NCBI RefSeq assembly: GCF_019970045.1
Contig: NZ_JAHXYI010000004.1
Span: forward strand, 248,001 to 312,000
Reading direction: 5' to 3'
DNA length: 64,000 nt
Origin: Chryseobacterium sp. GVT01B
Lineage (GTDB): Bacteria; Bacteroidota; Bacteroidia; Flavobacteriales; Weeksellaceae
Shown one piece after another: positions 1 to 64,000 of the stretch. Every line of letters starts with the position of its first letter. Positions within the stretch are counted from its first letter, which is position 1. The position numbers were made by a program, and so were the translations under genes. The notes under the pieces were generated by a model that saw only the letters and a list, made by a program, of their open reading frames with translations, searched no databases and had not been told where the DNA came from.

Positions 1-260
1 TTTGAAAATTGATAAAACTCCTTATAGAGCTGATGTCTAAAGAAAAAGAATAATCCCAATAGTATTGAAGCTGTTTCTGCATAGATATTCAAAGGGATGA
101 AAAAAGAAATAAATGTCCATATCAGGCTTATTCCCAGGATTCCGGATAGAATTTTTCCTGAGATTCCCTGAAATAGAATCCCGGATACATTTTCCATGAT
201 TTTCCCCCAGCCTATTAAGACAGGAATGATAAAAATTGAAGAAAGCAGGATCAATAGCAT
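1..260 (-). CDS. Membrane protein, N-terminal fragment (runs off window start)
   Basis: An open frame starts at the ATG at 258-260 and continues without a stop to the window edge, giving 86 residues. The fragment is very hydrophobic: one membrane segment at about residues 1-17 (MLLILLSSIFIIPVLIGW), a second at about 37-54 and a third at about 60-78. The start resembles large multi-spanning proteins that sit beside surface-polysaccharide glycosyltransferases in Flavobacteriia (LIC_10190-type), but I cannot assign a function. The intrinsic terminator of the upstream lipoprotein gene ends only a base or so before the ATG, so there is little room for a ribosome site. The true start could be the later ATG at residue 22. 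It is a real partial gene with moderate confidence. Confidence 0.6.
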   Translation of the reverse strand, partial: MLLILLSSIFIIPVLIGWGKIMENVSGILFQGISGKILSGILGISLIWTFISFFIPLNIYAETASILLGLFFFFRHQLYKEFYQFS

Positions 261-292
261 AAAAAAAGATTGCCTAAAAATAAGCAATCTTT
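261..292 (-). terminator. Intrinsic terminator after the glycine-zipper lipoprotein
   Basis: On the minus strand a 9-bp stem (AAAGATTGC/GCAATCTTT, positions 265-273 and 284-292) is followed by a run of T. It lies 23 bases after the stop of the lipoprotein gene and directly abuts the start of the truncated membrane protein gene. Confidence 0.75.
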
Positions 293-314
293 ATATTTAT
301 TGTGAAAATATTTA

Positions 315-866
315 TTAACGGGGTTGTACCCTTCCGTCTTTTCTATCTTGTGATCTACCAATGGTATATCCTGTTGCACCTCCTACAACACCGCCAATTA
401 CAGCTCCTAGTCCTCTGTTTTTCTTAGCGATTAAGGCTCCTGCAGCAGCTCCACCTACAGTACCAATAACGGTTCCCTTGGCTGCTTTACTCCATCCTTT
501 TTTCTGGGTCGTTCCCTGTGAGGTACCACTTCCATTATTGGCATAACTTCCGTTGCTACCTGATGAGCCGGAATTTGAGTTTCTGTCTCTATATACTGTT
601 CTTGTTTCTCTGATTACCTGTGGTCTTGAATTATTTTCAGCAGCAGCTCTTGCTTTTTTGGTTTCAGATATGCTGTCTGCTTTTTTCTGAGCTTCATAGA
701 CCATCTTTTCTTTTTCAATAGCCAGTTTTTGTTTTTCTATTTCAAGTTGTCTGGCCTGAAATTCAAGTTTCTGTGCTTCCAGTGATTTCTCAGCAACGCT
801 GTCATCTTTCTTGCAGGCCGTCATTAAAAAGACGGATAAAAAACCTGCTAATACTATCTTTCTCAT
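315..866 (-). CDS. Lipoprotein with coiled coil and C-terminal glycine zipper
   Basis: A 183-residue protein. The first 18 residues form a lipoprotein signal with the lipobox LMTAC, so the mature protein would be anchored at Cys18. Residues about 25-70 are charged and helical (repeated LEA/KQK/EKEK), a probable coiled coil. Residues about 95-125 are a Ser/Gly/Asn-rich linker. The C-terminal 55 residues are a glycine-zipper domain (GTVGGAAAGALIAKK, GAVIGGVVGGATGYTIG), as in the YMGG-like/osmotic lipoprotein families that insert in or cross the outer membrane. The function is unknown. It is monocistronic, with its own terminator. The domain description is firm, the role is not. Confidence 0.85.
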   Translation of the reverse strand: MRKIVLAGFLSVFLMTACKKDDSVAEKSLEAQKLEFQARQLEIEKQKLAIEKEKMVYEAQKKADSISETKKARAAAENNSRPQVIRETRTVYRDRNSNSGSSGSNGSYANNGSGTSQGTTQKKGWSKAAKGTVIGTVGGAAAGALIAKKNRGLGAVIGGVVGGATGYTIGRSQDRKDGRVQPR

Positions 867-1060
867 AATTCAAATTTTAATAAGATAAAGCCAAAACGAC
901 TTTGATTTTAATTTTATTTTCAATTATGAAGCCAAATTTTAGTTAATGAATGTTAAAATTGATGCTAAAAAGTGGAGATAATTTTTAATAATGACAAATT
1001 TTATACTGTTAATGCGGAGTTGCAGGGTATTTGTAAATTTTAGTTCACGGATAGTTTTTA

Positions 1061-1088
1061 TTGAATTCATATAAGTTGACTATTTTTG
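1061..1088 (+). promoter_or_regulatory. Bacteroidota-type promoter for the exported protein at 1109
   Basis: TTG at 1061-1063 and TATTTTTG at 1081-1088 (matching TAnnTTTG) are 17 bases apart. The -7 box ends 20 bases before the ATG. Confidence 0.6.
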
Positions 1089-1108
1089 AATACCAAATTA
1101 CTTTTAAT

Positions 1109-1549
1109 ATGAAAAAATCAATTTTTACAGTATCAGCATGTATTGGATTGCTGGCTGTTGTCACATCATTTTCCTCTACGGAAATAATAGAGAATAATAA
1201 AAGCTGTTCAGAAATAGCTGATACTGTACCAAAGTCTCAGACTTATAAGATCCGTTATGGTCTTCTTTCAAAAAGCGGAGCAAAAATTCTTTCGGGAAAT
1301 TATGATGTAGGAAGTTTTCTTGCTGAAAATATGGTTACCGGAGAAGTGTATGATACTTATTATAGCGGAGGATTTCAGCCGGTACCACAATATTACGACG
1401 GACTTCCGGCAGGAACTTATACTTTTTCTGCTATGCAGGGGCAAGGTGGATGGGTAGGTTATGGAACGGTAATTGCTACAGTTTCGGACGCACAAGTAGA
1501 TTCTGATGGATATATTACAGTGTATATTCCGATTATTTGGGAGGAGTAG
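1109..1549 (+). CDS. Small exported protein of unknown function
   Basis: I start it at the ATG at 1109, which begins a clear signal peptide (MKKSIFTVSACIGLLAVVTS). The frame is open further upstream, but that part overlaps the promoter. The protein is 146 residues. The mature part has few charges and many Tyr/Gly and Ser/Thr residues (YDTYYSGGFQPVPQYYDGLPAGTYTF) that look like beta-strands, ending in a short beta-rich tail. I recognise no family and no catalytic motif. It is flanked by noncoding DNA on both sides, so it is probably a single-gene unit. A secreted or periplasmic beta-sandwich protein is a guess only. Confidence 0.7.
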   Translation: MKKSIFTVSACIGLLAVVTSFSSTEIIENNKSCSEIADTVPKSQTYKIRYGLLSKSGAKILSGNYDVGSFLAENMVTGEVYDTYYSGGFQPVPQYYDGLPAGTYTFSAMQGQGGWVGYGTVIATVSDAQVDSDGYITVYIPIIWEE

Positions 1550-1870
1550 GCCTTGTGAACCAAAAAATATTTAACTAAATTTACCTTCCCTGAAATGAAT
1601 TTTTTTAATCGTTGAATCGTTGATTATATTTTTTTTATTTGTTTTTTATCAATTTTACATTGAATAAATTCTAATAAATTACTATAATTGTGTAAATTAT
1701 TATTGATTCATTCATCAGGATGTTTTTGATTCTATAGAAGTATTCATTCTCTGGTTCTGTATTGTATTATGCTCTTTTGAAGAACGTATTAATATTAGTT
1801 GTATTGAATGATTCTACAATATTCTGTTTAGGTTTTCTAAATAGATTTTTTTCATCATTTGTGTTTTTTA

Positions 1871-1888
1871 GGCCTCCATCAGGAGGCC
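1871..1888 (+). terminator. Hairpin, terminator-like
   Basis: A perfect 7-bp stem GGCCTCC/GGAGGCC with a 4-base loop is followed by a T-rich tract. It lies about 320 bases after the exported-protein gene, so it may instead end a separate short transcript. Confidence 0.6.
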
Positions 1889-1985
1889 GTTTCTATTTAT
1901 TCAGTTTTATGATTCTGCTCATATAATAATTGGAAAGGAGATGGTATCTTTGAGTATAAGAACATTTTCATTCCATATTTTATCA

Positions 1986-2014
1986 AAAAGACTCCTCTGC
2001 ATGAGGAGCCTTTT
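1986..2014. terminator. Bidirectional terminator beside the glycosyltransferase gene
   Basis: Stem AAAAG-CTCCTC/GAGGAG-CTTTT with a short loop has T-runs on both strands. It is 4 bases past the glycosyltransferase stop on the minus strand. On the plus strand it would end a transcript of about 60 bases from the TATCTTTG box at 1945-1952. Confidence 0.7.
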
Positions 2015-2017
2015 GTT

Positions 2018-2851
2018 TTATATATTATCTAAGGTGACTTTTATTTTACTGATTAATCGATGCATTTTTCTAGTCTGATACCTGATAAGGTTGTAAATTT
2101 CCTGCGAATTGGTAAAAACTTCGGGAACTGTCTGGTTATTGATAGTTTTTATCCCCCGTCTTTTCATTGTATCATGGATCACTCTGGCAAAGGATTCTTT
2201 TGCGCTTTGTTTTGCCTTGTCCTGGGAAATCCCATCGGAATGCAGTCTGTATAAATATAAAGGTTCTTTGATGAATTTAGCTTCTCCCTGTTCCAGTATT
2301 TTTAAATACAAATCCTGATCTACTGCATTTTTTAAATTAAGATTAATCCCAGTAGTTCTTAAGTAAGTTTCTTTTTTAAAAGCAAAGAAGTGAGCAAATT
2401 GAATGGGGCAGTTGAAAAAATGGCGGTTATTGTAAATCTGTTTGGTACCGGCATATATTCTTTCAGGAGTTAGGTTTTCATCACACAGCATCATTTGAGA
2501 ATATACCGCCGCAAGATCATCTCTGTCAACAAATTCCTGGGTTGTTTTTTCCAACGCTTCCGGATAAAGTGCGTCATCTGGGTCCAGGTAGGCACACAAA
2601 TCTCCATTGGCATATTTCATGCAGGCAGCTTTTGTAAAACCACAACCTTTATTGATTGGGTTATGATAAAGTTTGAAGCGGAAATCACCTTGAATCAGGG
2701 ACTGTATAATCTCTACAGAATTATCTGTGGAGGCATCATCAACAATTATAACTTCCCAGTTTTTATAGGTTTGACTGATTAATGAATCATAGCATTCCTT
2801 GAAATACTTTCCATTGTTATAGTTGGCTATAAGTATAGAAAAAATTGTCAC
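2018..2851 (-). CDS. Family 2 glycosyltransferase
   Basis: A 277-residue GT-A fold enzyme that transfers a sugar from a nucleotide-sugar donor, probably to a surface glycan or glycolipid. The N terminus FSILIANYNNGKYF and IIVDDASTDNS (about residues 35-45) are the nucleotide-binding hallmarks of GT2. LDPDD at residues 89-93 carries the DxD-type metal site. The C-terminal part (from about 215) is helical and basic and has no membrane segment. It has no sugar-gene neighbours inside the window apart from the truncated membrane protein at 1-260. Donor and acceptor cannot be read from the sequence. Confidence 0.9.
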   Translation of the reverse strand: MTIFSILIANYNNGKYFKECYDSLISQTYKNWEVIIVDDASTDNSVEIIQSLIQGDFRFKLYHNPINKGCGFTKAACMKYANGDLCAYLDPDDALYPEALEKTTQEFVDRDDLAAVYSQMMLCDENLTPERIYAGTKQIYNNRHFFNCPIQFAHFFAFKKETYLRTTGINLNLKNAVDQDLYLKILEQGEAKFIKEPLYLYRLHSDGISQDKAKQSAKESFARVIHDTMKRRGIKTINNQTVPEVFTNSQEIYNLIRYQTRKMHRLISKIKVTLDNI

Positions 2852-2871
2852 TTTGTTTTGAATTAATTATA

Positions 2872-2879
2872 CAAAAGTA
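2872..2879 (-). promoter_or_regulatory. -7 promoter box for the glycosyltransferase
   Basis: The minus strand reads TACTTTTG, a perfect TAnnTTTG, 20 bases before the ATG. There is no clear TTG at the usual spacing. Confidence 0.5.
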
Positions 2880-3278
2880 TAGAATAATATATGTGTAAAA
2901 CATTACTATAATCATAGGATATCTGATATTTTTTATTATATTTTAAAATCCGTGAGGGTGAATTATGTCTTAAATACTGTTTTTCAGTGAACAATTTTTG
3001 GAATATTAGAAAATAACCGGAAGAATAGGAATTAAAACAGCATTGTTTATTGTCTTTTTTTGAGAAATACTTTCTACTGGCTGGATAGCTTATTATTTAA
3101 AAGAAATAATAATTTTATGACTGTACGCATAAAATAAAAAAAAAGAGTGGTATATCTTTGGTTAAGAATTAATAGATAAAATAATTTTTATCTCTGATAT
3201 AAAATTTTTTTTCATCATTTGTGTTTTTTGAGGCCTCCAATTTTTTGGGGGCTTTTTCCATATAATAATCTTAAATCT
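2880..3278. other. Intergenic region without a gene
   Basis: Very AT-rich. The only structure I see is a -7-like box TATCTTTG (3153-3160) followed about 80 bases later by a plus-strand hairpin at 3233-3257. The 23 bases before this hairpin match those before the hairpin at 1871. Confidence 0.5.
3233..3257 (+). terminator. Hairpin with T-run, terminator-like
   Basis: A 6-bp stem GCCTCC/GGGGGC (one G-T pair) with a T-rich loop is followed by five T on the plus strand. No plus-strand gene precedes it, so it fits the end of a short noncoding transcript. Confidence 0.5.
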
Positions 3279-3506
3279 TTAAAGATCAAAAAGTATTCTA
3301 CCGTTAAAAGGGGAATCCCAAATGATAAATACTTTGTCATTTGATCTTCGCAGAGGAGCTTGAATGGTTTCATAGTCTCCTTTTTCGGTTAGTCTTTCCA
3401 CAATAAGATCAGAACCTTCACCTATTTCATTTACATTGTACTCCAACTGATATTCTTTTTCATTGTTTTTCGTGAAATCTTCTTTACTAAAAATTATTTG
3501 TGCCAT
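3279..3506 (-). CDS. Small hypothetical protein
   Basis: A 75-residue acidic soluble protein with no signal peptide or membrane segment. Alternating hydrophobic residues in the second half (DYETIQAPLRRSNDKVFIIW) suggest a small beta-rich fold. I recognise no family. It stands alone between two noncoding gaps. Normal codon use and an open frame that ends next to a hairpin argue for a real gene, but a chance frame cannot be excluded. Confidence 0.5.
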   Translation of the reverse strand: MAQIIFSKEDFTKNNEKEYQLEYNVNEIGEGSDLIVERLTEKGDYETIQAPLRRSNDKVFIIWDSPFNGRILFDL

Positions 3507-3812
3507 GATAATTTAAATTTATTGGATTGATTTATATGAAGAATAAATTATGCCAATTTGATGTTGATTTAGTTTTTTTTGATACCTGACTAAATATTTG
3601 AAAATTTTTATTTCCTAATATGAATTTTATTTTACCAAATTGTAAATTATTTTATTTTTAATATTTTTGCTGGGGTATTAGATTTATTTTAATTAATTAT
3701 AAATAATTATGAAGTGGTTTTTAAAGCATCAATAAAATTGGTCTAAAATGCTGAAACTGAAAAATGGATAAGCCCCAGTGTAATTCACTTTTTTTTCTCA
3801 AAGTTGGCATTC

Positions 3813-3909
3813 TTGGCACGATTTTTCGATATAGAAATGTAACTCATGTTTAATTTGAGTTTTCATGGTTATTAGTTTTTATCCTCGGAATTTCCGGGGA
3901 TTTTTTTTT
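3813..3909 (+). ncRNA. Candidate small RNA with two hairpins and a terminator
   Basis: At 3813-3820 TTGGCACG matches the -24 half of a sigma-54 promoter. The -12 half reads TTCGA instead of TTGCA, so the match is imperfect. From about 3841 there is a hairpin AACTCAT...TTGAGTT, then ATCCTCGG/CCGGGGAT followed by nine T (terminator, 3881-3909). The whole would be a transcript of about 70 bases. No peptide of useful length is encoded. This is a structural prediction only. Confidence 0.3.
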
Positions 3910-4003
3910 GCTCTTATATGACGCTGCTCATAAACGTAAATTAATTAATCTTCTATTTTTGAATAAGATAATTTTCAATCCATCCTCTTTTTGCATTATT
4001 TAT

Positions 4004-4036
4004 CAAGCTCTTCTTTGATCAGGAGGAGCTTGTTTT
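4004..4036 (+). terminator. Hairpin after the CPBP-like gene / end of a short plus-strand unit
   Basis: A 7-bp stem CAAGCTC/GAGCTTG plus partial inner pairing is followed by TTTT on the plus strand. It lies 20 bases past the minus-strand stop of the CPBP-like gene, but its T-run favours the plus strand. Confidence 0.5.
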
Positions 4037-4056
4037 ATATTATTTAATACAAAAAG

Positions 4057-4500
4057 TCACATTATAAACAAAAATCCAAAAAGATTGAATAGTGCGTGGA
4101 AGAGTACTGTTAGGATGAAACTATAGGTATGGATGTGCTTGTTATAATAAATATAAAGGTTATTTAAAATAAGACCTCCAAAAAATGTCATCACAATATA
4201 TAGCCAATTATAATAATGCATTGATGCGAAAATGATACTCATAATGATGATGCAGAAGTATTTATTTTTTATGCTTATCCATTTAGTCAAAACCAGATAA
4301 GGGAAATATTGAAATACTAAAGTCTCAATAAAAGGAGCAACAAAGATTGCAATAAAACGTAGTTCGTTTTTTGAGATATTTTGACGCTTATAATAATTTA
4401 CATTAAAATGCAAATAGGTATCATTAATGTAATTGAAGAAATATCCATTTAAAAGAGCTAAAGTAAATGAAAGAATAAAGAAAATAAATATCTTTTTCAT
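4057..4500 (-). CDS. CPBP-type intramembrane protease-like protein, degenerate
   Basis: A 147-residue membrane protein with four to five hydrophobic segments. It has the three-motif pattern of the CPBP (Abi) family: an AxFxE segment at 55-64 (Glu59, followed by Thr60 where the family usually has a second Glu, and Gln64 where Arg is usual), FASMH at 91-95 (His95) and HALFN at 135-139 (His135, Asn139). The family includes Rce1-like glutamic proteases and bacteriocin self-immunity proteins. Motif 1 is altered, so catalysis is doubtful. It is the last gene of the peptide cluster, 103 bases after the DCC gene. Immunity or precursor processing are both plausible (inference). It could also be an unrelated neighbour. 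Confidence 0.65.
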   Translation of the reverse strand: MKKIFIFFILSFTLALLNGYFFNYINDTYLHFNVNYYKRQNISKNELRFIAIFVAPFIETLVFQYFPYLVLTKWISIKNKYFCIIIMSIIFASMHYYNWLYIVMTFFGGLILNNLYIYYNKHIHTYSFILTVLFHALFNLFGFLFIM

Positions 4501-4603
4501 ATATTAAGAAGAATATTTATTGAAATAGATCAAAAAAAGGTTGTATTTTAAAATTTATCATTCTTTACTTTCTTAGATAACTTGATATCGGCTATCAGCC
4601 TAT

Positions 4604-4966
4604 TTATGGTATTTTGCAGCTTTTCTCATCACAATGTATAGGAATTATTTTTCTTTTTACTGCTAATTCCTTATAAATTAATTGTCCGAGACCAGTGATC
4701 TTAAACAGAAAAAGAATTGGAAAAAATATCCAAAATAACGGTAGCCTTAAAAGTATCATATAAATTGTAACAAAACCATATCTCCATTTTTTATTATATG
4801 AAGCCATCTGCTGTTCTGCCAATGTTTTATTTATACCAACAGCTTCGCTAATATGATTGGGATTTCTCAATTCCTTAATTTCCATCATATTCATCCAATC
4901 TAATCTTTTTATATTTCTGACAAACAAAGTACAGTTTGGGCAATAATTATCATAATAAATTTTCAT
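4604..4966 (-). CDS. DCC-family (DUF393) thiol-disulfide oxidoreductase-like protein
   Basis: A 120-residue protein opening with YYDNYCPNC, the CxxC (Cys9, Cys12) signature of the DCC1-like family. After a soluble thioredoxin-like part it has a hydrophobic stretch at about 65-95 (IYMILLRLPLFWIFFPILFLF), probably membrane-associated, and two more Cys near the C terminus. Its ATG overlaps the stop of the ABC permease in an ATGA junction, so the two are translationally coupled and belong to one operon. DCC proteins often sit beside HTTM-domain proteins, as here. Its substrate is unknown. The peptide precursor of this cluster has no Cys, so it cannot simply be making a disulfide in it. Confidence 0.75.
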   Translation of the reverse strand: MKIYYDNYCPNCTLFVRNIKRLDWMNMMEIKELRNPNHISEAVGINKTLAEQQMASYNKKWRYGFVTIYMILLRLPLFWIFFPILFLFKITGLGQLIYKELAVKRKIIPIHCDEKSCKIP

Positions 4967-6321
4967 AACTGGAAAATATTTAGAATAGGTTTACCTGTCA
5001 AATAGGTAGCAAATAAAATAATTAATAGAATATCAATAAATGTGTTATTTTTAAAAACACGTGACATGAAAACTTGAAAACCTGTAAGTATTAAAAAGCT
5101 TAATAATACGTACATATTTTGCGTAAATGAATGTTTTATTAATAATGGTATCAACAATATTACATAGAAAGCAAAGATGATCACATTTTTTGACAGAACA
5201 ATTTCAAAGTTTTTATAAGGTGAAATTTTCTCCGCATAATCGATGTTATATAAGGATAATCTTGTAAGAAATTTATTAATAAAAAGAGTAAAGAAAAAGA
5301 GTAAGGGTAGCAAGAATTTTAAAAAATCTTCTTTTACGGGGAATAATAAAATCCAAATGATAAGAATAGCATAAATTGCAGTTTTGTCTATGGAGCGTGA
5401 GAAAAGATAGAAATCTTTTTGAAGTATATTAAAAAATGACAGATCTTTTTTTATTTGGCTAAAAGAAAATTTAATAGATTTCATTTCTGAGCCTTTTTGT
5501 GAAAAATCGGTAAACATTTTAATTGTAATAAGTTTCCTGTTTATAGGAATTTTAGACAATAAATACACAGTTGGAACAAATAATACCAATGCACCTAATT
5601 TATTCAGCCAGAATAGGGGTAGGATAGGTTCTTGCAGAGAGATAATATGTAGTCTGGATTTTGGAAGATATCCAATGGCAAATACATTTGTTTCAGAAAT
5701 ATTCTTATTGATTATAAAATTTAATTCATGAATTCCTAAAATTCCTAAAAAAAATCTATCATTAAACATGATAAAAAATACCAATATATAATAGACAGCA
5801 TATTTGAGAAAGTTATTTTTTATATAATATTCTATAAAATAACTCAGGCCAGCAACGATCAGTATGTATGGCACCGAAAAATATAAGAGAGGAAAGATGA
5901 AATATGGTCCTGTAAGCTCGATGTTCTGTATGAAAATTGTAATATTCAAAATAAATAGAAATGTCATTCCTATAAAGAAAAGCCCCAGAATTTTATATAA
6001 TGCTTTAAAGAATGAACTTAAAAAAGAAAGATCTTCCTGTACATAAGTATAATTTAAAATTTCCTTTTCTCTTTCTCCTGCTAAAATATGAATCAATAGC
6101 CATGAAATGATCACATTAGAAAAAATTGCAGATACATTTCCAATCCAAAATTTATTTGGAGCAGGACTTATGTTACCCATATAGAATGTTACATAATCAG
6201 CATCTTTACCAGGTATAAGAAAAAGCCCCAACACGATTAAAATCAGGGTGCAGAAAATAAAGGATTTTTTTTTGATTAAATACGTATAGTATAAAGATGA
6301 TAGAGGAAGCAATCTTGACAT
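4963..6321 (-). CDS. ABC transporter permease of the peptide cluster
   Basis: A 452-residue integral membrane protein with about ten to twelve hydrophobic segments in two blocks (about residues 18-200 and 235-450), separated by a basic cytoplasmic loop at about 265-305. I see no peptidase or ATPase domain. It lies 4 bases downstream of the ABC ATPase gene, so the pair form an ABC-2-like transporter. The cargo is most simply the cluster's peptide, either export or immunity by removal from the membrane. Position in the operon supports this, the sequence alone does not. Unusually long ABC-2 permeases of this kind are seen next to peptide toxins in Bacteroidota. Confidence 0.75.
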   Translation of the reverse strand: MSRLLPLSSLYYTYLIKKKSFIFCTLILIVLGLFLIPGKDADYVTFYMGNISPAPNKFWIGNVSAIFSNVIISWLLIHILAGEREKEILNYTYVQEDLSFLSSFFKALYKILGLFFIGMTFLFILNITIFIQNIELTGPYFIFPLLYFSVPYILIVAGLSYFIEYYIKNNFLKYAVYYILVFFIMFNDRFFLGILGIHELNFIINKNISETNVFAIGYLPKSRLHIISLQEPILPLFWLNKLGALVLFVPTVYLLSKIPINRKLITIKMFTDFSQKGSEMKSIKFSFSQIKKDLSFFNILQKDFYLFSRSIDKTAIYAILIIWILLFPVKEDFLKFLLPLLFFFTLFINKFLTRLSLYNIDYAEKISPYKNFEIVLSKNVIIFAFYVILLIPLLIKHSFTQNMYVLLSFLILTGFQVFMSRVFKNNTFIDILLIILFATYLTGKPILNIFQL

Positions 6322-6325
6322 TTAA

Positions 6326-6988
6326 CTATTTATTTTGAAAATTAATATTGTTTTCCAGAGAGGCTGATCCGCTGCTAATAGTTATTTTCTTATCACAAAA
6401 TCTGGAAATTTCATCTATTAAATGTGTTGATAGAATGACGATACTCGTTTTTGAAATATCTTTTAGAAGTAAATACATTTTTTCACGTTCCAGATAATCT
6501 AGATTATTTACAGGTTCATCAAGTATCAATACATTAGGGCTGTTAATGATGGATAAAGCAAATGAAATTTTTTGCTTAATTCCTCCCGATAGGTTTTTTA
6601 CTTTTTGTTTTTTATAACTTTCTAAGTCAAAATCTTTTATAATCTTTAAAATGTTATTATGGAGGCTTTTTTTCTCACATCCTTTCAAAAGGCCGAAATA
6701 AGTTAAATTTTGGATAATATCGAAATCTTGGATAAGGCCAAGATTCTGAGACATAAACCCCAAATCTTTTCTTAGAGATTGTGGCTTATTTAATACTGAA
6801 ATGTCATTATAAAAAAAATCTCCTGTTGATGGTTGTTTTAATGTTGAGATAATATTAATTAGTGAAGTTTTTCCTGTGCCATTTAATCCTAATAAGGCAT
6901 AAAGCCCATTTTCAAATTCTAGATTAATTTTATTTAAAATTATTTTATCTCCAATTTTATAGGAAATATCTTTAAGTTGTAACTTCAT
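6326..6988 (-). CDS. ABC transporter ATP-binding protein of the peptide cluster
   Basis: A 220-residue ABC ATPase that energises the adjacent permease. Walker A GLNGTGKT is at 34-41, Q-loop Gln at 81, signature LSGGIKQ at 133-139, Walker B VLILDEP at 153-159 and the switch His in ILSTHL near the end. I use the ATG at 6986-6988 because it begins the standard fold (MKLQLKDISYKIG). The frame is open 14 codons further upstream inside the SdpB-like gene. With this start the gene overlaps the SdpB-like gene by 17 bases, which indicates translational coupling. The length and signature are of the ABC-2 type (bacteriocin/lantibiotic immunity or export, LptB-like size). Confidence 0.92.
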   Translation of the reverse strand: MKLQLKDISYKIGDKIILNKINLEFENGLYALLGLNGTGKTSLINIISTLKQPSTGDFFYNDISVLNKPQSLRKDLGFMSQNLGLIQDFDIIQNLTYFGLLKGCEKKSLHNNILKIIKDFDLESYKKQKVKNLSGGIKQKISFALSIINSPNVLILDEPVNNLDYLEREKMYLLLKDISKTSIVILSTHLIDEISRFCDKKITISSGSASLENNINFQNK

Positions 6989-7904
6989 TATTCTTGTTTT
7001 TTTGTTTAAATATAACCGATCGTTTTTCATCCAAATATTTCATTAGTATAGAGAACTTGCCCGGATAGAAAGCAATTATATTAAAAAGTAACATTGCGAT
7101 AGAAAAGGTATATATTTTTATGACCAGAGCGATTACAATATGCATAATGATTATATTGATAACCGTCCATTTTCTTATATTTTTACTTAGAAAAACAAAA
7201 ATAGGAAATAAAAGTTCCAATATCGTTACATGTAATGAGGCTAGTTGATAAATAAACTTTGGAATGTGAGCAAAAAATGAGTTAATTACTTTTTCATCTA
7301 AATAATGATTAATACAAAGCCAAATTGCATTACCATCCAGCCAGTCAAACCCTAAAACTTTACCAAATCCTCCAAAAAAATAAATAATACAAAGCTGGAT
7401 CTGCATTAGCCTTACAGCAAACGAGAATATAATACCTTTATATGATTCAACTTTTATCTGATCTTCAATACAAAAAAAAAGATTGATGTAAAGCAGAAAA
7501 GCTATCATAAAATCAGCACCATAGGATAATAAGTAAGCAGAATTAAGAAATACCGTATGCAGGAAAATGACTATAATAGCAAACAGAATTTTCCAATAAT
7601 TTAGCAATATCATTATCAGAGAAATAAGATATAAGTAAAAGGGAATAATGAATGCATACTTATACTCAATACTAGTTAAGGAAATTATGTTTTCAGTAAG
7701 TGTAGATACTTTTATTTTATCTGCAGAAACAAAATTACTATTCAGAGATTCGCTTATTATTCCGTTTTTAGAGTATATACTGTATAAATCCGGAAATATT
7801 GATAGTATATTAATTAATGCTAAAATACTTATCAAATAAATAAAAATTTTTGTGTTTTGGGAATCATCTTTATAAGAAGTCATAAATGAAACTATCTTAT
7901 TCAT
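6972..7904 (-). CDS. SdpB-like HTTM-domain membrane protein
   Basis: A 310-residue membrane protein with about eight hydrophobic segments. Residues 165-191 carry the HTTM signature, RLMQIQLCIIYFFGGFGKVL followed by W188 and G191. The HTTM (vitamin-K-carboxylase-like) superfamily includes SdpB, which together with SdpA is required to mature the SdpC toxin peptide in Bacillus subtilis. The first 8 bases overlap the end of the SdpA-like gene, and the end overlaps the ATPase gene. Order and size agree with an SDP system. I rate HTTM membership as firm and SdpB orthology as likely from context. Confidence 0.75.
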   Translation of the reverse strand: MNKIVSFMTSYKDDSQNTKIFIYLISILALINILSIFPDLYSIYSKNGIISESLNSNFVSADKIKVSTLTENIISLTSIEYKYAFIIPFYLYLISLIMILLNYWKILFAIIVIFLHTVFLNSAYLLSYGADFMIAFLLYINLFFCIEDQIKVESYKGIIFSFAVRLMQIQLCIIYFFGGFGKVLGFDWLDGNAIWLCINHYLDEKVINSFFAHIPKFIYQLASLHVTILELLFPIFVFLSKNIRKWTVINIIIMHIVIALVIKIYTFSIAMLLFNIIAFYPGKFSILMKYLDEKRSVIFKQKNKNNEVTT

Positions 7905-8457
7905 GGGTGTTTAACTTTTTAATGTTATATGCATTTATACTTTTTTTATTTCCTTGATATTTTTCATCTAATAACCTAATCCTTCTGACAGAAACAATAA
8001 AATTCATATCTTTTATTTCCTTATTTTGATTAAGCATGAAAATGGATATATCCTTTACCAGCTTATTTCTTTTTTTTCTATTATCAAACATATTGGTCAG
8101 GTTTATTGACATAGACATGTATTTGACATTAGATTCTTTAGTGTTGAAAGATATTGGTATGGGAATATTTGTACTGTTTGTAGTGAAACTGTATTCAATC
8201 TTATTTCTATTAAGATTAGGTGAATAGAATGCATATCCCCTGTCAATTCCGGCATAATTTGAATAGTACATTATGATGTCAGGATAGTATGATGTATCAG
8301 TTGGAACTATGTGTGCATAAATTTTTCCAACGGGATTTAATGCTATTTTTTTTATATCTTTAAAATATCCCAGCGAATAGATATTATTTGTTATTGATAC
8401 TATTGCATGAAATATTAAAATAAAAAAAATAAAGAATATCCAAGTATTTTTTTTCAT
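7897..8457 (-). CDS. SdpA-like exported/membrane-anchored protein
   Basis: A 186-residue protein with one N-terminal membrane anchor or signal (about 6-28) and a soluble part. The segment IDRGYAFYSPNLNRN (about 70-84) resembles the aromatic-plus-Pro motif that follows the anchor in SdpA proteins, and the following region is beta-rich. It sits immediately upstream of and overlaps the SdpB-like gene, exactly where SdpA is found. Sequence similarity is weak by eye, so SdpA-like is a call from architecture and neighbourhood. An alternative is any membrane-tethered accessory protein of unknown family. No catalytic residues are recognisable. Confidence 0.55.
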   Translation of the reverse strand: MKKNTWIFFIFFILIFHAIVSITNNIYSLGYFKDIKKIALNPVGKIYAHIVPTDTSYYPDIIMYYSNYAGIDRGYAFYSPNLNRNKIEYSFTTNSTNIPIPISFNTKESNVKYMSMSINLTNMFDNRKKRNKLVKDISIFMLNQNKEIKDMNFIVSVRRIRLLDEKYQGNKKSINAYNIKKLNTHE

Positions 8458-8487
8458 TGAAAACTTTAATATAAAAGTGATAATAAA

Positions 8488-8514
8488 TGAGCTGTCCGAA
8501 TGATGGACAGCTCA
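8488..8514 (-). terminator. Hairpin between the peptide gene and its processing genes
   Basis: A perfect 10-bp inverted repeat TGAGCTGTCC/GGACAGCTCA with a 7-base loop lies 18 bases past the peptide stop. The following T-tract is weak (ATTTATTATC). It could therefore be a partial terminator or an mRNA-stabilising stem that makes the peptide message more abundant than the downstream message, as is common in bacteriocin operons. Confidence 0.6.
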
Positions 8515-8531
8515 ATAAAGCTTTGGTAAAA

Positions 8532-8750
8532 TTATTCCCAGCCTCCTAATCCAGCAATGTCCTTGCTCCAAAGAAGTACGAAACCTGCTGCTGCTTCAGT
8601 TTCAAGCTGCTCTGCATTTTTTTCTGTAACAGCAGTGTTATTTTTGTTAGCTTCAACTGTACTATCGTTTGCTTTTGCAAAAGTAAATAGTGATGTAGAA
8701 ACTAAAGCTACTGCTACTAAAGCTACGATTGACTTAGTTTTCTTATACAT
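8532..8750 (-). CDS. Exported peptide precursor, candidate toxin or signal of the SDP-like cluster
   Basis: A 72-residue precursor. Residues 1-27 are a signal peptide ending in FTFAKA. Residues 28-52 are a polar, acidic spacer rich in Asn, Thr and Glu. Residues 53-72 (AAAGFVLLWSKDIAGLGGWE) form a short amphipathic hydrophobic tail with two Trp and no Cys. This three-part layout is that of a secreted precursor from which a C-terminal membrane-active peptide is cut. In SDP systems the toxin is likewise cut from a secreted precursor, though SdpC itself is longer and carries a disulfide. The gene is followed by a hairpin and then the SdpA-, SdpB- and ABC-like genes. The peptide family is unknown to me. 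The toxin role is inference. Confidence 0.7.
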   Translation of the reverse strand: MYKKTKSIVALVAVALVSTSLFTFAKANDSTVEANKNNTAVTEKNAEQLETEAAAGFVLLWSKDIAGLGGWE

Positions 8751-8829
8751 ATTTTTAAGAATAATTATTAACGATTTGACTCCATTTTATTTCGGCTGAG
8801 CCCTCTTCCTTCTGTTTTATGAAAAATGT

Positions 8830-9684
8830 CTAAAGTTTGTTATTAGTTTCTATATTGTAAATATTGTTTTTAAGAATATTCATTACTTTTTTATTTTCAG
8901 CTTTAATAACTTCTGATACAGTTCTACCGTCAGGCATTTTCTTATTCATATCGTCTGAAGTCATTTTATTTATAAGTTTTCCCATTGGATTTTCTTGATA
9001 ATCCTTAAACATGGTTAAAAATTTTCTTTTATCTACTTCAATGATATTTTTACTGCCCAATTTATCTGAGAATGAGTTCTCTTCGTAATTTGTTATCTTT
9101 TTATTGCCGGCTAAAACCCATGAAAATTCTTTTTTCTCATCCTCAATCTTCACGATTAAACCAGGCAATCCGAAAAATTTATATGGACCATCTTGAAATG
9201 GAATTGTTTTACTGAACCAAGCTGTCCATTTTCTTCCATTAAATTCAACAGTCGCTTTTTGAACAGGATATTCGTTAATTGTAGAGGTTTCTGTTTTTAT
9301 TTTCCAATTTAACTTAGCCTCTTCAGAGTAATTAAACTTATCATTTAAAATTTTATCATAGAAATAAATTTCTTTACTTGGATTTTTCTTTATAACCTTA
9401 TAAGAAAAAACAGGAATTTTAAGCATTTTACTTAGATCAGGGGTATTACCTGATTGTTTAGATTTTTGTAAAATATCATTAATGAGTGAATCCTGGGAAA
9501 CAGATAAGTAATCTCTATAGATTGATTTATCACCCGTAATATCAAGGATTGTTAAAATTTTTTCATAAGTCAAAGAATCCTTATTCTTTTTATAGGTAAG
9601 TTCATAGAAAAATCTATTAGCTTCAGTTTGACTATATGTCTTGCTAAAAAATAATACAATGATAATAAAGAATGCTTTCTGCAT
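8830..9684 (-). CDS. GLPGL-family exported protein
   Basis: A 284-residue protein with a signal peptide (about 1-18, ending KTYSQ) and the family's namesake motif FFGLPGLIVKIED at about 170-182. GLPGL proteins are Bacteroidota-specific secreted or periplasmic proteins of unknown function, often near TonB-dependent receptors or regulators. The region before the motif has YPVQKATVEFNGRKWTAWFS, typical of the family. It is 80 bases upstream of the peptide precursor on the same strand, and I see no promoter in the gap, so it may be co-transcribed with the SDP-like cluster. Whether it takes part in that system is open. Confidence 0.88.
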   Translation of the reverse strand: MQKAFFIIIVLFFSKTYSQTEANRFFYELTYKKNKDSLTYEKILTILDITGDKSIYRDYLSVSQDSLINDILQKSKQSGNTPDLSKMLKIPVFSYKVIKKNPSKEIYFYDKILNDKFNYSEEAKLNWKIKTETSTINEYPVQKATVEFNGRKWTAWFSKTIPFQDGPYKFFGLPGLIVKIEDEKKEFSWVLAGNKKITNYEENSFSDKLGSKNIIEVDKRKFLTMFKDYQENPMGKLINKMTSDDMNKKMPDGRTVSEVIKAENKKVMNILKNNIYNIETNNKL

Positions 9685-9742
9685 GTTAAATATTTTATTG
9701 ATTTGAGTCGATTGAAAATCTTCTAATCTGTTTTAACTGATG

Positions 9743-9750
9743 CAAACTTA
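9743..9750 (-). promoter_or_regulatory. -7 promoter box for GLPGL and possibly the peptide cluster
   Basis: The minus strand reads TAAGTTTG (perfect TAnnTTTG), about 58 bases before the GLPGL ATG. A TTG lies 15 bases upstream, shorter than usual. Confidence 0.5.
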
Positions 9751-9775
9751 GGGATGAATGGAAGGCAAAAAAAGC

Positions 9776-9832
9776 AATAACACTCAGGATTTATAAATTT
9801 ATCATATAAATTTATAAATCCTGAGTGTTATT
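9776..9832 (-). terminator. Perfect 27-bp inverted repeat, likely long-stem terminator
   Basis: Arms at 9776-9802 and 9806-9832 are exact complements with a 3-base loop. On the minus strand the stem is followed by GCTTTTTTTGCC, so it can terminate the regulator gene at 9879. The stem is far longer than other terminators here. A partial copy of one arm (19 of 23 bases) occurs at 11753-11775 in front of the lanthipeptide operon. Confidence 0.7.
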
Positions 9833-9878
9833 TAAGTAGTTGTACTGTAGGTTTTTAGGTGTTTTTTTTGATGTAAAA

Positions 9879-11636
9879 TTATGATGTAATTGATTTCTCA
9901 ATTTCTTTAATGTAAATAGAAGTGGTAGTCCCTGTTTTTTTCTTAAATGCGACAGAAAAAGCCTGCACATTGTTGTAACCAAGCTCTTCTGCGATAGCTG
10001 GAAGCTTATAAGATCTGAATTTTTTGTCTTCTATTAATCGTTTTAATACATAATCAATACGTAAATCGTTAAGATAAGAATTGAAGTTTTTACCTTTACT
10101 GTTGTTGATAGTTTCAGATAAATATGCAGTGTTGGTTTTTATTTTTTTAGCCAAATTAACTAAAGTGATACCTTTTTTTAGGTATAACTCTTTAGCTTCA
10201 AAAGTTTTCAGTTCTTTAAGAATAGATATCTTGACATCCTCAGGGATAATTTTAGCAGTTTTTTCTTCTGCTTCTACTGTTTCAGTTTCCTCAATTTCTA
10301 ATTCTTCTACTTCAACCTGCTTCAATATTTGGGGTATCGAAGTTTCGTTATTAATGTCAGTAGGAGTAATATCCTTTTTTTCAAATTGCTGAATTAATTC
10401 CTGAGCAATTTTCCGGTGTTTTTTTTCAGTCTTTTTTGCTTTATAATAGAGATATAGAATTAATAATAGTATTATCAATAAAATTACAATAGAAACATGT
10501 AAAATTGTTTTTCTGTTATTTAAGTCATTAATTATATTTTCCTTTTCCTGTAAAAGGTTAGGTGTATCATATTTTTTAGGCAATTCTGTGGATAAATATT
10601 GGAACTGCTCATCAAGTTTTTTGTCTACTTTTAAAAATCGTTCAATATAGTACAGTTGCTTTTCTTTATCATTTTTTTCTTTGTAATAATCGATGAGATA
10701 AGTATATATTTCCCGGAGCTTAGGAAAAGTAATTTCTGTTTTTTGAACATTACTATCTAGTAATATAAAATACTGTGCAGCTTTTTCTTTGTTTTTTAAA
10801 CCATCATAAGCTTTACCCAGATCATAAAGTGCATAATTAGCATTGTTTTCATTGATTTTTATTAAATCATTATAAACAGTGGTTAGCTTTGTAATTGCTG
10901 TACCGTATTTTTTCTGCTTTAAGTCATACTTTCCGGATAAAAAAGAGTATAAAGTAAGATCATAACTATTTTTATTGGTATTAGCGAATGCTTGCCCTTC
11001 CTGAATGAGAATATTTGCAGAATCCAGCTTATTGATCTCAAGATAACAACTTATAAGTGCTATGCGTATTTGATTTTGCTGATATTCGTCTGTTATATTA
11101 TTCCTGTTATACAAATAACCTCTGAATATCTTCGCAGCCTCAACGTTTTTACCTATATAGCTATTAATATAAGCAATGTTCATATTAGCATAAGCTGTCT
11201 GTTTTTCATCATTCTGCTCTTTAGCATATTTTAACCCAAGAACATAATTGTCTAATGCTGCTTTTAAATTATCGTACTTATAATATAGATTTCCTTTTAT
11301 CAAGTAAGTTCTGGCAGGATATAAGTTTCCCTTTATATCTTTTGTAATTAAAGCTAAACTATCAATGTACTTTAAGGCAGTGGGGAAATTTTCATTAAAA
11401 TGTATAAGATTATAGCCTTCAGCTATTTCTAAAGTATTTTTTTCTTTTTTAGCTTTTTGTAGATAATATTTACCAATTCGTTCAGACTGAAGAGTTTGGT
11501 TATGATCGTAATAATCATAAAACTTATTCTTTAGCTGAGAGTAATTAAATTCATATAAGCTATCAATTTTATTCTTCTGAGCGCTTATCAAATTATTAAA
11601 TAAAAATATTATAATTAGAAATATATACTTCATCAT
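9879..11636 (-). CDS. Membrane-anchored TPR / AraC-type regulator
   Basis: A 585-residue protein. A signal or anchor (about 1-19) precedes a periplasmic TPR-like helical repeat region (about 30-340), a membrane helix at about 370-392 (ILHVSIVILLIILLLILYLYY), an acidic linker rich in Glu and Val (about 415-455) and a C-terminal AraC-type helix-turn-helix (about 470-575, with LAEELGYNNVQAFSVAFKKKTG near the end). Such one-component receptors bind an external signal and control transcription directly. I start it at the ATG at 11634-11636 because the -7 box at 11651-11658 leaves no room for an earlier start. It is divergent from the lanthipeptide operon and may sense its product. Confidence 0.85.
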   Translation of the reverse strand: MMKYIFLIIIFLFNNLISAQKNKIDSLYEFNYSQLKNKFYDYYDHNQTLQSERIGKYYLQKAKKEKNTLEIAEGYNLIHFNENFPTALKYIDSLALITKDIKGNLYPARTYLIKGNLYYKYDNLKAALDNYVLGLKYAKEQNDEKQTAYANMNIAYINSYIGKNVEAAKIFRGYLYNRNNITDEYQQNQIRIALISCYLEINKLDSANILIQEGQAFANTNKNSYDLTLYSFLSGKYDLKQKKYGTAITKLTTVYNDLIKINENNANYALYDLGKAYDGLKNKEKAAQYFILLDSNVQKTEITFPKLREIYTYLIDYYKEKNDKEKQLYYIERFLKVDKKLDEQFQYLSTELPKKYDTPNLLQEKENIINDLNNRKTILHVSIVILLIILLLILYLYYKAKKTEKKHRKIAQELIQQFEKKDITPTDINNETSIPQILKQVEVEELEIEETETVEAEEKTAKIIPEDVKISILKELKTFEAKELYLKKGITLVNLAKKIKTNTAYLSETINNSKGKNFNSYLNDLRIDYVLKRLIEDKKFRSYKLPAIAEELGYNNVQAFSVAFKKKTGTTTSIYIKEIEKSITS

Positions 11637-11650
11637 TTTGTAATACAATG

Positions 11651-11658
11651 CAAATTTA
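11651..11658 (-). promoter_or_regulatory. -7 promoter box for the TPR/AraC regulator
   Basis: The minus strand reads TAAATTTG, a perfect TAnnTTTG, 14 bases before the chosen ATG. A TTG lies 13 bases further upstream, which is too close for a standard -33. Confidence 0.5.
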
Positions 11659-11834
11659 CATTTTTATTCATCAAATAGAAATTCTTGAAAAAAATAAAGA
11701 AAATATGTAACTTAATAATAGTGTGATTATTAGACTGTTTTTAGTATTATTGATTTATAAATCCAGAATGTGTTTTTATTGCAGTTTTGAAAAATATTCT
11801 TTTATTTGCTGCTAGTTTTTAAATATTATCATTA

Positions 11835-12002
11835 ATGAAAAAGGCAATCAAATCTGAAAAAAAATTATCGCTAAAGAAATTACAAATAATGAAAATTAGC
11901 GAAATGAAAACAATTATTGGAGGCAATAATCAGCTGGAAAAAGACGATAGTGATGAACCAGGGACATTATTACCTAATAATACTATATCAGTGAGAGGTT
12001 AA
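11835..12002 (+). CDS. Class I lanthipeptide precursor without cysteine
   Basis: A 55-residue peptide. The leader (1-30) has the Bacteroidota lanthipeptide pattern KLSLKKLQIMKISEMKTIIGG, ending in Gly-Gly at 29-30. The 25-residue core (NNQLEKDDSDEPGTLLP then NNTISVRG) contains Ser39, Thr44, Thr50 and Ser52 as dehydration candidates, and Pro42 and Pro47. It has no Cys, so a lanthionine ring cannot form within it. The next gene, a prolyl oligopeptidase, starts 2 bases after the stop, and two LanB genes follow. The leader and context make a modified peptide very likely. The product may be a linear dehydroamino-acid peptide. Confidence 0.8.
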   Translation: MKKAIKSEKKLSLKKLQIMKISEMKTIIGGNNQLEKDDSDEPGTLLPNNTISVRG

Positions 12003-12004
12003 AA

Positions 12005-14176
12005 ATGAAACAATTAATATTTATCATTATTAGCATTTTCTATTCTTTCTTTCTATATGCTCAAAAAAGTAATCCAGCTCCCTCTATTTCGGCAACAGAC
12101 GAATATTTTGGGAACAAGATTGTAGATGAATACAGAAATTTAGAAAACTTAGATAATCCTTCAACAAAAAAATGGATGAAGGAACAAACAGATTATACCA
12201 ACTCTATTCTTGGTAAGATTCCCAAAAGGAAGTTTTATTTAAATCAAAGACTGGAATTTGATCAAAGACAAGGTTACTCCATTTCGAATTTAAATATAAC
12301 TAATAATGATAAATATTTCTATTTAAAGAAAAATGGCAATGAGAAAGTTGCCAAATTATATTACCGGGAGAGCTTTTCTGGAGAAGAAATACTTCTTTAT
12401 GATCCGGCAAATTATAAAAGTAATGAACAAAATCATCAATTTGTTATTAATTATATTATCCCCGATTTAATTGGAAATAGGATAGCTGTTTCGATGGCTG
12501 AAAAAGGGAAAGAACTTTCAGAGGTTATTATTATAGATGTAAAAAGCAAATACATCTATCCCGAAGTTATTGTTAATACAGCACCTGCAAATATAGGAGG
12601 AATAAATTGGTTGGATGATAATTCTGGCTTTTTCTATACATATTTTCCAATAAAGGACTCTAAGTCTTCTGATTTCTATAAAAATGCACAAGTTGTTTTA
12701 TACAAAATAGGAACAGACCCAAAGAAAGTAGTAGATGTTTTTTCCGCCAGTAATAATCCAGAACTAAAAATAGATGAAAAGAAAGCTCCTATTATTTTAG
12801 ACTCTAACGACAGATTTTATATTGGAATGCTACTTGATAATGAGTATTACAGACAAACATTTATCATTGCAAAGCAAGATTTGTTAGAAGGTAAAAAAAC
12901 ATGGAAGCCTCTTTATAATAAAGAAGATAAAGTGAGATCTCTACAACTCTCAGACAATGATTTATTTTTCTTATCCCAATACAATTCTCAAAACAATACA
13001 CTTTGTAAGACAAATCTTGTAAAACCTGATTTTAGAAATCCTGAAATACTTATTCCTGAAAAAACAGATGAAGTTATTGGGCAATACAGAATAACTAAAG
13101 ATGGTATCTATTATACTACAACTAAAAATGGAGTAGAAGCAAAGCTATATCAATATAAAGAAGGTAAAGATCGTTCGATTGGGCTTCCCTATCCATCTGG
13201 TAATATTAGTTTAAAGGCGAAAGGAAAAGATTTTTCAGAAATCTGGGTTAGCTGCTCAGGATGGGCAAATGAAGAACAACGTTTTAGATATGATTTGAAA
13301 ACTGGTTTATTTTCTCCTGAAAGTTTAACTCCAATTACAGATTATCCAGAATTTAGAGATATTATAGTTAAAGAAATCACTGTAAAAGCAAGAGACGGAG
13401 AAGAAATACCATTATCTCTTATATATAATAAAAATATTAAGATGAATGGTAAAAATCCTGTATTAATAGATTCTTATGGAGCATATGGATATTCTAGAGC
13501 CCCATTTTTTTCTAGAATTTATTTATTATGGGCCAATCAGGGAGGAATTTTTGCAATCGCCCATGTGAGAGGAGGAGGTGAAAAAGGAAAAAAGTGGCGT
13601 TTAGGGGGATATAAAGAAACGAAGCCTAATACGTGGAGGGATTTAGTAGACTGTACAGAATATTTAATTAATAAAAAATATACCTCAAAAGATAAAGTTG
13701 CAATTTGGGGAGCCAGCGCAGGAGGAATTACGGTGGGAAGAGCAATAACAGAAAGACCAGACCTTTTTAAAGCTGCAATTTTGGAAGCTCCATCTATTAA
13801 TACATTGAGGAATGTGATTAGTATGGATATTAACTCAGAGGAATATGGAAATATAAAAGATCCAAAAGAATTTAAAGCTTTGCAGGAGATGGATGCATAT
13901 TACCACATAAAAAAAGGAGTAAAATATCCTGCAACATTTATAACAGCAGGAATAAATGATCCAAGAGTAATTGCGTGGGAGCCTGTAAAATTCGCGGCTA
14001 AGTTGATGGCTGATAATAGTTCTAAAAATCCAGTATTACTTCAAGTAGATTATGAAGGAGGTCACGGAAATAATACAACTGCTGCTCATGGGCATGCTAA
14101 TCTATCAGATATTTTTGCTTTTGCCTTCTGGCAATTAGGACATCCTGACTACCAGCCTCAAAATCAAAAAAAATAA
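12005..14176 (+). CDS. Secreted prolyl oligopeptidase (S9A), likely precursor-processing
   Basis: A 723-residue serine peptidase that cuts short peptides after proline. It has a signal peptide (about 1-20, ending LYAQ), an N-terminal beta-propeller region (about 75-430) and a C-terminal alpha/beta hydrolase domain. The catalytic Ser is in GASAGG (about residue 570), the Asp in GINDPR (about 650) and the His in EGGHGNN (about 686). Also typical of S9A is AHVRGGGEKGKKWR (about 518-531). It sits between the precursor and LanB genes in one operon. S9-type peptidases are known leader proteases in some lanthipeptide systems (FlaP in class III). The substrate link is inference. Confidence 0.9.
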   Translation: MKQLIFIIISIFYSFFLYAQKSNPAPSISATDEYFGNKIVDEYRNLENLDNPSTKKWMKEQTDYTNSILGKIPKRKFYLNQRLEFDQRQGYSISNLNITNNDKYFYLKKNGNEKVAKLYYRESFSGEEILLYDPANYKSNEQNHQFVINYIIPDLIGNRIAVSMAEKGKELSEVIIIDVKSKYIYPEVIVNTAPANIGGINWLDDNSGFFYTYFPIKDSKSSDFYKNAQVVLYKIGTDPKKVVDVFSASNNPELKIDEKKAPIILDSNDRFYIGMLLDNEYYRQTFIIAKQDLLEGKKTWKPLYNKEDKVRSLQLSDNDLFFLSQYNSQNNTLCKTNLVKPDFRNPEILIPEKTDEVIGQYRITKDGIYYTTTKNGVEAKLYQYKEGKDRSIGLPYPSGNISLKAKGKDFSEIWVSCSGWANEEQRFRYDLKTGLFSPESLTPITDYPEFRDIIVKEITVKARDGEEIPLSLIYNKNIKMNGKNPVLIDSYGAYGYSRAPFFSRIYLLWANQGGIFAIAHVRGGGEKGKKWRLGGYKETKPNTWRDLVDCTEYLINKKYTSKDKVAIWGASAGGITVGRAITERPDLFKAAILEAPSINTLRNVISMDINSEEYGNIKDPKEFKALQEMDAYYHIKKGVKYPATFITAGINDPRVIAWEPVKFAAKLMADNSSKNPVLLQVDYEGGHGNNTTAAHGHANLSDIFAFAFWQLGHPDYQPQNQKK

Positions 14177-16390
14177 ATGTCTCGTTTTCCATATCTTTTT
14201 TTTGAGGAGTATGTTGTACGTACTCCTATGTTATCATATAAAAACTTCCATAGAAACTTCCATAAAGAAGAAGTTTTGGATGAAGAAGTAAAAGAAGTAT
14301 ATAGTGATCCTGCCTTTCAGGAATCCATCTATCTTGCGTCACCTGATTTATATGTGGCATTAAGAAAATGGATTGACTCAGAAAAAGAATTTTCGCCCAA
14401 AGAATACCAAAGACTAAATTATACCTTTTTGAAATACTATAGCCGAATGAGTACACGCAGTACACCATTCGGCTTATTTTCTGGAGTTAAATTGGGGAAA
14501 TTCACGGATGAAACTGTTGCGGCTAAAAATCACAAATTAATGATAACTGACCAAATTAGAGATACTAAACTTGATATGCATTTTTTGGTTGGTTTGGTCA
14601 ATCATTTTGTAAAAACGCCGAAAATAGCAGATCAGCTTTTATTTTATCCTAATAATAGTATTTACAAATTAGGTAATAAAATAAGGTATATCGAATATCA
14701 ACAGTTAGATGGGAAAAGAGAACACATTATTTCATCTGCTTTAATTTCTGACGAACTAAAGAGTATACTGGATTTTTCCAAACCAGGAAAAACCATTCAT
14801 CAAATTTCAAAAATCCTTATTAATGCTGAAATTACAATTGAAGATGCTGCAGAATTTGTAGAAGAGCTCATCAATAATCAAATACTTGTAAGTGAATTAG
14901 AACCTAATGTTTCAGGAAAAGACTTCTTAGATACTATTATCTCTGTTTTAAACAGAATAAAAGCTGAAAAAGAAGTTGAAATTTTAATTTTGATAAAAAA
15001 GAAACTAGAAGAATTAGATCAGGAAATTACGAATCCAATTTGTAAATATGCTGAAGTTGAAGGATTAATTAAATCTTTTGAAATTGAATACGAACAAAAA
15101 TATTTATTTCAAACAGATTTGTATTTCAAGGATACTTTTGAATTATCAACTAGTTGGAAAAAGAAACTTAAACAAGGAATTAGCTTTTTAAATAAAATTA
15201 ATTTTAAGGAAAGGGAAAATGAATTTTCAATGTTTAAAAAAGCTTTTTCCGAAAGATTTGAATCACAGGAAATACCTTTATTGTATGTTCTTGATGCTGA
15301 AGTTGGAATTGGTTATAAACAAAATGTTTCAATTAAAGGTATGCATCCTTATTTAGATGATTTGAAAATTTCAAATTCTAAACAGCAGAATTTACATATT
15401 AAGTTTAACCCGGTTCATAAAATTCTTAACGAAAAGTTGCAAGATGCGTTGTTGGAAGATTTGTATAAGATTGAGTTAACGGATGAGGACTTTAAAGACT
15501 TTAATGAAAGCTGGAATGATCTGCCTGATACAATTTCTTTTTTTGCAGAAATTATTACGGATCATAATCAAGAAAAATTATGTTTAAATAATAGTACAGG
15601 AAACAGTGCAGGGAATCTGCTGGGAAGATTTTGTTCAGAAAAAGCGGAAGTACAACATTTGACAAAAACTATTGCGGACAAAGAGGAAGAAATAAACCCA
15701 GAATTTATTCTAGCAGAACTTATTCATTTGCCGGAATCCAGAATAGGAAATATAATAAGAAGGCCAACCTTAAGGCAGTATGAGATCCCTTATTTAGCTC
15801 AATCTCTGTTACCGTCAGAAAATCAAATACAAGTAGAAGATTTATATATTTCTTTGAAAAATGATAGGATCGTATTACGCTCAAAAAAATTGGATAAAGA
15901 AATTAAACCTTATCTTACAAACGCCCATAATTATCATGCAAATACTCTACCTGTTTATCATTTTTTATCTGATCTGTATTCCCAAGATGTAAAATCAGGT
16001 CTTTATTTCAGTTGGGGAGGATTGGAACATATTTATACATTTTTACCAAGGGTAGAATATAATGATATCATTCTTTCAAAAGCTCGGTGGAAGATAACAG
16101 AAAAAGCTATTTCATTTTTGGAATCATCAATTTTAGATAAGAAAAATTTTTTACTAAAAGTAAAAGAGTGGAGACAGAAGAGAAAAATTCCAGTATGGAT
16201 TCAATGGGTAAAGTTTGATAACACTCTAACAATAAACCTTGAAAATTATGATATGGCAATGCTTTTTATACAAACTGTAAAAAAAGAAAAGACAATCATT
16301 ATTGAAGAATTTTTATGGAATGAAAATGATGATTTTAAGCGTGAATTTGTATTTCCTATGTATAAAGATAAAAAAGTGAAGAATGACTGA
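14177..16390 (+). CDS. Lantibiotic dehydratase, glutamylation half (LanB N-terminal)
   Basis: A 737-residue protein matching the large N-terminal domain of class I LanB, which uses glutamyl-tRNA to glutamylate Ser/Thr of the precursor. RMSTRSTPFGLFSGVKLGKF at about 93-112 is the family signature, and RRPTLRQYEIP occurs at about 531. Full LanB proteins are near 1000 residues. Here the elimination domain is a separate downstream gene, as in the pinensin system. The start codon follows the peptidase stop directly (junction TAAATG) and the end overlaps the next gene by 8 bases, so the genes are coupled. No LanC cyclase or LanT exporter is nearby. Confidence 0.9.
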   Translation: MSRFPYLFFEEYVVRTPMLSYKNFHRNFHKEEVLDEEVKEVYSDPAFQESIYLASPDLYVALRKWIDSEKEFSPKEYQRLNYTFLKYYSRMSTRSTPFGLFSGVKLGKFTDETVAAKNHKLMITDQIRDTKLDMHFLVGLVNHFVKTPKIADQLLFYPNNSIYKLGNKIRYIEYQQLDGKREHIISSALISDELKSILDFSKPGKTIHQISKILINAEITIEDAAEFVEELINNQILVSELEPNVSGKDFLDTIISVLNRIKAEKEVEILILIKKKLEELDQEITNPICKYAEVEGLIKSFEIEYEQKYLFQTDLYFKDTFELSTSWKKKLKQGISFLNKINFKERENEFSMFKKAFSERFESQEIPLLYVLDAEVGIGYKQNVSIKGMHPYLDDLKISNSKQQNLHIKFNPVHKILNEKLQDALLEDLYKIELTDEDFKDFNESWNDLPDTISFFAEIITDHNQEKLCLNNSTGNSAGNLLGRFCSEKAEVQHLTKTIADKEEEINPEFILAELIHLPESRIGNIIRRPTLRQYEIPYLAQSLLPSENQIQVEDLYISLKNDRIVLRSKKLDKEIKPYLTNAHNYHANTLPVYHFLSDLYSQDVKSGLYFSWGGLEHIYTFLPRVEYNDIILSKARWKITEKAISFLESSILDKKNFLLKVKEWRQKRKIPVWIQWVKFDNTLTINLENYDMAMLFIQTVKKEKTIIIEEFLWNENDDFKREFVFPMYKDKKVKND

Positions 16391-17228
16391 AAGAAAGTTT
16401 ATTCCGGGAAGTGAATGGTTGTATCTGAAGATTTACACAGGAATTAAAACATCAGACAGTATTCTGGAGGAAGTTATACAACCTTTGCTCGATTATTTTA
16501 TGGAGAGTAATTATATTATGAAATGGTTTTTTATCCGCTATAATGACCCTAAACCACATTTGAGGTTAAGACTGAAATTGAATACTATAGAAAATTATAA
16601 CACAATTCTAGAAAAAATTAATTATAGTTTTCAACCTTATGTAGATAGTGGAGAAATTTCGCTTGTAGCGATTGAAACTTATATCAGGGAAATTGAAAGA
16701 TATGGACAAAATACAATAGAAGACGCAGAGACATTATTCCATCGAAATAGTGAATTTACTTTGCAATGTTTGCATTATGATGATGAAGAAAAAATCATAG
16801 TTAGTTTCTTTTATATTGATCAACTTTTAAACAAGTTAAACCTTTCATTTCAGAAAAAGTTAGACTGGATTAAGGATTCCAATGATGCTTTTAAAAAAGA
16901 ATTCAATGCTGACAAAAAACTCAACAGTCAATTGGATAAAAAATATAGGGGATTTAAACCAAAATTTCTTGATTTTCTTACTTCTGAAGATTTTTTAGAG
17001 GAAAGAAGTGCCGTTCTTTTCAATATTGAAAAATGTAGTTCAATATTGAAAAATATTCTTAATTATAATGAAGATCAAGTCTTAGAGATGTCTTTGCGAA
17101 CTTTCTTTCAAAGCATATTCCATATGAATATAAACAGGATGTTTGTATCTAATCAAAGGCTGTTTGAAATGGTGATTTATGATTATTTGTTGAGGTATTA
17201 TAAAATGGAAGCTTTTAAAAATTTGTAG
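16383..17228 (+). CDS. Lantibiotic dehydratase, elimination half (SpaB C-terminal type)
   Basis: A 281-residue protein of the thiopeptide-type/SpaB C-terminal family, which removes glutamate from glutamylated Ser/Thr to leave dehydroalanine or dehydrobutyrine. The opening WLYLKIYTGIKTSDSILEEV and WFFIRYNDPKPHLRLRLKL (about 55-73, basic active-site strand) are characteristic. It overlaps the preceding LanB half by 8 bases. It is the last gene of the operon. A terminator follows about 95 bases later. Together with the preceding protein it completes a split LanB. Confidence 0.9.
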   Translation: MTERKFIPGSEWLYLKIYTGIKTSDSILEEVIQPLLDYFMESNYIMKWFFIRYNDPKPHLRLRLKLNTIENYNTILEKINYSFQPYVDSGEISLVAIETYIREIERYGQNTIEDAETLFHRNSEFTLQCLHYDDEEKIIVSFFYIDQLLNKLNLSFQKKLDWIKDSNDAFKKEFNADKKLNSQLDKKYRGFKPKFLDFLTSEDFLEERSAVLFNIEKCSSILKNILNYNEDQVLEMSLRTFFQSIFHMNINRMFVSNQRLFEMVIYDYLLRYYKMEAFKNL

Positions 17229-17322
17229 AAATATTCGCCAAACGATTTAATTTGGGAGATAAGGAATAATAAGTTTAGCTGTTTTTAAACTGAAAGTTAT
17301 GAAGACTATAAATGAAAAAACA

Positions 17323-17352
17323 AAAAAACCTCTAAATAATTAGAGGTTTTTT
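17323..17352. terminator. Bidirectional terminator after the lanthipeptide operon
   Basis: AAAAAACCTCTA/TAGAGGTTTTTT with a 6-base loop. T-runs on both strands let it end the plus-strand operon and the minus-strand tRNA-Cys transcript. Confidence 0.85.
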
Positions 17353-17355
17353 CTG

Positions 17356-17426
17356 AGGTACCTAGCGGATTCGAACCGCTGTAGATGGTGTTGCAGACCA
17401 CTGCCTAGCCGCTCGGCCAAAGTACC
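17356..17426 (-). tRNA. tRNA-Cys (GCA)
   Basis: On the minus strand the 71-base sequence folds as a cloverleaf: acceptor GGTACTT pairs with AGGTACC, the D-loop region is GCCGAGCGGCTAGGC, the anticodon loop CTGCAAC carries GCA, and the T-arm is AGCGGTTCGAATCCGCT. CCA is not encoded. It lies 58 bases after the RDD gene on the same strand. Confidence 0.93.
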
Positions 17427-17484
17427 ATTTTTACCATTTTTGAGGTGTGCAAATATAGCAAAATTTCTTTATGAACAAAAGTTT

Positions 17485-17994
17485 TTAAGCAATTTCTTTC
17501 TTTCCAAGAGCCTCGATTTCGCTTTTTGCTTGAATTTCAGCCTGATAATTTTTGATGTTAATTACTCTTGTTTCACTCCATTTGTCATGCCAGCCGTTTT
17601 CTCCCAAAAAAGAAAGGCCATCAAAAGGAACAATTCTGGAAATATTGCGGATCAGATAATCATTGAAAGTAGGCTCAGTACCATCTATACAAATGACTTT
17701 ACATCCGGTAATATACTTGCCAACAGATCTTCCTTTTGTAAAATATTCTATAAGAAATGTGTACATAAAATAGATTAAAGAGGTTATCAGTATGTCCAGA
17801 AATCTATTTATTTCGGACATTTTATAAGCAAGATTAATGAAAAAATCATTATTGGTAAGATTGAATATTAAGGCAGCCACAAATCCAAAAGTAAGAAAGG
17901 TAAGAGTAATTACAAGTCTGTCAATAATAAAATTAGCAAGTCTTATCCCCTTTTGGGCTCTGTTTCTGTCTACAACGACTAAATATTTTCTCAT
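17485..17994 (-). CDS. RDD-family membrane protein
   Basis: A 169-residue protein with two to three hydrophobic segments (about 28-48 and 68-90). It has the family features RLANFIIDRLV near the N terminus and KGRSVGKYITGCKV at about 87-100. RDD proteins are small membrane proteins of poorly known function, sometimes linked to Na+/H+ antiport. The C terminus is a charged, helical tail. Upstream tRNA-Cys processing or co-transcription is possible since the tRNA follows on the same strand. No pathway is implied by the neighbours. Confidence 0.85.
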   Translation of the reverse strand: MRKYLVVVDRNRAQKGIRLANFIIDRLVITLTFLTFGFVAALIFNLTNNDFFINLAYKMSEINRFLDILITSLIYFMYTFLIEYFTKGRSVGKYITGCKVICIDGTEPTFNDYLIRNISRIVPFDGLSFLGENGWHDKWSETRVINIKNYQAEIQAKSEIEALGKKEIA

Positions 17995-18037
17995 GGTTGG
18001 TTATTAGTTTTTTTATGGTTAGTTTTTATTTGACATT

Positions 18038-19402
18038 TTAAAATCCGTTGACCAGTAATTTTAAAGAGGCATTGGTATCAATAACAGCGGTAATTCCTGT
18101 ACTGCTGAGTAGAATTTTACTAGGTTTCAGATTGAAAACTTTCCCGTTCATCTTTAAACCTTTATAGTATTCTTTATTAAAAGCTTCTTCAATACTTTTC
18201 CTTGATGTTTCTTCCAGTTCCTGGGTTGGAATACCATATTCCTCCTCAATCATTTTTACAATTTTCCCCTGAAACAGGAGAGAAGCTGTTTTCTGAAGAA
18301 TATTGGTCGTTTTCAGCTTAAATTTGGTCTCTGATAAAACAATTTTTCTTTTTGTATCATCATACACCGGAATCCCGGAAATAATTGCAGTACCTTTTAT
18401 ATAACCATCGGTCTGAGCTTCAATAACGACTCTGTTATCAACTCCATATACCCTGATGTCAGTTACTTTCACCTTAGAGTCACGGATATCAAACTCCTTA
18501 TTTAGAAATGTCTTTCTTGCCATGTTGCTTGCCTCCGTAAAAGGGATATTGGCTGTAGTCTGTAAAATAAACTTATCCGCAACAGTAGGAGTGGAGTTAA
18601 AGTTGGCAACAGTGGTTACAGGTGAAGAAGCTTCAGGTTTATTTCCTGTGAAAGTTTCGGAATAAATATCAACACCAAGCGTAGCATTGATCTGGTTTCC
18701 ATAAAATTTCAGAGGAGTAATATTGACTCCCACCGGGCTTACCTTCAGCCAGGTATTATATTCTTCAGAGATATTGAAAGGCTGCAGAAATGTGTTCCAG
18801 GCCATTAAGGCATATTGCTGGAAATTCAGCTGTGTAGCCATTTGTTGATCTATCGTCTTACAGAATTTCTCCTGTTGTTCCTTTAAGCTTTTTTCAACAA
18901 TGGAGGTAATAGGAATCTGGATTCTTCCATAATCAAGTACCGGTTTACTTACCCATCTGAAACCGTTCGGGCGGGTATTGGTGGTAATGGTCCAGTTATT
19001 TTTAAAAGTAACGGTTGTATTGAATGACATTACCGTTTCAAAAGTGGTATTCTGATAAGTATATACTCCCAGAGTTCCGATTCCTTTTTCTGCCCATATT
19101 TTTAATGGAACTTCAATCAGTAAATTCTGGCTGGTTCCACCTACAAGACGAATAGGTCTGGTTTTCCATACTTTCACTTTAAACTGATCATTATTATTGT
19201 CAGTATAAGAGTCATCCTGGTAAACAAGGTCTTTCACAGAAGCATTGATCATATTGCTCAGTTCGGAAAGAGGAATCGTCACAGGCATTGTAATACTGGA
19301 CTTTATCTTTGGAAAATTATAAGCGGCCAGTTGATTATCAACACCGGTCTGACCAAAAATGCTGATACCTGCTAATAAAAATAATATTTTAACGAATTTC
19401 AA
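18038..19402 (-). CDS. DUF4403-family exported protein
   Basis: A 454-residue protein with a signal peptide (about 1-17, ending GISIFGQ). Family features are VTIPLSELSNMINASVKDL (about 42-60), the central KPVLDYGRIQIPITSIVEKS (about 153-172) and repeated beta-strand/helix units that recall lipid-binding tubular (SMP/BPI-like) folds. DUF4403 proteins are envelope proteins of unknown function common in Bacteroidota and Proteobacteria. It stands between the RDD gene and the thr operon without an obvious functional link. Confidence 0.85.
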   Translation of the reverse strand: MKFVKILFLLAGISIFGQTGVDNQLAAYNFPKIKSSITMPVTIPLSELSNMINASVKDLVYQDDSYTDNNNDQFKVKVWKTRPIRLVGGTSQNLLIEVPLKIWAEKGIGTLGVYTYQNTTFETVMSFNTTVTFKNNWTITTNTRPNGFRWVSKPVLDYGRIQIPITSIVEKSLKEQQEKFCKTIDQQMATQLNFQQYALMAWNTFLQPFNISEEYNTWLKVSPVGVNITPLKFYGNQINATLGVDIYSETFTGNKPEASSPVTTVANFNSTPTVADKFILQTTANIPFTEASNMARKTFLNKEFDIRDSKVKVTDIRVYGVDNRVVIEAQTDGYIKGTAIISGIPVYDDTKRKIVLSETKFKLKTTNILQKTASLLFQGKIVKMIEEEYGIPTQELEETSRKSIEEAFNKEYYKGLKMNGKVFNLKPSKILLSSTGITAVIDTNASLKLLVNGF

Positions 19403-19438
19403 TGTGTATGTTTTTTTTAATGAACGAAAATAAGAATT

Positions 19439-19807
19439 TTAATTTTCCGGCTTAAAGCTTTTTTCAAGCTCAATGCTGGCACCTGTCATTTCTCCCTGCA
19501 TAGGCGGAGCTGTTTTTGTGATTTTTAATTTAATATAATCAATCTGTGGAAAGCTGTTGTGAATAGTTGAGATTATTCTTCCGGCTACATGTTCCAGTAA
19601 TTTGGATTTTATTTTCATTTCCTTGTGAAGAATATCGTTGATATCTGCATAGCTTATGGTGTCATGCAAATCGTCGGATTCTGCTGCTTTCCACAGATCG
19701 GTATGAAGTTCTACATTCAGAATATAATACGTCCCGATAATATTTTCCTCAGGAAGTACGCCATGGTACGCATATATTCTTACATCTTCAAGATATATTT
19801 TGCTCAT
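19439..19807 (-). CDS. folB: Dihydroneopterin aldolase
   Basis: A 122-residue enzyme of folate synthesis that converts dihydroneopterin to 6-hydroxymethyl-dihydropterin and glycolaldehyde. It shows IYLEDVRIYAYHGVLPEE at the N terminus (catalytic Glu/Tyr region), DTISYADI at about 46-53 and LLEHVAGRI at about 70-78, followed by ITKTAPPMQG. Length is normal. It follows thrC by 4 bases, so it is the last gene of the thr operon. This pairing of folate and threonine genes has no metabolic explanation I can see. Confidence 0.95.
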   Translation of the reverse strand: MSKIYLEDVRIYAYHGVLPEENIIGTYYILNVELHTDLWKAAESDDLHDTISYADINDILHKEMKIKSKLLEHVAGRIISTIHNSFPQIDYIKLKITKTAPPMQGEMTGASIELEKSFKPEN

Positions 19808-19811
19808 TGCC

Positions 19812-21116
19812 TCATATTTTATGAAGCAAAAATCGTCTTAATTCTTCAAAGTCTGAATTTATTTCTACAGTTTTTTTCTCCTTTTTCATCAGTTCGTTCA
19901 ATGAATCCGGAATTTCAATCTGGGTATGGATCGCTATTTCTACCGCATCAGGGAATTTTACTGGATGTGCAGTACCCAGAATAAATCCTTTTTGCTCAGG
20001 ATTTTCCTGCAGATACTCTTCCATTGCAGCAAAGGCTACGGCACTGTGAGGTTCCAGAATATAGCGGTATTTCTCATAAACTTTTGTGATCATATTCATT
20101 GTTTTATCATCATCAATAGAATATGAAGATATTTTATTTTTTAAAGCACCAAACTGATGCCCGAAAAGCTCTAAAATCCTTACGAAATTACTCGGATCTC
20201 CAACATCCATGGCATTGGATAGGGTAGCAACTGCGCTTTGTGGCTTATAATTCTGAGTTTTAAAATAATCAGGAACTACCTGATTAGCATTACAGGCTGC
20301 AATAAAATGACTGGCGGGCAAACCTCTGAAATGAGTCAGAAGTCCGGCGCAGATATTTCCGAAATTTCCACTCGGAACACAGATTATGGGTTCTTCTTTA
20401 TGATGTTCAATCCATTGTTTTAAGGCTATTAAATAGTAAATCTGCTGGGGAAGCCATCTCGCAACATTAATAGAATTGGCTGAGGTCAAAAATAACTGAC
20501 TGTTGATTTCTTCATCAGAAAAAGCCTGTTTTACGAGATTCTGGCAGTCATCAAAACTACCATTTACTTCTAATGCTGAGATATTTTCACCTAATGCTGT
20601 CAACTGTTTCTCCTGAACCGGACTTACTCTGTTTTTAGGGTATAGAATTACTACATTAATTTGTGGGATTTTATAGAATCCATGGGCAACAGCACCTCCG
20701 GTATCCCCGGAAGTAGCTACAAGAACAGTGACTTTTTTCTGCTGATCTTTCAAAAAATAAGACAGGCAGCGGCTCATAAATCTCGCACCGATATCTTTAA
20801 AGGCAAGAGTAGGACCATGAAACAATTCCAAAATAGAGATCTGCTCAGTGATCTTTACCAGAGGAATTTCAAAACTAACGGTTTCGGTTACAATTTCTTT
20901 TAGAATTTCTGAGGGGATTTCATCTCCCACAAAATCTTTCATGCATCTGTACGCAATTTCTTCATTAGAATACTGATGAAGGGTTTGGATAAATTCTTTA
21001 TCAAACTGTGGAATATCTTCAGGGAAAAACAATCCTTTTTCTTTCCCTTGACCTTTTATTGTTGCTTCTCTGAAATCAATTTTTTCAAGATGATCTTTTA
21101 AGTTATAATATTTCAT
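19812..21116 (-). CDS. thrC: Threonine synthase
   Basis: A 434-residue PLP enzyme making threonine from O-phosphohomoserine. It has the PLP lysine in LAFKDIGARFM (about 103-113), VATSGDTGGAVAHGF (about 132-146) for phosphate binding, and CVPSGNFGNICAG (about 246-258). The N-terminal extension is of the short bacterial type. It lies 15 bases after thrB. It is expected to be under control of the thr leader at 24609-24710. Confidence 0.96.
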   Translation of the reverse strand: MKYYNLKDHLEKIDFREATIKGQGKEKGLFFPEDIPQFDKEFIQTLHQYSNEEIAYRCMKDFVGDEIPSEILKEIVTETVSFEIPLVKITEQISILELFHGPTLAFKDIGARFMSRCLSYFLKDQQKKVTVLVATSGDTGGAVAHGFYKIPQINVVILYPKNRVSPVQEKQLTALGENISALEVNGSFDDCQNLVKQAFSDEEINSQLFLTSANSINVARWLPQQIYYLIALKQWIEHHKEEPIICVPSGNFGNICAGLLTHFRGLPASHFIAACNANQVVPDYFKTQNYKPQSAVATLSNAMDVGDPSNFVRILELFGHQFGALKNKISSYSIDDDKTMNMITKVYEKYRYILEPHSAVAFAAMEEYLQENPEQKGFILGTAHPVKFPDAVEIAIHTQIEIPDSLNELMKKEKKTVEINSDFEELRRFLLHKI

Positions 21117-21131
21117 TTCTGTTTTTTAGGG

Positions 21132-22058
21132 TTAATTTTCTTCAACAATTTGGATACCTGCCGGATTTATTTTTGAGACATATACAGGACTTTCAATTTC
21201 AATCTCATCATAGACTGATTTCATCATCTGAGCAATTTTTTCTGCCGTTTCTTTTTGTTCGGAAAGCATAAAAATAGAAGGTCCTGATCCGGAAATTCCT
21301 CCTCCCAGAGCTCCCAACTGCAAACTTTTGGTTTTAATTTCGTCAAATTTTGGAATCAGAATACTGCGTATTGGTTCTATAATGACATCATTAAGACTTC
21401 TGCCAATCAACGGGAAATCATTTTTCTGAATTCCTGCTACCAGACCTGCTATATTTCCCCATTGCTCTACTGCACTTTTCAATGTGATATTTTTCTTTAA
21501 AATCTGTCTTGCATCTGAAGTTTTCACTTCCACCTGCGGATGTACAGCAGTTACAAATAAATCAGGACTGTTCAGCGGAATGATATCAATGGGATTGGTG
21601 GATTTTACCAGGGTAATTCCTCCATAGATACAAGGAGCAATATTATCTGCATGTCGTACTCCTGAAGCCAGTTCTTCTCCGAACATGGCAAAATAAACCA
21701 TTTCCTCTTTTGATAATTTATTTCCCAATAATATATTGGCTCCAAAGGCGGCTCCGGCGGCACTTGCCGCACTGGAGCCGAGCCCGCTTCCAGGTTTTAT
21801 ATGTTTATGAATAATCACTTCAAAACCGTTTTTCAGATTAAAATATTCCTGAATTTTTAATAAGACTATTCCGGCAACATTTTCGGAAGGTTCTTCAGGG
21901 AGCCCAAAAGAATCAGTATGTTTAATACTTATTTCAGAGGTTTCCAGTAATCTGAATTCCATTTCATCATAAGGATCATGCACTGCCATGCCCAGAATAT
22001 CAAATCCGCAAACCAGATTGGCAACAGTAGCGGGGACTTTTAATTTTACTTTTTTCAT
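21132..22058 (-). CDS. thrB: Homoserine kinase
   Basis: A 308-residue GHMP kinase that phosphorylates homoserine. I start at the ATG at 22056-22058 (MKKVKLKVPATVANLVCGFD), which leaves a 10-base gap after thrA. The open frame extends 12 codons further but overlaps thrA. The ATP-binding motif PGSGLGSSAASAAGA is at about 85-99 and the C-terminal GHMP motif GALGGGISGSGPSIFML at about 249-265. Normal length. Confidence 0.95.
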   Translation of the reverse strand: MKKVKLKVPATVANLVCGFDILGMAVHDPYDEMEFRLLETSEISIKHTDSFGLPEEPSENVAGIVLLKIQEYFNLKNGFEVIIHKHIKPGSGLGSSAASAAGAAFGANILLGNKLSKEEMVYFAMFGEELASGVRHADNIAPCIYGGITLVKSTNPIDIIPLNSPDLFVTAVHPQVEVKTSDARQILKKNITLKSAVEQWGNIAGLVAGIQKNDFPLIGRSLNDVIIEPIRSILIPKFDEIKTKSLQLGALGGGISGSGPSIFMLSEQKETAEKIAQMMKSVYDEIEIESPVYVSKINPAGIQIVEEN

Positions 22059-22068
22059 AACTGTATTT

Positions 22069-24519
22069 TTAAATAGAACGGATAATATCTGCAAAAACTC
22101 CGCTTGCTGTTACATCAGCTCCAGCCCCGGCTCCTTTTACAACCAAAGGCTGTTCGGAATATCTGAGGGTTTTGAAGATGACAATATTGTCTTTGCCATA
22201 AAGATGAAAAAGATCACTGTCCGGAGCGATATGCTGTAAACCTACTTTTGCTTTTCCATCTTCAAATTCTGCGACGTATTTTAATATTTTGCCCTCATTT
22301 TTTGCTTTATTTAATAAGTTTTTAAAGTGGTCTTCATATGCTGTAAGCTTTTCATAAAAGTCGTCAACGTTTCCATGCATACATTCTTCAGGAAGGAAAC
22401 CTATATTCTCAATTTCTTCAAACTGAAGCGGATATCCGGCTTCTCTTGCCAGAATTAAAATTTTTCTTGCCACATCAGTTCCCGACAAATCGAGTCTTGG
22501 ATCCGGTTCTGTATAACCTTCCTGCTGAGCCTGAGCCACTACTTCAGAAAAAGTTCTGCTTCCGTCATACTCATTAAATACAAAATTCAACGTTCCACTC
22601 AATACTGCCTGAATAGACTGAATTTGGTCTCCACTTTTGATGAGGTCATTAATGGTTCCTATTACCGGAAGTCCTGCTCCAACGTTGGTTTCAAAATAAA
22701 AATTACAGCTATGGTTTCGTGCTGTATTTTTTAATGTTTTATACTTTTTGAAATCCGAAGAAGCCGCAATTTTATTACAGGCCACGATGTTCACGCTTCT
22801 TTTTAATAAGCTTTCATACACTTCGGGAATGTCAGCACTTGCCGTTACATCAACGAAAACCGAGTTTCTAAGGTTTCTGCGGATAATTTCATCGGCAAAT
22901 TCCCGGGCGGAAGCTTTTTCTCCCTGCTGATCCCAGATAAGATAGTCTTCCTTTGCTATTCCTTTGTCTGAAAATAACATATATCGGCTGTTGGAAATTC
23001 CTGCAATTCTCAGGTTGATCAAAAAGTTTTCTCTTAAATAAGCATTCTGGTCATAGATCTGCTGAATCAATTTTGAACCTACATTTCCTGTTCCGCAGAT
23101 ATAAAGATGGATTTGCTTAATTTCAGTTTCAAAAAATTCTTCATGAAGTACATTTACTGCTTTTTTGCTGTCTTTTTCTGAAATTACGATACTGATATTT
23201 CTTTCTGAAGATCCCTGAGCAATAGCTCTTATATTGATCCCGTTGTTTCCCAGACATCCGAACATTTTTGCGCTTACGCCGCTTCTGCTTTTCATACTTT
23301 CTCCAACCAAGGCTACAATGGAAAGTCCGGTTTCAATGTTTACGGCGTACACTCTCTTCAGATTGATATCATCTGCAAAAGAAGAATTGATTGCATACTC
23401 GGCACGTAACGCTTCTTTTTCTTCAATTGCAATCGTGATAGAATGTTCCGAAGACCCTTGTGTAATAAGGATTACATTGATTTTTTCATGACTTAAACAC
23501 TGGAATAGTTTTGCTGAAATACCAGGAATTCCTACCATCCCGCTGCCTTCCAGCGTGAGTAATGCAATATTGTTCATGTTTGAAATTCCTACGGCAATTT
23601 GCTTTTCATTGTTTAAAGATTTCAATTGGTGAGAAATCAAAGTTCCTTGTGCATCCGGATCAAAAGTATTCTTGATGATTAAGTTTATGTTTTTTTCCAT
23701 GACAGGCTGGATGGAAGGCGGGTAAAGCACTTTTGCCCCGAAATGGGATAGTTCCATCGCTTCATGATAAGATATTTCTGAAATAGGTTTTGCATTGGAA
23801 GCCAAACGGGGGTCAGCGGTCATCATTCCGCTTACATCGGTCCAGATCTGAAGTTCTTCTGCATGAATAGAAGCAGCCATAATGGAAGCTGTGTAATCAG
23901 AACCACCTCTTCCTAATGTTGTAGCATTGTTTTTTTCATCATGGGCTATAAAACCAGGACCTACGATAATACGATTGTTATTTTCATTCAGAAAACTGAT
24001 AATATTATTTTCTGTGCATTGAAAATCTACTTTTGCATTGGTGAAATTACTGTCTGTTCTGATGAGGTCCGCAGAATTCATCCATAGGCAGTCTAATCCT
24101 TCATGCTGAAGTCTTGCTGCTATAATTTTTGAGGACAGAAATTCTCCATAAGAGGCAATTTTATCTTTGATTCTGTTGGTAAGTTCACCAAGAACTGCAA
24201 TTCCGTTGTAAAGGTCTTCAAGATCATTAAAATGTTTCTTAACAAAACTCAGCCATGAACTTTGTTCTGTGATAGGGAAAAGATCTTTGACCAGACTGAT
24301 ATGTTTTTCTTCAAGATTCTGAACTATTTGAATATAATTTTCATCTTTTACAGAAGCCAGTTCTGCTGCTCTGATCAGTTGGTCAGTAACGCCATGAAGT
24401 GCTGATACAATAACAACTATTTTGTTTTTTAAAGATTCATCTTTTATTATTTTTTCCACCAGAAGGATATTCTGAGAATGGGCGACCGAAGTTCCGCCGA
24501 ATTTTAAAACTTTCATCAA
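22069..24519 (-). CDS. thrA: Bifunctional aspartokinase / homoserine dehydrogenase
   Basis: An 816-residue enzyme catalysing the first and third steps of threonine synthesis. The kinase domain opens with KVLKFGGTSVAHSQ and contains GRGGSDYTAS (about 208-217). Two ACT regulatory domains follow (about 310-460, with GSGMVGIPG and QGSSEHSI/QGSSERNI), typical sites of threonine feedback. The dehydrogenase domain starts with IYICGTGNVGSKL-type Rossmann sequence (about 467) and has SGTLNFVFNEYDG and EPDPRLDLSGTDVARK later. Two ATGs sit at the start (24517-24519 and 24514-24516), and I keep the first. It is preceded by an attenuator. Confidence 0.96.
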   Translation of the reverse strand: MMKVLKFGGTSVAHSQNILLVEKIIKDESLKNKIVVIVSALHGVTDQLIRAAELASVKDENYIQIVQNLEEKHISLVKDLFPITEQSSWLSFVKKHFNDLEDLYNGIAVLGELTNRIKDKIASYGEFLSSKIIAARLQHEGLDCLWMNSADLIRTDSNFTNAKVDFQCTENNIISFLNENNNRIIVGPGFIAHDEKNNATTLGRGGSDYTASIMAASIHAEELQIWTDVSGMMTADPRLASNAKPISEISYHEAMELSHFGAKVLYPPSIQPVMEKNINLIIKNTFDPDAQGTLISHQLKSLNNEKQIAVGISNMNNIALLTLEGSGMVGIPGISAKLFQCLSHEKINVILITQGSSEHSITIAIEEKEALRAEYAINSSFADDINLKRVYAVNIETGLSIVALVGESMKSRSGVSAKMFGCLGNNGINIRAIAQGSSERNISIVISEKDSKKAVNVLHEEFFETEIKQIHLYICGTGNVGSKLIQQIYDQNAYLRENFLINLRIAGISNSRYMLFSDKGIAKEDYLIWDQQGEKASAREFADEIIRRNLRNSVFVDVTASADIPEVYESLLKRSVNIVACNKIAASSDFKKYKTLKNTARNHSCNFYFETNVGAGLPVIGTINDLIKSGDQIQSIQAVLSGTLNFVFNEYDGSRTFSEVVAQAQQEGYTEPDPRLDLSGTDVARKILILAREAGYPLQFEEIENIGFLPEECMHGNVDDFYEKLTAYEDHFKNLLNKAKNEGKILKYVAEFEDGKAKVGLQHIAPDSDLFHLYGKDNIVIFKTLRYSEQPLVVKGAGAGADVTASGVFADIIRSI

Positions 24520-24552
24520 TTATTTATTTGAGGTTGGATATAACGAAGTGAC

Positions 24553-24618
24553 TACTCTTTAGAAAAAAGAGTACGGGTACCGGAAATAATATGTGAAAAT
24601 TTACCCCGTTATGGGGTA
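24553..24618 (-). promoter_or_regulatory. Threonine attenuator: alternative hairpins before thrA
   Basis: On the minus strand, TACCCC-ATAAC-GGGGTA (24602-24618) forms one hairpin whose loop holds the leader-peptide stop. The same GGGGTA arm can instead pair with TACCCGT (24573-24579), which is followed by ACTCTTTTTTCT, a terminator-like tract. The two structures exclude each other. A third hairpin TACTCTT/AAGAGTA spans 24553-24573. The reading: ribosomes stalled at Thr codons leave the first hairpin free and spare transcription; ribosomes reaching the stop cover TACCCC and allow termination. Confidence 0.65.
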
Positions 24619-24710
24619 GTTGTTGTAGTTGTGAATGTAGAAACAGAAGATATGCCTGAAATAAGTGATTTCAGGGCAGAAATATCAGATATGTTTCTTA
24701 ATAAATTCAT
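24609..24710 (-). CDS. thrL: Threonine operon leader peptide
   Basis: A 33-residue open frame whose C terminus is STFTTTTTTP, with six consecutive Thr codons (ACA ACT ACA ACA ACT ACC) after an earlier one, and four Ile codons earlier on. Its ATG lies just 10 bases after a perfect -7 box, so it would be at the very 5' end of the thr mRNA. The stop lies in the loop of a hairpin that competes with a terminator. Such codon bias before thrA is the hallmark of a transcription-attenuation leader peptide, as in E. coli thrL. No homology to the E. coli peptide is claimed beyond the Thr run. Confidence 0.8.
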   Translation of the reverse strand: MNLLRNISDISALKSLISGISSVSTFTTTTTTP

Positions 24711-24720
24711 TATAACAGGA

Positions 24721-24750
24721 CAAATGTACAACTTATTTTGAAATAGCCAA
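24721..24750 (-). promoter_or_regulatory. Promoter of the thr operon
   Basis: The minus strand reads TTG (24748-24750), 19 bases, then TACATTTG (24721-24728), an ideal Bacteroidota promoter. Transcription should start about 4-7 bases before the leader-peptide ATG. Confidence 0.8.
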
Positions 24751-24793
24751 GTTTTTAACATAATAAAATATATTTCCTTTTTTGGAGATATAC

Positions 24794-24824
24794 TTGGTGT
24801 AATTAATTAAAAATGTTACATTTA
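24794..24824 (+). promoter_or_regulatory. Probable promoter of the Cys-rich peptide array
   Basis: TTG (24794-24796), 20 bases, then TACATTTA (24817-24824), one mismatch to TAnnTTTG. It is divergent from the thr promoter and 27 bases before the first peptide ATG. Confidence 0.45.
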
Positions 24825-24850
24825 TAACATTAACTAATAACAAGATACAC

Positions 24851-25042
24851 ATGAAAAATCTAAAGAAAATCAATCGAAATGATTTAAAATCAGTCAACGG
24901 TGGAATAGGCCCTTGTACTGCAAACTGTCCTGTCGGACCTTACGGACCAGGTGAACCGAGATCATGTGCTGATTATTACGCTTTACCGGAATGCTGTAAA
25001 GGAAGAGTACTGGTAAGCTTTGAATGCTTTGGTCCTTTTTAA
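24851..25042 (+). CDS. Cys-rich GG-leader peptide 1
   Basis: A 63-residue peptide with leader MKNLKKINRNDLKSVNGG (1-18), ending in the double Gly that C39-type peptidase exporters cut after. The mature part of about 45 residues starts GIGPCTANCP and has six Cys plus the shared tail RVLVSFEC. The leader is the 'bacteriocin-like' type common in Chryseobacterium. It shares the pattern C-x2/3-C-P ... C-x2-Y ... VLVS-x2-C with peptides 4 and 5. Function unknown: an antimicrobial or signalling peptide held by disulfides is plausible. No exporter or immunity gene is adjacent. Confidence 0.8.
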   Translation: MKNLKKINRNDLKSVNGGIGPCTANCPVGPYGPGEPRSCADYYALPECCKGRVLVSFECFGPF

Positions 25043-25098
25043 TCTTCAATAACAAAATGTTTGTTGTTTTTTATTACTAAATACTAAATTATTACAAT

Positions 25099-25269
25099 AT
25101 GAAAACAATTAAAAAATTATCACGCGAAGAAAAGAGAAATATCAGCGGAGGATTCACTGATATTCAGATTGAAGCATGTGGTGGAGAGCAATTTGTATGT
25201 TTCCGCGGAGGTGGAAAATGGGGATGTTGGTTAAAGCCTGGAGGTACTTGCTATGCACCGATGCTATAG
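25099..25269 (+). CDS. Cys-rich GG-leader peptide 2
   Basis: A 56-residue peptide, leader MKTIKKLSREEKRNISGG (1-18), mature part of about 38 residues with four Cys and several Gly-Gly pairs (ACGGEQFVCFRGGGKWGCW). It is the divergent member: the mature part does not align with peptides 1, 4 and 5. Spacing to peptide 1 is 56 bases and an AT-rich ribosome region precedes the ATG. It is short enough to be missed by usual length cut-offs. Confidence 0.75.
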   Translation: MKTIKKLSREEKRNISGGFTDIQIEACGGEQFVCFRGGGKWGCWLKPGGTCYAPML

Positions 25270-25330
25270 GTGTTGACTGATTTTATCTAATCAAAAACGA
25301 TCAAAAATTTAATTTAAAATAAAAACTACC

Positions 25331-25528
25331 ATGAAAAATTCAAAAAAATTAAACAGAGAAAGCTTAAGGGCTATTATTGGAGGTGGAGGAGATACCTGTG
25401 CTGTTGATCTTGACTGCGGACCAAAAGGTTGTGCAGTGTGTACCGACTTTAAAGGACGTAAAGTTTGTCTTTATCTTTTCCCTTATGATCCATCCATTCC
25501 AGGCAGCTGTATGGTTCTGGAAGGCTAG
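25331..25528 (+). CDS. Cys-rich GG-leader peptide 3
   Basis: A 65-residue peptide with leader MKNSKKLNRESLRAIIGG (1-18) and a mature part with six Cys (DTCAVDLDCGPKGCAVC, then VC and SC). Cys spacing differs from the peptide 1/4/5 pattern and it contains a hydrophobic LYLFPYDPSIPG segment. The leader is clearly of the same family. Function unknown. Confidence 0.78.
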   Translation: MKNSKKLNRESLRAIIGGGGDTCAVDLDCGPKGCAVCTDFKGRKVCLYLFPYDPSIPGSCMVLEG

Positions 25529-25594
25529 AAAAATATTATTAAAAAAATCAATTCGTTATAAAAACATACAATCAAAATTTAATTTAAAACTACT

Positions 25595-25804
25595 ATGAAA
25601 AATCTAAAGAAATTAAACAGAAAAGAACTTGAACAATTAAATGGAGCAGCAGGTCCTTCAAGATGTGCAGGATGTCCACAACATGCTACATTCGGAGATG
25701 GTCCGGAATATCAGTATCCATGTTCTGCTTATCAGGGACTTCCTGACCACTGCAAGATGTGTGTTCTGGTAAGTATGGAATGTGTGGACGGAGGAGTTTC
25801 TTAA
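25595..25804 (+). CDS. Cys-rich leader peptide 4 (GA instead of GG)
   Basis: A 69-residue peptide. The leader MKNLKKLNRKELEQLNGAAG has Gly-Ala where the others have Gly-Gly; GA is also an accepted cleavage site for double-glycine leaders. Six Cys follow in the pattern C-x2-C-P-x15-C-x2-Y-x2-L-x3-C-x2-C-VLVS-x2-C. It is a close paralogue of peptide 5. The next start is 17 bases after its stop. Confidence 0.8.
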   Translation: MKNLKKLNRKELEQLNGAAGPSRCAGCPQHATFGDGPEYQYPCSAYQGLPDHCKMCVLVSMECVDGGVS

Positions 25805-25820
25805 AAGATCATTTGACTTT

Positions 25821-26030
25821 ATGAAAAATATAAAGAAACTGAACAGAAGAGATTTGGAACAGATGAAGGGTGCCGGCGTATCAAGATGTGATAGTTGTCC
25901 TACCCATCTGGTTTTTGGACCAGGTTCTTCCAGTGATCCTTCGTGCGAGGCATATTGGACATTGTCCGAGAATTGCAGAATGTGTGTTGTTGTGAGCGCA
26001 GATTGTTTTGTTGCAATCACTGCAGACTAA
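25821..26030 (+). CDS. Cys-rich leader peptide 5 (GA instead of GG)
   Basis: A 69-residue peptide, leader MKNIKKLNRRDLEQMKGAG, with the same six-Cys layout as peptide 4 (SRCDSCP ... SCEAYWTLSENCRMCVVVSADC in two parts). I start at the ATG at 25821 that aligns with the other leaders; the frame is open a little upstream. A strong terminator follows 6 bases after the stop. It is the last member of the array. Confidence 0.8.
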   Translation: MKNIKKLNRRDLEQMKGAGVSRCDSCPTHLVFGPGSSSDPSCEAYWTLSENCRMCVVVSADCFVAITAD

Positions 26031-26035
26031 AAATA

Positions 26036-26063
26036 AAAAGCACTGTGTAAAAACAGTGCTTTT
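26036..26063. terminator. Shared terminator of the peptide array and nadA
   Basis: AAAAGCACTGT/ACAGTGCTTTT stem with a 6-base loop, T-runs on both strands, between the convergent peptide array and nadA. Confidence 0.88.
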
Positions 26064-26066
26064 CAA

Positions 26067-27086
26067 TTATTTTATGCTTTTAGAGAGATCAAGCATTGCC
26101 TCAATAGGCTTTAATGCTTTTAATCTTAATTCTTCGTCGATAAGAATTTCCGGAAGTTCATACTTCATACATAAATACAGCTTTTCCATTGTATTACGTT
26201 TCATATAGAAACATTCCGAGCAGTTACAGCTTTCATCAAAAACCAATGCAGGAATAAGTTCCTTGTGAGGAGCACGCTTTCTCATTTCGTGAAGAATTCC
26301 TTCTTCTGTTGCAATGATGAATTTCTGACAGTCATCTTTTTCTACATAATTCAATAGAGCAGAAGTAGAACCAATAAAGTGAGCCAGTTTCAAAACAGCT
26401 TCTTCACTTTCAGGGTGAGCAATCAGCTTGGCATCAGGATTGTCTGCCAGCTGCTGGGCAATTCTTTCCATTGAAAAAGCTTCGTGTACGATACAGCTTC
26501 CATCCCAGAGGATCATGTCACGGCCTGTTTTTTTAGATAAATATCTTCCAAGGTTTTTATCAGGTGCGAAGATGATCGGTCTGTCTTTCGGAAGTGCTTC
26601 TATTACAGTTTCAGCATTTGAACTGGTTACGATGATATCACTTTCTGCCTTAGTTTCTGCGTTACAGTTAATGTAAGTTGCAATTAAAGCATTCGGGTGC
26701 TGTTCACGCATTTTTCTTAATCCTTCTCCTGAACAACCGTCAGCCAGAGAGCATCCGGCCATCGTATCAGGAAGAACTACTTTTTTAGTTGGGTTCAGAA
26801 TTTTAGCCGCTTCCGCCATGAAATGTACACCACAGAATACAATCATGTCAGCATTCGTTTCTTTTGCCTGTCTTGCCAGCTGTAAAGAATCTCCAAGGAA
26901 ATCAGCGATATCCTGAATCTCTCCCGGCTGGTAGTAATGGGCAAGAATAACAGCATTTTTTTCCTCTTTAAGTTTAAGAATGGCTTTTACCAACTCTTCT
27001 CCCTGAGGAATAGCTATATCTTTTATATCCAGAAATCCTCTGACAGGAATTGCAGATTTAGCTTTTTCTAATGTTTCGGTACTCAT
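26067..27086 (-). CDS. nadA: Quinolinate synthase A
   Basis: A 339-residue [4Fe-4S] enzyme that condenses iminoaspartate with dihydroxyacetone phosphate in NAD synthesis. Cluster Cys are in VFCGVHFMAEAA (about 84-95), the central MAGCSLADGCSG region and the C-terminal ESCNCSECFYMK segment. AHYYQPGEIQDIADFLGDS (about 49-67) is a family signature. Normal length. It stands alone in this strand block, with dispersed repeats upstream. Confidence 0.95.
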   Translation of the reverse strand: MSTETLEKAKSAIPVRGFLDIKDIAIPQGEELVKAILKLKEEKNAVILAHYYQPGEIQDIADFLGDSLQLARQAKETNADMIVFCGVHFMAEAAKILNPTKKVVLPDTMAGCSLADGCSGEGLRKMREQHPNALIATYINCNAETKAESDIIVTSSNAETVIEALPKDRPIIFAPDKNLGRYLSKKTGRDMILWDGSCIVHEAFSMERIAQQLADNPDAKLIAHPESEEAVLKLAHFIGSTSALLNYVEKDDCQKFIIATEEGILHEMRKRAPHKELIPALVFDESCNCSECFYMKRNTMEKLYLCMKYELPEILIDEELRLKALKPIEAMLDLSKSIK

Positions 27087-27109
27087 ATCAACCTCAATTT
27101 TTTATGATC

Positions 27110-27187
27110 AGAAGCTAGAGGTTAGAAATTAGAAGTTAGATTTTGAGAGTATTTGATTACTTCCATCTTCTGACTTCTATCTTCCAA
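27110..27187. repeat. Low-complexity dispersed repeat
   Basis: Degenerate units of the type TTAGAAGTTAGA on the left and their approximate complement (ACTTCCATCTTCTGACTTCT) on the right. Similar text occurs at 51549-51620. No coding potential. Confidence 0.5.
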
Positions 27188-27190
27188 CCA

Positions 27191-27754
27191 TTAATTACTG
27201 ATAAAACTTTTTATTAAACTTTCTATTTCTTTTTTAGCTACATCAAGATCGGTATTAATCACGATCTTATCAAACTCGCCGGCGTAGGACATTTCTTCTT
27301 CTGCCTTCGCTACACGGGTTTTTATGGTTTCTGCATCATCTGTATTTCTGGAAATCAATCTTCGTTCCAATTCTTCAATGGAAGGCGGTTCTATAAAAAT
27401 AGAAAGGGCTTTTTCACCGAAATATTTTTTTAACGAAATACCTCCTTTTACATCTACATCAAAAATAACAACTTTTCCCTGATTCCAGATTTTTTCTACT
27501 TCAGATTTTAAAGTACCGTAATATTTATCAGTATATACTTCTTCATATTCTACAAAAGCATCTTCAGAAATTTTCTGCCTGAATTCATCCGGCGTCAGAA
27601 AATGATAATCTACCTGATGAACTTCACTTCCTCTCGGCTGTCTCGTGGTACATGAGACTGAGAAGCTCAGTTCCGGAAATGTTTCCAGTGAATGCTTTAC
27701 TAATGTAGTTTTTCCGCTCCCTGATGGCGCTGAAAATATAATTACTTTATCCAT
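27191..27754 (-). CDS. gmk: Guanylate kinase
   Basis: A 187-residue nucleoside monophosphate kinase that phosphorylates GMP to GDP. It has the P-loop IIFSAPSGSGKTTL (about 5-18), the GMP-binding SFSVSCTTRQPRGSEVHQVDYHF segment (about 31-53, conserved Ser, Arg, Glu and Tyr), and a lid region with RLISRNTDD. Length is normal. It follows yicC on the same strand with an 86-base gap holding an inverted repeat. Confidence 0.96.
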   Translation of the reverse strand: MDKVIIFSAPSGSGKTTLVKHSLETFPELSFSVSCTTRQPRGSEVHQVDYHFLTPDEFRQKISEDAFVEYEEVYTDKYYGTLKSEVEKIWNQGKVVIFDVDVKGGISLKKYFGEKALSIFIEPPSIEELERRLISRNTDDAETIKTRVAKAEEEMSYAGEFDKIVINTDLDVAKKEIESLIKSFISN

Positions 27755-27764
27755 TTTTTACAAT

Positions 27765-27838
27765 TTCGGGTTTCGGGTTTCGAGTTACGGAGTCCATTGT
27801 TGGGAATGATAATCACGTATCTCGTAACCCGTACCTAT
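27765..27838. repeat. Imperfect inverted repeat between yicC and gmk
   Basis: GGGTTTCGAGTTACGGAG-like left arm and CTCGTAACCCG-like right arm could fold into a hairpin. It resembles other spacer repeats in this window in style, not in sequence. Confidence 0.4.
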
Positions 27839-27840
27839 CA

Positions 27841-28698
27841 TTACAATACGTTTAACGTCTGTTCTTTAATTTTTTCCAGGTCATCCTTCATCATTACTAC
27901 CAGTTTCTGGATTTCTGCATGATTGGCTTTAGAACCTAATGTATTGATCTCTCTTCCGATTTCCTGAGAAATAAAGCCCAGTTTTTTTCCGTTGAAAGAT
28001 TCATTATCCATTACTTCTTTATAATATTTCAGATGCTGGGTAAGCCTTACCTTTTCTTCAGAGATATCAAGCTTTTCAGTGAAATAGGCCATTTCCTGGT
28101 AGAAACGTGTTTCATCAACATTTTCAAATTCTTTCAAAGATTTCTGATAACGCTCTTTCACGCTTACAATTCTTTCTTCCTCAAAAGGAATTACTTCTCC
28201 AAGATATTTGTCAATATTCTGGATATTCCTGTTTAATTCTTCATGCAGGATGCTGCCTTCTGTTCTTCTGAATTCTTCAAATCTGTCTACAGCATTATTG
28301 ACAATTTTTGCCAGTGATTCCCATTCACCTTCTGTAAGCTCATCAGGTCTTGATGAGATGGCATCAGGAAGTCTTACCGCCATTTTAAGATATTCAAAAT
28401 CAGGGCCGTCAGAAGCTATGTTTTTAAGCTCATTGATGTAAGATTCAATTAAATTTTTATTAATTTTTACATCATTGGACTCTTCGAGGTTCTCAATATT
28501 AACGTAGCAGTCTACTTTTCCACGGATAATTCTATCGTTAAGAATTTTTCTGATTTCAAATTCTTTTTCTTTATAACGTAAAGGAATTTTAATATTCAAA
28601 TCAAAGCTCTTGCTGTTCAATGATTTAATATCTATTGTAATTTTTTTTCCTTCAAAAACATCTTCGGCTCTACCGAATCCGGTCATTGATAAAATCAT
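27841..28698 (-). CDS. YicC-family protein (endoribonuclease-like)
   Basis: A 285-residue protein with the family start MILSMTGFGRAE, KSLNSKSFDLNIKIP (about 26-40) and the C-terminal domain GKKLGFISQEIGREINTLGSKAN (about 238-260). YicC proteins are reported to act as RNases. A place directly upstream of gmk is common. It has a perfect -7 box upstream, so it probably leads the yicC-gmk unit. Confidence 0.93.
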   Translation of the reverse strand: MILSMTGFGRAEDVFEGKKITIDIKSLNSKSFDLNIKIPLRYKEKEFEIRKILNDRIIRGKVDCYVNIENLEESNDVKINKNLIESYINELKNIASDGPDFEYLKMAVRLPDAISSRPDELTEGEWESLAKIVNNAVDRFEEFRRTEGSILHEELNRNIQNIDKYLGEVIPFEEERIVSVKERYQKSLKEFENVDETRFYQEMAYFTEKLDISEEKVRLTQHLKYYKEVMDNESFNGKKLGFISQEIGREINTLGSKANHAEIQKLVVMMKDDLEKIKEQTLNVL

Positions 28699-28715
28699 AG
28701 TTTTTTATTGTTCTA

Positions 28716-28723
28716 CAAAGATA
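28716..28723 (-). promoter_or_regulatory. -7 promoter box for yicC
   Basis: The minus strand reads TATCTTTG, 17 bases before the ATG. Confidence 0.5.
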
Positions 28724-28757
28724 AACATTTAAGTGTATAGTTTAGCTAAGTTGAATG

Positions 28758-28846
28758 GCTGGAAGATGGAGGCAGGAAGTGGGAAGATTGTGTAATATAA
28801 ATTATATCTGATTTTAACTTCCAGCCTCAGGCTTCCATCTTCCAGC
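28758..28846. repeat. Inverted repeat of the GGCTGGAAGATGGA type
   Basis: Left arm begins GGCTGGAAGATGGA, right arm ends TCCATCTTCCAGC, with partly matching inner parts. Part of the same family recurs at 37098-37130 in one copy. Confidence 0.6.
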
Positions 28847-28880
28847 AAATTAAATAAACTCATTTTCGTAAATTAGCGCT

Positions 28881-29801
28881 GTGAAAAAGAAAAATTTGAT
28901 TTCTGTAGTAGGACCCACCGGAATTGGTAAAACGAGACTGGCAATTGATTTGGCTCAACATTTCAATACGGAGATTATTTCCTGTGATTCCCGCCAGTTT
29001 TTTAAAGAAATGAAAATAGGAACCGCTGCACCTTCTGAAGAGGAACTTGCCGGTGCACCTCATCATTTTATCGGAAATCTTTCAGTTGAAGAATATTATT
29101 CTATCGGCCAGTACGAAGAAGATGCGCTTCAAAAACTCAATGAACTTTTTGCAACTCATGACACCGTTATTCTTGTTGGTGGAAGTATGATGTATGAAAA
29201 AGCAGTGATAGAAGGTCTGCATGATCTGCCTGAAGCCAATACTGAAAATCAGGAAAAACTTCAGACCATCATGGAGCAGGAGGGAATAGAAAAACTTCAG
29301 GAAATTTTACAGGAACTTGATCCCGAATATTTCAGTGTAGTGGATATTCACAATCACAGAAGACTTTTGCGTGCTATTGATGTGATCTGGCAGACTGATA
29401 CAAAATATTCTGAACTAATCGCTGTTTCTCAGGATTCCAGAGATTTTAATGTGATTAGAATAGGAATAGAAGCTCCCAGAGAAGAACTGTATGACAGAAT
29501 CAACCGAAGAGTAGATATAATGATGGAAAATGGCTTGCTGGATGAGGTGAAAGGTCTTGAACAATTCAAGGATCTGACCGCTTTGAATACTGTGGGCTAT
29601 GCAGAATTATTCAAATATTTTGATGGAGAATGGGATCTTGATTTCGCGGTTTCGGAAATTAAAAAGAATAGTCGCAGATATGCGAAACGCCAGCTGACGT
29701 GGTATAGGAAAGCGGATGATATTCATTATTTGCAGTTGGGGTATTCTGAAAAAGAGTATGAAGATTTGCTTCAATGGATTGCGGAGGAGTTTGAAAAGTA
29801 A
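28881..29801 (+). CDS. miaA: tRNA dimethylallyltransferase
   Basis: A 306-residue enzyme that adds dimethylallyl to A37 of tRNAs reading UNN codons. It has the P-loop VVGPTGIGKTRLAID (about 9-23), the catalytic SCDSRQFFKEMKIGTA (about 34-49), VGGSMMYEKA (about 98-107) and RRYAKRQLTWYRK at the C terminus (about 266-278). It begins with GTG at 28881, since no in-frame ATG precedes the P-loop and TAAATTAG upstream (28869-28876) resembles a -7 box. It is divergent from yicC. Confidence 0.96.
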   Translation: MKKKNLISVVGPTGIGKTRLAIDLAQHFNTEIISCDSRQFFKEMKIGTAAPSEEELAGAPHHFIGNLSVEEYYSIGQYEEDALQKLNELFATHDTVILVGGSMMYEKAVIEGLHDLPEANTENQEKLQTIMEQEGIEKLQEILQELDPEYFSVVDIHNHRRLLRAIDVIWQTDTKYSELIAVSQDSRDFNVIRIGIEAPREELYDRINRRVDIMMENGLLDEVKGLEQFKDLTALNTVGYAELFKYFDGEWDLDFAVSEIKKNSRRYAKRQLTWYRKADDIHYLQLGYSEKEYEDLLQWIAEEFEK

Positions 29802-29845
29802 ATACTTTTACATTATTAAACGACTTTAGAAGCTTTGAAAATATA

Positions 29846-29970
29846 GATTCCTACGGAATGACATCGTGCGTGGGAAAACTAAGCGCTTAGTTTGTCATTC
29901 TGACGAAGGAAGAATCTCATCGATTGTTTTTAAAGATTCTTCATTCCACTTTGTTCCATTCAGAATGACA
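29846..29970. repeat. REP-like inverted repeat
   Basis: Begins GATTCCTACGGAATGACA, the same end as in the tandem repeat at 37954-38310. Its inner part is an inverted repeat bounded by TGTCATTCTGA and TCAGAATGACA. A dispersed noncoding element. Confidence 0.6.
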
Positions 29971-30010
29971 GTACAGATGGTAATTAATTAGGGCGTTTTT
30001 ATACTAAAAA

Positions 30011-30036
30011 AATGCGGCTCTGAAAAGAACCGCATC
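30011..30036 (-). terminator. Terminator of the RND efflux operon
   Basis: GATGCGGTTC/GAGCCGCATT stem on the minus strand followed by seven T, about 25 bases after the outer-membrane gene. Confidence 0.85.
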
Positions 30037-30060
30037 TTAAAACAAATATAATTTAATTTA

Positions 30061-31473
30061 CTACTTCCAACCGCCGCCCAGCGCTCTGTATAGATCTACA
30101 ATGCTGCTTAATCTCTGTCTTTTAATGGAAGCCAGATTCAACTCTGCCTGTAGGGAATTCCCTTGTGCTGTAATCACTTCCAGGTAATTGGCTGAACCTC
30201 CTTTGTAAAGAAGCTGTGCGCTTTTAATTCCATCTTTCAACGTGTTAGATTGTTCTGTGGCTTTCTGTTCCTGAACTTTTAAATTTTCATTGGAAACCAA
30301 AGCATCAGAAATTTCTCCCACGGCATTCAATACCGATTGACGGAATGCCAGAACATTTCTTTCTCTTTGAATTTTTGCTACTGCAAGATCTGTCTTCAAT
30401 TGTCTTTTCTGGAAAATAGGCTGAGTAATTCCTCCTAAAACCGATCCGAATAACGAAGCCGGAATCTGAAACCAGTTGTCAATTTTAAATGAATTGACTC
30501 CTCCGTTAGCTGTAATCTTCAATGCTGGATACATATTGGCCTGAGCAATTCCTACCATTGCATTGGATTCTAATAAAACCAATTCCTGCTGACGTACATC
30601 CGGTCTGCGGCTTACCATAGCTGCCGGAAGACCTGCGGAAATATTCTGAGGTAAAGAAGTATCAGACATTTCAATCGTTCTGTTTACTTTATTAGGCAGT
30701 TCTCCTGTAAGAATACTCAATGCATTTTCCTGAATGGCGATATTTTGTTCAAGTTGCGCAATCAGAAGTTCTGTAGCCTGTTTCTGTGCGGCAGCCTGTT
30801 GTACTCCTAAGGAAGTGTTATCACCACTTTCCCACATTTTTTGGGTAATCATCAGGGTATTGCTGCTCAGTTCCAGATTAGATTTTGCAATAGCCAATTG
30901 TCTGTCCAGCATCAACAGGTTATAATATCCCTGTGCAATGGCTGCAACCACCTGAGTCTGAACTGCTTTTGAACCTTCATAGGTCTGAAGATACTGCATT
31001 CTAGAAACTTCCTGTTGGTTTTTGATTTTCCCCCAGATATCAGCTTCCCACGAAAGGTTGAAGGCTGCATTATAATCTTCAACATGGCTTGAACCTAAAA
31101 ATAAATTTAAGCTTTGCCCGTTCATGCTGTTTTTGGAAGGTCTTGAGATTTGCCCGCTTACTCCGAAACCAACATCCGGATATTGCATATATTTTGCCTG
31201 TTTCAGTTTTTCCTGTGAAGCAGCAACCTGCTTTAGGGCAATCTGAAGGTCATAATTATTTTTGATTCCTTTTTCAATCAATCCCTGTAAAATAGGATCG
31301 CTGAAGAACTGCTTCCACTCCAGATTCGCTATGCTGGCAGTATCGGCAGTTGCAGTATACTGAAACTTTTCCGGAAGTGGCAGTTCAGGCTCCGTGTATG
31401 CCAGTTTGGACACACATGATACAGAGCCTATAGCCAGCGCAAAAGTTAGAATAATATTTTTTACTCGTTTCAT
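30061..31473 (-). CDS. RND efflux outer-membrane lipoprotein (TolC/NodT type)
   Basis: A 470-residue outer-membrane channel of a tripartite pump. I start at the ATG at 31471-31473, which gives a lipoprotein signal ending IGSVSC; the frame is open 9 codons upstream. Two OEP domains follow, with typical features such as ANLEWKQFFSDPILQGLIEKGIKNN split over about 46-72 and ALSILTGELPN (about 245-255) and RRPDVRQQELVLLESNAMVGIAQA-like repeat starts. Last gene of the operon. Confidence 0.92.
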   Translation of the reverse strand: MKRVKNIILTFALAIGSVSCVSKLAYTEPELPLPEKFQYTATADTASIANLEWKQFFSDPILQGLIEKGIKNNYDLQIALKQVAASQEKLKQAKYMQYPDVGFGVSGQISRPSKNSMNGQSLNLFLGSSHVEDYNAAFNLSWEADIWGKIKNQQEVSRMQYLQTYEGSKAVQTQVVAAIAQGYYNLLMLDRQLAIAKSNLELSSNTLMITQKMWESGDNTSLGVQQAAAQKQATELLIAQLEQNIAIQENALSILTGELPNKVNRTIEMSDTSLPQNISAGLPAAMVSRRPDVRQQELVLLESNAMVGIAQANMYPALKITANGGVNSFKIDNWFQIPASLFGSVLGGITQPIFQKRQLKTDLAVAKIQRERNVLAFRQSVLNAVGEISDALVSNENLKVQEQKATEQSNTLKDGIKSAQLLYKGGSANYLEVITAQGNSLQAELNLASIKRQRLSSIVDLYRALGGGWK

Positions 31474-31639
31474 AGTTTTTAAACTTTTAATTGAATACAA
31501 AACTTAGAGAGGTTTTGATTTATGCAAAATTGTCTTTAGTAGGAGAAAATAGCTGACTTTTTTAAACCATTAAGAACAGCAGGAAAATAGTGAATCCCTT
31601 GTCTTAAAATTTTCTCTAAGTTTTTGTAATTCATTTTTA

Positions 31640-34600
31640 TTAATGAGCTGAAGCTAAAAGTTCTTCCTCCATTTGTTTTTTCTTCAGTCTTTTCTGTTTT
31701 CTGCTTGGCATTTTTTCATGCAGATACTGGAAGATCACATACATCACCGGAATAATAAAAATCCCGAATATTACTCCTGTAAGCATTCCTCCTACAGTAC
31801 TGTATCCGATAGAGTGATTTCCTTTTGAAGAAGCGCCTTGCGTCCATACCAATGGAAGCATCCCCACGATAAAGGCAAAAGAGGTCATTAAGATCGGTCT
31901 TAAACGTAATCTTGATGCCTGAAGAGCAGACTCAATCAAAGTTTTCCCTGCTTTTCTTCTCTGTACGGCAAACTCTACAATAAGGATGGCATTTTTCGCC
32001 AATAGCCCGACAAGCATAATCAATCCTACTTGAACGTAAATGTTATTATCGATTCCGGCTAACCCTGTGAAGGCAAATACTCCAAAAATCCCTGTTGGAA
32101 TCGTAAGAATAATAGCAAAAGGAAGGATATAACTTTCATACTGAGCTGCCAGTAAGAAGTACACAAACAGAATACTTAAGAAGAAAATGAATGCAGTCTG
32201 TCCGCTTGTTTTGATCTCCTCACGGGTAATCCCTGTCCATTCATACCCATATCCTCTTGGAAGTGATTGCTGAGCCACTTCTTCTACCGCTTTGATGGCA
32301 TCTCCGGTACTGTATCCAGGTTTTGGTGTTCCGTTAATTGTTACAGCGTTGAAAAGGTTATTTCTTGTTACCGTTTCAGGTCCGAAAGATCTTTTTAACG
32401 TTACTAATGTTTTCGCAGGAACCATTTCGCCTGATTTATTTTTAACATAAATTCCTTCCAGAGAGTTAATATCAGTACGGTAAGGAATATCTGCCTGCGC
32501 CATTACTCTGTAGTATTTCCCGAATCTGTTAAAATCAGATACAAAGCTACTTCCGAAATAAATCTGCATCGTCTGCATCAATTCCGTTACGGAAACTCCC
32601 AGCTGGTTGGCTTTGTCAGTATCTACATCAATGGTGTACTGAGGGTTTCCTGCTGCATAAGTAGTGAATGCGAAAGCAATTTCAGGACGTTTCATCAATT
32701 CACCAATGAACTGCTGAGTGGTTGTTCCCAATTGTTCAAAAGAACCATTCGTTTTATCCTGAAGCATGAATTCAAATCCGGAAACGTTACCGAAACCTTG
32801 TACAGTAGGGAAGTTGAAGAAGAAAGCATTCGCGTCTTTCACCTGGCTTACCTTTCCTGTTAAAGTTCCTGCAATTAGATCAGGATCTTTCATTTCACCA
32901 CGTTTGTCATAATCTTTAAGTTTAATAAAACCTGCAGAATATGGAGAAGCATTGGCATTACTGATAAAGTTCATTCCATCGGCTACCCAAAGGTGATTGG
33001 TTGCTTTCTCGCTGTTGATAATTTTATCAATTTGTGCTGTCGCTCTGTGTGTTCTTTCCAATGAACTTCCCGGAGGAGTATTCACAGCATATAATACGAA
33101 TCCCTGGTCTTCAGTAGGAATAAATCCTGACGGAGCTTTTTTGATCAGAAAGACACTTGCTGCTGTAATAAGAACAAGACCTCCTATAGCCACCCATTTA
33201 TTTTTAATTAAAAACTTAAGACTGTAGATATATTTTCTGGTCATGCTGTTGAAGCTTGCATTAAATGCATTGAAGAATCTTGCTCCAAAACCTGTTTTAT
33301 GGCCGTGCTCTCCATGTTCTCCCTGAGGGTCATTTAAGAACATTGCACACAATGCCGGACTTAATGTCAATGCATTCACTGCTGAAATTAAAATCGCAAT
33401 TGCTAATGTAAATGCAAACTGTCTGTAGAAAACCCCTGCAGGTCCCTGCATGAAACCAACCGGAATAAATACCGCACACATTACCAATGTAATGGAAATA
33501 ATGGCTCCTGAGATTTCACTCATCGAGTTCATGGTAGCATGTTCTACAGGCATTCCTGTCTGTTCCATTTTGGAATGGACGGCTTCTACCACTACAATGG
33601 CATCATCCACCACAATACCGATGGCCAGAACTAATGCAAACAACGTAAGCATGTTGATACTGAAACCAAATAGCTGAAGGAAGAAGAATGTTCCGATGAT
33701 CGCAACCGGTACTGCAATAGCAGGAATTAATGTAGATCTGAAATCCTGAAGGAAAATATATACTACAATAAATACCAGAATGAAGGCAATAACTAACGTT
33801 TCAACAACCTGATGGATAGAGGCATCCAGGAAGTCTTTAGAGTTATACATGATAATCGGCTTTACTCCTTTTGGAAGAGTAGTTTCCATTACTTTCACCT
33901 GACTTTCAATTTCAGTCAGGATTTCATTCGCATTGGAACCTGCAGTCTGTAGAATGGCAAATCCGGCAACCGGTTTCCCGTCAACTCTGTTAGTCGCAGT
34001 ATAAGTATAAGACCCGAATTCTACTCTTGCTACATCTTTTAATCGTAAGAAAGAGCCGTCACTATTGGCTTTAATAGCGATGTTTTCGTAGTCTTCATTC
34101 TTATTCAGTTTTCCTTTATATTTAAGGATATACTCGTAAGTTTCCTTACTTCCCTGTCCCAAACGGCCCGGGGCTGCTTCAAGGTTGTGGTCTTTAATGG
34201 CTCCCAGAACTTCCTGAGGAGAAAGGTTGTTAGCTGCCAGTCTGTCCGGTTTCAGCCAGATTCTCATAGAGTAATCCCTTGTTCCGAATACCTGAGCCTG
34301 TGCTACTCCCGGAATACGCTGAATCTGTGGAATAACATTAATTTTCAGGTAGTTTTGAAGGAATAATTCGTCATATTGTTTTTCATTTTCACTGGTCAAT
34401 CCCATGAACATGATCATACTGTTCTGTACTTTCTGGGTAGAAATCCCGGCCTGTACTACCTCCTGAGGTAATTGGCTCATCGCTTTCGATACACGGTTTT
34501 GTACGTTTACAGCTGCATTATCAGCGTCAGCACCTTGTTTGAAGAACACACTCAGTGTCATTGTACCGTCGTTACTGGAGTTTGAGGTCATATAGGTCAT

Positions 34601-34822
34601 GTTCTCAACTCCGTTTACGGCTTCCTCAATAGGGGTGGCAACTGAACGTGCTACAACCTCCGCGTTGGCTCCCGGATAGAATGCAGTAACCTGTACACTC
34701 GGTGGAGCGATGTCCGGGAAGAGGGCAATCGGTAAATTAAAGAGAGACAGGGCTCCCAATAATAAGAGTATTATGGAGATGACCGTTGAAAGGACCGGCC
34801 TTTCTATAAATTGTTTTAACAT
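31640..34822 (-). CDS. RND efflux permease (HAE1/AcrB type)
   Basis: A 1060-residue proton-driven inner-membrane drug exporter. The N terminus MLKQFIERPVLSTVISIILL, the porter domain and the paired TM blocks are typical, with FALVLAIGIVVDDAIVVVEAV (about residues 393-413) holding the two Asp used in proton relay. A second TM block is at about 870-1030. It contains a His-rich cytoplasmic loop (GEHGEHGHKTG, about 510-520). It lies between the adaptor and channel genes. Substrates unknown, probably hydrophobic drugs. Confidence 0.95.
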   Translation of the reverse strand: MLKQFIERPVLSTVISIILLLLGALSLFNLPIALFPDIAPPSVQVTAFYPGANAEVVARSVATPIEEAVNGVENMTYMTSNSSNDGTMTLSVFFKQGADADNAAVNVQNRVSKAMSQLPQEVVQAGISTQKVQNSMIMFMGLTSENEKQYDELFLQNYLKINVIPQIQRIPGVAQAQVFGTRDYSMRIWLKPDRLAANNLSPQEVLGAIKDHNLEAAPGRLGQGSKETYEYILKYKGKLNKNEDYENIAIKANSDGSFLRLKDVARVEFGSYTYTATNRVDGKPVAGFAILQTAGSNANEILTEIESQVKVMETTLPKGVKPIIMYNSKDFLDASIHQVVETLVIAFILVFIVVYIFLQDFRSTLIPAIAVPVAIIGTFFFLQLFGFSINMLTLFALVLAIGIVVDDAIVVVEAVHSKMEQTGMPVEHATMNSMSEISGAIISITLVMCAVFIPVGFMQGPAGVFYRQFAFTLAIAILISAVNALTLSPALCAMFLNDPQGEHGEHGHKTGFGARFFNAFNASFNSMTRKYIYSLKFLIKNKWVAIGGLVLITAASVFLIKKAPSGFIPTEDQGFVLYAVNTPPGSSLERTHRATAQIDKIINSEKATNHLWVADGMNFISNANASPYSAGFIKLKDYDKRGEMKDPDLIAGTLTGKVSQVKDANAFFFNFPTVQGFGNVSGFEFMLQDKTNGSFEQLGTTTQQFIGELMKRPEIAFAFTTYAAGNPQYTIDVDTDKANQLGVSVTELMQTMQIYFGSSFVSDFNRFGKYYRVMAQADIPYRTDINSLEGIYVKNKSGEMVPAKTLVTLKRSFGPETVTRNNLFNAVTINGTPKPGYSTGDAIKAVEEVAQQSLPRGYGYEWTGITREEIKTSGQTAFIFFLSILFVYFLLAAQYESYILPFAIILTIPTGIFGVFAFTGLAGIDNNIYVQVGLIMLVGLLAKNAILIVEFAVQRRKAGKTLIESALQASRLRLRPILMTSFAFIVGMLPLVWTQGASSKGNHSIGYSTVGGMLTGVIFGIFIIPVMYVIFQYLHEKMPSRKQKRLKKKQMEEELLASAH

Positions 34823-34862
34823 AAGAAGTTTATTTTTTTAAGTCTTCTGTATTCGGGATGGA

Positions 34863-36023
34863 CTATAATGGTTTTGCTTTTAGCAAGCTGTCAGAAGAAA
34901 TATTTTTTGGATTGATGGAAGCTCCGTCTTTTAGGTTTCCAATTCCTGTGTAAACTATTTTTTCTCCAGGTGCAAGTCCTTCAGAAATGAAATAATAGCT
35001 ATCCGTTTTTCCTGATATTTTGATTGGTCTTCCGGTTACCTTTTTGTCTTTACCCATTACATATACATAGGTTTTATCCTGAATTTCGAAAGTAGATTCC
35101 TGTGGAATCACTACGGCATTTGAGATCAGTTGCGGCATACGCACTCTTCCTGTATTTCCGGTTCTTAAAGCTCCGTTGGCATTAGGGAAAACAGCACGTA
35201 CACTGATGGCTCCGGTAGTTTTATCAAACTGTCCGTCTACGATGCTCAGTTTTCCTTTTTCAGGATAAGTACTGTTGTCAGCGATCACCAATTCTACCAT
35301 TGGCATATTTTTCAGCTTTTCTTCCAAAGTAGCGCCCGGATATTTATTCTGAAAAGCAATAAAGTCCAGTTCACTTAAAGAGAAATAAGCATAAATTTCA
35401 CTGATATCAGATAATAATGTCAATGGATTTACATCTGTTCTTGAGATCAGACTTCCTTTTTTGTAAGGAATTCTTCCGATATAACCACTTACAGGAGCGG
35501 TAATGGTTGTAAATCCTACATTGATTCTTGCGCTTCCTACAGAAGCTTTGGCTTGTGATGCAGCAGCAACAGCAGCTTCATAATTGGCTTTAGCTGTTTT
35601 AAGTTGTACATCAGATACTACTTTTGCAGCAACCAATGGCTGAAGTCTGTCTACCTCTACTCTTGCTTTTTGGATATTGGCATTAGCAGCCTGTAGATTA
35701 GCTTGTGCCATATTCATTTGTTCTCCGTAGCTTCTGGAGTCTATTTTAAATAATGGCTGTCCGGCTCTTACGTAAGATCCTTCCTCTACATAGATTCTAT
35801 CAAGATAGCCATCTACCTGAGATCTTATTTCAACATTGTTTTTCCCTTCTAAGGCAGTAGGGAATTCCTGATATGTAGTAGCGGGTGATGTAAGAACGGT
35901 ATAAACCGGAAGTTCTGGAGCTGGCGGCGCGGCATTGGATCCTTCTGCAGCCTTGGTACAGCTCTGTAAAAGAATTATACTTGCAATAAGTACAATAAAC
36001 CTTGTTTTTCCAGGTATTTTCAT
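34863..36023 (-). CDS. RND efflux periplasmic adaptor lipoprotein
   Basis: A 386-residue membrane-fusion protein linking permease and channel. The lipobox LLQSC is at about 19-23. The lipoyl half-motif VRAGQPLFKID occurs at about 82-92, an Ala-rich helical hairpin follows (about 100-155, QANLQAANANIQKARVEV in part), then the beta-barrel and the second lipoyl half FTTITAPVSGYIGRIPYKKG. First gene of the operon, 40 bases before the permease. Several copies of a probable TetR operator lie upstream. Confidence 0.94.
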   Translation of the reverse strand: MKIPGKTRFIVLIASIILLQSCTKAAEGSNAAPPAPELPVYTVLTSPATTYQEFPTALEGKNNVEIRSQVDGYLDRIYVEEGSYVRAGQPLFKIDSRSYGEQMNMAQANLQAANANIQKARVEVDRLQPLVAAKVVSDVQLKTAKANYEAAVAAASQAKASVGSARINVGFTTITAPVSGYIGRIPYKKGSLISRTDVNPLTLLSDISEIYAYFSLSELDFIAFQNKYPGATLEEKLKNMPMVELVIADNSTYPEKGKLSIVDGQFDKTTGAISVRAVFPNANGALRTGNTGRVRMPQLISNAVVIPQESTFEIQDKTYVYVMGKDKKVTGRPIKISGKTDSYYFISEGLAPGEKIVYTGIGNLKDGASINPKNISSDSLLKAKPL

Positions 36024-36093
36024 TGTGGTTTAATTTTTTTAATGAAGTGTTAGATTTAAGTAAAAGTCTTTTTAATAAATGCTGTTTTTTTTC

Positions 36094-36106
36094 CTAACAG
36101 TGTTAA
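36094..36106. promoter_or_regulatory. Probable TetR operator, copy 1
   Basis: CTAACAGTGTTAA, an imperfect palindrome matching the perfect CTAACAGCGTTAG in front of tetR at 12 of 13 aligned core positions apart from the final base and centre. Confidence 0.6.
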
Positions 36107-36227
36107 TAGTTAGTTCAAAAAAAATTACAGAATTTTTAATGTCCGATAAAGTCGATTGTTTCCATAATTGAAAATTGTTTTTAAGGTATTTAAGTGTATA
36201 ATGATGGTGTAAGGTGTGTTAATTTTA

Positions 36228-36240
36228 CTAACAGTGTTAA
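36228..36240. promoter_or_regulatory. Probable TetR operator, copy 2
   Basis: CTAACAGTGTTAA, identical to copy 1, 134 bases apart. Confidence 0.6.
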
Positions 36241-36356
36241 TTGATAAGCAAAAAATGATTATTTTTAACAACTGAATGATATGAATTGCTCCATAAATGA
36301 TTTCATTTTTAATCAGGAAAAACTGAATAATTTAACTTAATTCGGTGTTAAATTTC

Positions 36357-36369
36357 CTAACGGTGTTAA
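36357..36369. promoter_or_regulatory. Probable TetR operator, copy 3
   Basis: CTAACGGTGTTAA, one base different from copies 1 and 2, 19 bases past the tetR stop. Confidence 0.55.
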
Positions 36370-36388
36370 TTTTAAATTCAAAAAAAAT

Positions 36389-36985
36389 TTACAAAGACTT
36401 AATAAAAGCCGAAACAGTTTCGTCCAATGTTGTCTTGTTCATTGTGGAAGGAATATCAGCAGTACGCATCATCATGATAGAGATCATTCCGTGAACGGCA
36501 GAAAACAGAGCGTGAGACATATGACAGGCATTGTCCGGATTGGATCCGTTTTTCTTGATAATCTCATAGGTACATTCATAGATCAGTTCCTGGAATGATG
36601 AGAATTCTTTTTTCATCTGCCCTTTTCCACAGCATTGCATTCCAAGACCAAACATAAGCTGGTAATATTCCTTGTTTTTAAAAGCAAAGTTCCAGTAGGC
36701 ATCCACAATCGCAACAAGCTGCTCTTCAGGAGTGTCATGTTTCTGCTGAGCTTTTAATAATTCTATGTGTAGCTTATGAAAGCCATCTAAAGAAATTTCA
36801 AATAGAATAGCTTCTTTATTTTCAAAATAATCATATACTACAGGTGCACTATACTCAATAGCATCAGCTATCTTACGCATAGACAATGAACCCCAGCCTT
36901 CAGTTTTAGCCAAAGTAAAAGCAGCCTGCAAAATATTTGCACGGATGGATTCTTTTTCTCGTTGACGGCGTTCATGTAGACCCAT
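36389..36985 (-). CDS. TetR/AcrR-family repressor
   Basis: A 198-residue regulator. The N-terminal helix-turn-helix (about 12-60) shows ANILQAAFTLAKTEGWGSLS and IADAIEYSAPVVYDYFENKE. The ligand-binding C-terminal domain contains a Cys-Cys pair (MQCCGKGQ) and several Met. It lies directly upstream of the RND operon on the same strand and very probably represses it and itself, since a perfect palindromic operator overlaps its own start region and similar sites precede the adaptor gene. Confidence 0.92.
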   Translation of the reverse strand: MGLHERRQREKESIRANILQAAFTLAKTEGWGSLSMRKIADAIEYSAPVVYDYFENKEAILFEISLDGFHKLHIELLKAQQKHDTPEEQLVAIVDAYWNFAFKNKEYYQLMFGLGMQCCGKGQMKKEFSSFQELIYECTYEIIKKNGSNPDNACHMSHALFSAVHGMISIMMMRTADIPSTMNKTTLDETVSAFIKSL

Positions 36986-36997
36986 GATATTTATTTA

Positions 36998-37018
36998 CTA
37001 ACAGCGTTAGCAAAACTA
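36998..37018 (-). promoter_or_regulatory. tetR promoter with overlapping operator
   Basis: The minus strand reads TAGTTTTG (37011-37018, perfect TAnnTTTG) with a TTG 21 bases upstream. CTAACGCTGTTAG, a perfect palindrome at 36998-37010, directly follows the -7 box and covers the predicted transcription start. It fits autorepression. Confidence 0.7.
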
Positions 37019-37097
37019 CAAACTTTTTAATATAACTTCCAAAGGATATTATGAATTTTATAGATTTGCCGGCTATTTAAAGAAAAATATATCAAAG

Positions 37098-37130
37098 GCT
37101 GGAAGCTTGAAGAATGGGAGCTGGAAGTTG
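37098..37130. repeat. Single copy of the GGCTGGAAG-type dispersed repeat
   Basis: GGCTGGAAGCTTGAAGAATG and then GGGAGCTGGAAG, the same family as 28758-28846. Confidence 0.4.
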
Positions 37131-37257
37131 TTTCGCGTTAAAAAAACACTACTAATAGAATTTGACTATAACTATTTTTTAGAGGCAAATATCTTCCTTC
37201 CTCTACAAAAATAAAATGTCTGTTTCAGAACTCAGCTCAATTAATAAAAGAAATATC

Positions 37258-37265
37258 TATCTTTG
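37258..37265 (+). promoter_or_regulatory. -7 promoter box for the thioredoxin-like gene
   Basis: TATCTTTG, 19 bases before the ATG at 37285. Confidence 0.5.
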
Positions 37266-37284
37266 CCGGTAAAGAAAAAAGGAT

Positions 37285-37839
37285 ATGAATACTCCATCAA
37301 ATATGCTGGCATTAGGAACAAAGGCACCGTTTTTTGAACTTCCTAACCCGTCAAAAACGAATGAACTTCAGTCTTTGGAAGAGCTGAAAGGAGAAAATGG
37401 TACTTTGGTGATCTTTATGTGCAACCACTGTCCGTTTGTTCTTCACGTGATTGATAAGATCAACGAATTATATGAAGATTATAATGAGCGAGGAATAGAA
37501 TTTATCGCTATCAATGCTAATGATATTGAGAAATATCCGGCAGATTCTCCTGAGAAAATGATCGAATTTCAGATTGAAAGAAATTTTGATTTCCCTTATT
37601 TATTCGATGAAAGCCAGGCAGTAGCTAAAGCTTACGATGCGGCTTGTACACCGGATTTTTATTTCTTTGATGATAAGCTGGATCTTGTGTACAGAGGTCA
37701 GATGGATGATTCAAGGCCTGGAAATAATAAAGATGTAACAGGTGAAGATCTTATTATTGCTTTTGAAAATCTTTTGGCTGGTGAAGCTCAGGAAGAAATT
37801 CAAAGACCAAGCATGGGATGTAATATTAAATGGAAATAA
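37285..37839 (+). CDS. Thioredoxin-like (AhpC/TSA-fold) protein
   Basis: A 184-residue soluble protein with a redoxin fold. The active region is FMCNHCPFVLHV (about 47-58) with a CxxC (CNHC), followed by a cis-Pro region ACTPDFYFFDD (about 112-122) and RGQMDDSRPGNN. Closely related proteins are annotated simply as thioredoxin-family or thiol-disulfide isomerase. No signal peptide, so it is cytoplasmic. Monocistronic. Substrate unknown. Confidence 0.88.
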   Translation: MNTPSNMLALGTKAPFFELPNPSKTNELQSLEELKGENGTLVIFMCNHCPFVLHVIDKINELYEDYNERGIEFIAINANDIEKYPADSPEKMIEFQIERNFDFPYLFDESQAVAKAYDAACTPDFYFFDDKLDLVYRGQMDDSRPGNNKDVTGEDLIIAFENLLAGEAQEEIQRPSMGCNIKWK

Positions 37840-37953
37840 TTGCTGGTTGCTGGTTATTTAGTTACTAGTTTTTACTCATTATAATATAGAGCTGCTCTTT
37901 TTAGAGTGGCTTTTTTATTGATCACAATATAGCTCATTTATTATTCACACAGT

Positions 37954-38310
37954 TTGTCACTCCGTAGGAGTCTCAGCATAGCATGTCTTGTCTTTTTTGA
38001 TTGTAAACCTTTCAAAATTTATGTAAATCGGTCTGGATTGCTACGGAATGGACAAACACAGCGTTTATTGTAACCACGCGAATTGTCACTCCGTAGGAGT
38101 CTCAGCATAGCATGTCTTGTCTTTTTTGATTGTCAACCTTTTCAAAATTTACGTAAATCAGTCTGGATTCCTACGGAATGAACAAACATAGCGTTTATTG
38201 TAACCACGCGAATTGTCACTCCGTAGGAGTGACAGCATAGCATGTCTTGTCTTTTTTGATTGTAAACCTTTTCAAAATTTATGTAAATCGGTCTGGATTC
38301 CTACGGAATG
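37954..38310. repeat. Three-copy 130-bp tandem repeat with internal inverted arms
   Basis: Copies start at 37954, 38083 and 38213 (spacing 129 and 130), nearly identical. Each starts TTGTCACTCCGTAGGAGTC and later carries GGATTCCTACGGAATGACAA, its approximate reverse complement, so each copy can fold back. A fourth TTGTCACTC start is at 38342. The rest of the 37840-38365 gap has no gene. Confidence 0.9.
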
Positions 38311-38365
38311 ACAAATACAAAAGCATTGTCTATTCATTCACTTGTCACTCGGCATAGTTTCTCTA

Positions 38366-39271
38366 TTAAAAGCTTGCCATGGTTTTAGTCTCATTCTCAA
38401 CTTTCAAATCTACATTAACGTTACTGTGAGAATAATTTCTGATAAACTCTGAAGGTGTTTTCCCTGTATATTTTTTAAACATTCTATTAAAGTACGTTAC
38501 ATTATTAAAACCGCATTGGTAGCTGCATTCCGAAATAGATCTGTCCTGCGCCATTAGTAAGCATGCCTTATTAATTCTGTATCTATTGACAAACTCTGTA
38601 AACGTAATCTGGGTCGCTTTTTTAAAGAAATTACAGAAAGCCGGCAAAGTGAGATTGGCCAGTTTTGCTACTTCTTCAATTTCGATTTCCTTGTCATAAT
38701 GATGTTCTACATACGTGAAGATATTTTCAAGGCGGGTTTTATTTTTAGAAATAATGGTGTAGGGCATGATTTCTTTGTTCAGAAGATCGTAATCTTCACA
38801 TTTTGAAAGTTCAAAAAGAATTTCAAGCAGCAGCAAATACCTTTTGTAACCTTCCGATTCCAGCATAAGCTTCAACTTGGGAAGCATCACTTTTTTAACT
38901 TTATGGTGAAAATGAATTCCATATTTTGACAGCTCCAGAAGGTTTTTAATAGATCTGGCTTCTACCTCCTGTTGGGGAAACTGCAGAATTTCTTCCTTGA
39001 ACTGAAGTACAATTTCTTCATGCGGATCAATCGAGTTTAATCCAAATCCGGAATGGGGAATATTAGACCCGATTAATACCAGATCGCCATTTGTATAATT
39101 ACTTTTATGATATCCAACGTGACGGGTTCCGTTCCCGGAAATGACACATACCAGCTCAATTTCGGGATGGTAATGATACTCCCATTTGAATTCTGAAATA
39201 GGAGAGTTGTTATGAATCGTGCGGAATGAGCTCTTTTCATTAGGAATTACCCTTTCAAAAGTAACTTTCAT
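38366..39271 (-). CDS. AraC-family regulator, probable trehalose-operon regulator
   Basis: A 301-residue regulator with an N-terminal cupin sensor (about 15-110, including the HYHPEIELVCVISGNGTRHVG metal/sugar pocket region in two parts) and a C-terminal AraC double helix-turn-helix (about 185-285, NVTYFNRMFKKYTGKTPSEF at the end). It is divergent from the MFS-trehalase-receptor genes with 123 bases between, so it probably controls them in response to a sugar. Effector not known. Confidence 0.88.
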   Translation of the reverse strand: MKVTFERVIPNEKSSFRTIHNNSPISEFKWEYHYHPEIELVCVISGNGTRHVGYHKSNYTNGDLVLIGSNIPHSGFGLNSIDPHEEIVLQFKEEILQFPQQEVEARSIKNLLELSKYGIHFHHKVKKVMLPKLKLMLESEGYKRYLLLLEILFELSKCEDYDLLNKEIMPYTIISKNKTRLENIFTYVEHHYDKEIEIEEVAKLANLTLPAFCNFFKKATQITFTEFVNRYRINKACLLMAQDRSISECSYQCGFNNVTYFNRMFKKYTGKTPSEFIRNYSHSNVNVDLKVENETKTMASF

Positions 39272-39337
39272 TTAATTAATCATATTTAATTGCTAAAAAT
39301 ACTAATTATATTAATATAGTTCAAATATTGATTTACT

Positions 39338-39358
39338 GTGTTAAATTATCGTTAACAC
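39338..39358. promoter_or_regulatory. Candidate operator between the AraC gene and the trehalose operon
   Basis: Inverted repeat GTGTTAA - 7 bases - TTAACAC in the divergent gap, 36 bases before the MFS ATG. TATCTTAG at 39375-39382 nearby resembles a -7 box with one mismatch. Confidence 0.4.
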
Positions 39359-39394
39359 AAATGCTTCTATCTTAGCCGACAAGAAATAACCTGA

Positions 39395-40624
39395 ATGAAA
39401 AATATTAACATCAAGGCCGTTTTATTTTTAAATTATTTTGTCTTTGCCATTCTTCTGAATTCTGTAGGTACAGTGATCCTGCAGGTACAGCAGAATTTTG
39501 GGATTTCAAAATCTTCGGCCAGTGTTTTGGAAGGCTTTAAAGATCTTCCCATTGCCATATGTTCATTCATTCTGGCCTCATTTCTTCCCAAAATCGGAAT
39601 CAAAAAATCAATGTTAATTGCTTTATTGCTGGTAAGCTGTATGTGTTTTGTAATGCCGTTTACCAATAGCTTTTGGGTTTTTAAATTATTATTTGCTACG
39701 GTAGGAGTTTCCTTTGCTTTAATTAAAATTTCGGTTTTTACTTCTATTGGATTGGTAACGGAAACAGACAAGGAACATTCCAGCTTTATGGGATTTCTTG
39801 AAGGTTTTTTCATGATTGGAGTTCTTGCAGGAAATGTATTGTTCAGTTTATATATTGATGATCATAATCCGGAATCTACGCGTTGGTTGAATGTATACTG
39901 GGTTTTGGGTGGGCTTTCCACTTTATCTTTTTTATTCCTGTTCTTCTCAAAATTAAATGAGCAGGAAGCGAAAAGTGAGAAAACAGATTTATTGGGAGAT
40001 TTAAGAAATAGTGCAAGCTTATTCAGCTATAAAAAAGTGCTGTTCTTTTTATTATGTGCTTTCCTTTTTGTACTGGTAGAGCAGAGCTTTCAAACATGGA
40101 CGCCTACTTTTTATAAAGAAATTTTAAAAGTGCCTACTTCAATGAGTATTCAGGCGGGAGCTGTTTTAGCAGGAGCTTTTGCTTTAGGAAGATTTTTGTC
40201 GGGATTCTTCTCTAAGAAATTCAACTGGATCTATGTAGTTTCTTTTTGTGTGATAGGTTTTGCTATCAGCTTACTGTTGGTTTTACCATTGACCCATAAC
40301 ATTCATATTGATACAAATACAAACTGGCTGAATGCACCTTTGGTAGTTTATTTATTTCCCTTGATGGGAGGTTTGCTGGCACCGATCTATCCAAGCATTA
40401 ATTCTGTGATTCTGGCATCAATCCCGAAATATTTACACAGTGCCATGTCAGGATTGATTGTTGTTTTCTCAGCAATCGGAGGAACTATAGGTTCTATCAT
40501 TACCGGTTTTGTGTTTCAGGAGTTTAGTGGTCAGCAGGCATTTTATCTGTCTTTGATTCCGCTTTCATTACTGATCACTTCGGCAGTTTTCATGAATAAA
40601 TTAAAAATTAATCCTAAAAAATAA
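39395..40624 (+). CDS. MFS transporter, probable sugar uptake
   Basis: A 409-residue membrane protein with twelve predicted segments in two halves split by a loop at about 190-205. Features of the major facilitator superfamily include LPKIGIKKSMLIALLLV (about 64-80) and FALGRFLSGFFSKKF (about 263-277). It lies 2 bases before the trehalase gene, so the substrate is most likely trehalose or a related disaccharide (inference from context). No signal peptide. Confidence 0.85.
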   Translation: MKNINIKAVLFLNYFVFAILLNSVGTVILQVQQNFGISKSSASVLEGFKDLPIAICSFILASFLPKIGIKKSMLIALLLVSCMCFVMPFTNSFWVFKLLFATVGVSFALIKISVFTSIGLVTETDKEHSSFMGFLEGFFMIGVLAGNVLFSLYIDDHNPESTRWLNVYWVLGGLSTLSFLFLFFSKLNEQEAKSEKTDLLGDLRNSASLFSYKKVLFFLLCAFLFVLVEQSFQTWTPTFYKEILKVPTSMSIQAGAVLAGAFALGRFLSGFFSKKFNWIYVVSFCVIGFAISLLLVLPLTHNIHIDTNTNWLNAPLVVYLFPLMGGLLAPIYPSINSVILASIPKYLHSAMSGLIVVFSAIGGTIGSIITGFVFQEFSGQQAFYLSLIPLSLLITSAVFMNKLKINPKK

Positions 40625-40626
40625 CA

Positions 40627-42108
40627 ATGAGTAATCAGCTTTACATAAACGAAATTCAAAGTCTGTTTGATGAGGTGCAGAGATCTGAAATTTTTGAAGA
40701 TCAGAAAATGATGACAGATGCAGTTCCCCTGTTTCCTGTTGCAAAGATTAATGAAGATTATGAACAATTAAAAAATACAGAAGGTTTTGATCTGAAAGAT
40801 TTTGTGATGACCCATTTTGACTTTTTAGGGGCCAGAGTTTCGGTGCAGAGAGAAGATCATCTTCCTATCAAAGAACATATTGAAAAATTATGGGATGAAT
40901 TGACGCGTATAGCCGATAAAGAAAAGGGAACTCTTTTAAAATTACCGAAACCCTATATCGTTCCGGGAGGTCGTTTTAACGAGTTTTTCTATTGGGACAG
41001 CTATTTTATTATGCTGGGATTAAAAGCTTCCGGCAGAATAGAAATGATGGAAAATATTATTGAAAACTGTTCTTACCTGATTCAAAATGTAGGATTTGTC
41101 CCGAATGCCAGCAGAACTCATTTTCTGAGCAGATCACAGCCTCCTTATTTTTCATTAATGCTGGATCTTCTTTTTGAAACAACGCGTGACGAAGAAGTTT
41201 ATACAAAATACCATGATACTTTAGAAAAAGAATATGCTTTCTGGATGAATGGTGAAGAATGGCTGGAAAATAATTCCAGTGTAAAAAGAGTGGTTAAAAC
41301 AATAGACGGAGATATTCTGAACCGCTATTACGATGCAGAAAATGCACCACGTCCCGAAAGTTATCTGATTGATATTGAGGATCATGAAAAAACTTCGGGA
41401 GATGAATTTTATAGAAATATAAGAAGCGCCTGTGAATCAGGCTGGGATTTTTCCAGCAGATGGTTTGCAGACGGAGAAAATATACAGACGATAGAAACGC
41501 TGAACTTAGCACAGGTTGATTTAAACTGCCTTTTATGGCATTTGGAAATGACTTTGGCAAAATCTTCAGCGCATCAGAATCTGAGTGAAAAAGAAAATTA
41601 TTTTTCAGAAAGAGCAGCAAGCCGAAGACAGATGATCAATAAATATTTCTGGGATGGAAATACTAACAATTATAAAGATTATCACACTAAAAAAAACACA
41701 AAAACACCGTCTGAACATATTGCTGCTCTTTACCCTTTATTCCTGGGAATGGCAGATCAGGAACAGGCAGAGGCGGTTGCAAAAGCTATAGCTGAAAAAT
41801 TTCTTTACAAAGGCGGGTTGGTTACCACCACTAAAAATTCGGGCCAGCAATGGGATCTTCCCAATGCATGGGCTCCTTATCAGTGGCTGGGCTTTAAAGC
41901 AATGAAAAATTATGGCTTTGATGAACTGGCAGAACAAATTAAAAATAATTGGTGTTCCAATGTAGAAAGAGTCTACAAAAACACCGGAAAACTAATGGAG
42001 AAATACAATGCATTAGACACAGAAACAATAGCAGGCGGCGGGGAATACCCTAATCAGGATGGATTTGGTTGGACCAATGGAGTGTATTTACAATTACAAC
42101 AAAACTGA
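40627..42108 (+). CDS. treF: Cytoplasmic trehalase (GH37)
   Basis: A 493-residue enzyme hydrolysing trehalose to two glucose. GH37 signatures are PGGRFNEFFYWDSYF (about 117-131) and QWDLPNAWAPYQWLG (about 408-422), plus a Gly-rich GGGEYPNQDGFGWTNGV near the C terminus. The general acid/base Asp and Glu lie in ESGWDFSSRW (about 274-283) and GGEY regions. No signal peptide, so it acts in the cytoplasm on sugar brought in by the adjacent MFS carrier. It is 22 bases before the receptor gene. Confidence 0.93.
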   Translation: MSNQLYINEIQSLFDEVQRSEIFEDQKMMTDAVPLFPVAKINEDYEQLKNTEGFDLKDFVMTHFDFLGARVSVQREDHLPIKEHIEKLWDELTRIADKEKGTLLKLPKPYIVPGGRFNEFFYWDSYFIMLGLKASGRIEMMENIIENCSYLIQNVGFVPNASRTHFLSRSQPPYFSLMLDLLFETTRDEEVYTKYHDTLEKEYAFWMNGEEWLENNSSVKRVVKTIDGDILNRYYDAENAPRPESYLIDIEDHEKTSGDEFYRNIRSACESGWDFSSRWFADGENIQTIETLNLAQVDLNCLLWHLEMTLAKSSAHQNLSEKENYFSERAASRRQMINKYFWDGNTNNYKDYHTKKNTKTPSEHIAALYPLFLGMADQEQAEAVAKAIAEKFLYKGGLVTTTKNSGQQWDLPNAWAPYQWLGFKAMKNYGFDELAEQIKNNWCSNVERVYKNTGKLMEKYNALDTETIAGGGEYPNQDGFGWTNGVYLQLQQN

Positions 42109-42130
42109 AACTAACAATAAAAATAAGGCT

Positions 42131-44560
42131 ATGAAAAAAAAATCAATCTTTTTAATCGCCGCAACAGCTACGTTATATTTTAATAATGCTTATGCCCAGG
42201 AAACTCCGCAGGATTCTGCAAAAATTTCCTCTATCGATCAGATTGTCATCACAGGAAATTCAAATCCGAAGAAAAAAATAGAATCCAGTACAGCGATTTC
42301 CACATTCAGTTCCAAAGAAATCCAGAAGCAGAACCCCATTAGTGCCGCTGCTTTATTGCAAAGAGTTCCCGGATTTGCGGTGGAAACTTCAGGAGGTGAA
42401 GTAGGAAATAACCTTTTTGCAAGAGGAATTCCTTCCGCAGGAGCTTACGAGTTTGTGCAGGTACAGGAAGATGGTCTTCCGGTTTTTGAAGACGGAGCCC
42501 TTCAGTTTGCCAATGCGGATAACTTTTTTCGTGTAGATAATTCGGTCAACCGTATGGAAGCTTTGAGAGGGGGATCGGGATCCATTTTTGCAACCAATTC
42601 TCCCGGCGGGTTGATCAACTTTATCACCAGAGAAGGAACCAATGATTTCAGAGGTACGGCAAAATTGGAGACAAGTACATATGGATTGATGCGTACTGAC
42701 GTGAATGTGGGTGGAGCTTTGGTTCAGGATAAATTGTTTTTTAATGTAGGAGGTTTTTACAGAACAGATGACGGGATCAGAAAAACAGGCTTCAAAGCTA
42801 ATAATGGAGGACAAATCAGGATGAATCTGAAATACGTCTTTGATAAAGGCTACGTAAAAGTGTATTATAAAAAACTGGATGACAGAAATACATTCTTCCT
42901 TCCTATTCCTTTGGTACAAAACGGTAACAAGCTGAAAGGATTCCAGAATTTTGATCCTAATTATGGAACATATAGTTACAGAGCAATCAGCCAGCTGAAT
43001 ATCCCACAGGCAGGAGGCGGATTTTTCAACAGAAATCTTGAAGACGGAATTCATCCGAAAGTAGATGCACTGGGAGCTGAGTTTAAATATGATCTTGGAA
43101 ATAATTTCAGCGTTTTAAATAAGACCAGATACACCAATATCAATATGAATTATACAGGGATTTTCCCTGCAGGAGGTCCACAAACAATGGCAGAATATGC
43201 TAAAAGTAACGGAATTGCCGGCAACAATTATCAGTATTCATTGGTGAGCAATGGAGCTGTAGTTAATCCTGAATATGTACAGAAACTGGGATTCTGGGCC
43301 ATTGACAAGCAAATGAATAACTTCGTTAATGATCTTCAGTTCAATTATAAATTTGACAAGGGAAATGTTACTGCAGGTTTTTATAAATCCAACTGGAAAT
43401 CCCGTCAATACTGGAATTGGAGTAATATCCTGACTACTGCTACAGACAGACCGGAATTATTGAATCTGGTAGATACTTCTTTAAGCCCTTCAGATGTTGG
43501 ATATTCCAAAACATATAACGGAGTTGCCAATATGACATTTTTGCAGAGAGATACTCAGACTCAGGGAAGCTTGAATGATCTTTATGTAAACCTTGATTAT
43601 AATATTACCGATGCTTTAAGTGTAAATGGAGGTCTTCGCTACAGCCATGATTATTATAAAGGAAATTTTGCCAATACAACCTCTTCCAATTTAAATAATT
43701 CAGGGTTAACAACGGATGGAACTCATGGTTTCGATACTACAACTGCTGATGATAATATGAGCGTTTTAGGAAACAAATACACATACTGGAATTATAATGT
43801 TGATAAAGTATCTTTCACGGTTGCGGCTAATTATAAAATCAACAGAGAGAATGCAGTGTATGCTCGTTTTTCTAACGGTTTCAGATCTCCGAATGAAGAA
43901 GCATATTACAATTATTTCTCCAATCCGAACCCTGATAAACCTTTAAAATCTGTAACAACCAATCAGTTGGAAGTAGGATATAAATATTACTCTCGTACTT
44001 TTGATGTAGCAGTGATTCCGTTCTATTCTACCTTGAAGAACCTTTCATTTACAGATGTTTTCTCTGATGGTACATCAGAAAATACATTCGCCAATACAGA
44101 AAACTATGGAGTTGAATTGGAAGGTTTCGCCCGTTTATTCAACAATACTTTAGAAGTAACATTCAACGGGACCATTCAGAGTCCAAAATATAAAAACCTT
44201 GAGGCCGGAAGCGTTCTTGAAGGAAATGTAGTAAGAAGAATGCCTAAGTTTTTCTTCAATATTTCACCGGCAGTCAATATTACAAAATCATGGAGAGCAT
44301 ATGCAAGCATGAATTACTATGGAAAACGTTTCCAGGATGAGAAGAATATGCAGACATTACCTTCATTCACCGAATTTGGAGCAGGAATGTCTTACCAACT
44401 AGGAAAAATACGTTTTGCCGTGGACGGAACCAATATCTTTAATACAATCGGAATCACAGAAGGTGACCCAAGAGCAGGTTCTCCAAACGGAGACGGAATC
44501 ATTATGGCCAGACCTATTATGGGAGCTGCAGCCAGAGCTTCCATTATATTAGATTTCTAA
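42131..44560 (+). CDS. TonB-dependent receptor, probable trehalose uptake
   Basis: An 809-residue outer-membrane receptor. I start at the ATG at 42131, giving a signal peptide ending NAYAQ; the frame is open upstream inside the trehalase gene. The TonB box-like region DQIVITGNSNPKK and the plug domain (ISAAALLQRVPGFAVE, RMEALRGGSGSIFATNSPGGLIN in parts, about 55-150) precede a 22-strand-type barrel that ends in ARASIILDF. Its place in the operon suggests uptake of trehalose or a trehalose-containing glycan. It is terminated by a hairpin 23 bases later. Confidence 0.9.
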   Translation: MKKKSIFLIAATATLYFNNAYAQETPQDSAKISSIDQIVITGNSNPKKKIESSTAISTFSSKEIQKQNPISAAALLQRVPGFAVETSGGEVGNNLFARGIPSAGAYEFVQVQEDGLPVFEDGALQFANADNFFRVDNSVNRMEALRGGSGSIFATNSPGGLINFITREGTNDFRGTAKLETSTYGLMRTDVNVGGALVQDKLFFNVGGFYRTDDGIRKTGFKANNGGQIRMNLKYVFDKGYVKVYYKKLDDRNTFFLPIPLVQNGNKLKGFQNFDPNYGTYSYRAISQLNIPQAGGGFFNRNLEDGIHPKVDALGAEFKYDLGNNFSVLNKTRYTNINMNYTGIFPAGGPQTMAEYAKSNGIAGNNYQYSLVSNGAVVNPEYVQKLGFWAIDKQMNNFVNDLQFNYKFDKGNVTAGFYKSNWKSRQYWNWSNILTTATDRPELLNLVDTSLSPSDVGYSKTYNGVANMTFLQRDTQTQGSLNDLYVNLDYNITDALSVNGGLRYSHDYYKGNFANTTSSNLNNSGLTTDGTHGFDTTTADDNMSVLGNKYTYWNYNVDKVSFTVAANYKINRENAVYARFSNGFRSPNEEAYYNYFSNPNPDKPLKSVTTNQLEVGYKYYSRTFDVAVIPFYSTLKNLSFTDVFSDGTSENTFANTENYGVELEGFARLFNNTLEVTFNGTIQSPKYKNLEAGSVLEGNVVRRMPKFFFNISPAVNITKSWRAYASMNYYGKRFQDEKNMQTLPSFTEFGAGMSYQLGKIRFAVDGTNIFNTIGITEGDPRAGSPNGDGIIMARPIMGAAARASIILDF

Positions 44561-44583
44561 ACTCTATTTCTTTATAACAATGA

Positions 44584-44613
44584 AAAACCGTCGGAAGATT
44601 TTCTGACGGTTTT
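44584..44613 (+). terminator. Terminator of the trehalose operon
   Basis: AAAACCGTC/GACGGTTTT stem, T-rich tail, right after the receptor gene. Confidence 0.8.
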
Positions 44614-44721
44614 GTATTTTTATGTTCTCTCACAGATTAAGAGGTATTTGGCAGAATTAAGTTTGAATCCAGACACTTGCAAAGTTCTCAAACCCTCAAA
44701 CCTTCCAACTCTGAAACTCTC

Positions 44722-45360
44722 TTACTTCAAAAACGGATTGTACTGCTTCTCAAAACCAATCGAAGTAGGATTTCCATGTCCTGAGAAAACCTGAGTATCA
44801 TTATCTAAAACGAAAAGCTTTGATTTAATACCATCAATCAGCTGTTCATAATTCCCTTTATAAAGGTCAGTTCTTCCGATACTGCCTTCAAAAAGAACAT
44901 CTCCTGAGATCATGAATTTCTGATTTTCGTGATGATAAACAACACTTCCCGGAGAATGTCCCGGAACATGATAAATTTTAAACTTTTCTCCATCCAGATC
45001 CAGTTCATCTCCTTCCTTAATATATTCTACATCTACTTTTACAGGATCTACCTGCATTCCGAATCTCATTCCGCTTGCCTGAAGCATATCCAGAACCTCC
45101 TGATCTTCCTGATGCATTACTACAGGTACTTTGAACGTATCAAAAGCCCATTGAAGCCCCAATACATGATCAATATGTGCGTGAGTCAAAAGAATTTTCT
45201 GAATTTTCAGTCCGTTTTCTGAAATGAAACTCTCAATAGCCTGAGTTTCCTGCCCTTTCATATTTCCCGGATCAATTAACCATGCATTTTTATTCCCGTT
45301 ATAAATGATGTAAGTGTTTTCGCTCGCAAAGTTGAATACGAAACCTTGAATCTGAAGCAT
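44722..45360 (-). CDS. MBL-fold hydrolase, glyoxalase II-like
   Basis: A 212-residue metallo-beta-lactamase-fold protein. The zinc motif THAHIDHVLG (HxHxDH) is at about 57-66, later HVPGHSPGS and the aspartate/His of MISGDVLFEGSIGRTD and FSGHGNPTS. It is of the short YcbL-type (hydroxyacylglutathione-hydrolase-like or thiol-ester hydrolase). I use the ATG at 45358-45360 because the -7 box at 45379 leaves a short leader; the frame is open upstream. Divergent from the T9SS plug gene with about 70 bases between. Confidence 0.88.
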   Translation of the reverse strand: MLQIQGFVFNFASENTYIIYNGNKNAWLIDPGNMKGQETQAIESFISENGLKIQKILLTHAHIDHVLGLQWAFDTFKVPVVMHQEDQEVLDMLQASGMRFGMQVDPVKVDVEYIKEGDELDLDGEKFKIYHVPGHSPGSVVYHHENQKFMISGDVLFEGSIGRTDLYKGNYEQLIDGIKSKLFVLDNDTQVFSGHGNPTSIGFEKQYNPFLK

Positions 45361-45378
45361 ATCTGAATATTTTTTATT

Positions 45379-45386
45379 CAAAAATA
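45379..45386 (-). promoter_or_regulatory. -7 promoter box for the MBL-fold gene
   Basis: The minus strand reads TATTTTTG, 18 bases before the chosen ATG. Confidence 0.5.
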
Positions 45387-45430
45387 CGATATTATTAAGA
45401 AAATGGCTATTTTTCGTTATCTTCGTCATA

Positions 45431-46651
45431 ATGAAAACTTTGCGAATACTCTTACTTACTTTGAGCGGACTGGTTTTTGGACAAAATATCCAAAGTGTTC
45501 AGCTGTTCAATCCTCAGACCAATGATGAAACCCCGGTAATCAGGATTGGTGAACAATTAGTTCTGGGCTTTGATGATCTTACCAACGGCAGCCAGATCTA
45601 TAGATACACATTCAAACATTATGACAGAAACTGGAACGATGATAATCTGTTTTTTACAGAATTTGCTACCGGAAGTATGAACGCGCTTCTGGATCAGTTT
45701 CAGTATTCTTTCAATACCTTGCAGGCTTATACGCACTATAAACTTGTTTTTCCGAATGATAAAATCCAGTTGAAAATTTCCGGGAATTATGAACTGATTG
45801 TTTACAAAGATTCTGCAGATCAGCCTCTTTTCAAAAAAAGATTTTACCTGGTAGAAGATGCAACAGCTGTAGGGTTAAATATTTCAAGGTTTGCAGATGC
45901 TAAAAATCCCAATCTTAACCAGAGGGTAGAAGTGAATGTTACTCCGAAAGGAGGAGATATTTCCTCCAATGTCAATTCAATCACAATGAATGTGATGCAG
46001 AATAACAACCCGAATATGGTGATTTCTAATCTGAAGCCAAGCAGTGTTTTAGGAAATCAGGTGCTTTTCCAACAGATGAATCTTACCTTTCCCGGAGACA
46101 ATGAGTTTTATTATTTCGATAATAAAAATATGAATATGGCGGCGGATATGGTGCGTGCAACCGAAATAAAAGATGATGTTAACCAGACCTATCTTCATCC
46201 GGTATGGGCGTTTCCTTTAAATTATCAATACCAGCCGGATGTCAACGGAGCATGGTATTACAGAAGAAATGATTTAGGCAGAGAAAGAGATGCAGAAAGA
46301 GAAGCTGATTACTCATGGGTACATTTCTATCTGGAATCGGATCCTGTGGATAAAGAGATTTATGTTTTAGGAGGATTTAATAATTATAAGCCAACTAAAG
46401 AAAATCAAATGCAGTATGATGCTGCTACGAAGCAGTATGTGGCTAAGATATTCCTGAAGCAGGGTTTTTATAACTACGTTTTAGTAACCAAAGAAGGAAA
46501 TGGAGCGTTGAATTTTGGTGAGGTAAACGGTAATTTCTGGCAGACAGAAAACCTTTACCAGGCATTTCTTTATTATGCACCATTCGGAAGAAATTATGAC
46601 GGGTTGATGGGTTATGGTGAATTCAGAACTCCAATAGCGAATAAACGGTAA
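45431..46651 (+). CDS. T9SS plug protein (DUF5103)
   Basis: A 406-residue periplasmic protein with a signal peptide (about 1-17, ending LVFGQ). The start NIQSVQLFNPQTNDETPVI and FKHYDRNWNDDNLFFTEF (about 62-79) are typical of DUF5103. Family members were identified as the plug that seals the type IX secretion channel (SprA) in Flavobacterium. It has four to five beta-sandwich-like repeats and the C-terminal part contains YVLGGFNNYKPTKENQM, a starch-binding-like beta domain. Organism would thus be T9SS-positive, consistent with the next gene. Confidence 0.9.
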   Translation: MKTLRILLLTLSGLVFGQNIQSVQLFNPQTNDETPVIRIGEQLVLGFDDLTNGSQIYRYTFKHYDRNWNDDNLFFTEFATGSMNALLDQFQYSFNTLQAYTHYKLVFPNDKIQLKISGNYELIVYKDSADQPLFKKRFYLVEDATAVGLNISRFADAKNPNLNQRVEVNVTPKGGDISSNVNSITMNVMQNNNPNMVISNLKPSSVLGNQVLFQQMNLTFPGDNEFYYFDNKNMNMAADMVRATEIKDDVNQTYLHPVWAFPLNYQYQPDVNGAWYYRRNDLGRERDAEREADYSWVHFYLESDPVDKEIYVLGGFNNYKPTKENQMQYDAATKQYVAKIFLKQGFYNYVLVTKEGNGALNFGEVNGNFWQTENLYQAFLYYAPFGRNYDGLMGYGEFRTPIANKR

Positions 46652-46687
46652 TGATTTGAGATCATTATTATTTTAAAATATTCTTAT

Positions 46688-46724
46688 AAAATAGGACTGT
46701 CTTTTAAGATGGTCCTTATTTTTT
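46688..46724 (+). terminator. Terminator of the plug gene
   Basis: AAATAGGAC/GTCCTTATTTTTT with an inner paired segment (GTCTT/AAGAT), 36 bases after the stop. Confidence 0.75.
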
Positions 46725-47014
46725 ATCCATTATTAAAAGAATTAAATCTTTCCGGGCTTTAATTATTACTAATTTATAAAATATAATGCACTGAATAGTG
46801 AAAAAAAATAATTCACAAAATTTTGATTTTTGTTAAATATATTAATGTAAAATCTATATTGCGGAAAAATTATCTTTAAATAATTATCTTTGTTTTAAAA
46901 TCATTATTGTGTTTTCTTTATTGATTTATAAAATCAATTAGGTTTTTGACACTTTAATTATTGTTTTATTGCGAAAAGTTTATACATTCGTCATCACAAT
47001 CAACCAATATTATT
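46725..47014. other. AT-rich upstream region of the M4 protease
   Basis: No gene. A -7-like box TATCTTTG lies at 46885-46892, giving a leader of about 115 bases. TTG at 46859-46861 is 23 bases upstream, slightly too far for the usual spacing. Confidence 0.4.
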
Positions 47015-48973
47015 ATGAAAACGAAATTTATCTTAGTGGCAAGCGTTGCCGCCTGCTCTTTTGTTTTTGGGCAAAACACACCATCAAAATTAAATCCGGG
47101 TAAAAGTGGATTACATGCAGATTTTATGAGATTTGATAAAAATGCACCTGCATTTCAAGGGAGTCCTGTTTTATTTGATGAAACTTCACAGAGACTTTCT
47201 CCTGGGCAAGCACTTAAACTGGGCTTGGAAAAAGATGCGCTGGGTTTTGAAACTCATAGATTCCAACAGACCGTTAATGATATTCCTGTAGAATACGGAA
47301 TGATGGCGGTACAAACAAAAGGCGGTAAAATAGTAGGGCAATCAGGAAAATGGGTTCTTCAGCTTCCAAAAGGACTTGAGAAGAAAACCAATATTTCTGA
47401 AAGTATCGCTCTGCAGAGTGCTTTATCATTCGTTGGGGCAGAATCCTACAAATGGCAGAATAAAGAAGAGGAAGATTTTCTTAAAAAAGAATCCAATAAT
47501 CCCAATGCAAGCTTTGCTCCTAAAGGTGAACTGGTATATTATTCAGATCCTACCGATGAAAAGCTGAATGATTTAACTTTAGCTTATAAATTTGATATTT
47601 ACTCAGAAAAGCCATTAAGCAGACAATATGTTTTTGTAGATGCTAAAAATGGAAAAGTTTTGGGAACAGACGCTATTATCCACGAAGTGAATACTCCAGG
47701 AACAGCAACTACAGGATATAGCGGAAGCCGCAGTATTGTAGCTGATTCTTATAACGGAAGCTACAGATTAAGAGAGACCGGCAGAAATGCGGGTACAGCG
47801 GTAGAAACATACAATCTTAAAAAAGGTACTAGTTATTCTGCAGCAGTAGATTTTACAGATACAGATAATGTATGGAATAATGTAAATACCAACAAAGATC
47901 AATATGCTACAGACGCCCATTGGGGAGCAGAAATGACTGTTGATTATTTATATACAAAATTTGGAAGAAAGAGTATTGACAATAATAATTTTGCAATAAA
48001 ATCTTATGTTCATTACTCTACCAATTATTTCAATGCATTTTGGGATGGCTCCAGAATGACCTATGGTGACGGAAGTTCCACAACTAACGGAGGAAAACCA
48101 TTAACAGCTATTGATGTTTGTGGTCATGAAATTACCCACGGGATGACTTCCAAAACGGCAAACCTTGTGTATCAAAGAGAGCCGGGAGCATTAAATGAAG
48201 GTTTTTCTGATATTTTCGGAAATTCAATAGAACGTTGGGCAAGACCAACACAGGCAAGCTGGACATTAGGAGAAGATTTCAATTATGTCATCAGAGATAT
48301 GTCTAACCCTAATGCTTACCGTCAGCCGGATACTTATAAAGGTACCTACTGGAAAGATGCTACAACTACAGGATGTGCAGTGCCGGGACAGACAACCAAT
48401 GATTATTGCGGTGTTCATACCAATTCGGGAGTCCTTAACTTCTGGTACTATTTATTGGTAACAGGAGGTTCAGGTACAAATGATAACGGTTTTGCTTATA
48501 ATGTTTCCGGAATCGGACTGGATAAAGCAGGTGCTATTGCTTACAGAACATTAACGACTTACCTGACTTCATCATCCAACTATGCGAACACAAGAACTTA
48601 TTCTCTTCAGGCAGCAGCAGATCTATACGGAGCTGGAAGCAATGAAGTGACACAGGTTACCAATGCATGGAACGCAGTAGGTGTAGGAGGCGGAACTTCT
48701 GCGGCAGGACTTGTTGCAGCAACTTCAAATGTTTCAGCTTATACCATCAGCCCAAATCCTGCAACTGACAGATTCACTGTGAATTTTGAAGGTAAAGCCG
48801 GAAAAGGAATTGTAGAATTGGTAAGCCTTACAGGTAAGAAAGAGATTTCTGAAAAAGTTGATATTACAGAAGGTGCCAATAAACTGAACATCCAGCTTCC
48901 TTCCAATATACTTCCTGGGGTATACATTGTAATGGTAAACGGACAGAAAGCAGGAAACTTGATTAAAAAATAA
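47015..48973 (+). CDS. Thermolysin-like (M4) protease with T9SS sorting domain
   Basis: A 652-residue secreted zinc protease. I start at the ATG at 47015, which gives a signal peptide ending FVFGQ. A propeptide domain follows (about 20-220), then the catalytic domain with GHEITHGMT (zinc His, catalytic Glu), about 50 residues later NEGFSDIFG carrying the third ligand, and a C-terminal His region. The last 75 residues (ISPNPATDRFTVNFEG onward to YIVMVNGQKAGNLIKK) are a type A T9SS sorting domain, so it is exported to the surface or medium. Similar elastase-like proteases occur in Chryseobacterium. Confidence 0.95.
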   Translation: MKTKFILVASVAACSFVFGQNTPSKLNPGKSGLHADFMRFDKNAPAFQGSPVLFDETSQRLSPGQALKLGLEKDALGFETHRFQQTVNDIPVEYGMMAVQTKGGKIVGQSGKWVLQLPKGLEKKTNISESIALQSALSFVGAESYKWQNKEEEDFLKKESNNPNASFAPKGELVYYSDPTDEKLNDLTLAYKFDIYSEKPLSRQYVFVDAKNGKVLGTDAIIHEVNTPGTATTGYSGSRSIVADSYNGSYRLRETGRNAGTAVETYNLKKGTSYSAAVDFTDTDNVWNNVNTNKDQYATDAHWGAEMTVDYLYTKFGRKSIDNNNFAIKSYVHYSTNYFNAFWDGSRMTYGDGSSTTNGGKPLTAIDVCGHEITHGMTSKTANLVYQREPGALNEGFSDIFGNSIERWARPTQASWTLGEDFNYVIRDMSNPNAYRQPDTYKGTYWKDATTTGCAVPGQTTNDYCGVHTNSGVLNFWYYLLVTGGSGTNDNGFAYNVSGIGLDKAGAIAYRTLTTYLTSSSNYANTRTYSLQAAADLYGAGSNEVTQVTNAWNAVGVGGGTSAAGLVAATSNVSAYTISPNPATDRFTVNFEGKAGKGIVELVSLTGKKEISEKVDITEGANKLNIQLPSNILPGVYIVMVNGQKAGNLIKK

Positions 48974-49003
48974 ACACCAAATTTAATTTTAATATATTTA
49001 GCA

Positions 49004-49034
49004 AAATGGCCACAAGAATTACTTGTGGCCATTT
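49004..49034. terminator. Terminator between the M4 protease and hemH
   Basis: AAATGGCCACAAG/CTTGTGGCCATTT stem with a 5-base loop, usable from both strands. Confidence 0.85.
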
Positions 49035-49055
49035 GTATATTTTGAATGAAGTAAA

Positions 49056-50084
49056 TTATACCAAATAAAAATCATTCAGTTTTTCCTCACAAAGGATTTT
49101 TACGACTTCAATCCATCGGTCCTCATCATTCAGACATGGGATATAATGGAAATTTTCTCCGCCTCCATGCATAAACTGTTCTTTTCCTTCTACAGAAATT
49201 TCTTCCAGGGTTTCAAGACAGTCAGAAACGAATGCAGGACACACTATGGCCAGATTTTTTATCCCTTTTTTACCAATTGTTTCCAACGTTTCGTCGGTAT
49301 AAGGTTCAATCCATTTATCTTTTCCTAATCTTGACTGGAAAGAAACGATTGTTTTTTCTTTAGGTAAATTCAGTTTCTCAATGACACGCTGTGTTGTGTT
49401 ATAACATTGATGGCGATAACAGAACTGATGGCTCGGATTATCATCTCTGGAACAGCAGTCATTAAGATTGCAGGTTTTGGTAGGATCTGTCTTATAAATA
49501 TGTCTTTCCGGAACTCCGTGATAAGAAAACTGCAGGGCATCAAAATTTTCAGGAAGTTTCTCCTTAATACTTTCTGCCAGACAGTTGATATAAATATCCC
49601 TGTTGTAAAAAGGCTGAATATAATTGATCTTTACTTTTGGAAACTTCTTTTTTCTTACTTCTTCTGCCTTTTCAATTACCGTTTCCGTAGTACTCATGGC
49701 ATATTGAGGATATAAAGGGAAAAGAACGATCTCCGTGATTCCCTGATCTACCAGTTTCTGAATACCGGTTTCAATGCTGGGTTCAGCATATCTCATTCCT
49801 ATTTCCACGGGAACATCTACCAGTTTCTGAAGTTTTTTCTGAATTTTTTCAGTGATGACAATCAGTGGTGAACCTTCATCTGTCCAAACCGTTTTATAGG
49901 CTTCAGCAGACTTGGCAGGTCTTGTTTTCAGGATGATTCCCTGTACAAGAAGAGCACGAAAGATCCAACGGTAATCAATTACTCTTTCATCCATCAAAAA
50001 TTCATCAAGATATTCCTTTACGTCGTTTACAGAGGTTGATCTCGGTGATCCGAGGTTGACCAGTAAAATTCCTTTATTATTCAA
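49056..50084 (-). CDS. hemH: Ferrochelatase
   Basis: A 342-residue enzyme inserting iron into protoporphyrin at the end of haem synthesis. It has GILLVNLGSPRS (about 4-15), the active-site His in QFSYHGVPERH (about 183-193), and the Glu-rich region near DCLETLEEI (about 290). The segment KTCNLNDCCSRDDNPSHQFCYRHQC (split here by prose: four clustered Cys at about 200-224) may bind an Fe-S cluster or metal. Normal length. It leads into an FMN reductase gene on the same strand. Confidence 0.95.
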   Translation of the reverse strand: MNNKGILLVNLGSPRSTSVNDVKEYLDEFLMDERVIDYRWIFRALLVQGIILKTRPAKSAEAYKTVWTDEGSPLIVITEKIQKKLQKLVDVPVEIGMRYAEPSIETGIQKLVDQGITEIVLFPLYPQYAMSTTETVIEKAEEVRKKKFPKVKINYIQPFYNRDIYINCLAESIKEKLPENFDALQFSYHGVPERHIYKTDPTKTCNLNDCCSRDDNPSHQFCYRHQCYNTTQRVIEKLNLPKEKTIVSFQSRLGKDKWIEPYTDETLETIGKKGIKNLAIVCPAFVSDCLETLEEISVEGKEQFMHGGGENFHYIPCLNDEDRWIEVVKILCEEKLNDFYLV

Positions 50085-50099
50085 TATTCTAATTTTTAA

Positions 50100-50627
50100 T
50101 TATGAAACAGACGTTGTAAAATCTGCTACTAATTTTGATACTTTAGCAAAGGTATTACTTTCCAGTAAGCCATTGCTGTCAAATTTGCCTTTTATCCCCT
50201 TTATTAATGCCTGATGTTTATCATCTGTTGTTGCTCCAAGAGTATTTAAAATCATCAATAACTCTTCATGGCCTTTTTCTCCACTGGCTGATGCGGTAAT
50301 CACTGCAACCGGCTTATCAGAAAAGATCGTTGTAGAAACACACCATTCCAACATATTTTTTAATCTGCCGGGAATACTGAAAATATATTCCGGAGTGGAA
50401 AATATAACACCTGCTGAGTTCTTAATATCCTCTCTGATCTTCAGAACTTCAGCCGGAATATTCTCATCCGTTATTGCAGTATCAAAATAGGGAAGAACAG
50501 CAAGATTATCATACATCAGAAAATCTGTATTTTCTATCTTTTCCAGAACCTGCTCCATCAGTTTCTGATTGCTGGAGTTCTCCGAAGCACTTCCAATAAT
50601 AACGACAATTTTCTTTTGGGGAGGCAT
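50100..50627 (-). CDS. NAD(P)H-dependent FMN reductase-like flavoprotein
   Basis: A 175-residue flavodoxin-fold protein. FMN phosphate loop VIIGSASENSSNQKL is at about 9-23, and VIFSTPEYIFSIPGRLKNML (about 84-103) with the PEY motif is typical of the NAD(P)H:FMN reductase/azoreductase family. No signal peptide. Between hemH and nfu-type gene, all on the same strand with small gaps (16 and 12 bases), so co-transcribed and possibly delivering electrons for iron or Fe-S metabolism. Substrate not known. Confidence 0.9.
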   Translation of the reverse strand: MPPQKKIVVIIGSASENSSNQKLMEQVLEKIENTDFLMYDNLAVLPYFDTAITDENIPAEVLKIREDIKNSAGVIFSTPEYIFSIPGRLKNMLEWCVSTTIFSDKPVAVITASASGEKGHEELLMILNTLGATTDDKHQALIKGIKGKFDSNGLLESNTFAKVSKLVADFTTSVS

Positions 50628-50639
50628 TTTAAAACTGAA

Positions 50640-51518
50640 TTATCCGTTTACAGCTTCTACTTTTTCTACCAGATTCGGAACGAATTGTTTTAAAATATTT
50701 TCAATTCCGTTTTTCAAAGTAGCCGTAGAACTAGGGCAGCCTGAACAAGCTCCCTGTAAAAGCATTTTTGCAGTTTTACTCTCCTGGTCATATTCCATCA
50801 ATGAAATTTTTCCACCGTCATTTTCTACTGCAGGCGCTACATATTCATTTAGAATATCAGAAATTTTCTGCTCATCTTCCGTATAATCTCTGTTGATGAT
50901 CTTTTCAACAGGGTTTTCATGTTTCTGAGGTTCTATTTTAGAAATTTCACCTCCGTTTTGAAGATACTCGGCAATAAGCGCACGAACAGTCATCATCATC
51001 TGGTGCCATTCTACAGAATTGTCTCTGGTAACCGCTACAAAATTATCAGAAATGAAAACTTCTTTTGTAAATTCAAATTCTTTAAAGATTGCCTGTGCCA
51101 AAGGAACTTCCTCAGCAGCTTCAATTGATTTTACTTCCACGAAACCTTCCATTAGCAATTTGTTTGAAACAAATTTCATTACATTAGGATTCGGAGTCAT
51201 TTCAGCATAGATCTGATACATTTCTTTTTTCTTCTGAAGATAAATTCTTGGGTTGGCCAATAATTCATCCTCAATCACGTTTTTCAGACTTTCAGCTACA
51301 TGTTCCCATTCTATGGTATCCTGTTTTGCTACAGCTACAAAATTAGCCGTAATGAAAATTCTTTCCACAAACGGATAATTGAAAAGCTCCTGTGCTAAAG
51401 GAATTTCTGAAATATCTGAAGTTCTGTCCAACTCTAAAGACCCCGGAATGAGATTGTAATCTGCAACAAATTTCATTACTTTCGGGTTTTCGGTAGGTTC
51501 TATAAGTACGGTACGCAT
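50640..51518 (-). CDS. Nfu-type iron-sulfur cluster protein with duplicated Nfu-N domain
   Basis: A 292-residue protein. Start at the ATG at 51516-51518 (MRTVLIEPTENPKVMKF). Two tandem Nfu N-terminal domains occur, one at about 1-90 and one at about 95-190 (the second begins YQIYAEMTPNPNVMKF), followed by a NifU-like C-terminal domain with the cluster-binding CxxC in GACSGCPSS (about 263-271). Such proteins carry and hand over [4Fe-4S] clusters. Duplication of the N domain is unusual but seen in Bacteroidota. It is the first gene of the nfu-reductase-hemH unit, with a -7 box at 51540. Confidence 0.92.
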   Translation of the reverse strand: MRTVLIEPTENPKVMKFVADYNLIPGSLELDRTSDISEIPLAQELFNYPFVERIFITANFVAVAKQDTIEWEHVAESLKNVIEDELLANPRIYLQKKKEMYQIYAEMTPNPNVMKFVSNKLLMEGFVEVKSIEAAEEVPLAQAIFKEFEFTKEVFISDNFVAVTRDNSVEWHQMMMTVRALIAEYLQNGGEISKIEPQKHENPVEKIINRDYTEDEQKISDILNEYVAPAVENDGGKISLMEYDQESKTAKMLLQGACSGCPSSTATLKNGIENILKQFVPNLVEKVEAVNG

Positions 51519-51539
51519 TTTTTCGTTAAATTTGAGATA

Positions 51540-51547
51540 CAAAAATA
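51540..51547 (-). promoter_or_regulatory. -7 promoter box for the nfu-reductase-hemH unit
   Basis: The minus strand reads TATTTTTG, 21 bases before the ATG. Confidence 0.5.
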
Positions 51548-51548
51548 C

Positions 51549-51620
51549 GCATTAGAAGTTAGAAGCTGAGAATTGAGAGTTAGATTTTTGCTATCGCTGT
51601 AATTTAGAAGTTAGATACCA
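51549..51620. repeat. Low-complexity dispersed repeat
   Basis: Units of the TTAGAAGTTAGAAG type as at 27110-27187. No coding potential. Confidence 0.45.
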
Positions 51621-51685
51621 CAAATTATAAGGCAGAAGATAACTATTTTCAATTGGGCATATTTTCAAATTTTCAAATTAATATT

Positions 51686-52222
51686 ATGGCACTTATAAAA
51701 GAACTTTTAGGAAAAGCACCACAGATCGGAGAGAACACTTTTTTAGCAGAAACCGCTACTATTATTGGTGATGTTACGATGGGAAGAGACTGCAGCGTTT
51801 GGTATAATGCTGTGATCAGAGGCGATGTTCACTATATCAAAATGGGTGACAAGGTAAATGTTCAGGATAATGCAATGCTGCATTGTACCTATCAGAAACA
51901 TCCGCTGAATATCGGAAATAATGTTTCTATCGGACATAACGCAATTGTTCATGGGTGTACCATTAAAGATAATGTTCTGATCGGAATGGGAGCTATTGTA
52001 ATGGATGACTGTTTGGTGGAAGAAAATTCTATTGTAGGAGCAGGTTCTGTAGTAACTCAGGGTACTCATATCAAATCCGGAGAAGTATGGGGCGGAGTTC
52101 CAGCAAAAAAAATCAAAGATATTAATGCACAGTTATTGGAAGGAGAAGTAAACAGAATTGCCGATAACTATGTCAAATATTCCTCATGGTATAAAGAGAA
52201 TGTAAAAGATCATCAATTTTAG
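51686..52222 (+). CDS. Gamma carbonic anhydrase-like hexapeptide protein
   Basis: A 178-residue left-handed beta-helix protein. The ATG at 51686 begins the standard fold (MALIKELLGKAPQIG). Hexapeptide repeats run from about 25 to 150. Zinc-type His occur in MLHCTYQ and IGHNAIVHG (about 72 and 95-103), matching the gamma-CA/YrdA/PaaY set. Catalytic activity is uncertain in this family, many members lack the key Glu. Its neighbours give no pathway hint. Confidence 0.9.
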   Translation: MALIKELLGKAPQIGENTFLAETATIIGDVTMGRDCSVWYNAVIRGDVHYIKMGDKVNVQDNAMLHCTYQKHPLNIGNNVSIGHNAIVHGCTIKDNVLIGMGAIVMDDCLVEENSIVGAGSVVTQGTHIKSGEVWGGVPAKKIKDINAQLLEGEVNRIADNYVKYSSWYKENVKDHQF

Positions 52223-52224
52223 GT

Positions 52225-52320
52225 TGTCAAGTGAAGAGTGAATCGTCAATCCGCTGCGCTTGTCAATTATTTTTGGCAGTAAAAAATTCACTATTCACTT
52301 GCGAAGCACAATTCACCATT
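52225..52320. repeat. Dispersed inverted repeat
   Basis: Left arm near GAAGAGTGAATCGTCAAT and right arm near CACTATTCACTTG can pair loosely, another spacer element of the same style as 27110. Confidence 0.35.
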
Positions 52321-52340
52321 GATCTATTTAAAATAAATAT

Positions 52341-52369
52341 AAAAGCTCTGTCGCAGGACAGAGCTTTTT
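52341..52369. terminator. Bidirectional terminator
   Basis: AAAAGCTCTGTC/GACAGAGCTTTTT with a 4-base loop between two convergent genes. Confidence 0.85.
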
Positions 52370-52398
52370 CGATTTGATATAGAACCTTTGTTTTATTG

Positions 52399-52851
52399 TT
52401 AGTTATTATCAGGCGTGATCAGTCTGATTTTTCCATGAATACATTTCAAAGAGGTAGGAGGTGTGATGACTACACAGTCCGACATGATATTATATTTTTC
52501 ATTAAAAGTTTTTACTTTATCCGTGTAATCATTCACTCTCTGTAAGAAGGCTGCTTCTATTTTCTTTGGATAAGCAATATATTGCTGAGGTCCGCCACAG
52601 GATTTTGCTCCCATGGGTGCAAACGCCCATTCACTGGCATCCGTACATTTTTCTCCGGACACTTCAGACTCAATAGAGGCTTTTAATCTATCCAGCTGTG
52701 CCTGCTCATACTTCTGGCTGTCTTCATCAGCAGGTCTGTCTGCGATATCTACAGGAAGATTGGTATTGGTATTTTTTGAGGTATTACAGGAAACCAGAGT
52801 TAATGTAGTACTTAATACTATCACCGGGAAATAGAAGAATATTTTTTTCAC
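52399..52851 (-). CDS. Small lipoprotein of unknown function
   Basis: A 150-residue protein with a lipoprotein signal (about 1-22, lipobox LVSCN). The mature part has four conserved-looking Cys (KCTD, SCGG, DCVV, KCIHG) that may form disulfides, and contains EWAFAPMGAKSCGGPQQYIAYP, known in several Bacteroidota small lipoproteins. I cannot name a function. It faces the terminator at 52341 and is divergent from the helicase. Confidence 0.75.
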   Translation of the reverse strand: MKKIFFYFPVIVLSTTLTLVSCNTSKNTNTNLPVDIADRPADEDSQKYEQAQLDRLKASIESEVSGEKCTDASEWAFAPMGAKSCGGPQQYIAYPKKIEAAFLQRVNDYTDKVKTFNEKYNIMSDCVVITPPTSLKCIHGKIRLITPDNN

Positions 52852-52919
52852 AATAAACTTTTTTCTTTTTAAGAATTTTCAAAACTTATGCCAAGGTAAG
52901 AAATTCAAATTCATTTCCG

Positions 52920-52927
52920 TATTTTTG
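52920..52927 (+). promoter_or_regulatory. -7 promoter box for the Pif1-like helicase
   Basis: TATTTTTG, 7 bases before the ATG at 52934, so the mRNA would be nearly leaderless. This box decides against the upstream TTG start. Confidence 0.5.
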
Positions 52928-52933
52928 ACAACG

Positions 52934-55060
52934 ATGAACAATCATTTTTTTGACTTAATAGAATATACGAACAGAAGTGTTTTTCTGACCGGGAAAGCCG
53001 GAACAGGGAAAACGACATTTCTCAATGATTTTGTAAGACGTACAAAGAAAAAACATATTGTAGTAGCACCCACGGGAATTGCTGCGATCAATGCGGGAGG
53101 CGTTACCATTCATTCCATGTTTGGGCTGCCGTTGAGAACTTTTCTTCCTACGACAGAAAGAATAGACACTAGTTTGGCTAATAATATTGCCGATCTGATG
53201 CCTCATTTCAAATACCGTAAAGATAAACTTAAGCTTCTGAGAGAAGTTGAGATCATTATCATTGATGAGGTTTCAATGTTGAGAGCTGATGTTCTGGATA
53301 TGATGGATTTTTCTTTGAGATTTATCAGAAGGAATAATCAAAGATTCGGAGGGGTGCAGATGCTCTTCATTGGAGATTTGTTTCAGCTTCCGCCTGTGGT
53401 AAGGGATGAGCATATTCTGAAAATGTATTACAATTCACCTTTCTTTTTTGACAGCCATGCCATTAAGGAAATCCCGATTGTTACCATTGAACTGACAAAA
53501 GTTTACAGACAGTCTGATCAGGGATTTCTTTCGATTCTGAATGCTATCCGGGACGGTGATGTGGATAATATAGATTTTAACCACCTCAATGAAAGATACG
53601 ATCCTGATTTTGACATGGGGAAAGAATCTTACGTATATCTGTGCTCTCACAATAAAATGGCTGATGAAATCAATCTGGAAAAACTGGCGGAGATCAAGGT
53701 AGATCCTCAGATTTATGAAGCTAAACTTGTAGGTGATTTTAAAGAAAACCAGTTTCCAAACGAACAGTTTTTAGAATTGAAAATCGGAGCACAGATCATG
53801 TTTATCCGAAATGATATTTCCGGAGAAAAGAAATATTTCAATGGGAAATTAGGAGAGATCATTGGATTGGATGAAAATGAAATTCGTGTTGCTCTGGATG
53901 GAAGTGAAAATGAAATTGTAGTTAAAAGAGAAACCTGGGAGCAGAAAAAATATTTCCTTGATACCGATAAAAATATCCAGGAAGAAGTATTGGGAAGTTT
54001 TGAACAGTTTCCGATAAAACTCGCCTGGGCTGTTACCATCCATAAAAGTCAGGGACTTACATTTGATAAAGTAATCATTGATGCCGGGAAAAGTTTCACG
54101 GCAGGTCAGGTATATGTGGCTTTATCCCGTTGCAGAACACTGGAAGGAATTGTTTTAAAATCAAAAATTACCCCTGAAGTTATTTTCAAGGATAACAGGA
54201 TTTTACATTTTCATACCGATACTATTGCCAACGATCATGTGGAAGCTATTCTGAATCAGGAGAAATATGACTACAGCATCAGAAAAGTGCTTCGTACCCT
54301 TGACTGCACATGGTTTTTAAAAGAAGTAGAAGAGTGGAATAACCTTTCAATTGTTACCAAGAATATAGATCATGCCAAGACTAAGCAGCTTTATCTTCAG
54401 TTGAAACATGAAGCGGTAAATCTTGGGAAAATCTTTGAAAAGCTGGAACGAATCATTTTCCAGAAAGTCAATAATTTTATTGAGCAAAAAGAAGACTGGT
54501 CCGAAATTGAAAGTAAATCAAAAGGTGCCGTTAATTTCTTCTTTACAGAAACCAGAAATAAAATTTTCGATCCTCTGAAAGAATTTTATGCTGAAATAAA
54601 AGGAGCAAAAGGTTTAAAACAATATAACGAGGAATTCAAGAACTGGCTGGAAGATATTGAAGAATACCTGAATAGTTTAAGAGAAATTTATCTTCTGGAA
54701 ACTAAACTTTTAGATGAAAAGAATGATAAAGAGATCAACCTGAAAATAGCTAAAGTTCCATCTCAGGTTTTAACGTTCCAGTTGTTTGAACAGGGAAAAA
54801 CTATCGGTGAAATTGCTTTGGAAAGAGGTTTGGTAAAAGAAACAGTTATCGGACATCTTGCCAAATTTGCAGAACAGGGATTGCTGGATATCTCAAGAGT
54901 CATCACTTCAGATAAAATAAAGGCTTTTGAAGATGAATTCTACAAAAATCCGCACGAAACCCTCACAGAGTGGAAAAGTGCGCTTCCTAGTCATTTTGAA
55001 TTCAATGAAATCAGGATTCTGATCAATCATTATAACTATAAAAAAGAAAAGAACTCATAA
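52934..55060 (+). CDS. Pif1/RecD-like DNA helicase with C-terminal HTH domain
   Basis: A 708-residue superfamily 1B helicase. Walker A GKAGTGKTTF is at about 19-28, VAPTGIAAINAGGVTIHSMF (about 42-61) is a Pif1 signature, IIIDEVSMLRADVLDMM holds Walker B, and AWAVTIHKSQGLTFDKVIID (about 362-381) with VALSRCRTLEGIVL the later motifs. The C-terminal quarter contains FQLFEQGKTIGEIALERGL (about 614), a helix-turn-helix (HTH_40-type) domain typical of Bacteroidota versions. Role: unwinding in replication or repair. Confidence 0.92.
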   Translation: MNNHFFDLIEYTNRSVFLTGKAGTGKTTFLNDFVRRTKKKHIVVAPTGIAAINAGGVTIHSMFGLPLRTFLPTTERIDTSLANNIADLMPHFKYRKDKLKLLREVEIIIIDEVSMLRADVLDMMDFSLRFIRRNNQRFGGVQMLFIGDLFQLPPVVRDEHILKMYYNSPFFFDSHAIKEIPIVTIELTKVYRQSDQGFLSILNAIRDGDVDNIDFNHLNERYDPDFDMGKESYVYLCSHNKMADEINLEKLAEIKVDPQIYEAKLVGDFKENQFPNEQFLELKIGAQIMFIRNDISGEKKYFNGKLGEIIGLDENEIRVALDGSENEIVVKRETWEQKKYFLDTDKNIQEEVLGSFEQFPIKLAWAVTIHKSQGLTFDKVIIDAGKSFTAGQVYVALSRCRTLEGIVLKSKITPEVIFKDNRILHFHTDTIANDHVEAILNQEKYDYSIRKVLRTLDCTWFLKEVEEWNNLSIVTKNIDHAKTKQLYLQLKHEAVNLGKIFEKLERIIFQKVNNFIEQKEDWSEIESKSKGAVNFFFTETRNKIFDPLKEFYAEIKGAKGLKQYNEEFKNWLEDIEEYLNSLREIYLLETKLLDEKNDKEINLKIAKVPSQVLTFQLFEQGKTIGEIALERGLVKETVIGHLAKFAEQGLLDISRVITSDKIKAFEDEFYKNPHETLTEWKSALPSHFEFNEIRILINHYNYKKEKNS

Positions 55061-55073
55061 GAGTTCTTTTTTT
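55047..55073. terminator. Bidirectional terminator overlapping the helicase stop
   Basis: AAAAGAACTC/GAGTTCTTTTTTT. The stop codon of the helicase lies in the loop. It also terminates the astacin gene on the minus strand. Confidence 0.8.
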
Positions 55074-55094
55074 ATTTACACATGTTCCTGAAAA

Positions 55095-55943
55095 TTAAGG
55101 ATACATTGTGTTGATCGTATTAATATCTCCTGTTGTAAAACTGGTTCTGTTATACGTAAAGTTTGAATTATCCGCTCTTGTGATGGTTGGCAGTCCATTT
55201 TTAGAATAAGAAGTCGGCCAGTACATCATCACAGAATTAATATTAAAAGGGCCAATGTCCGTTCCTGAATTATAGATATTGAAATTATAAGACTGCCCGC
55301 TCTGGATATTGTTCCACAGGATTTTTACATATTGATCCCTGTCTTTACGGGTATGCTCATGATAAAGTCCTACTGTATGTCCCATTTCATGAATTACCGA
55401 CCCTACAGAAATATACTGGTCCAGAGATACGGTTTGTTTTCCTCCCTGATAACCGATATGTGCCCAGCCATCCGATCCCGATGAACTTCCAAAAATAAAT
55501 TCAACATAATTAGACTGATTGGTGCGGTAGATCCACTGAGTATTGGTTTTGTTGTTGTACTCGCTGATTGCAGAATTGATTTTATTGACATTGATAGAAC
55601 CCATGTTACTGGCAATGGTGTAATAAATTTTACCGTTTGGCCATCTTGAAAAACTAGCGCCGCCCTTATTGGCTTCACTACCTTCTGCCAGTTGTTTGTC
55701 GGACAAAACAATATCTCCCTGGAAAAAATTCATTCCGTTTTTTCTTTCATAAGTGATTTCCTGACCATTCAATTGTCCTTTTTTAACGTTTTCAACATTG
55801 AAAGCATTGGTTTGAGCTTCTGAAGTGATTTCTTCATTATTTTTAGTACACGATGCTAGAACTGCAGTCATAATAATGCTCATAAGGACAGTTCTTTTTG
55901 GGAATATTTTCTGCGAAAAAAGCCCATTGGTTTTTTTGTTCAT
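55095..55943 (-). CDS. Astacin-family (M12A) zinc protease, flavastacin-like
   Basis: A 282-residue secreted lipoprotein protease: lipobox VLASC at about 28-32. The catalytic site is VIHEMGHTVGLYHEHTRKDRD (about 188 onward; HExxHxxGxxHE), followed by the Met-turn VMMYWPTSYS (about 245-254). It begins with a short propeptide, then RWPNGKIYYTI, the usual start of the mature enzyme. It resembles flavastacin of Elizabethkingia/Chryseobacterium. It may degrade peptides or host proteins at the surface. No T9SS domain. Confidence 0.92.
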   Translation of the reverse strand: MNKKTNGLFSQKIFPKRTVLMSIIMTAVLASCTKNNEEITSEAQTNAFNVENVKKGQLNGQEITYERKNGMNFFQGDIVLSDKQLAEGSEANKGGASFSRWPNGKIYYTIASNMGSINVNKINSAISEYNNKTNTQWIYRTNQSNYVEFIFGSSSGSDGWAHIGYQGGKQTVSLDQYISVGSVIHEMGHTVGLYHEHTRKDRDQYVKILWNNIQSGQSYNFNIYNSGTDIGPFNINSVMMYWPTSYSKNGLPTITRADNSNFTYNRTSFTTGDINTINTMYP

Positions 55944-56108
55944 ATTAAAGTTTTTTTAATGATTTGGTATACGAATATAATAAATATTTCTCTTTTTATT
56001 GAATTATTGTTGTTAAAGTATATAGATTTTAGTAAAGTATTTATTCAAAAATCATATAACTAAAATCAACTAAAGAAAATTTTAATTCCAATAGTTTTTC
56101 CCTGAATT

Positions 56109-56120
56109 AACCGATCGGTT
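56109..56120. promoter_or_regulatory. Perfect palindrome AACCGATCGGTT, possible operator
   Basis: A 12-bp perfect palindrome, 40 bases upstream of the -7 box of the flavin-dependent oxidoreductase gene. Its length and GC centre are like a TetR-family operator. No regulator is adjacent. Confidence 0.35.
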
Positions 56121-56160
56121 TTATTAATTACAAAAAGTAACTAATGCAGTTTTTATGTTT

Positions 56161-56168
56161 TAAATTTG
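56161..56168 (+). promoter_or_regulatory. -7 promoter box for the LLM oxidoreductase
   Basis: TAAATTTG, 39 bases before the ATG. Confidence 0.5.
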
Positions 56169-56207
56169 TATGGTTTTTTCAGATCAAAGAAAAATTAACA
56201 TCTCAAT

Positions 56208-57212
56208 ATGAAAAATTTTGAAATTTCTGTTTTAGATCTTGCGCCGGTAAAGCAAGGCAAAAGCATTCACGATACTTTTCAGGACAGCTTATCATTAGCG
56301 AACCATGCTGAAAATTTAAACTATAAAAGATTCTGGCTGGCAGAACATCACAATATGGAAAGTATTGCGAGCTCTGCTACTTCAGTTCTGATCGGTTTTA
56401 TTGCCAACGGAACGAAGACAATCAGAGTGGGATCTGGCGGTGTTATGCTTCCGAACCACAGCTCTCTGATTATTGCAGAGCAGTTCGGTACTTTGGAGTC
56501 ACTTTTTCCTGGAAGAATAGATCTTGGGGTTGGAAGAGCGCCAGGAACTGACGGATTGACAGCTCAAGCTTTAGGAAGAAATCCTGCTATTATTAATGAA
56601 CAGTTTCCAAGACAGATTCTGGAACTTCAGCGTTATTTTTCTAAGGAAAATTCAGATGCCATGGTTCGTGCTATTCCCGGAGAAGGGCTGGATATTCCCA
56701 TTTATATTCTTGGATCAAGTACAGACAGCGCATGGCTGGCTGCGGAACTGGGCTTACCTTATGCATTTGCAGGGCATTTTGCTCCGGAGCAGATGGAAAT
56801 GGCTTTTAAAATATACAGAGAACATTTTGAGCCTTCAAAATATCTGGATAAACCTTATATTATTGCCTGTGTAAACGGTGTCGCAGCAGAAACGTCTGAG
56901 GAAGCACATAAAATCTCTACTACTTTATTCCAGGCGTTCATCAATATTGTAAGAAACGACAGAAAGCCTTTCGCTCCACCTGTTGATGATATGGACGAAA
57001 TCTGGTCACCAATGGAAAAATCCATGGTTCTGCAGAAACTGAGATATACTTTTATCGGAGATCAGGTTGAAGTTCAGGAAAAGCTTAAAAATTTCCAGGA
57101 AAAATTCCAGGTGGATGAACTGATGATCAACTCCCATATCTACGACCATCAGAAAAGATTGAGATCTTACGAAATTTTCAGAGAGGCAGCGAACTCTTTA
57201 TCCGAAGCGTAA
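56208..57212 (+). CDS. LLM-class flavin-dependent oxidoreductase
   Basis: A 334-residue luciferase-like monooxygenase fold. The opening ISVLDLAPVKQGKS, the RFWLAEHHNMESIASSATS segment (about 44-62) and GGVMLPNHSSLIIAEQFG (about 82-99) plus GRIDLGVGRAPGTD are the family hallmarks. It uses FMN or F420-like flavin (most likely FMNH2) to oxidise an unknown substrate. Monocistronic. A palindrome upstream suggests inducible control. Confidence 0.9.
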   Translation: MKNFEISVLDLAPVKQGKSIHDTFQDSLSLANHAENLNYKRFWLAEHHNMESIASSATSVLIGFIANGTKTIRVGSGGVMLPNHSSLIIAEQFGTLESLFPGRIDLGVGRAPGTDGLTAQALGRNPAIINEQFPRQILELQRYFSKENSDAMVRAIPGEGLDIPIYILGSSTDSAWLAAELGLPYAFAGHFAPEQMEMAFKIYREHFEPSKYLDKPYIIACVNGVAAETSEEAHKISTTLFQAFINIVRNDRKPFAPPVDDMDEIWSPMEKSMVLQKLRYTFIGDQVEVQEKLKNFQEKFQVDELMINSHIYDHQKRLRSYEIFREAANSLSEA

Positions 57213-57230
57213 TAAACCCTTCATAATTAA

Positions 57231-57262
57231 TTGGCAGATGCTTATTTTTATGAGTATCTTTG
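57231..57262 (+). promoter_or_regulatory. Promoter of ribBA
   Basis: TTG (57231-57233), 21 bases, TATCTTTG (57255-57262), then 18 bases to the ATG at 57281. Confidence 0.6.
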
Positions 57263-57280
57263 CAAAAATAAAAAGTAAAA

Positions 57281-58402
57281 ATGTCCGATATTAAATTAAA
57301 TACTATTCCAGAGGCTATTGAAGACCTTAAAAATGGTAAAATAATCATAGTAGTAGATGATGAAGACAGAGAAAATGAAGGAGATTTTCTTTGCGCAGCA
57401 GAGTTGACAACACCGGAAATTATCAATTTTATGGCTCTTCACGGAAGAGGGCTTATTTGTATGCCGCTTCCTGAAAAAAGATGTGATGAGCTTGGGCTTG
57501 AAGTGATGGTAAGCAGAAGCAGCGATCCTAAAGAAACTGCTTTTACCGTATCGGTTGACCTTTTAGGAAACGGAACATCTACCGGAATTTCTGCAGGAGA
57601 CAGAGCAAAAACAATTTTGGCACTGATGGATGAAAAATCCAAACCTACAGACTTTATGAGACCTGGCCACATTTTCCCGCTTCGTGCAAGAAAAGGAGGA
57701 GTATTGAAAAGAGCCGGACATACTGAAGCTGCTATCGATCTTACGAATTTAGCAGGGCTAAAAGAAGGTGGAGTAATCTGTGAGATCATGAATGAGGATG
57801 GTACTATGTCCCGTCTGCCTGAACTTCATGCATTCGCTCAGAAACACGATATGAAGATTGTTTCTATTGAAGATCTGATCCATTATCAGCTTAAAAAAGG
57901 TAACCTGGTTGAAAGACTTGAAGAGAAAAAAGTGAAAACGCACTACGGTGAGTTTGATTTTTATGCTTTCAGAGAAACTTCTAATGACCAGATCCACTTT
58001 GCATTGACAAAAGGAGCATGGACTGTAGATGAGCCTGTTTTGGTAAGAGTACAGTCTTCAGATTCTTATTTTGATGTACTGACAAGATTGAACAACGGTG
58101 AAAAACCATTGCTGGAAAAAGTAACCGGTATGGTAAATGAAGCTGGAAAAGGAGCAATCATTTTTATCAATAACGTTTCTAACTCTGAAAATACATTGAG
58201 AAAACTTCAGCAGTTCCTGAACTATCAGGACGGTCAGGAGCAGCATCCTACTTTAGCGTACAATTACAGAGATTATGGAATTGGAACGCAGATCTTAAAG
58301 AATTTAGGAATCAATAAGTTCAAAGTAATCACTCAAAACCCTAATATCAAACCTCAGGTTGGAGGATATGATGTAGAGGTTACCGAGATGGTTCAACTAT
58401 AA
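57281..58402 (+). CDS. ribBA: RibB fused to a degenerate GTP cyclohydrolase II domain
   Basis: A 373-residue protein. The first domain (about 1-205) is intact 3,4-dihydroxy-2-butanone-4-phosphate synthase: DDEDRENEGDF (about 25-35), HGRGLICMPL, TGISAGDRAKTI, RPGHIFPLRARKGG and GHTEAAIDL. The second domain (about 210-373) has the overall GTP cyclohydrolase II layout, e.g. YRDYGIGTQILKNLGI and ITQNPNIKPQVGGYDVEV, but no Cys at all; the zinc motif CxxGDxxxSxxCxC and the EGRGIGL-type segment are missing. So it should make the riboflavin C4 unit but probably cannot open GTP. A separate GTP cyclohydrolase would be needed elsewhere. Confidence 0.93.
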   Translation: MSDIKLNTIPEAIEDLKNGKIIIVVDDEDRENEGDFLCAAELTTPEIINFMALHGRGLICMPLPEKRCDELGLEVMVSRSSDPKETAFTVSVDLLGNGTSTGISAGDRAKTILALMDEKSKPTDFMRPGHIFPLRARKGGVLKRAGHTEAAIDLTNLAGLKEGGVICEIMNEDGTMSRLPELHAFAQKHDMKIVSIEDLIHYQLKKGNLVERLEEKKVKTHYGEFDFYAFRETSNDQIHFALTKGAWTVDEPVLVRVQSSDSYFDVLTRLNNGEKPLLEKVTGMVNEAGKGAIIFINNVSNSENTLRKLQQFLNYQDGQEQHPTLAYNYRDYGIGTQILKNLGINKFKVITQNPNIKPQVGGYDVEVTEMVQL

Positions 58403-58444
58403 TAAATTGAATAGTTAACGATAAGTTTTGACTGTTTACAATAT

Positions 58445-58474
58445 AAAAGGTTTAGGATTTCCTAAGCCTTTTTT
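58445..58474 (+). terminator. Terminator of ribBA
   Basis: AAAAGG-TTAGG/CCTAA-CCTTTTTT stem with internal bulge, T-run, 40 bases after the stop. Confidence 0.75.
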
Positions 58475-58490
58475 AATGATATAAAATTTT

Positions 58491-58534
58491 AAAAGGCACA
58501 AAAGTTTATTTTTTTAAATACTTTTGTGCCTTTT
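58491..58534. terminator. Terminator of fmt
   Basis: AAAAGGCACAAAAGT/ACTTTTGTGCCTTTT long stem facing fmt on the minus strand. Confidence 0.75.
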
Positions 58535-58564
58535 ATATATTGTAAGATAATCTGAATCCTATTC

Positions 58565-59512
58565 TTAGTTTAATGTGATTCCATCAAAATTCCTGAAACC
58601 ATTTAAGAAATCCTTTACTGTCATTCTTTTTTTACCTTCCAGCTGAAGTTCCAGAGGATAATAAATTCCGTCCTGAGTATAGATTTTAAATTCATTTTTG
58701 GAAATATCTAAAGTTCCTGCCGGTTTTCCATGGTCAGAAAGTTCAAATTTACCACCGAATATCTTTAATCCTTTTTCTTCGTTTTCAATTTTTAAAGTTG
58801 TGAAAGCTGCAGGATAGGGAGACATTCCCAGAATAAACTGATGAATGGTTTTTGAAGACTGATCCCACTTGATTCTGGTATCTTCCTTGAAAATTTTATA
58901 AGCATTTTTAGGATGTTCTACCTGTGGCTGAGGTTTTTCTTCAATAGAGTTTTCAGCAAGACCATCCAATGTTTTCACTACGAGTTTTGAACCCATTTCC
59001 ATCAGTCTGTCATGAAGGCTTCCTGCATTTTCGTCAGGTAAAATTTCTATTTCCTGCTGAAGGAGAATATTACCTTCATCAATTTTTTCATTGATAAAGA
59101 AAGTTGTTGCTCCTGATTTTTCTTCACCGTTGATTACTGCATAATTGATGGGAGCAGCGCCTCTGTAATCCGGAAGTAAAGATGCATGAAGATTGAAGGT
59201 ACCCATTTTAGGCATTTCAAAAAGAACTTTAGGCATCATTCTGAAAGCTACTACCACAAAAACATCGGCGTCCAGTTTTCTAAGTTCTTCCAAAAATTCA
59301 GGATTTCTCAACTTTTCCGGCTGAAAAACAGGAATATTGTTTTCTTCAGCATAGACTTTTACAGGGGATTGGTGAATTTTCTGTCCACGTCCGCTTGCTT
59401 TATCAGCTACAGTTACAACACCTACCACCTGATGGTGAGATTGATGGATTGCCTCCAAAGATGTTTTTGCAAACTCAGGAGTCCCTAAAAAAACGACTTT
59501 CAATGATTTCAT
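58565..59512 (-). CDS. fmt: Methionyl-tRNA formyltransferase
   Basis: A 315-residue enzyme that formylates initiator Met-tRNA. Features: VVFLGTPEFAKTSLEA (about 5-20), the catalytic region FNLHASLLPDYRGAAPINYA (about 104-123, Asn/His) and ATTFFINEKIDEGNILLQ (about 133-150, catalytic Asp), and a C-terminal OB-type domain. Normal length. A perfect -7 box precedes it at 59517-59524. Confidence 0.95.
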   Translation of the reverse strand: MKSLKVVFLGTPEFAKTSLEAIHQSHHQVVGVVTVADKASGRGQKIHQSPVKVYAEENNIPVFQPEKLRNPEFLEELRKLDADVFVVVAFRMMPKVLFEMPKMGTFNLHASLLPDYRGAAPINYAVINGEEKSGATTFFINEKIDEGNILLQQEIEILPDENAGSLHDRLMEMGSKLVVKTLDGLAENSIEEKPQPQVEHPKNAYKIFKEDTRIKWDQSSKTIHQFILGMSPYPAAFTTLKIENEEKGLKIFGGKFELSDHGKPAGTLDISKNEFKIYTQDGIYYPLELQLEGKKRMTVKDFLNGFRNFDGITLN

Positions 59513-59516
59513 AGTA

Positions 59517-59524
59517 CAAAGATA
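59517..59524 (-). promoter_or_regulatory. -7 promoter box for fmt
   Basis: The minus strand reads TATCTTTG, 4 bases before the ATG, so the mRNA would be almost leaderless. Confidence 0.45.
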
Positions 59525-59646
59525 AGTTTTTGATCTGAGAGTCGAAGGGTGTTAGAGCCTGAGGGTAGCAGAGTTTTAGAGATAGGATGAGTATATTTTA
59601 TCTTGTAATTAAAAATCATTCTATGCTTATTATTACTCATTGCTCA

Positions 59647-61554
59647 TTATTCATTATTGAGCTCATACGTTCTGAAGTTCAGCATTCTTACCTTTCCGGA
59701 ATCTAAAAGGAAAATAAGGTTTTCTAAGATGTTTTCTTTAGAATGATAGCTCAACTGTATAGAAAGCTCTTCAATTGTTGCCGGCTTTTTAGCTAATAAA
59801 TTGATGATCTGCTGAGAAATATTCTTACCAAACATTGACTGTTTGTTTTTTTCGCAAACAGAACATTGTCCACAGTTTTTTGAATTTTTTTCACCAAAAT
59901 AGGCCAGGATGAGTTTCATTTTACAGTATTCGTTATTTTCTGAGTAAAACTTCATTTCCTCCCATTTCTGGATTTTGTTTCTCTGAATATGTTCAAATAA
60001 TTTCCAATAAGCACTATTTACTGCTCTTTCATCGCGGGGTTTCAGGAATTTAATACTGGATAACGCGCCATCAATATATTCAAGGTAATTCTTTTGCTGC
60101 AGCTCCTTAAGACGTTCTTTGATCAACGGGACACTGACATTGATTTTATTGCTTACCTGCTGCTCACTGAACATTACCTTATGGGTCGTGATACCGGATA
60201 CCGTACGGAAAAGAAGCTCCATAAAATGAGCATCTTTTTGTGGTAACTGATCTATCTCGTCTGCTTTGATAAATAGTTCGAGAGAAGACAGGCTTTTGTT
60301 TTCATTATAGTAGATAATTTCCTGGTTGTGCAGAAAATTAAGTATGTTATTGATTTTTGCTTTCGACAGCTTTGTGAAATTCTGTATCCCAAGAGTATTC
60401 AGCTGAAATGTTTTCTCAGGAAGTTCAAATTCTGCTACCTGAAAAATAGAGTAGAGGTAGCTGATGATCTTCAAAAATTCTGCTTTGTTGGGTGTTTGGT
60501 TTTTTAAGATCTGATCAAAATTCAGGAGTTCCTGTTTATTCCAAAGCATGAAGGCAAAACTGTCTTTTCCGTCTCTTCCGGCCCTTCCGATTTCCTGGTA
60601 ATAGTTTTCCAGAGAGGCGGCAGGAGAGTAGTGGATTACAAAACGTACATTGTCTTTGTCAATACCCATTCCAAAGGCATTGGTAGAAATAAGAACATGA
60701 TTGTCACTGTTGTTCCAAAGATTTTGTCTGGTGTTTTTTTCTTTAGTTGTTAAACCTGCATGAAAATAATCTACATTTTTCAGTTGATTTTTTTTCAAAA
60801 ATTCTGCCAGCAGTTCAGCTTCTTTTCTGGTTCTTACATATACAATTCCAGAGTCATTACTATATTTTAAGATATCAAAAACGCGTTGAAATTTATCAGA
60901 TACTTCATCTGTAAATATTTTGATATTCTCTCTTTTGAAACTTTTTTGGAAAACAAAAGGTTTCTTCAGTTCCAGCTTATTTTTGATTTCTTCCAGAACT
61001 TTTGGCGTTGCAGTGGCTGTAAGAGCAAGACAAGGGATCTCGGGATTGTTACTTCTGAATCCTTTAATATTCTGATAACTTGGTCTAAAATCCTGCCCCC
61101 ATTCTGAAATACAGTGGGCTTCATCAACCGCAATAAAGGATAACTGAATTTCCTGCATGTTCTGAATAAACTGAGTGTTGGTAAGTCTTTCAGGAGAAAC
61201 ATAAAGCAATTTGGTAAGACCTTCTTTACAGCGGTCGTAAATTGCTTCCGCATCATATTCATCCAGTTCAGAAGAAAGATATTCTGCTTCTATACCATGG
61301 GATTTAAGCTGATTTACCTGATCTTTCATTAGTGCAAGTAAGGGAGAAACTACCAGGCAGGTTCCTTCTTTCAGTAAAGCGGGCAATTGATAGCATAAAG
61401 ATTTCCCTGCTCCTGTGGGTAACAGAACCAGAGTATCTTTTTCATTGATGACAGCATTAATAATTTCTTCCTGAGCATCTCTGAAATCGGTATAACCCCA
61501 GAAATACTTAAGAGTATCATATTTGAGCTTTTGAAAATCCTGCGGCGAAATCAT
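59647..61554 (-). CDS. recQ: RecQ-type DNA helicase
   Basis: A 635-residue superfamily 2 helicase. Walker A LLPTGAGKSLCYQLPALL is at about 43-60, the DEAH box in FIAVDEAHCISEWGQDFRP (about 134-152), later YQEIGRAGRDG and a zinc site of Cys (CKMKLILAYFGEKN then NCGQCSVC) near residue 550. The C-terminal 60 residues are a winged-helix-like tail; there is no clear HRDC domain, so it is a short version. Likely role: recombination and repair. Upstream flanked by an OmpA gene on the same strand. Confidence 0.93.
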   Translation of the reverse strand: MISPQDFQKLKYDTLKYFWGYTDFRDAQEEIINAVINEKDTLVLLPTGAGKSLCYQLPALLKEGTCLVVSPLLALMKDQVNQLKSHGIEAEYLSSELDEYDAEAIYDRCKEGLTKLLYVSPERLTNTQFIQNMQEIQLSFIAVDEAHCISEWGQDFRPSYQNIKGFRSNNPEIPCLALTATATPKVLEEIKNKLELKKPFVFQKSFKRENIKIFTDEVSDKFQRVFDILKYSNDSGIVYVRTRKEAELLAEFLKKNQLKNVDYFHAGLTTKEKNTRQNLWNNSDNHVLISTNAFGMGIDKDNVRFVIHYSPAASLENYYQEIGRAGRDGKDSFAFMLWNKQELLNFDQILKNQTPNKAEFLKIISYLYSIFQVAEFELPEKTFQLNTLGIQNFTKLSKAKINNILNFLHNQEIIYYNENKSLSSLELFIKADEIDQLPQKDAHFMELLFRTVSGITTHKVMFSEQQVSNKINVSVPLIKERLKELQQKNYLEYIDGALSSIKFLKPRDERAVNSAYWKLFEHIQRNKIQKWEEMKFYSENNEYCKMKLILAYFGEKNSKNCGQCSVCEKNKQSMFGKNISQQIINLLAKKPATIEELSIQLSYHSKENILENLIFLLDSGKVRMLNFRTYELNNE

Positions 61555-61586
61555 GTTGTAAAAATAAGGAAAGTATTATGACAAAA

Positions 61587-61609
61587 AAAGTCACGCCAGG
61601 CGTGACTTT
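61587..61609 (-). terminator. Terminator of the OmpA/TSP3 gene
   Basis: AAAGTCACGCC/GGCGTGACTTT stem followed by seven T on the minus strand, 21 bases after the stop. Confidence 0.88.
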
Positions 61610-61630
61610 CATATAATATAAATAAGTTTA

Positions 61631-63070
61631 TTATTTAGCTTCAAAGTAAACTCTTCTGTTGGCTCTGTTTTTCCACTCAGGGCACTTCGTTGCTGGCTCA
61701 CACTCAGGATATTTAAGGTCTTTTTCACCTTTTCCTATTGCCTGTAATTTACCAGTTTGAACACCGTTTTTGATCAGATAGTTCTTAACGTTGTTTGCTC
61801 TTCTTTCAGATAGTTTTTGGTTGTAAGCATCAGTACCTCTTGTATCAGTAGCTCCGATTACACTATATGAACCATTTGAAGAATTGATATAGTTTACAGC
61901 ATTATTTAAGATTGGAGTGTTTGAAGGTAAAATTCTGTCAGAATTTAAGTCAAATTCAATTCCTTCCAATTTAGTTTCTGTTTCTACTACAGGTCCTGTT
62001 GTTGCTACAGGACATCCGTTGTTTTCAACAGGTCCAGGAACCGTTACACACTTGTCGTAAAGGTCAATTACACCATCAAGGTCAGTATCAAGAGCAACTC
62101 CGGCACCATCTACTCTTGCTCCTGCAGGAGTGTCAAGTTGTCTGTCCCAATCGTCACATACCCCGTCGTTATCAGCATCTCCTTTTTTACATACTTCGAT
62201 ATCCTGGTTTTTATTAGCCAGTACATCCAGTTTGTAATAGATTTCCTGAAGCGGGTCATGCCACATTACATGAGACTCATGTTTTCCTAATTTTAGAGAA
62301 ACACCTAAAGTCGCATTGAAGAAGTTGTCAGAAACCTGCTCAGAACGTTTGTTAATAGCGCTGTAAGCATCACCTCCACCATCAAATTCATCATCACCGG
62401 TTACTACATACATTAATCTACCTTCAATATCGATTCTTCTGTTCACTTTAAACTTCAGACCTGTACCAGCCTGCATGAACATAGATCCTAATTGGAAAGG
62501 TTTTACTTCTGTCATCAATCTCTGTTTGTTGTTTCCGTCCTTCTGGTATGCTCTGTATGCGATAGTACCGATACCTGCATATCCATGAAGAGCCCATCTG
62601 TAAGGAGAATGGTTATCAACTCTTCTTAGTAAATTAGAAAAGTTAATGTCTCCTAAGATTGAGATAGCATCATACTGAGTTCTTGCTCCCACTGCTGTTG
62701 CATCGGGTGCTGAATCTTTAGTATTGAACCATCCTTGTCTTGTTTCACCTTTGTCATACTGTAGATTGATTCCGAAAGCATGTGTAATTGCTTTGTCAAT
62801 ACTTAGATAGGCTGAATATCCAAAAAGGTTCTTACCGTTACCATTTTTGATTGATGTCAAATCTGCTGACTGAAGAAGTGGAACTCCAACCCCTGCAGAG
62901 ATAGACCAATCGTTAAATCTTTTAGATTGGCTGGTGAAAGGGGAAACATTAGCAGATCCCGAAGAAAATGTATTAGGATATTCTCCTTTTGAAACTGCCG
63001 TTGAGTCTTGTGCATAAGTGGCAGAAGGAATTGCCAAAGCAAATGCTACAATTGCTAAACTTAATTTCAT
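61631..63070 (-). CDS. OmpA-family protein with TSP3 repeats
   Basis: A 479-residue outer-membrane protein. Signal peptide (about 1-20, ending TYAQ), an eight-strand-like beta-barrel (about 50-265), two thrombospondin-type-3 calcium repeats (DADNDGVCDDWDRQLDTP and DTDLDGVIDLYDKC, about 299-345), and an OmpA peptidoglycan-binding domain (about 365-479, IGATDTRGTDAYNQKLSERR). The TSP3 region and part of the barrel end are almost identical in DNA to the next gene. It likely links the outer membrane to peptidoglycan. Confidence 0.94.
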   Translation of the reverse strand: MKLSLAIVAFALAIPSATYAQDSTAVSKGEYPNTFSSGSANVSPFTSQSKRFNDWSISAGVGVPLLQSADLTSIKNGNGKNLFGYSAYLSIDKAITHAFGINLQYDKGETRQGWFNTKDSAPDATAVGARTQYDAISILGDINFSNLLRRVDNHSPYRWALHGYAGIGTIAYRAYQKDGNNKQRLMTEVKPFQLGSMFMQAGTGLKFKVNRRIDIEGRLMYVVTGDDEFDGGGDAYSAINKRSEQVSDNFFNATLGVSLKLGKHESHVMWHDPLQEIYYKLDVLANKNQDIEVCKKGDADNDGVCDDWDRQLDTPAGARVDGAGVALDTDLDGVIDLYDKCVTVPGPVENNGCPVATTGPVVETETKLEGIEFDLNSDRILPSNTPILNNAVNYINSSNGSYSVIGATDTRGTDAYNQKLSERRANNVKNYLIKNGVQTGKLQAIGKGEKDLKYPECEPATKCPEWKNRANRRVYFEAK

Positions 63071-63237
63071 AGTGTTATTTTTTTAAGTTAAGTTATTTTA
63101 AATGATTTTTTACGCCAAAAAGCGATTTTATGTTATTTTTTTTCAAATCAAACTAGTTGATTTTTAATGTGTTTCATACTACTATCCTGAAAATAATGAT
63201 AAAGGTATGTAAAATAATTCGTAGTAGAAAAAAAATA
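63071..63237. other. Gap before the OmpA/TSP3 gene
   Basis: AT-rich, no gene and no clear TAnnTTTG. CTAGTTTG at 63147-63154 is the closest match. The terminator of the upstream OmpA gene ends this gap. Confidence 0.35.
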
Positions 63238-63263
63238 AACCGAAAAGAGTAATTCTTTTCGGT
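63238..63263 (-). terminator. Terminator of the second OmpA/TSP3 gene
   Basis: AACCGAAAAGA/TCTTTTCGGTT on the minus strand with a long T-rich tail. Confidence 0.85.
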
Positions 63264-63281
63264 TTTGGTGTATTATGAAAA

Positions 63282-64000
63282 TTATTTCTTCTTTTTCTTA
63301 GCAGGTACTTTTTTTACTGCTTTCTTTACAGGTGCATCTTCATAGTCTTTCTTTTTGATAGAATCCCATTCAGATGTTTCTATAAATCTTACTGTAACTT
63401 TTCTGTCTGCCATTCTCTCAGCATCTGAAGCTGATGCAGGAATCGTAGCTTCTGCTGAGCCTACTCCTCTTGATTTCAGTACATTTTCATTGATACCTCT
63501 GGTTTCCAGAGCTCCTACAACAGCAGCTGCTCTTTCTTTAGACAGTCTTAAGTTGTAAGCTGCATTTCCTTTGATATCGGTATGTCCTGTCAATAGATAG
63601 TTTCCTCCGTTTTCTTTAATAATTGAAGCAGCCAGATCCAATTTTTCATTAGATTCAGGTCTGATAGTCGCTTTATTAAAATTGAAGTAAATATCTTTAA
63701 GGGTTTTCTCTACTTCTACAGCAGTTTCCTTGTTGTCTTTTTTGATAGGACATCCGTTGTTTTCAACAGGTCCAGGAACCGTTACACACTTGTCGTAAAG
63801 GTCGATTACACCATCTAAATCAACATCAAGAGCAACTCCGGCACCATCTACTCTTGCTCCTGCAGGAGTGTCAAGTTGTCTGTCCCAATCATCACATACT
63901 CCGTCGTTATCAGCATCTCCTTTTTTACATACTTCGATATCCTGATTTTTATTAGCCAGTACATCCAGTTTGTAATAGATTTCCTGAAGCGGGTCATGCC
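63282..64000 (-). CDS. OmpA-family protein with TSP3 repeats, partial (start outside window)
   Basis: The frame is open from the stop at 63282 to the window edge without an initiation site, so only the C-terminal 238 residues are seen. From the edge: the barrel end and two TSP3 repeats (as in the gene at 61631), then CPIKKDNKETAVEVEKTLKD, the OmpA domain (YFNFNKATIRPESNEKLDLA, LSKERAAAVVGALETRG) and a Lys-rich tail (KKAVKKVPAKKKKK). This tail is absent from its neighbour. Same strand, tandem duplication, separate transcription units by their terminators. Confidence 0.88.
   Translation of the reverse strand, partial: HDPLQEIYYKLDVLANKNQDIEVCKKGDADNDGVCDDWDRQLDTPAGARVDGAGVALDVDLDGVIDLYDKCVTVPGPVENNGCPIKKDNKETAVEVEKTLKDIYFNFNKATIRPESNEKLDLAASIIKENGGNYLLTGHTDIKGNAAYNLRLSKERAAAVVGALETRGINENVLKSRGVGSAEATIPASASDAERMADRKVTVRFIETSEWDSIKKKDYEDAPVKKAVKKVPAKKKKK

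Follow-up and report, generated by a model that had tools for sequence, protein, structure and literature searches.

A split LanB operon with a divergent regulator

The window, that is, the whole 64-kb stretch of Chryseobacterium DNA analysed here, contains a tight operon on the forward strand, faced by a regulator gene on the reverse strand. The operon starts with a precursor peptide of 55 aa (11835..12002; leader MKKAIKSEKKLSLKKLQIMKISEMKTIIGG, core NNQLEKDDSDEPGTLLPNNTISVRG), continues with a prolyl oligopeptidase of family S9A (POP, 12005..14176), and ends with a split LanB: the glutamylation half, LanB-N (Lant_dehydr_N, 14177..16390; profile match E 1.5e-131), and the elimination half, LanB-C (Lant_dehydr_C/TIGR03891, 16383..17228; E 1.4e-63). 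The genes abut, with gaps of 2 nt and 0 nt followed by an 8-nt overlap, and therefore leave no room for a second precursor inside the operon. A first-pass annotation had described both the precursor reading frame and its core, and the sequence bears out both: residues 31-55 include Ser39, Thr44, Thr50, and Ser52, and no Cys. That annotation had the split LanB genes follow the precursor; the two profile matches confirm the split, but the succession is not direct, as the POP gene lies in between. Its remark that split LanB occurs in pinensins agrees with published work (PMC7268733).

The leader had been assigned to the Bacteroidota lanthipeptide type. It ends in GG, recurs in relatives, and has a pinensin-type LxLxKx5L motif (LSLKK-LQIMK-I, with the last Leu replaced by Ile). 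Its match to the GG precursor family TIGR04149 scores 18.8 bits, below the curated cut-off of 25 bits. Searching the 64-kb window with a leader HMM (ATG starts only) returned this precursor alone, and no overlooked Cys-containing precursor near the operon. Thr44 sits within an xTLIP-like motif of the core, and 7/7 relatives retain the Thr of EPxT[LQ][LI]P; these were selected solely by POP identity (at least 72%), because a type A definition by the same motif would have been circular. Between the window and its closest relative (G055), the 25 core codons show four synonymous and no nonsynonymous changes in this one pair, leaving the peptide identical.

In alignments with NisB, for which mutant data on functional residues are available (PMC4341554), positions Y80, R83, R87, T89, D121, and D299 are identical in LanB-N, and R784, R786, E823, and R826 in LanB-C; the position of T122, neighbouring D121, is Met in LanB-N. 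LanB-C also carries an H-x-N-x-NR motif corresponding to the NisB H961 region (by eye, 9g04 alignment). At the sequence level, both activities of a class I LanB dehydratase are predicted for the pair. The POP (723 aa) matches Peptidase_S9_N and Peptidase_S9 in Pfam (Peptidase_S9 E 1.3e-46), and its best matches among solved structures are prolyl endopeptidases (E 2.8e-69). It has the beta-propeller and S9 catalytic domain of family S9A, with a Ser/Asp/His triad visible by eye in the alignment, and begins with a signal-peptide-like stretch (by eye); it is the likely maturation protease. The locus has no exporter, as the earlier annotation stated, but the genome has two C39-ABC exporters outside it (e.g., on contig C3). 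Across the genus, a C39 exporter is found in 169/173 genomes, including all 95 carriers of this LanB clade, and it lies within 30 kb of at least 36 of the 108 places of the clade.

The divergent regulator (9879..11648, reverse strand) probably starts at the ATG at 11636. It comprises a hydrophobic N-terminal helix, a TPR sensor (about residues 32-350), a long helix that includes a transmembrane-like stretch (362-427), and a C-terminal HTH_18 (499-580). The hydrophobic helix and the transmembrane-like helix between TPR and HTH, both recognised by eye in the sequence, tend to speak against a cytoplasmic receptor fed by oligopeptide import. The model of the TPR domain (AF2 pLDDT 83.9) has the TPR peptide-binding fold of RRNPP receptors (Rap-Phr, Z 23.0; NprR-NprX, Z 22.7; AimR-arbitrium, Z 18.5), a shared fold that does not imply binding, and matches eukaryotic TPR proteins at equal or higher Z. 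We rejected the fold alone as proof of pheromone sensing, the top Foldseek ranks being eukaryotic LGN-type TPRs. Two orphan copies of the regulator (C36 and C33) exist in the window genome without a recognised precursor or LanB; a precursor was looked for beside both, and none was found.

The intergenic region between regulator and precursor contains a perfect 12-bp palindrome, GATTTATAAATC (11752..11763), a candidate operator. Approximately 82 nt upstream of the precursor start, TTTATAAA occurs in 37/50 divergent loci (mononucleotide shuffles gave 5 on average, max 13) and in 9/28 loci of the same-strand group (shuffle mean 2.1, max 7). A consensus promoter scan did no better than shuffles (33 versus a mean of 31.8).

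Relatives of the locus and their LanC content

Of the 108 clade places, 11 remained unfetched and were left out, which leaves 97 loci, window included. LanB-C, the gene by which they were located, is present in 97/97, LanB-N in 95/97, and the TPR-HTH_18 regulator in 83/97; a peptidase is found in 91/97, namely POP (71/97) and/or an X-Pro S15 peptidase (27/97). Given this recurrence and the preservation of the core with respect to the closest relative (one pair), we consider that the arrangement is not due to chance. Loci L241, L243, and L245 hold relatives of the same genes in changed order, and LanC was not found in their stretches. The SDP-like genes at 4963-8750, considered as possible cargo of the regulator, are not members of the module and are rare among the 97 relatives: an SDP-like small peptide with an SdpA-like gene occurs only in L097 (whose stretch possibly ends ahead of the permease), four loci have an SdpB-like gene, and the permease was found in L100 alone. 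A defence-system reading was also discarded, since eight proteins compared with PADLOC gave zero matches.

The precursor pattern gave no row in 11/97 loci. A precursor exists in L095 and L103 though the later pattern missed it, and L065 and L125, precursor-less by pattern, have stretches of only 3-6 kb. One row each of L060 and L076 was excluded as an artefact; the true, more distant precursors of L076 and L077 are included in the core set. All 87 family cores contain Ser/Thr; 50 have no Cys, 37 have one, and none has two or more, versus at least two in 33/35 LanC-linked control cores (from a control pattern that yielded precursors in 14/21 LanC-linked loci). The window core, with no Cys, and the family, with none or one, thus do not offer the Cys of a typical (methyl)lanthionine peptide. 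The LanC-linked LanB loci of the genus fall into different LanB groups, which share about 33-40% identity with the window LanB-C, and mostly have Cys-rich cores. A C-x6-[ST] spacing of Cys and Ser/Thr is seen in 24/37 one-Cys cores, which are related and not independent; with one Cys in these 37 of 87 cores, the wider family might form a LanC-free thioether.

The claim that LanC is missing held for the locus in a genome-wide search, but not for the genome, in which two LanC genes were found in another cluster, beside fused LanB and Cys-rich precursors. Of the 96 clade loci, a single one has LanC in its fetched stretch: L078, where a pinensin-like precursor is present too. The window locus has the split LanB of pinensin-type systems and neither their LanC nor their Cys-containing core. 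In the genus, 40/95 carrier genomes have no PF05147 match at all; one of these is the closest relative, which has the same core as the window. LanC thus seems unnecessary for the product of this LanB clade. LanC is found more often in carriers (55/95) than in the other genomes of the genus (29/78; Fisher P = 0.009). The earlier annotation had offered two products, a linear dehydrated peptide or one whose partner Cys comes from another molecule; supply of that Cys through LanC in trans is disfavoured by the closest relative, with its identical core and no LanC match, although in the window genome itself LanC may still act in trans. Because the NisB positions are conserved and LanC is missing genome-wide in 40/95 carriers, a non-lanthionine peptide with predicted dehydrated Ser/Thr is the better supported of the two.

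Co-variation of the core with its neighbours

Across 49 loci, the divergence of the core correlates most strongly with that of the TPR domain (rho 0.652), followed by POP (0.573), HTH (0.42), LanB-N (0.402), the leader (0.328), and LanB-C (0.139). In a multiple regression, TPR (beta 0.479) and POP (0.193) were each reached by 0/499 permutations, and LanB-N (0.106) by 29/499, with the remaining predictors near zero; the permutations shuffle loci, and shared ancestry remains in these statistics. In a non-redundant set of 31 loci, the values for TPR (0.593) and POP (0.563) are nearly equal. The correlation with TPR is 0.632 for the last 16 core residues versus 0.37 for the first eight. It peaks at regulator residues 121-200, away from the end adjoining the precursor, and again within the TPR part in 28 loci of opposite regulator orientation. 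Columns of the inner TPR helices average somewhat higher than those of the outer ones (0.18 versus 0.13, P = 0.014, a modest difference), with loops at 0.16. The highest-ranking individual column belongs to an outer helix; of the 25 best, 11 are inner, 8 outer, and 6 neither.

Predicted function and known systems

The peptidase, the receptor-like regulator, and their co-variation with the core, all absent from the first-pass annotation, point to a signal function. We suggest that the leader recruits the split LanB, with which LanB-N would glutamylate and LanB-C eliminate at least one core Ser/Thr (Thr44 being the first candidate), giving dehydrobutyrine or dehydroalanine; with no Cys and no LanC, lanthionine would not form. 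A C39-ABC exporter from elsewhere, such as that on contig C3, would cleave behind GG and send the core into the periplasm. There the POP (the X-Pro S15 peptidase in other loci), self-exported via its signal peptide, would trim the core at proline, in the window core after Pro42 and/or Pro47. The mature C-terminal part would bind the divergent regulator at its TPR domain in the periplasm, and the HTH_18 domain of the regulator would act from the cytoplasm to control the locus via the shared intergenic region. Of this path, we infer the membrane topology, the route of export, the sites of cleavage, peptide binding, and autoregulation. The operon, then, probably dehydrates a Cys-free peptide, exports it, and trims it, and the peptide most likely serves as a chemical signal that the adjoining membrane regulator senses. 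We regard it as somewhat probable that LanB modifies the peptide and that a membrane receptor of its own recognises it, the most likely role being that of a secreted signal; dehydration and signalling are predicted steps. More tentatively, and with slightly less than even confidence, we propose a dehydrated, non-lanthionine, proline-trimmed pheromone read by a periplasm-sensing, membrane-spanning TPR-HTH_18 one-component receptor, with many co-evolving peptide, receptor, and peptidase specificities throughout Chryseobacterium and modules of a related kind in Aquimarina, which would constitute a new kind of cell-cell signalling in Bacteroidota.

Other chemistries would lead elsewhere. A lanthionine-type product after all, formed by LanC encoded elsewhere or by spontaneous addition, with Cys from another molecule or, in one-Cys relatives, their own, would accord with the two LanC genes of the window genome, the C-x6-[ST] spacing in the related one-Cys cores, and the higher LanC frequency in carriers; we nevertheless find it highly improbable, given the Cys-free window core, the carriers without LanC (closest relative included), and the clustering of the genome's own LanC genes with fused LanB and Cys-rich precursors. 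PEARLs are relatives of LanB, and the pair might likewise transfer an amino acid in a tRNA-dependent manner, or leave the glutamyl group on, instead of acting as a dehydratase. PEARLs are not known to have an elimination domain, whereas here LanB-C adjoins LanB-N, both halves occur in 95/97 relative loci, and the checked window residues are conserved, so that this reading is quite improbable, even though PEARLs attach amino acids to the C-terminus of peptides (PMC10979984).

The co-variation itself might reflect only linkage or shared ancestry, with the regulator sensing something different: the genes adjoin, the loci are akin, and the permutation tests have no tree model. Yet the leader, which shares the precursor gene, the HTH, which shares the gene of the TPR, and both LanB halves co-vary far less with the core, and the correlation is retained in the 31-locus set. 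Linkage alone is a poor explanation because the maximum falls within the TPR domain whichever way the genes are oriented, and we judge this reading unlikely. Also rather unlikely is a linear dehydropeptide antimicrobial whose product the regulator senses merely for auto-induction, as with nisin. Numerous products of class I LanB enzymes are antimicrobials, and the core of an auto-inducing bacteriocin would co-vary equally with receptor and peptidase, a caveat to the signal reading. Nisin, moreover, can induce its own biosynthesis genes (PMC4341554). On the other side, the cores appear short, acidic, and hydrophilic by eye, the two orphan regulator copies persist on their own, and the 25 largest ORF clusters around the 97 loci contain no evident immunity gene or dedicated exporter (by eye; clustering took ORFs of at least 100 aa, which a small immunity protein could escape).

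If the signal reading is true, LanB would serve a second purpose, in which it marks a linear signal instead of contributing to lanthionine rings, and a large genus of bacteria would hold a diversifying family of peptide-receptor pairs; if confirmed, peptide signalling of this type would be new for Bacteroidota. We found no description of such pairs in the open-access literature (one library). A lanthipeptide survey (PMC7268733) bounded precursors by their distance to a LanC-domain protein and dropped Cys-less ones, and was therefore unable to list such peptides.

With pinensins and other Bacteroidota class I lanthipeptides, the locus shares the split LanB and the LxLxK-type GG leader (PMC7268733); those systems have lanthionine, LanC, and Cys, whereas here there are no LanC, none or one Cys, and an added POP/S15 peptidase and TPR-HTH_18 receptor-like gene. 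With RRNPP receptors (Rap, NprR, AimR) it has in common a TPR sensor (structural Z 18-23) and an adjacent peptide gene; unlike in RRNPP, the hydrophobic N-terminus and the transmembrane-like helix ahead of HTH_18 would make the sensor periplasmic, and a LanB pair is likely to act on the peptide. FlaP, the prolyl oligopeptidase of a class III lanthipeptide, also stands beside a dehydrated peptide (PMC10885120), dehydration being predicted in our case, but that system yields macrocycles, whereas here LanB is of class I and a cyclase is absent. Goadsporin and thiopeptides likewise use a split LanB to place dehydro amino acids in non-lanthionine RiPPs (PMC10676384); they carry YcaO azoles, whereas no YcaO was noticed by eye among the largest neighbour clusters. 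Within the genus itself, class I LanB chemistry with native tRNA-Glu and GluRS has been shown for ChmABC of Chryseobacterium sp. OV715 (PMC9993889), a system with LanC and precursor Cys, where the window locus has neither.

A cysteine-free precursor and a probable split dehydratase

The locus lies in a genome of 5.15 Mb and begins with a 55-aa precursor (11835-12002), which has a lysine-rich leader with a Gly-Gly end and the core NNQLEKDDSDEPGTLLPNNTISVRG. It is followed by a prolyl oligopeptidase (POP) of 723 aa with a signal-peptide-like start (12005-14176) and by the two halves of a LanB dehydratase, LanB-N (14177-16390) and LanB-C (16383-17228), the latter having its nearest named relatives in Chryseobacterium. 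These four genes are packed in this order, leaving no space for an extra one, and a TPR-HTH_18 regulator of 589 aa (9879-11648) lies divergently upstream of the precursor. The first-pass annotation had read the core as Cys-free with Ser39, Thr44, Thr50 and Ser52, and both points are correct; it had also placed split LanB genes after the precursor, and both halves are present, but the intervening POP gene had gone unmentioned.

To judge from their sequences, the two LanB halves appear to form a functional split dehydratase, since functional positions of NisB are kept. Identical residues occupy the positions of Y80, R83, R87, T89, D121 and D299 in NisB, as well as those of R784, R786, E823 and R826 (the last three of which we take to be positions that matter). 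The T122 position is Met, and the H-x-N-x-NR stretch that holds H961 is present, as seen by eye in the 9g04 alignment. Among the NisB mutants in the part of PMC4341554 covered here, Y80F and H961A abolished dehydration, R83A and R87A impaired it, and D121A, D299A and R784A had little effect.

Several neighbouring features were also observed. A terminator-like hairpin of 14 pairs with T runs (17322-17353) lies about 95 nt 3' of LanB-C and was reported on the minus strand. Directly downstream of the regulator, a minus-strand gene encodes a GLPGLI-family protein (8830-9684), with relatives in 23 of 97 relative-locus stretches. A possible SDP-like peptide cluster (4963-8750), all on the minus strand, comprises a secreted-looking peptide of 72 aa (8532-8750), an SdpA-like protein of 186 aa assigned by position, an SdpB-like protein of 310 aa (TIGR04033, E 4e-4, below the cut-off), and ABC ATPase-like and permease-like proteins named by eye; the small peptide and the SdpA-like gene were found in only one of the 97 relatives (L097).

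Recurrence of the module, LanC and core cysteines

The clade of the window LanB-C (matches better than E 1e-60, identity 48-100%) occupies 108 places in 95 of 173 genus genomes. We fetched 97 relative loci, namely 96 from the 107 clade places outside the window, and an outgroup with LanC and a Cys-rich precursor (L096), and clustered their ORFs of at least 100 aa. LanB-C, the gene by which the loci were found, is present in all 97, LanB-N in 95, the regulator in 83 and POP in 71. An X-Pro-type peptidase (S15/PepX_C, by Pfam of one example) occurs in 27, and one or other peptidase in 91 of the 97 stretches, at most 7.5 kb upstream of LanB-C in 90. LanB-C relatives of 38-40% identity in Aquimarina mytili (L241), an uncultured Aquimarina (L243) and a Flavobacteriaceae strain (L245) occur together with GG precursors and with regulator and POP relatives, in a different gene order, and LanC was not found in these three stretches. 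The outgroups are mixed, because LanC is absent from the stretch in 10 of the 17 loci examined and present in seven (L239, L240, L246, L251-L253, L257). Two close paralogues of the regulator (L173, 7015-8730, 63%; L174, 8132-9877, 53%), with no recognised precursor, peptidase or LanB beside them, may act as receptors on their own or be left over from loci since lost.

A search for LanC elsewhere in the genome, as the first-pass annotation had proposed, returned two genes (PF05147), both on contig C11, where they are accompanied by a LanB in fused form (1043 aa), four Cys-rich precursors and a C39-ABC gene. In this second lanthipeptide cluster (L037, G000:C11:75000-94000) the two LanC genes are in tandem, and the four precursors are near-identical, with a core starting VNSLQAAAQSCGQCSCGGNT. 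Among 96 clade-locus stretches (3 to 19.5 kb), LanC occurs in one (L078), which also has a separate pinensin-like precursor. No LanC match was obtained in 40 of the 95 carrier genomes, of which 39 are at least 93% complete (G135, 73%); they include the closest relative, G055, whose core is identical to that of the window, with 4 synonymous and 0 nonsynonymous differences. Counting against a LanC-free reading, LanC, found in 84 of the 173 genomes, is commoner in carriers than in non-carriers (55/95 versus 29/78, P = 0.009), an excess that may come from cluster-rich genomes simply carrying more of everything. LanC is no part of the precursor-POP-split LanB module.

Counting the window, 86 of the 97 clade loci yielded a total of 87 precursors: 50 cores are Cys-free, 37 have one Cys, none has two or more, and all contain Ser or Thr. 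In LanC-linked control cores of the genus (precursors obtained from 14 of 21 loci), 33 of 35 have at least two Cys, and the remaining two, with a single Cys, resemble the one-Cys type of the clade. The Thr of EPxT[LQ][LI]P (window Thr44) is kept in all seven relatives chosen by POP identity of at least 72%. The window peptide cannot form a thioether from a Cys of its own core, and the locus probably makes a dehydrated peptide that is linear, or at any rate free of lanthionine. Of the 37 one-Cys cores, 24 show C-x6-[ST] spacing and could close a thioether without LanC. This sister type, with Cys N-terminal of its partner, is a candidate for a LanC-free ring (L042, L052, L057, L061, L067, L070, L080, L081, L098, L108, L123, L124 and others); at L139 and L140, one-Cys-type precursors adjoin LanC-linked clusters with Cys-rich precursors.

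Co-variation of the core with regulator and peptidase

We compared pairwise distances by Spearman correlation across 49 loci with a divergent regulator and POP. The core correlated most highly with the TPR part of the regulator (0.652), then with POP (0.573), HTH (0.42), LanB-N (0.402), the leader (0.328) and LanB-C (0.139). Its partial correlation with TPR given HTH was 0.55 (0/199 permutations as high), versus 0.038 with HTH given TPR (33/199); given TPR, POP retained 0.178 (0/199) and LanB-C -0.02 (141/199). Multiple regression on the core gave 0.479 for TPR and 0.193 for POP (each 0/499 permutations as high), 0.106 for LanB-N (29/499), and values near zero for the remaining predictors. The non-redundant set of 31 loci yielded 0.593 for TPR, 0.563 for POP, 0.321 for both LanB-N and HTH, 0.287 for the leader and 0.07 for LanB-C.

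Sliding along the regulator, the maximum (0.64) fell at residues 121-200, versus 0.42 at the N-terminus, the end closest to the precursor. Where the regulator is on the same strand (28 loci), with its C-terminus closest to the precursor, the TPR part once more gave the peak value (0.50), compared with 0.419 for the whole regulator, 0.225 for LanB-N and 0.200 for LanB-C. The last 16 core residues correlated with TPR at 0.632, the first 8 at 0.37. Column values were modestly higher in inner than in outer TPR helices, as assigned by hand (0.18 versus 0.13, P = 0.014; loops 0.16), the highest single column lying in an outer helix. Such a pattern would be expected of a ligand that is sensed by a receptor and cleaved by a protease; a leader-guided dehydratase would, in such a ligand reading, be indifferent to the core.

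An AlphaFold2 model of the regulator (40 sequences, pLDDT 83.9, pTM 0.60) presents the TPR part (about 32-360) as a TPR superhelix, a fold of the peptide-binding kind. It aligns with Rap-pheromone (Z 23.0), NprR-NprX (22.7) and AimR-arbitrium (18.5), but also with APPBP2 (Z 26.1), LGN and APC/C proteins. In the Foldseek ranking LGN is at the top, and Rap matches begin at rank 25. From a hydrophobic N-terminal helix and the membrane-span-like first part of a long helix (362-427), we infer that the TPR part is periplasmic.

Export, control and known systems

C39 peptidase domains were found in 169 of the 173 genomes, the four without being non-carriers. The window genome has a C39-ABC gene on contig C3 (L175, G000:C3:12000-31000), accompanied by a VKOR-thioredoxin protein and by a gene that looked HlyD-like by eye. 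A C39 gene, picked by eye, lies no more than 30 kb away from at least 36 of the 108 clade places, a lower bound given without a chance expectation. The L175 exporter locus adjoins a DUF3810-like gene (named by eye), with no LanB beside it in the window genome, and this C3-type gene occurs in 26 of 96 clade-locus stretches. Of 50 divergent loci, 37 have TTTATAAA about 82 nt 5' of the precursor, against a mean of 5 and at most 13 in mononucleotide shuffles; the window copy is contained in the palindrome GATTTATAAATC (11752-11763).

In the part covered here, the survey PMC7268733 bounded its precursor search by distance to a LanC-domain protein and discarded Cys-free cores; it describes split LanB in class I clusters, and LxLxKx5L leaders and C39 proteases in those of Bacteroidetes. 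Excerpts of other papers describe a Cys-containing Chryseobacterium precursor dehydrated in E. coli with native tRNA-Glu/GluRS (PMC9993889), the POP FlaP in class III (PMC10885120), and the split LanB of thiopeptides and goadsporin (PMC10676384). The covered portions of PMC3091789, PMC10352776 and PMC10734526 describe no LanB module that lacks LanC and carries a TPR-HTH_18 regulator, and searches of one open-access library, which does not extend to most subscription papers, listed no recognisable description of such a module. On the whole we lean slightly towards a signalling role, in which the probably dehydrated peptide would be sensed by the neighbouring receptor. Taken singly, the elements of such a system have precedents in LanB chemistry, in GG export and in TPR pheromone receptors.
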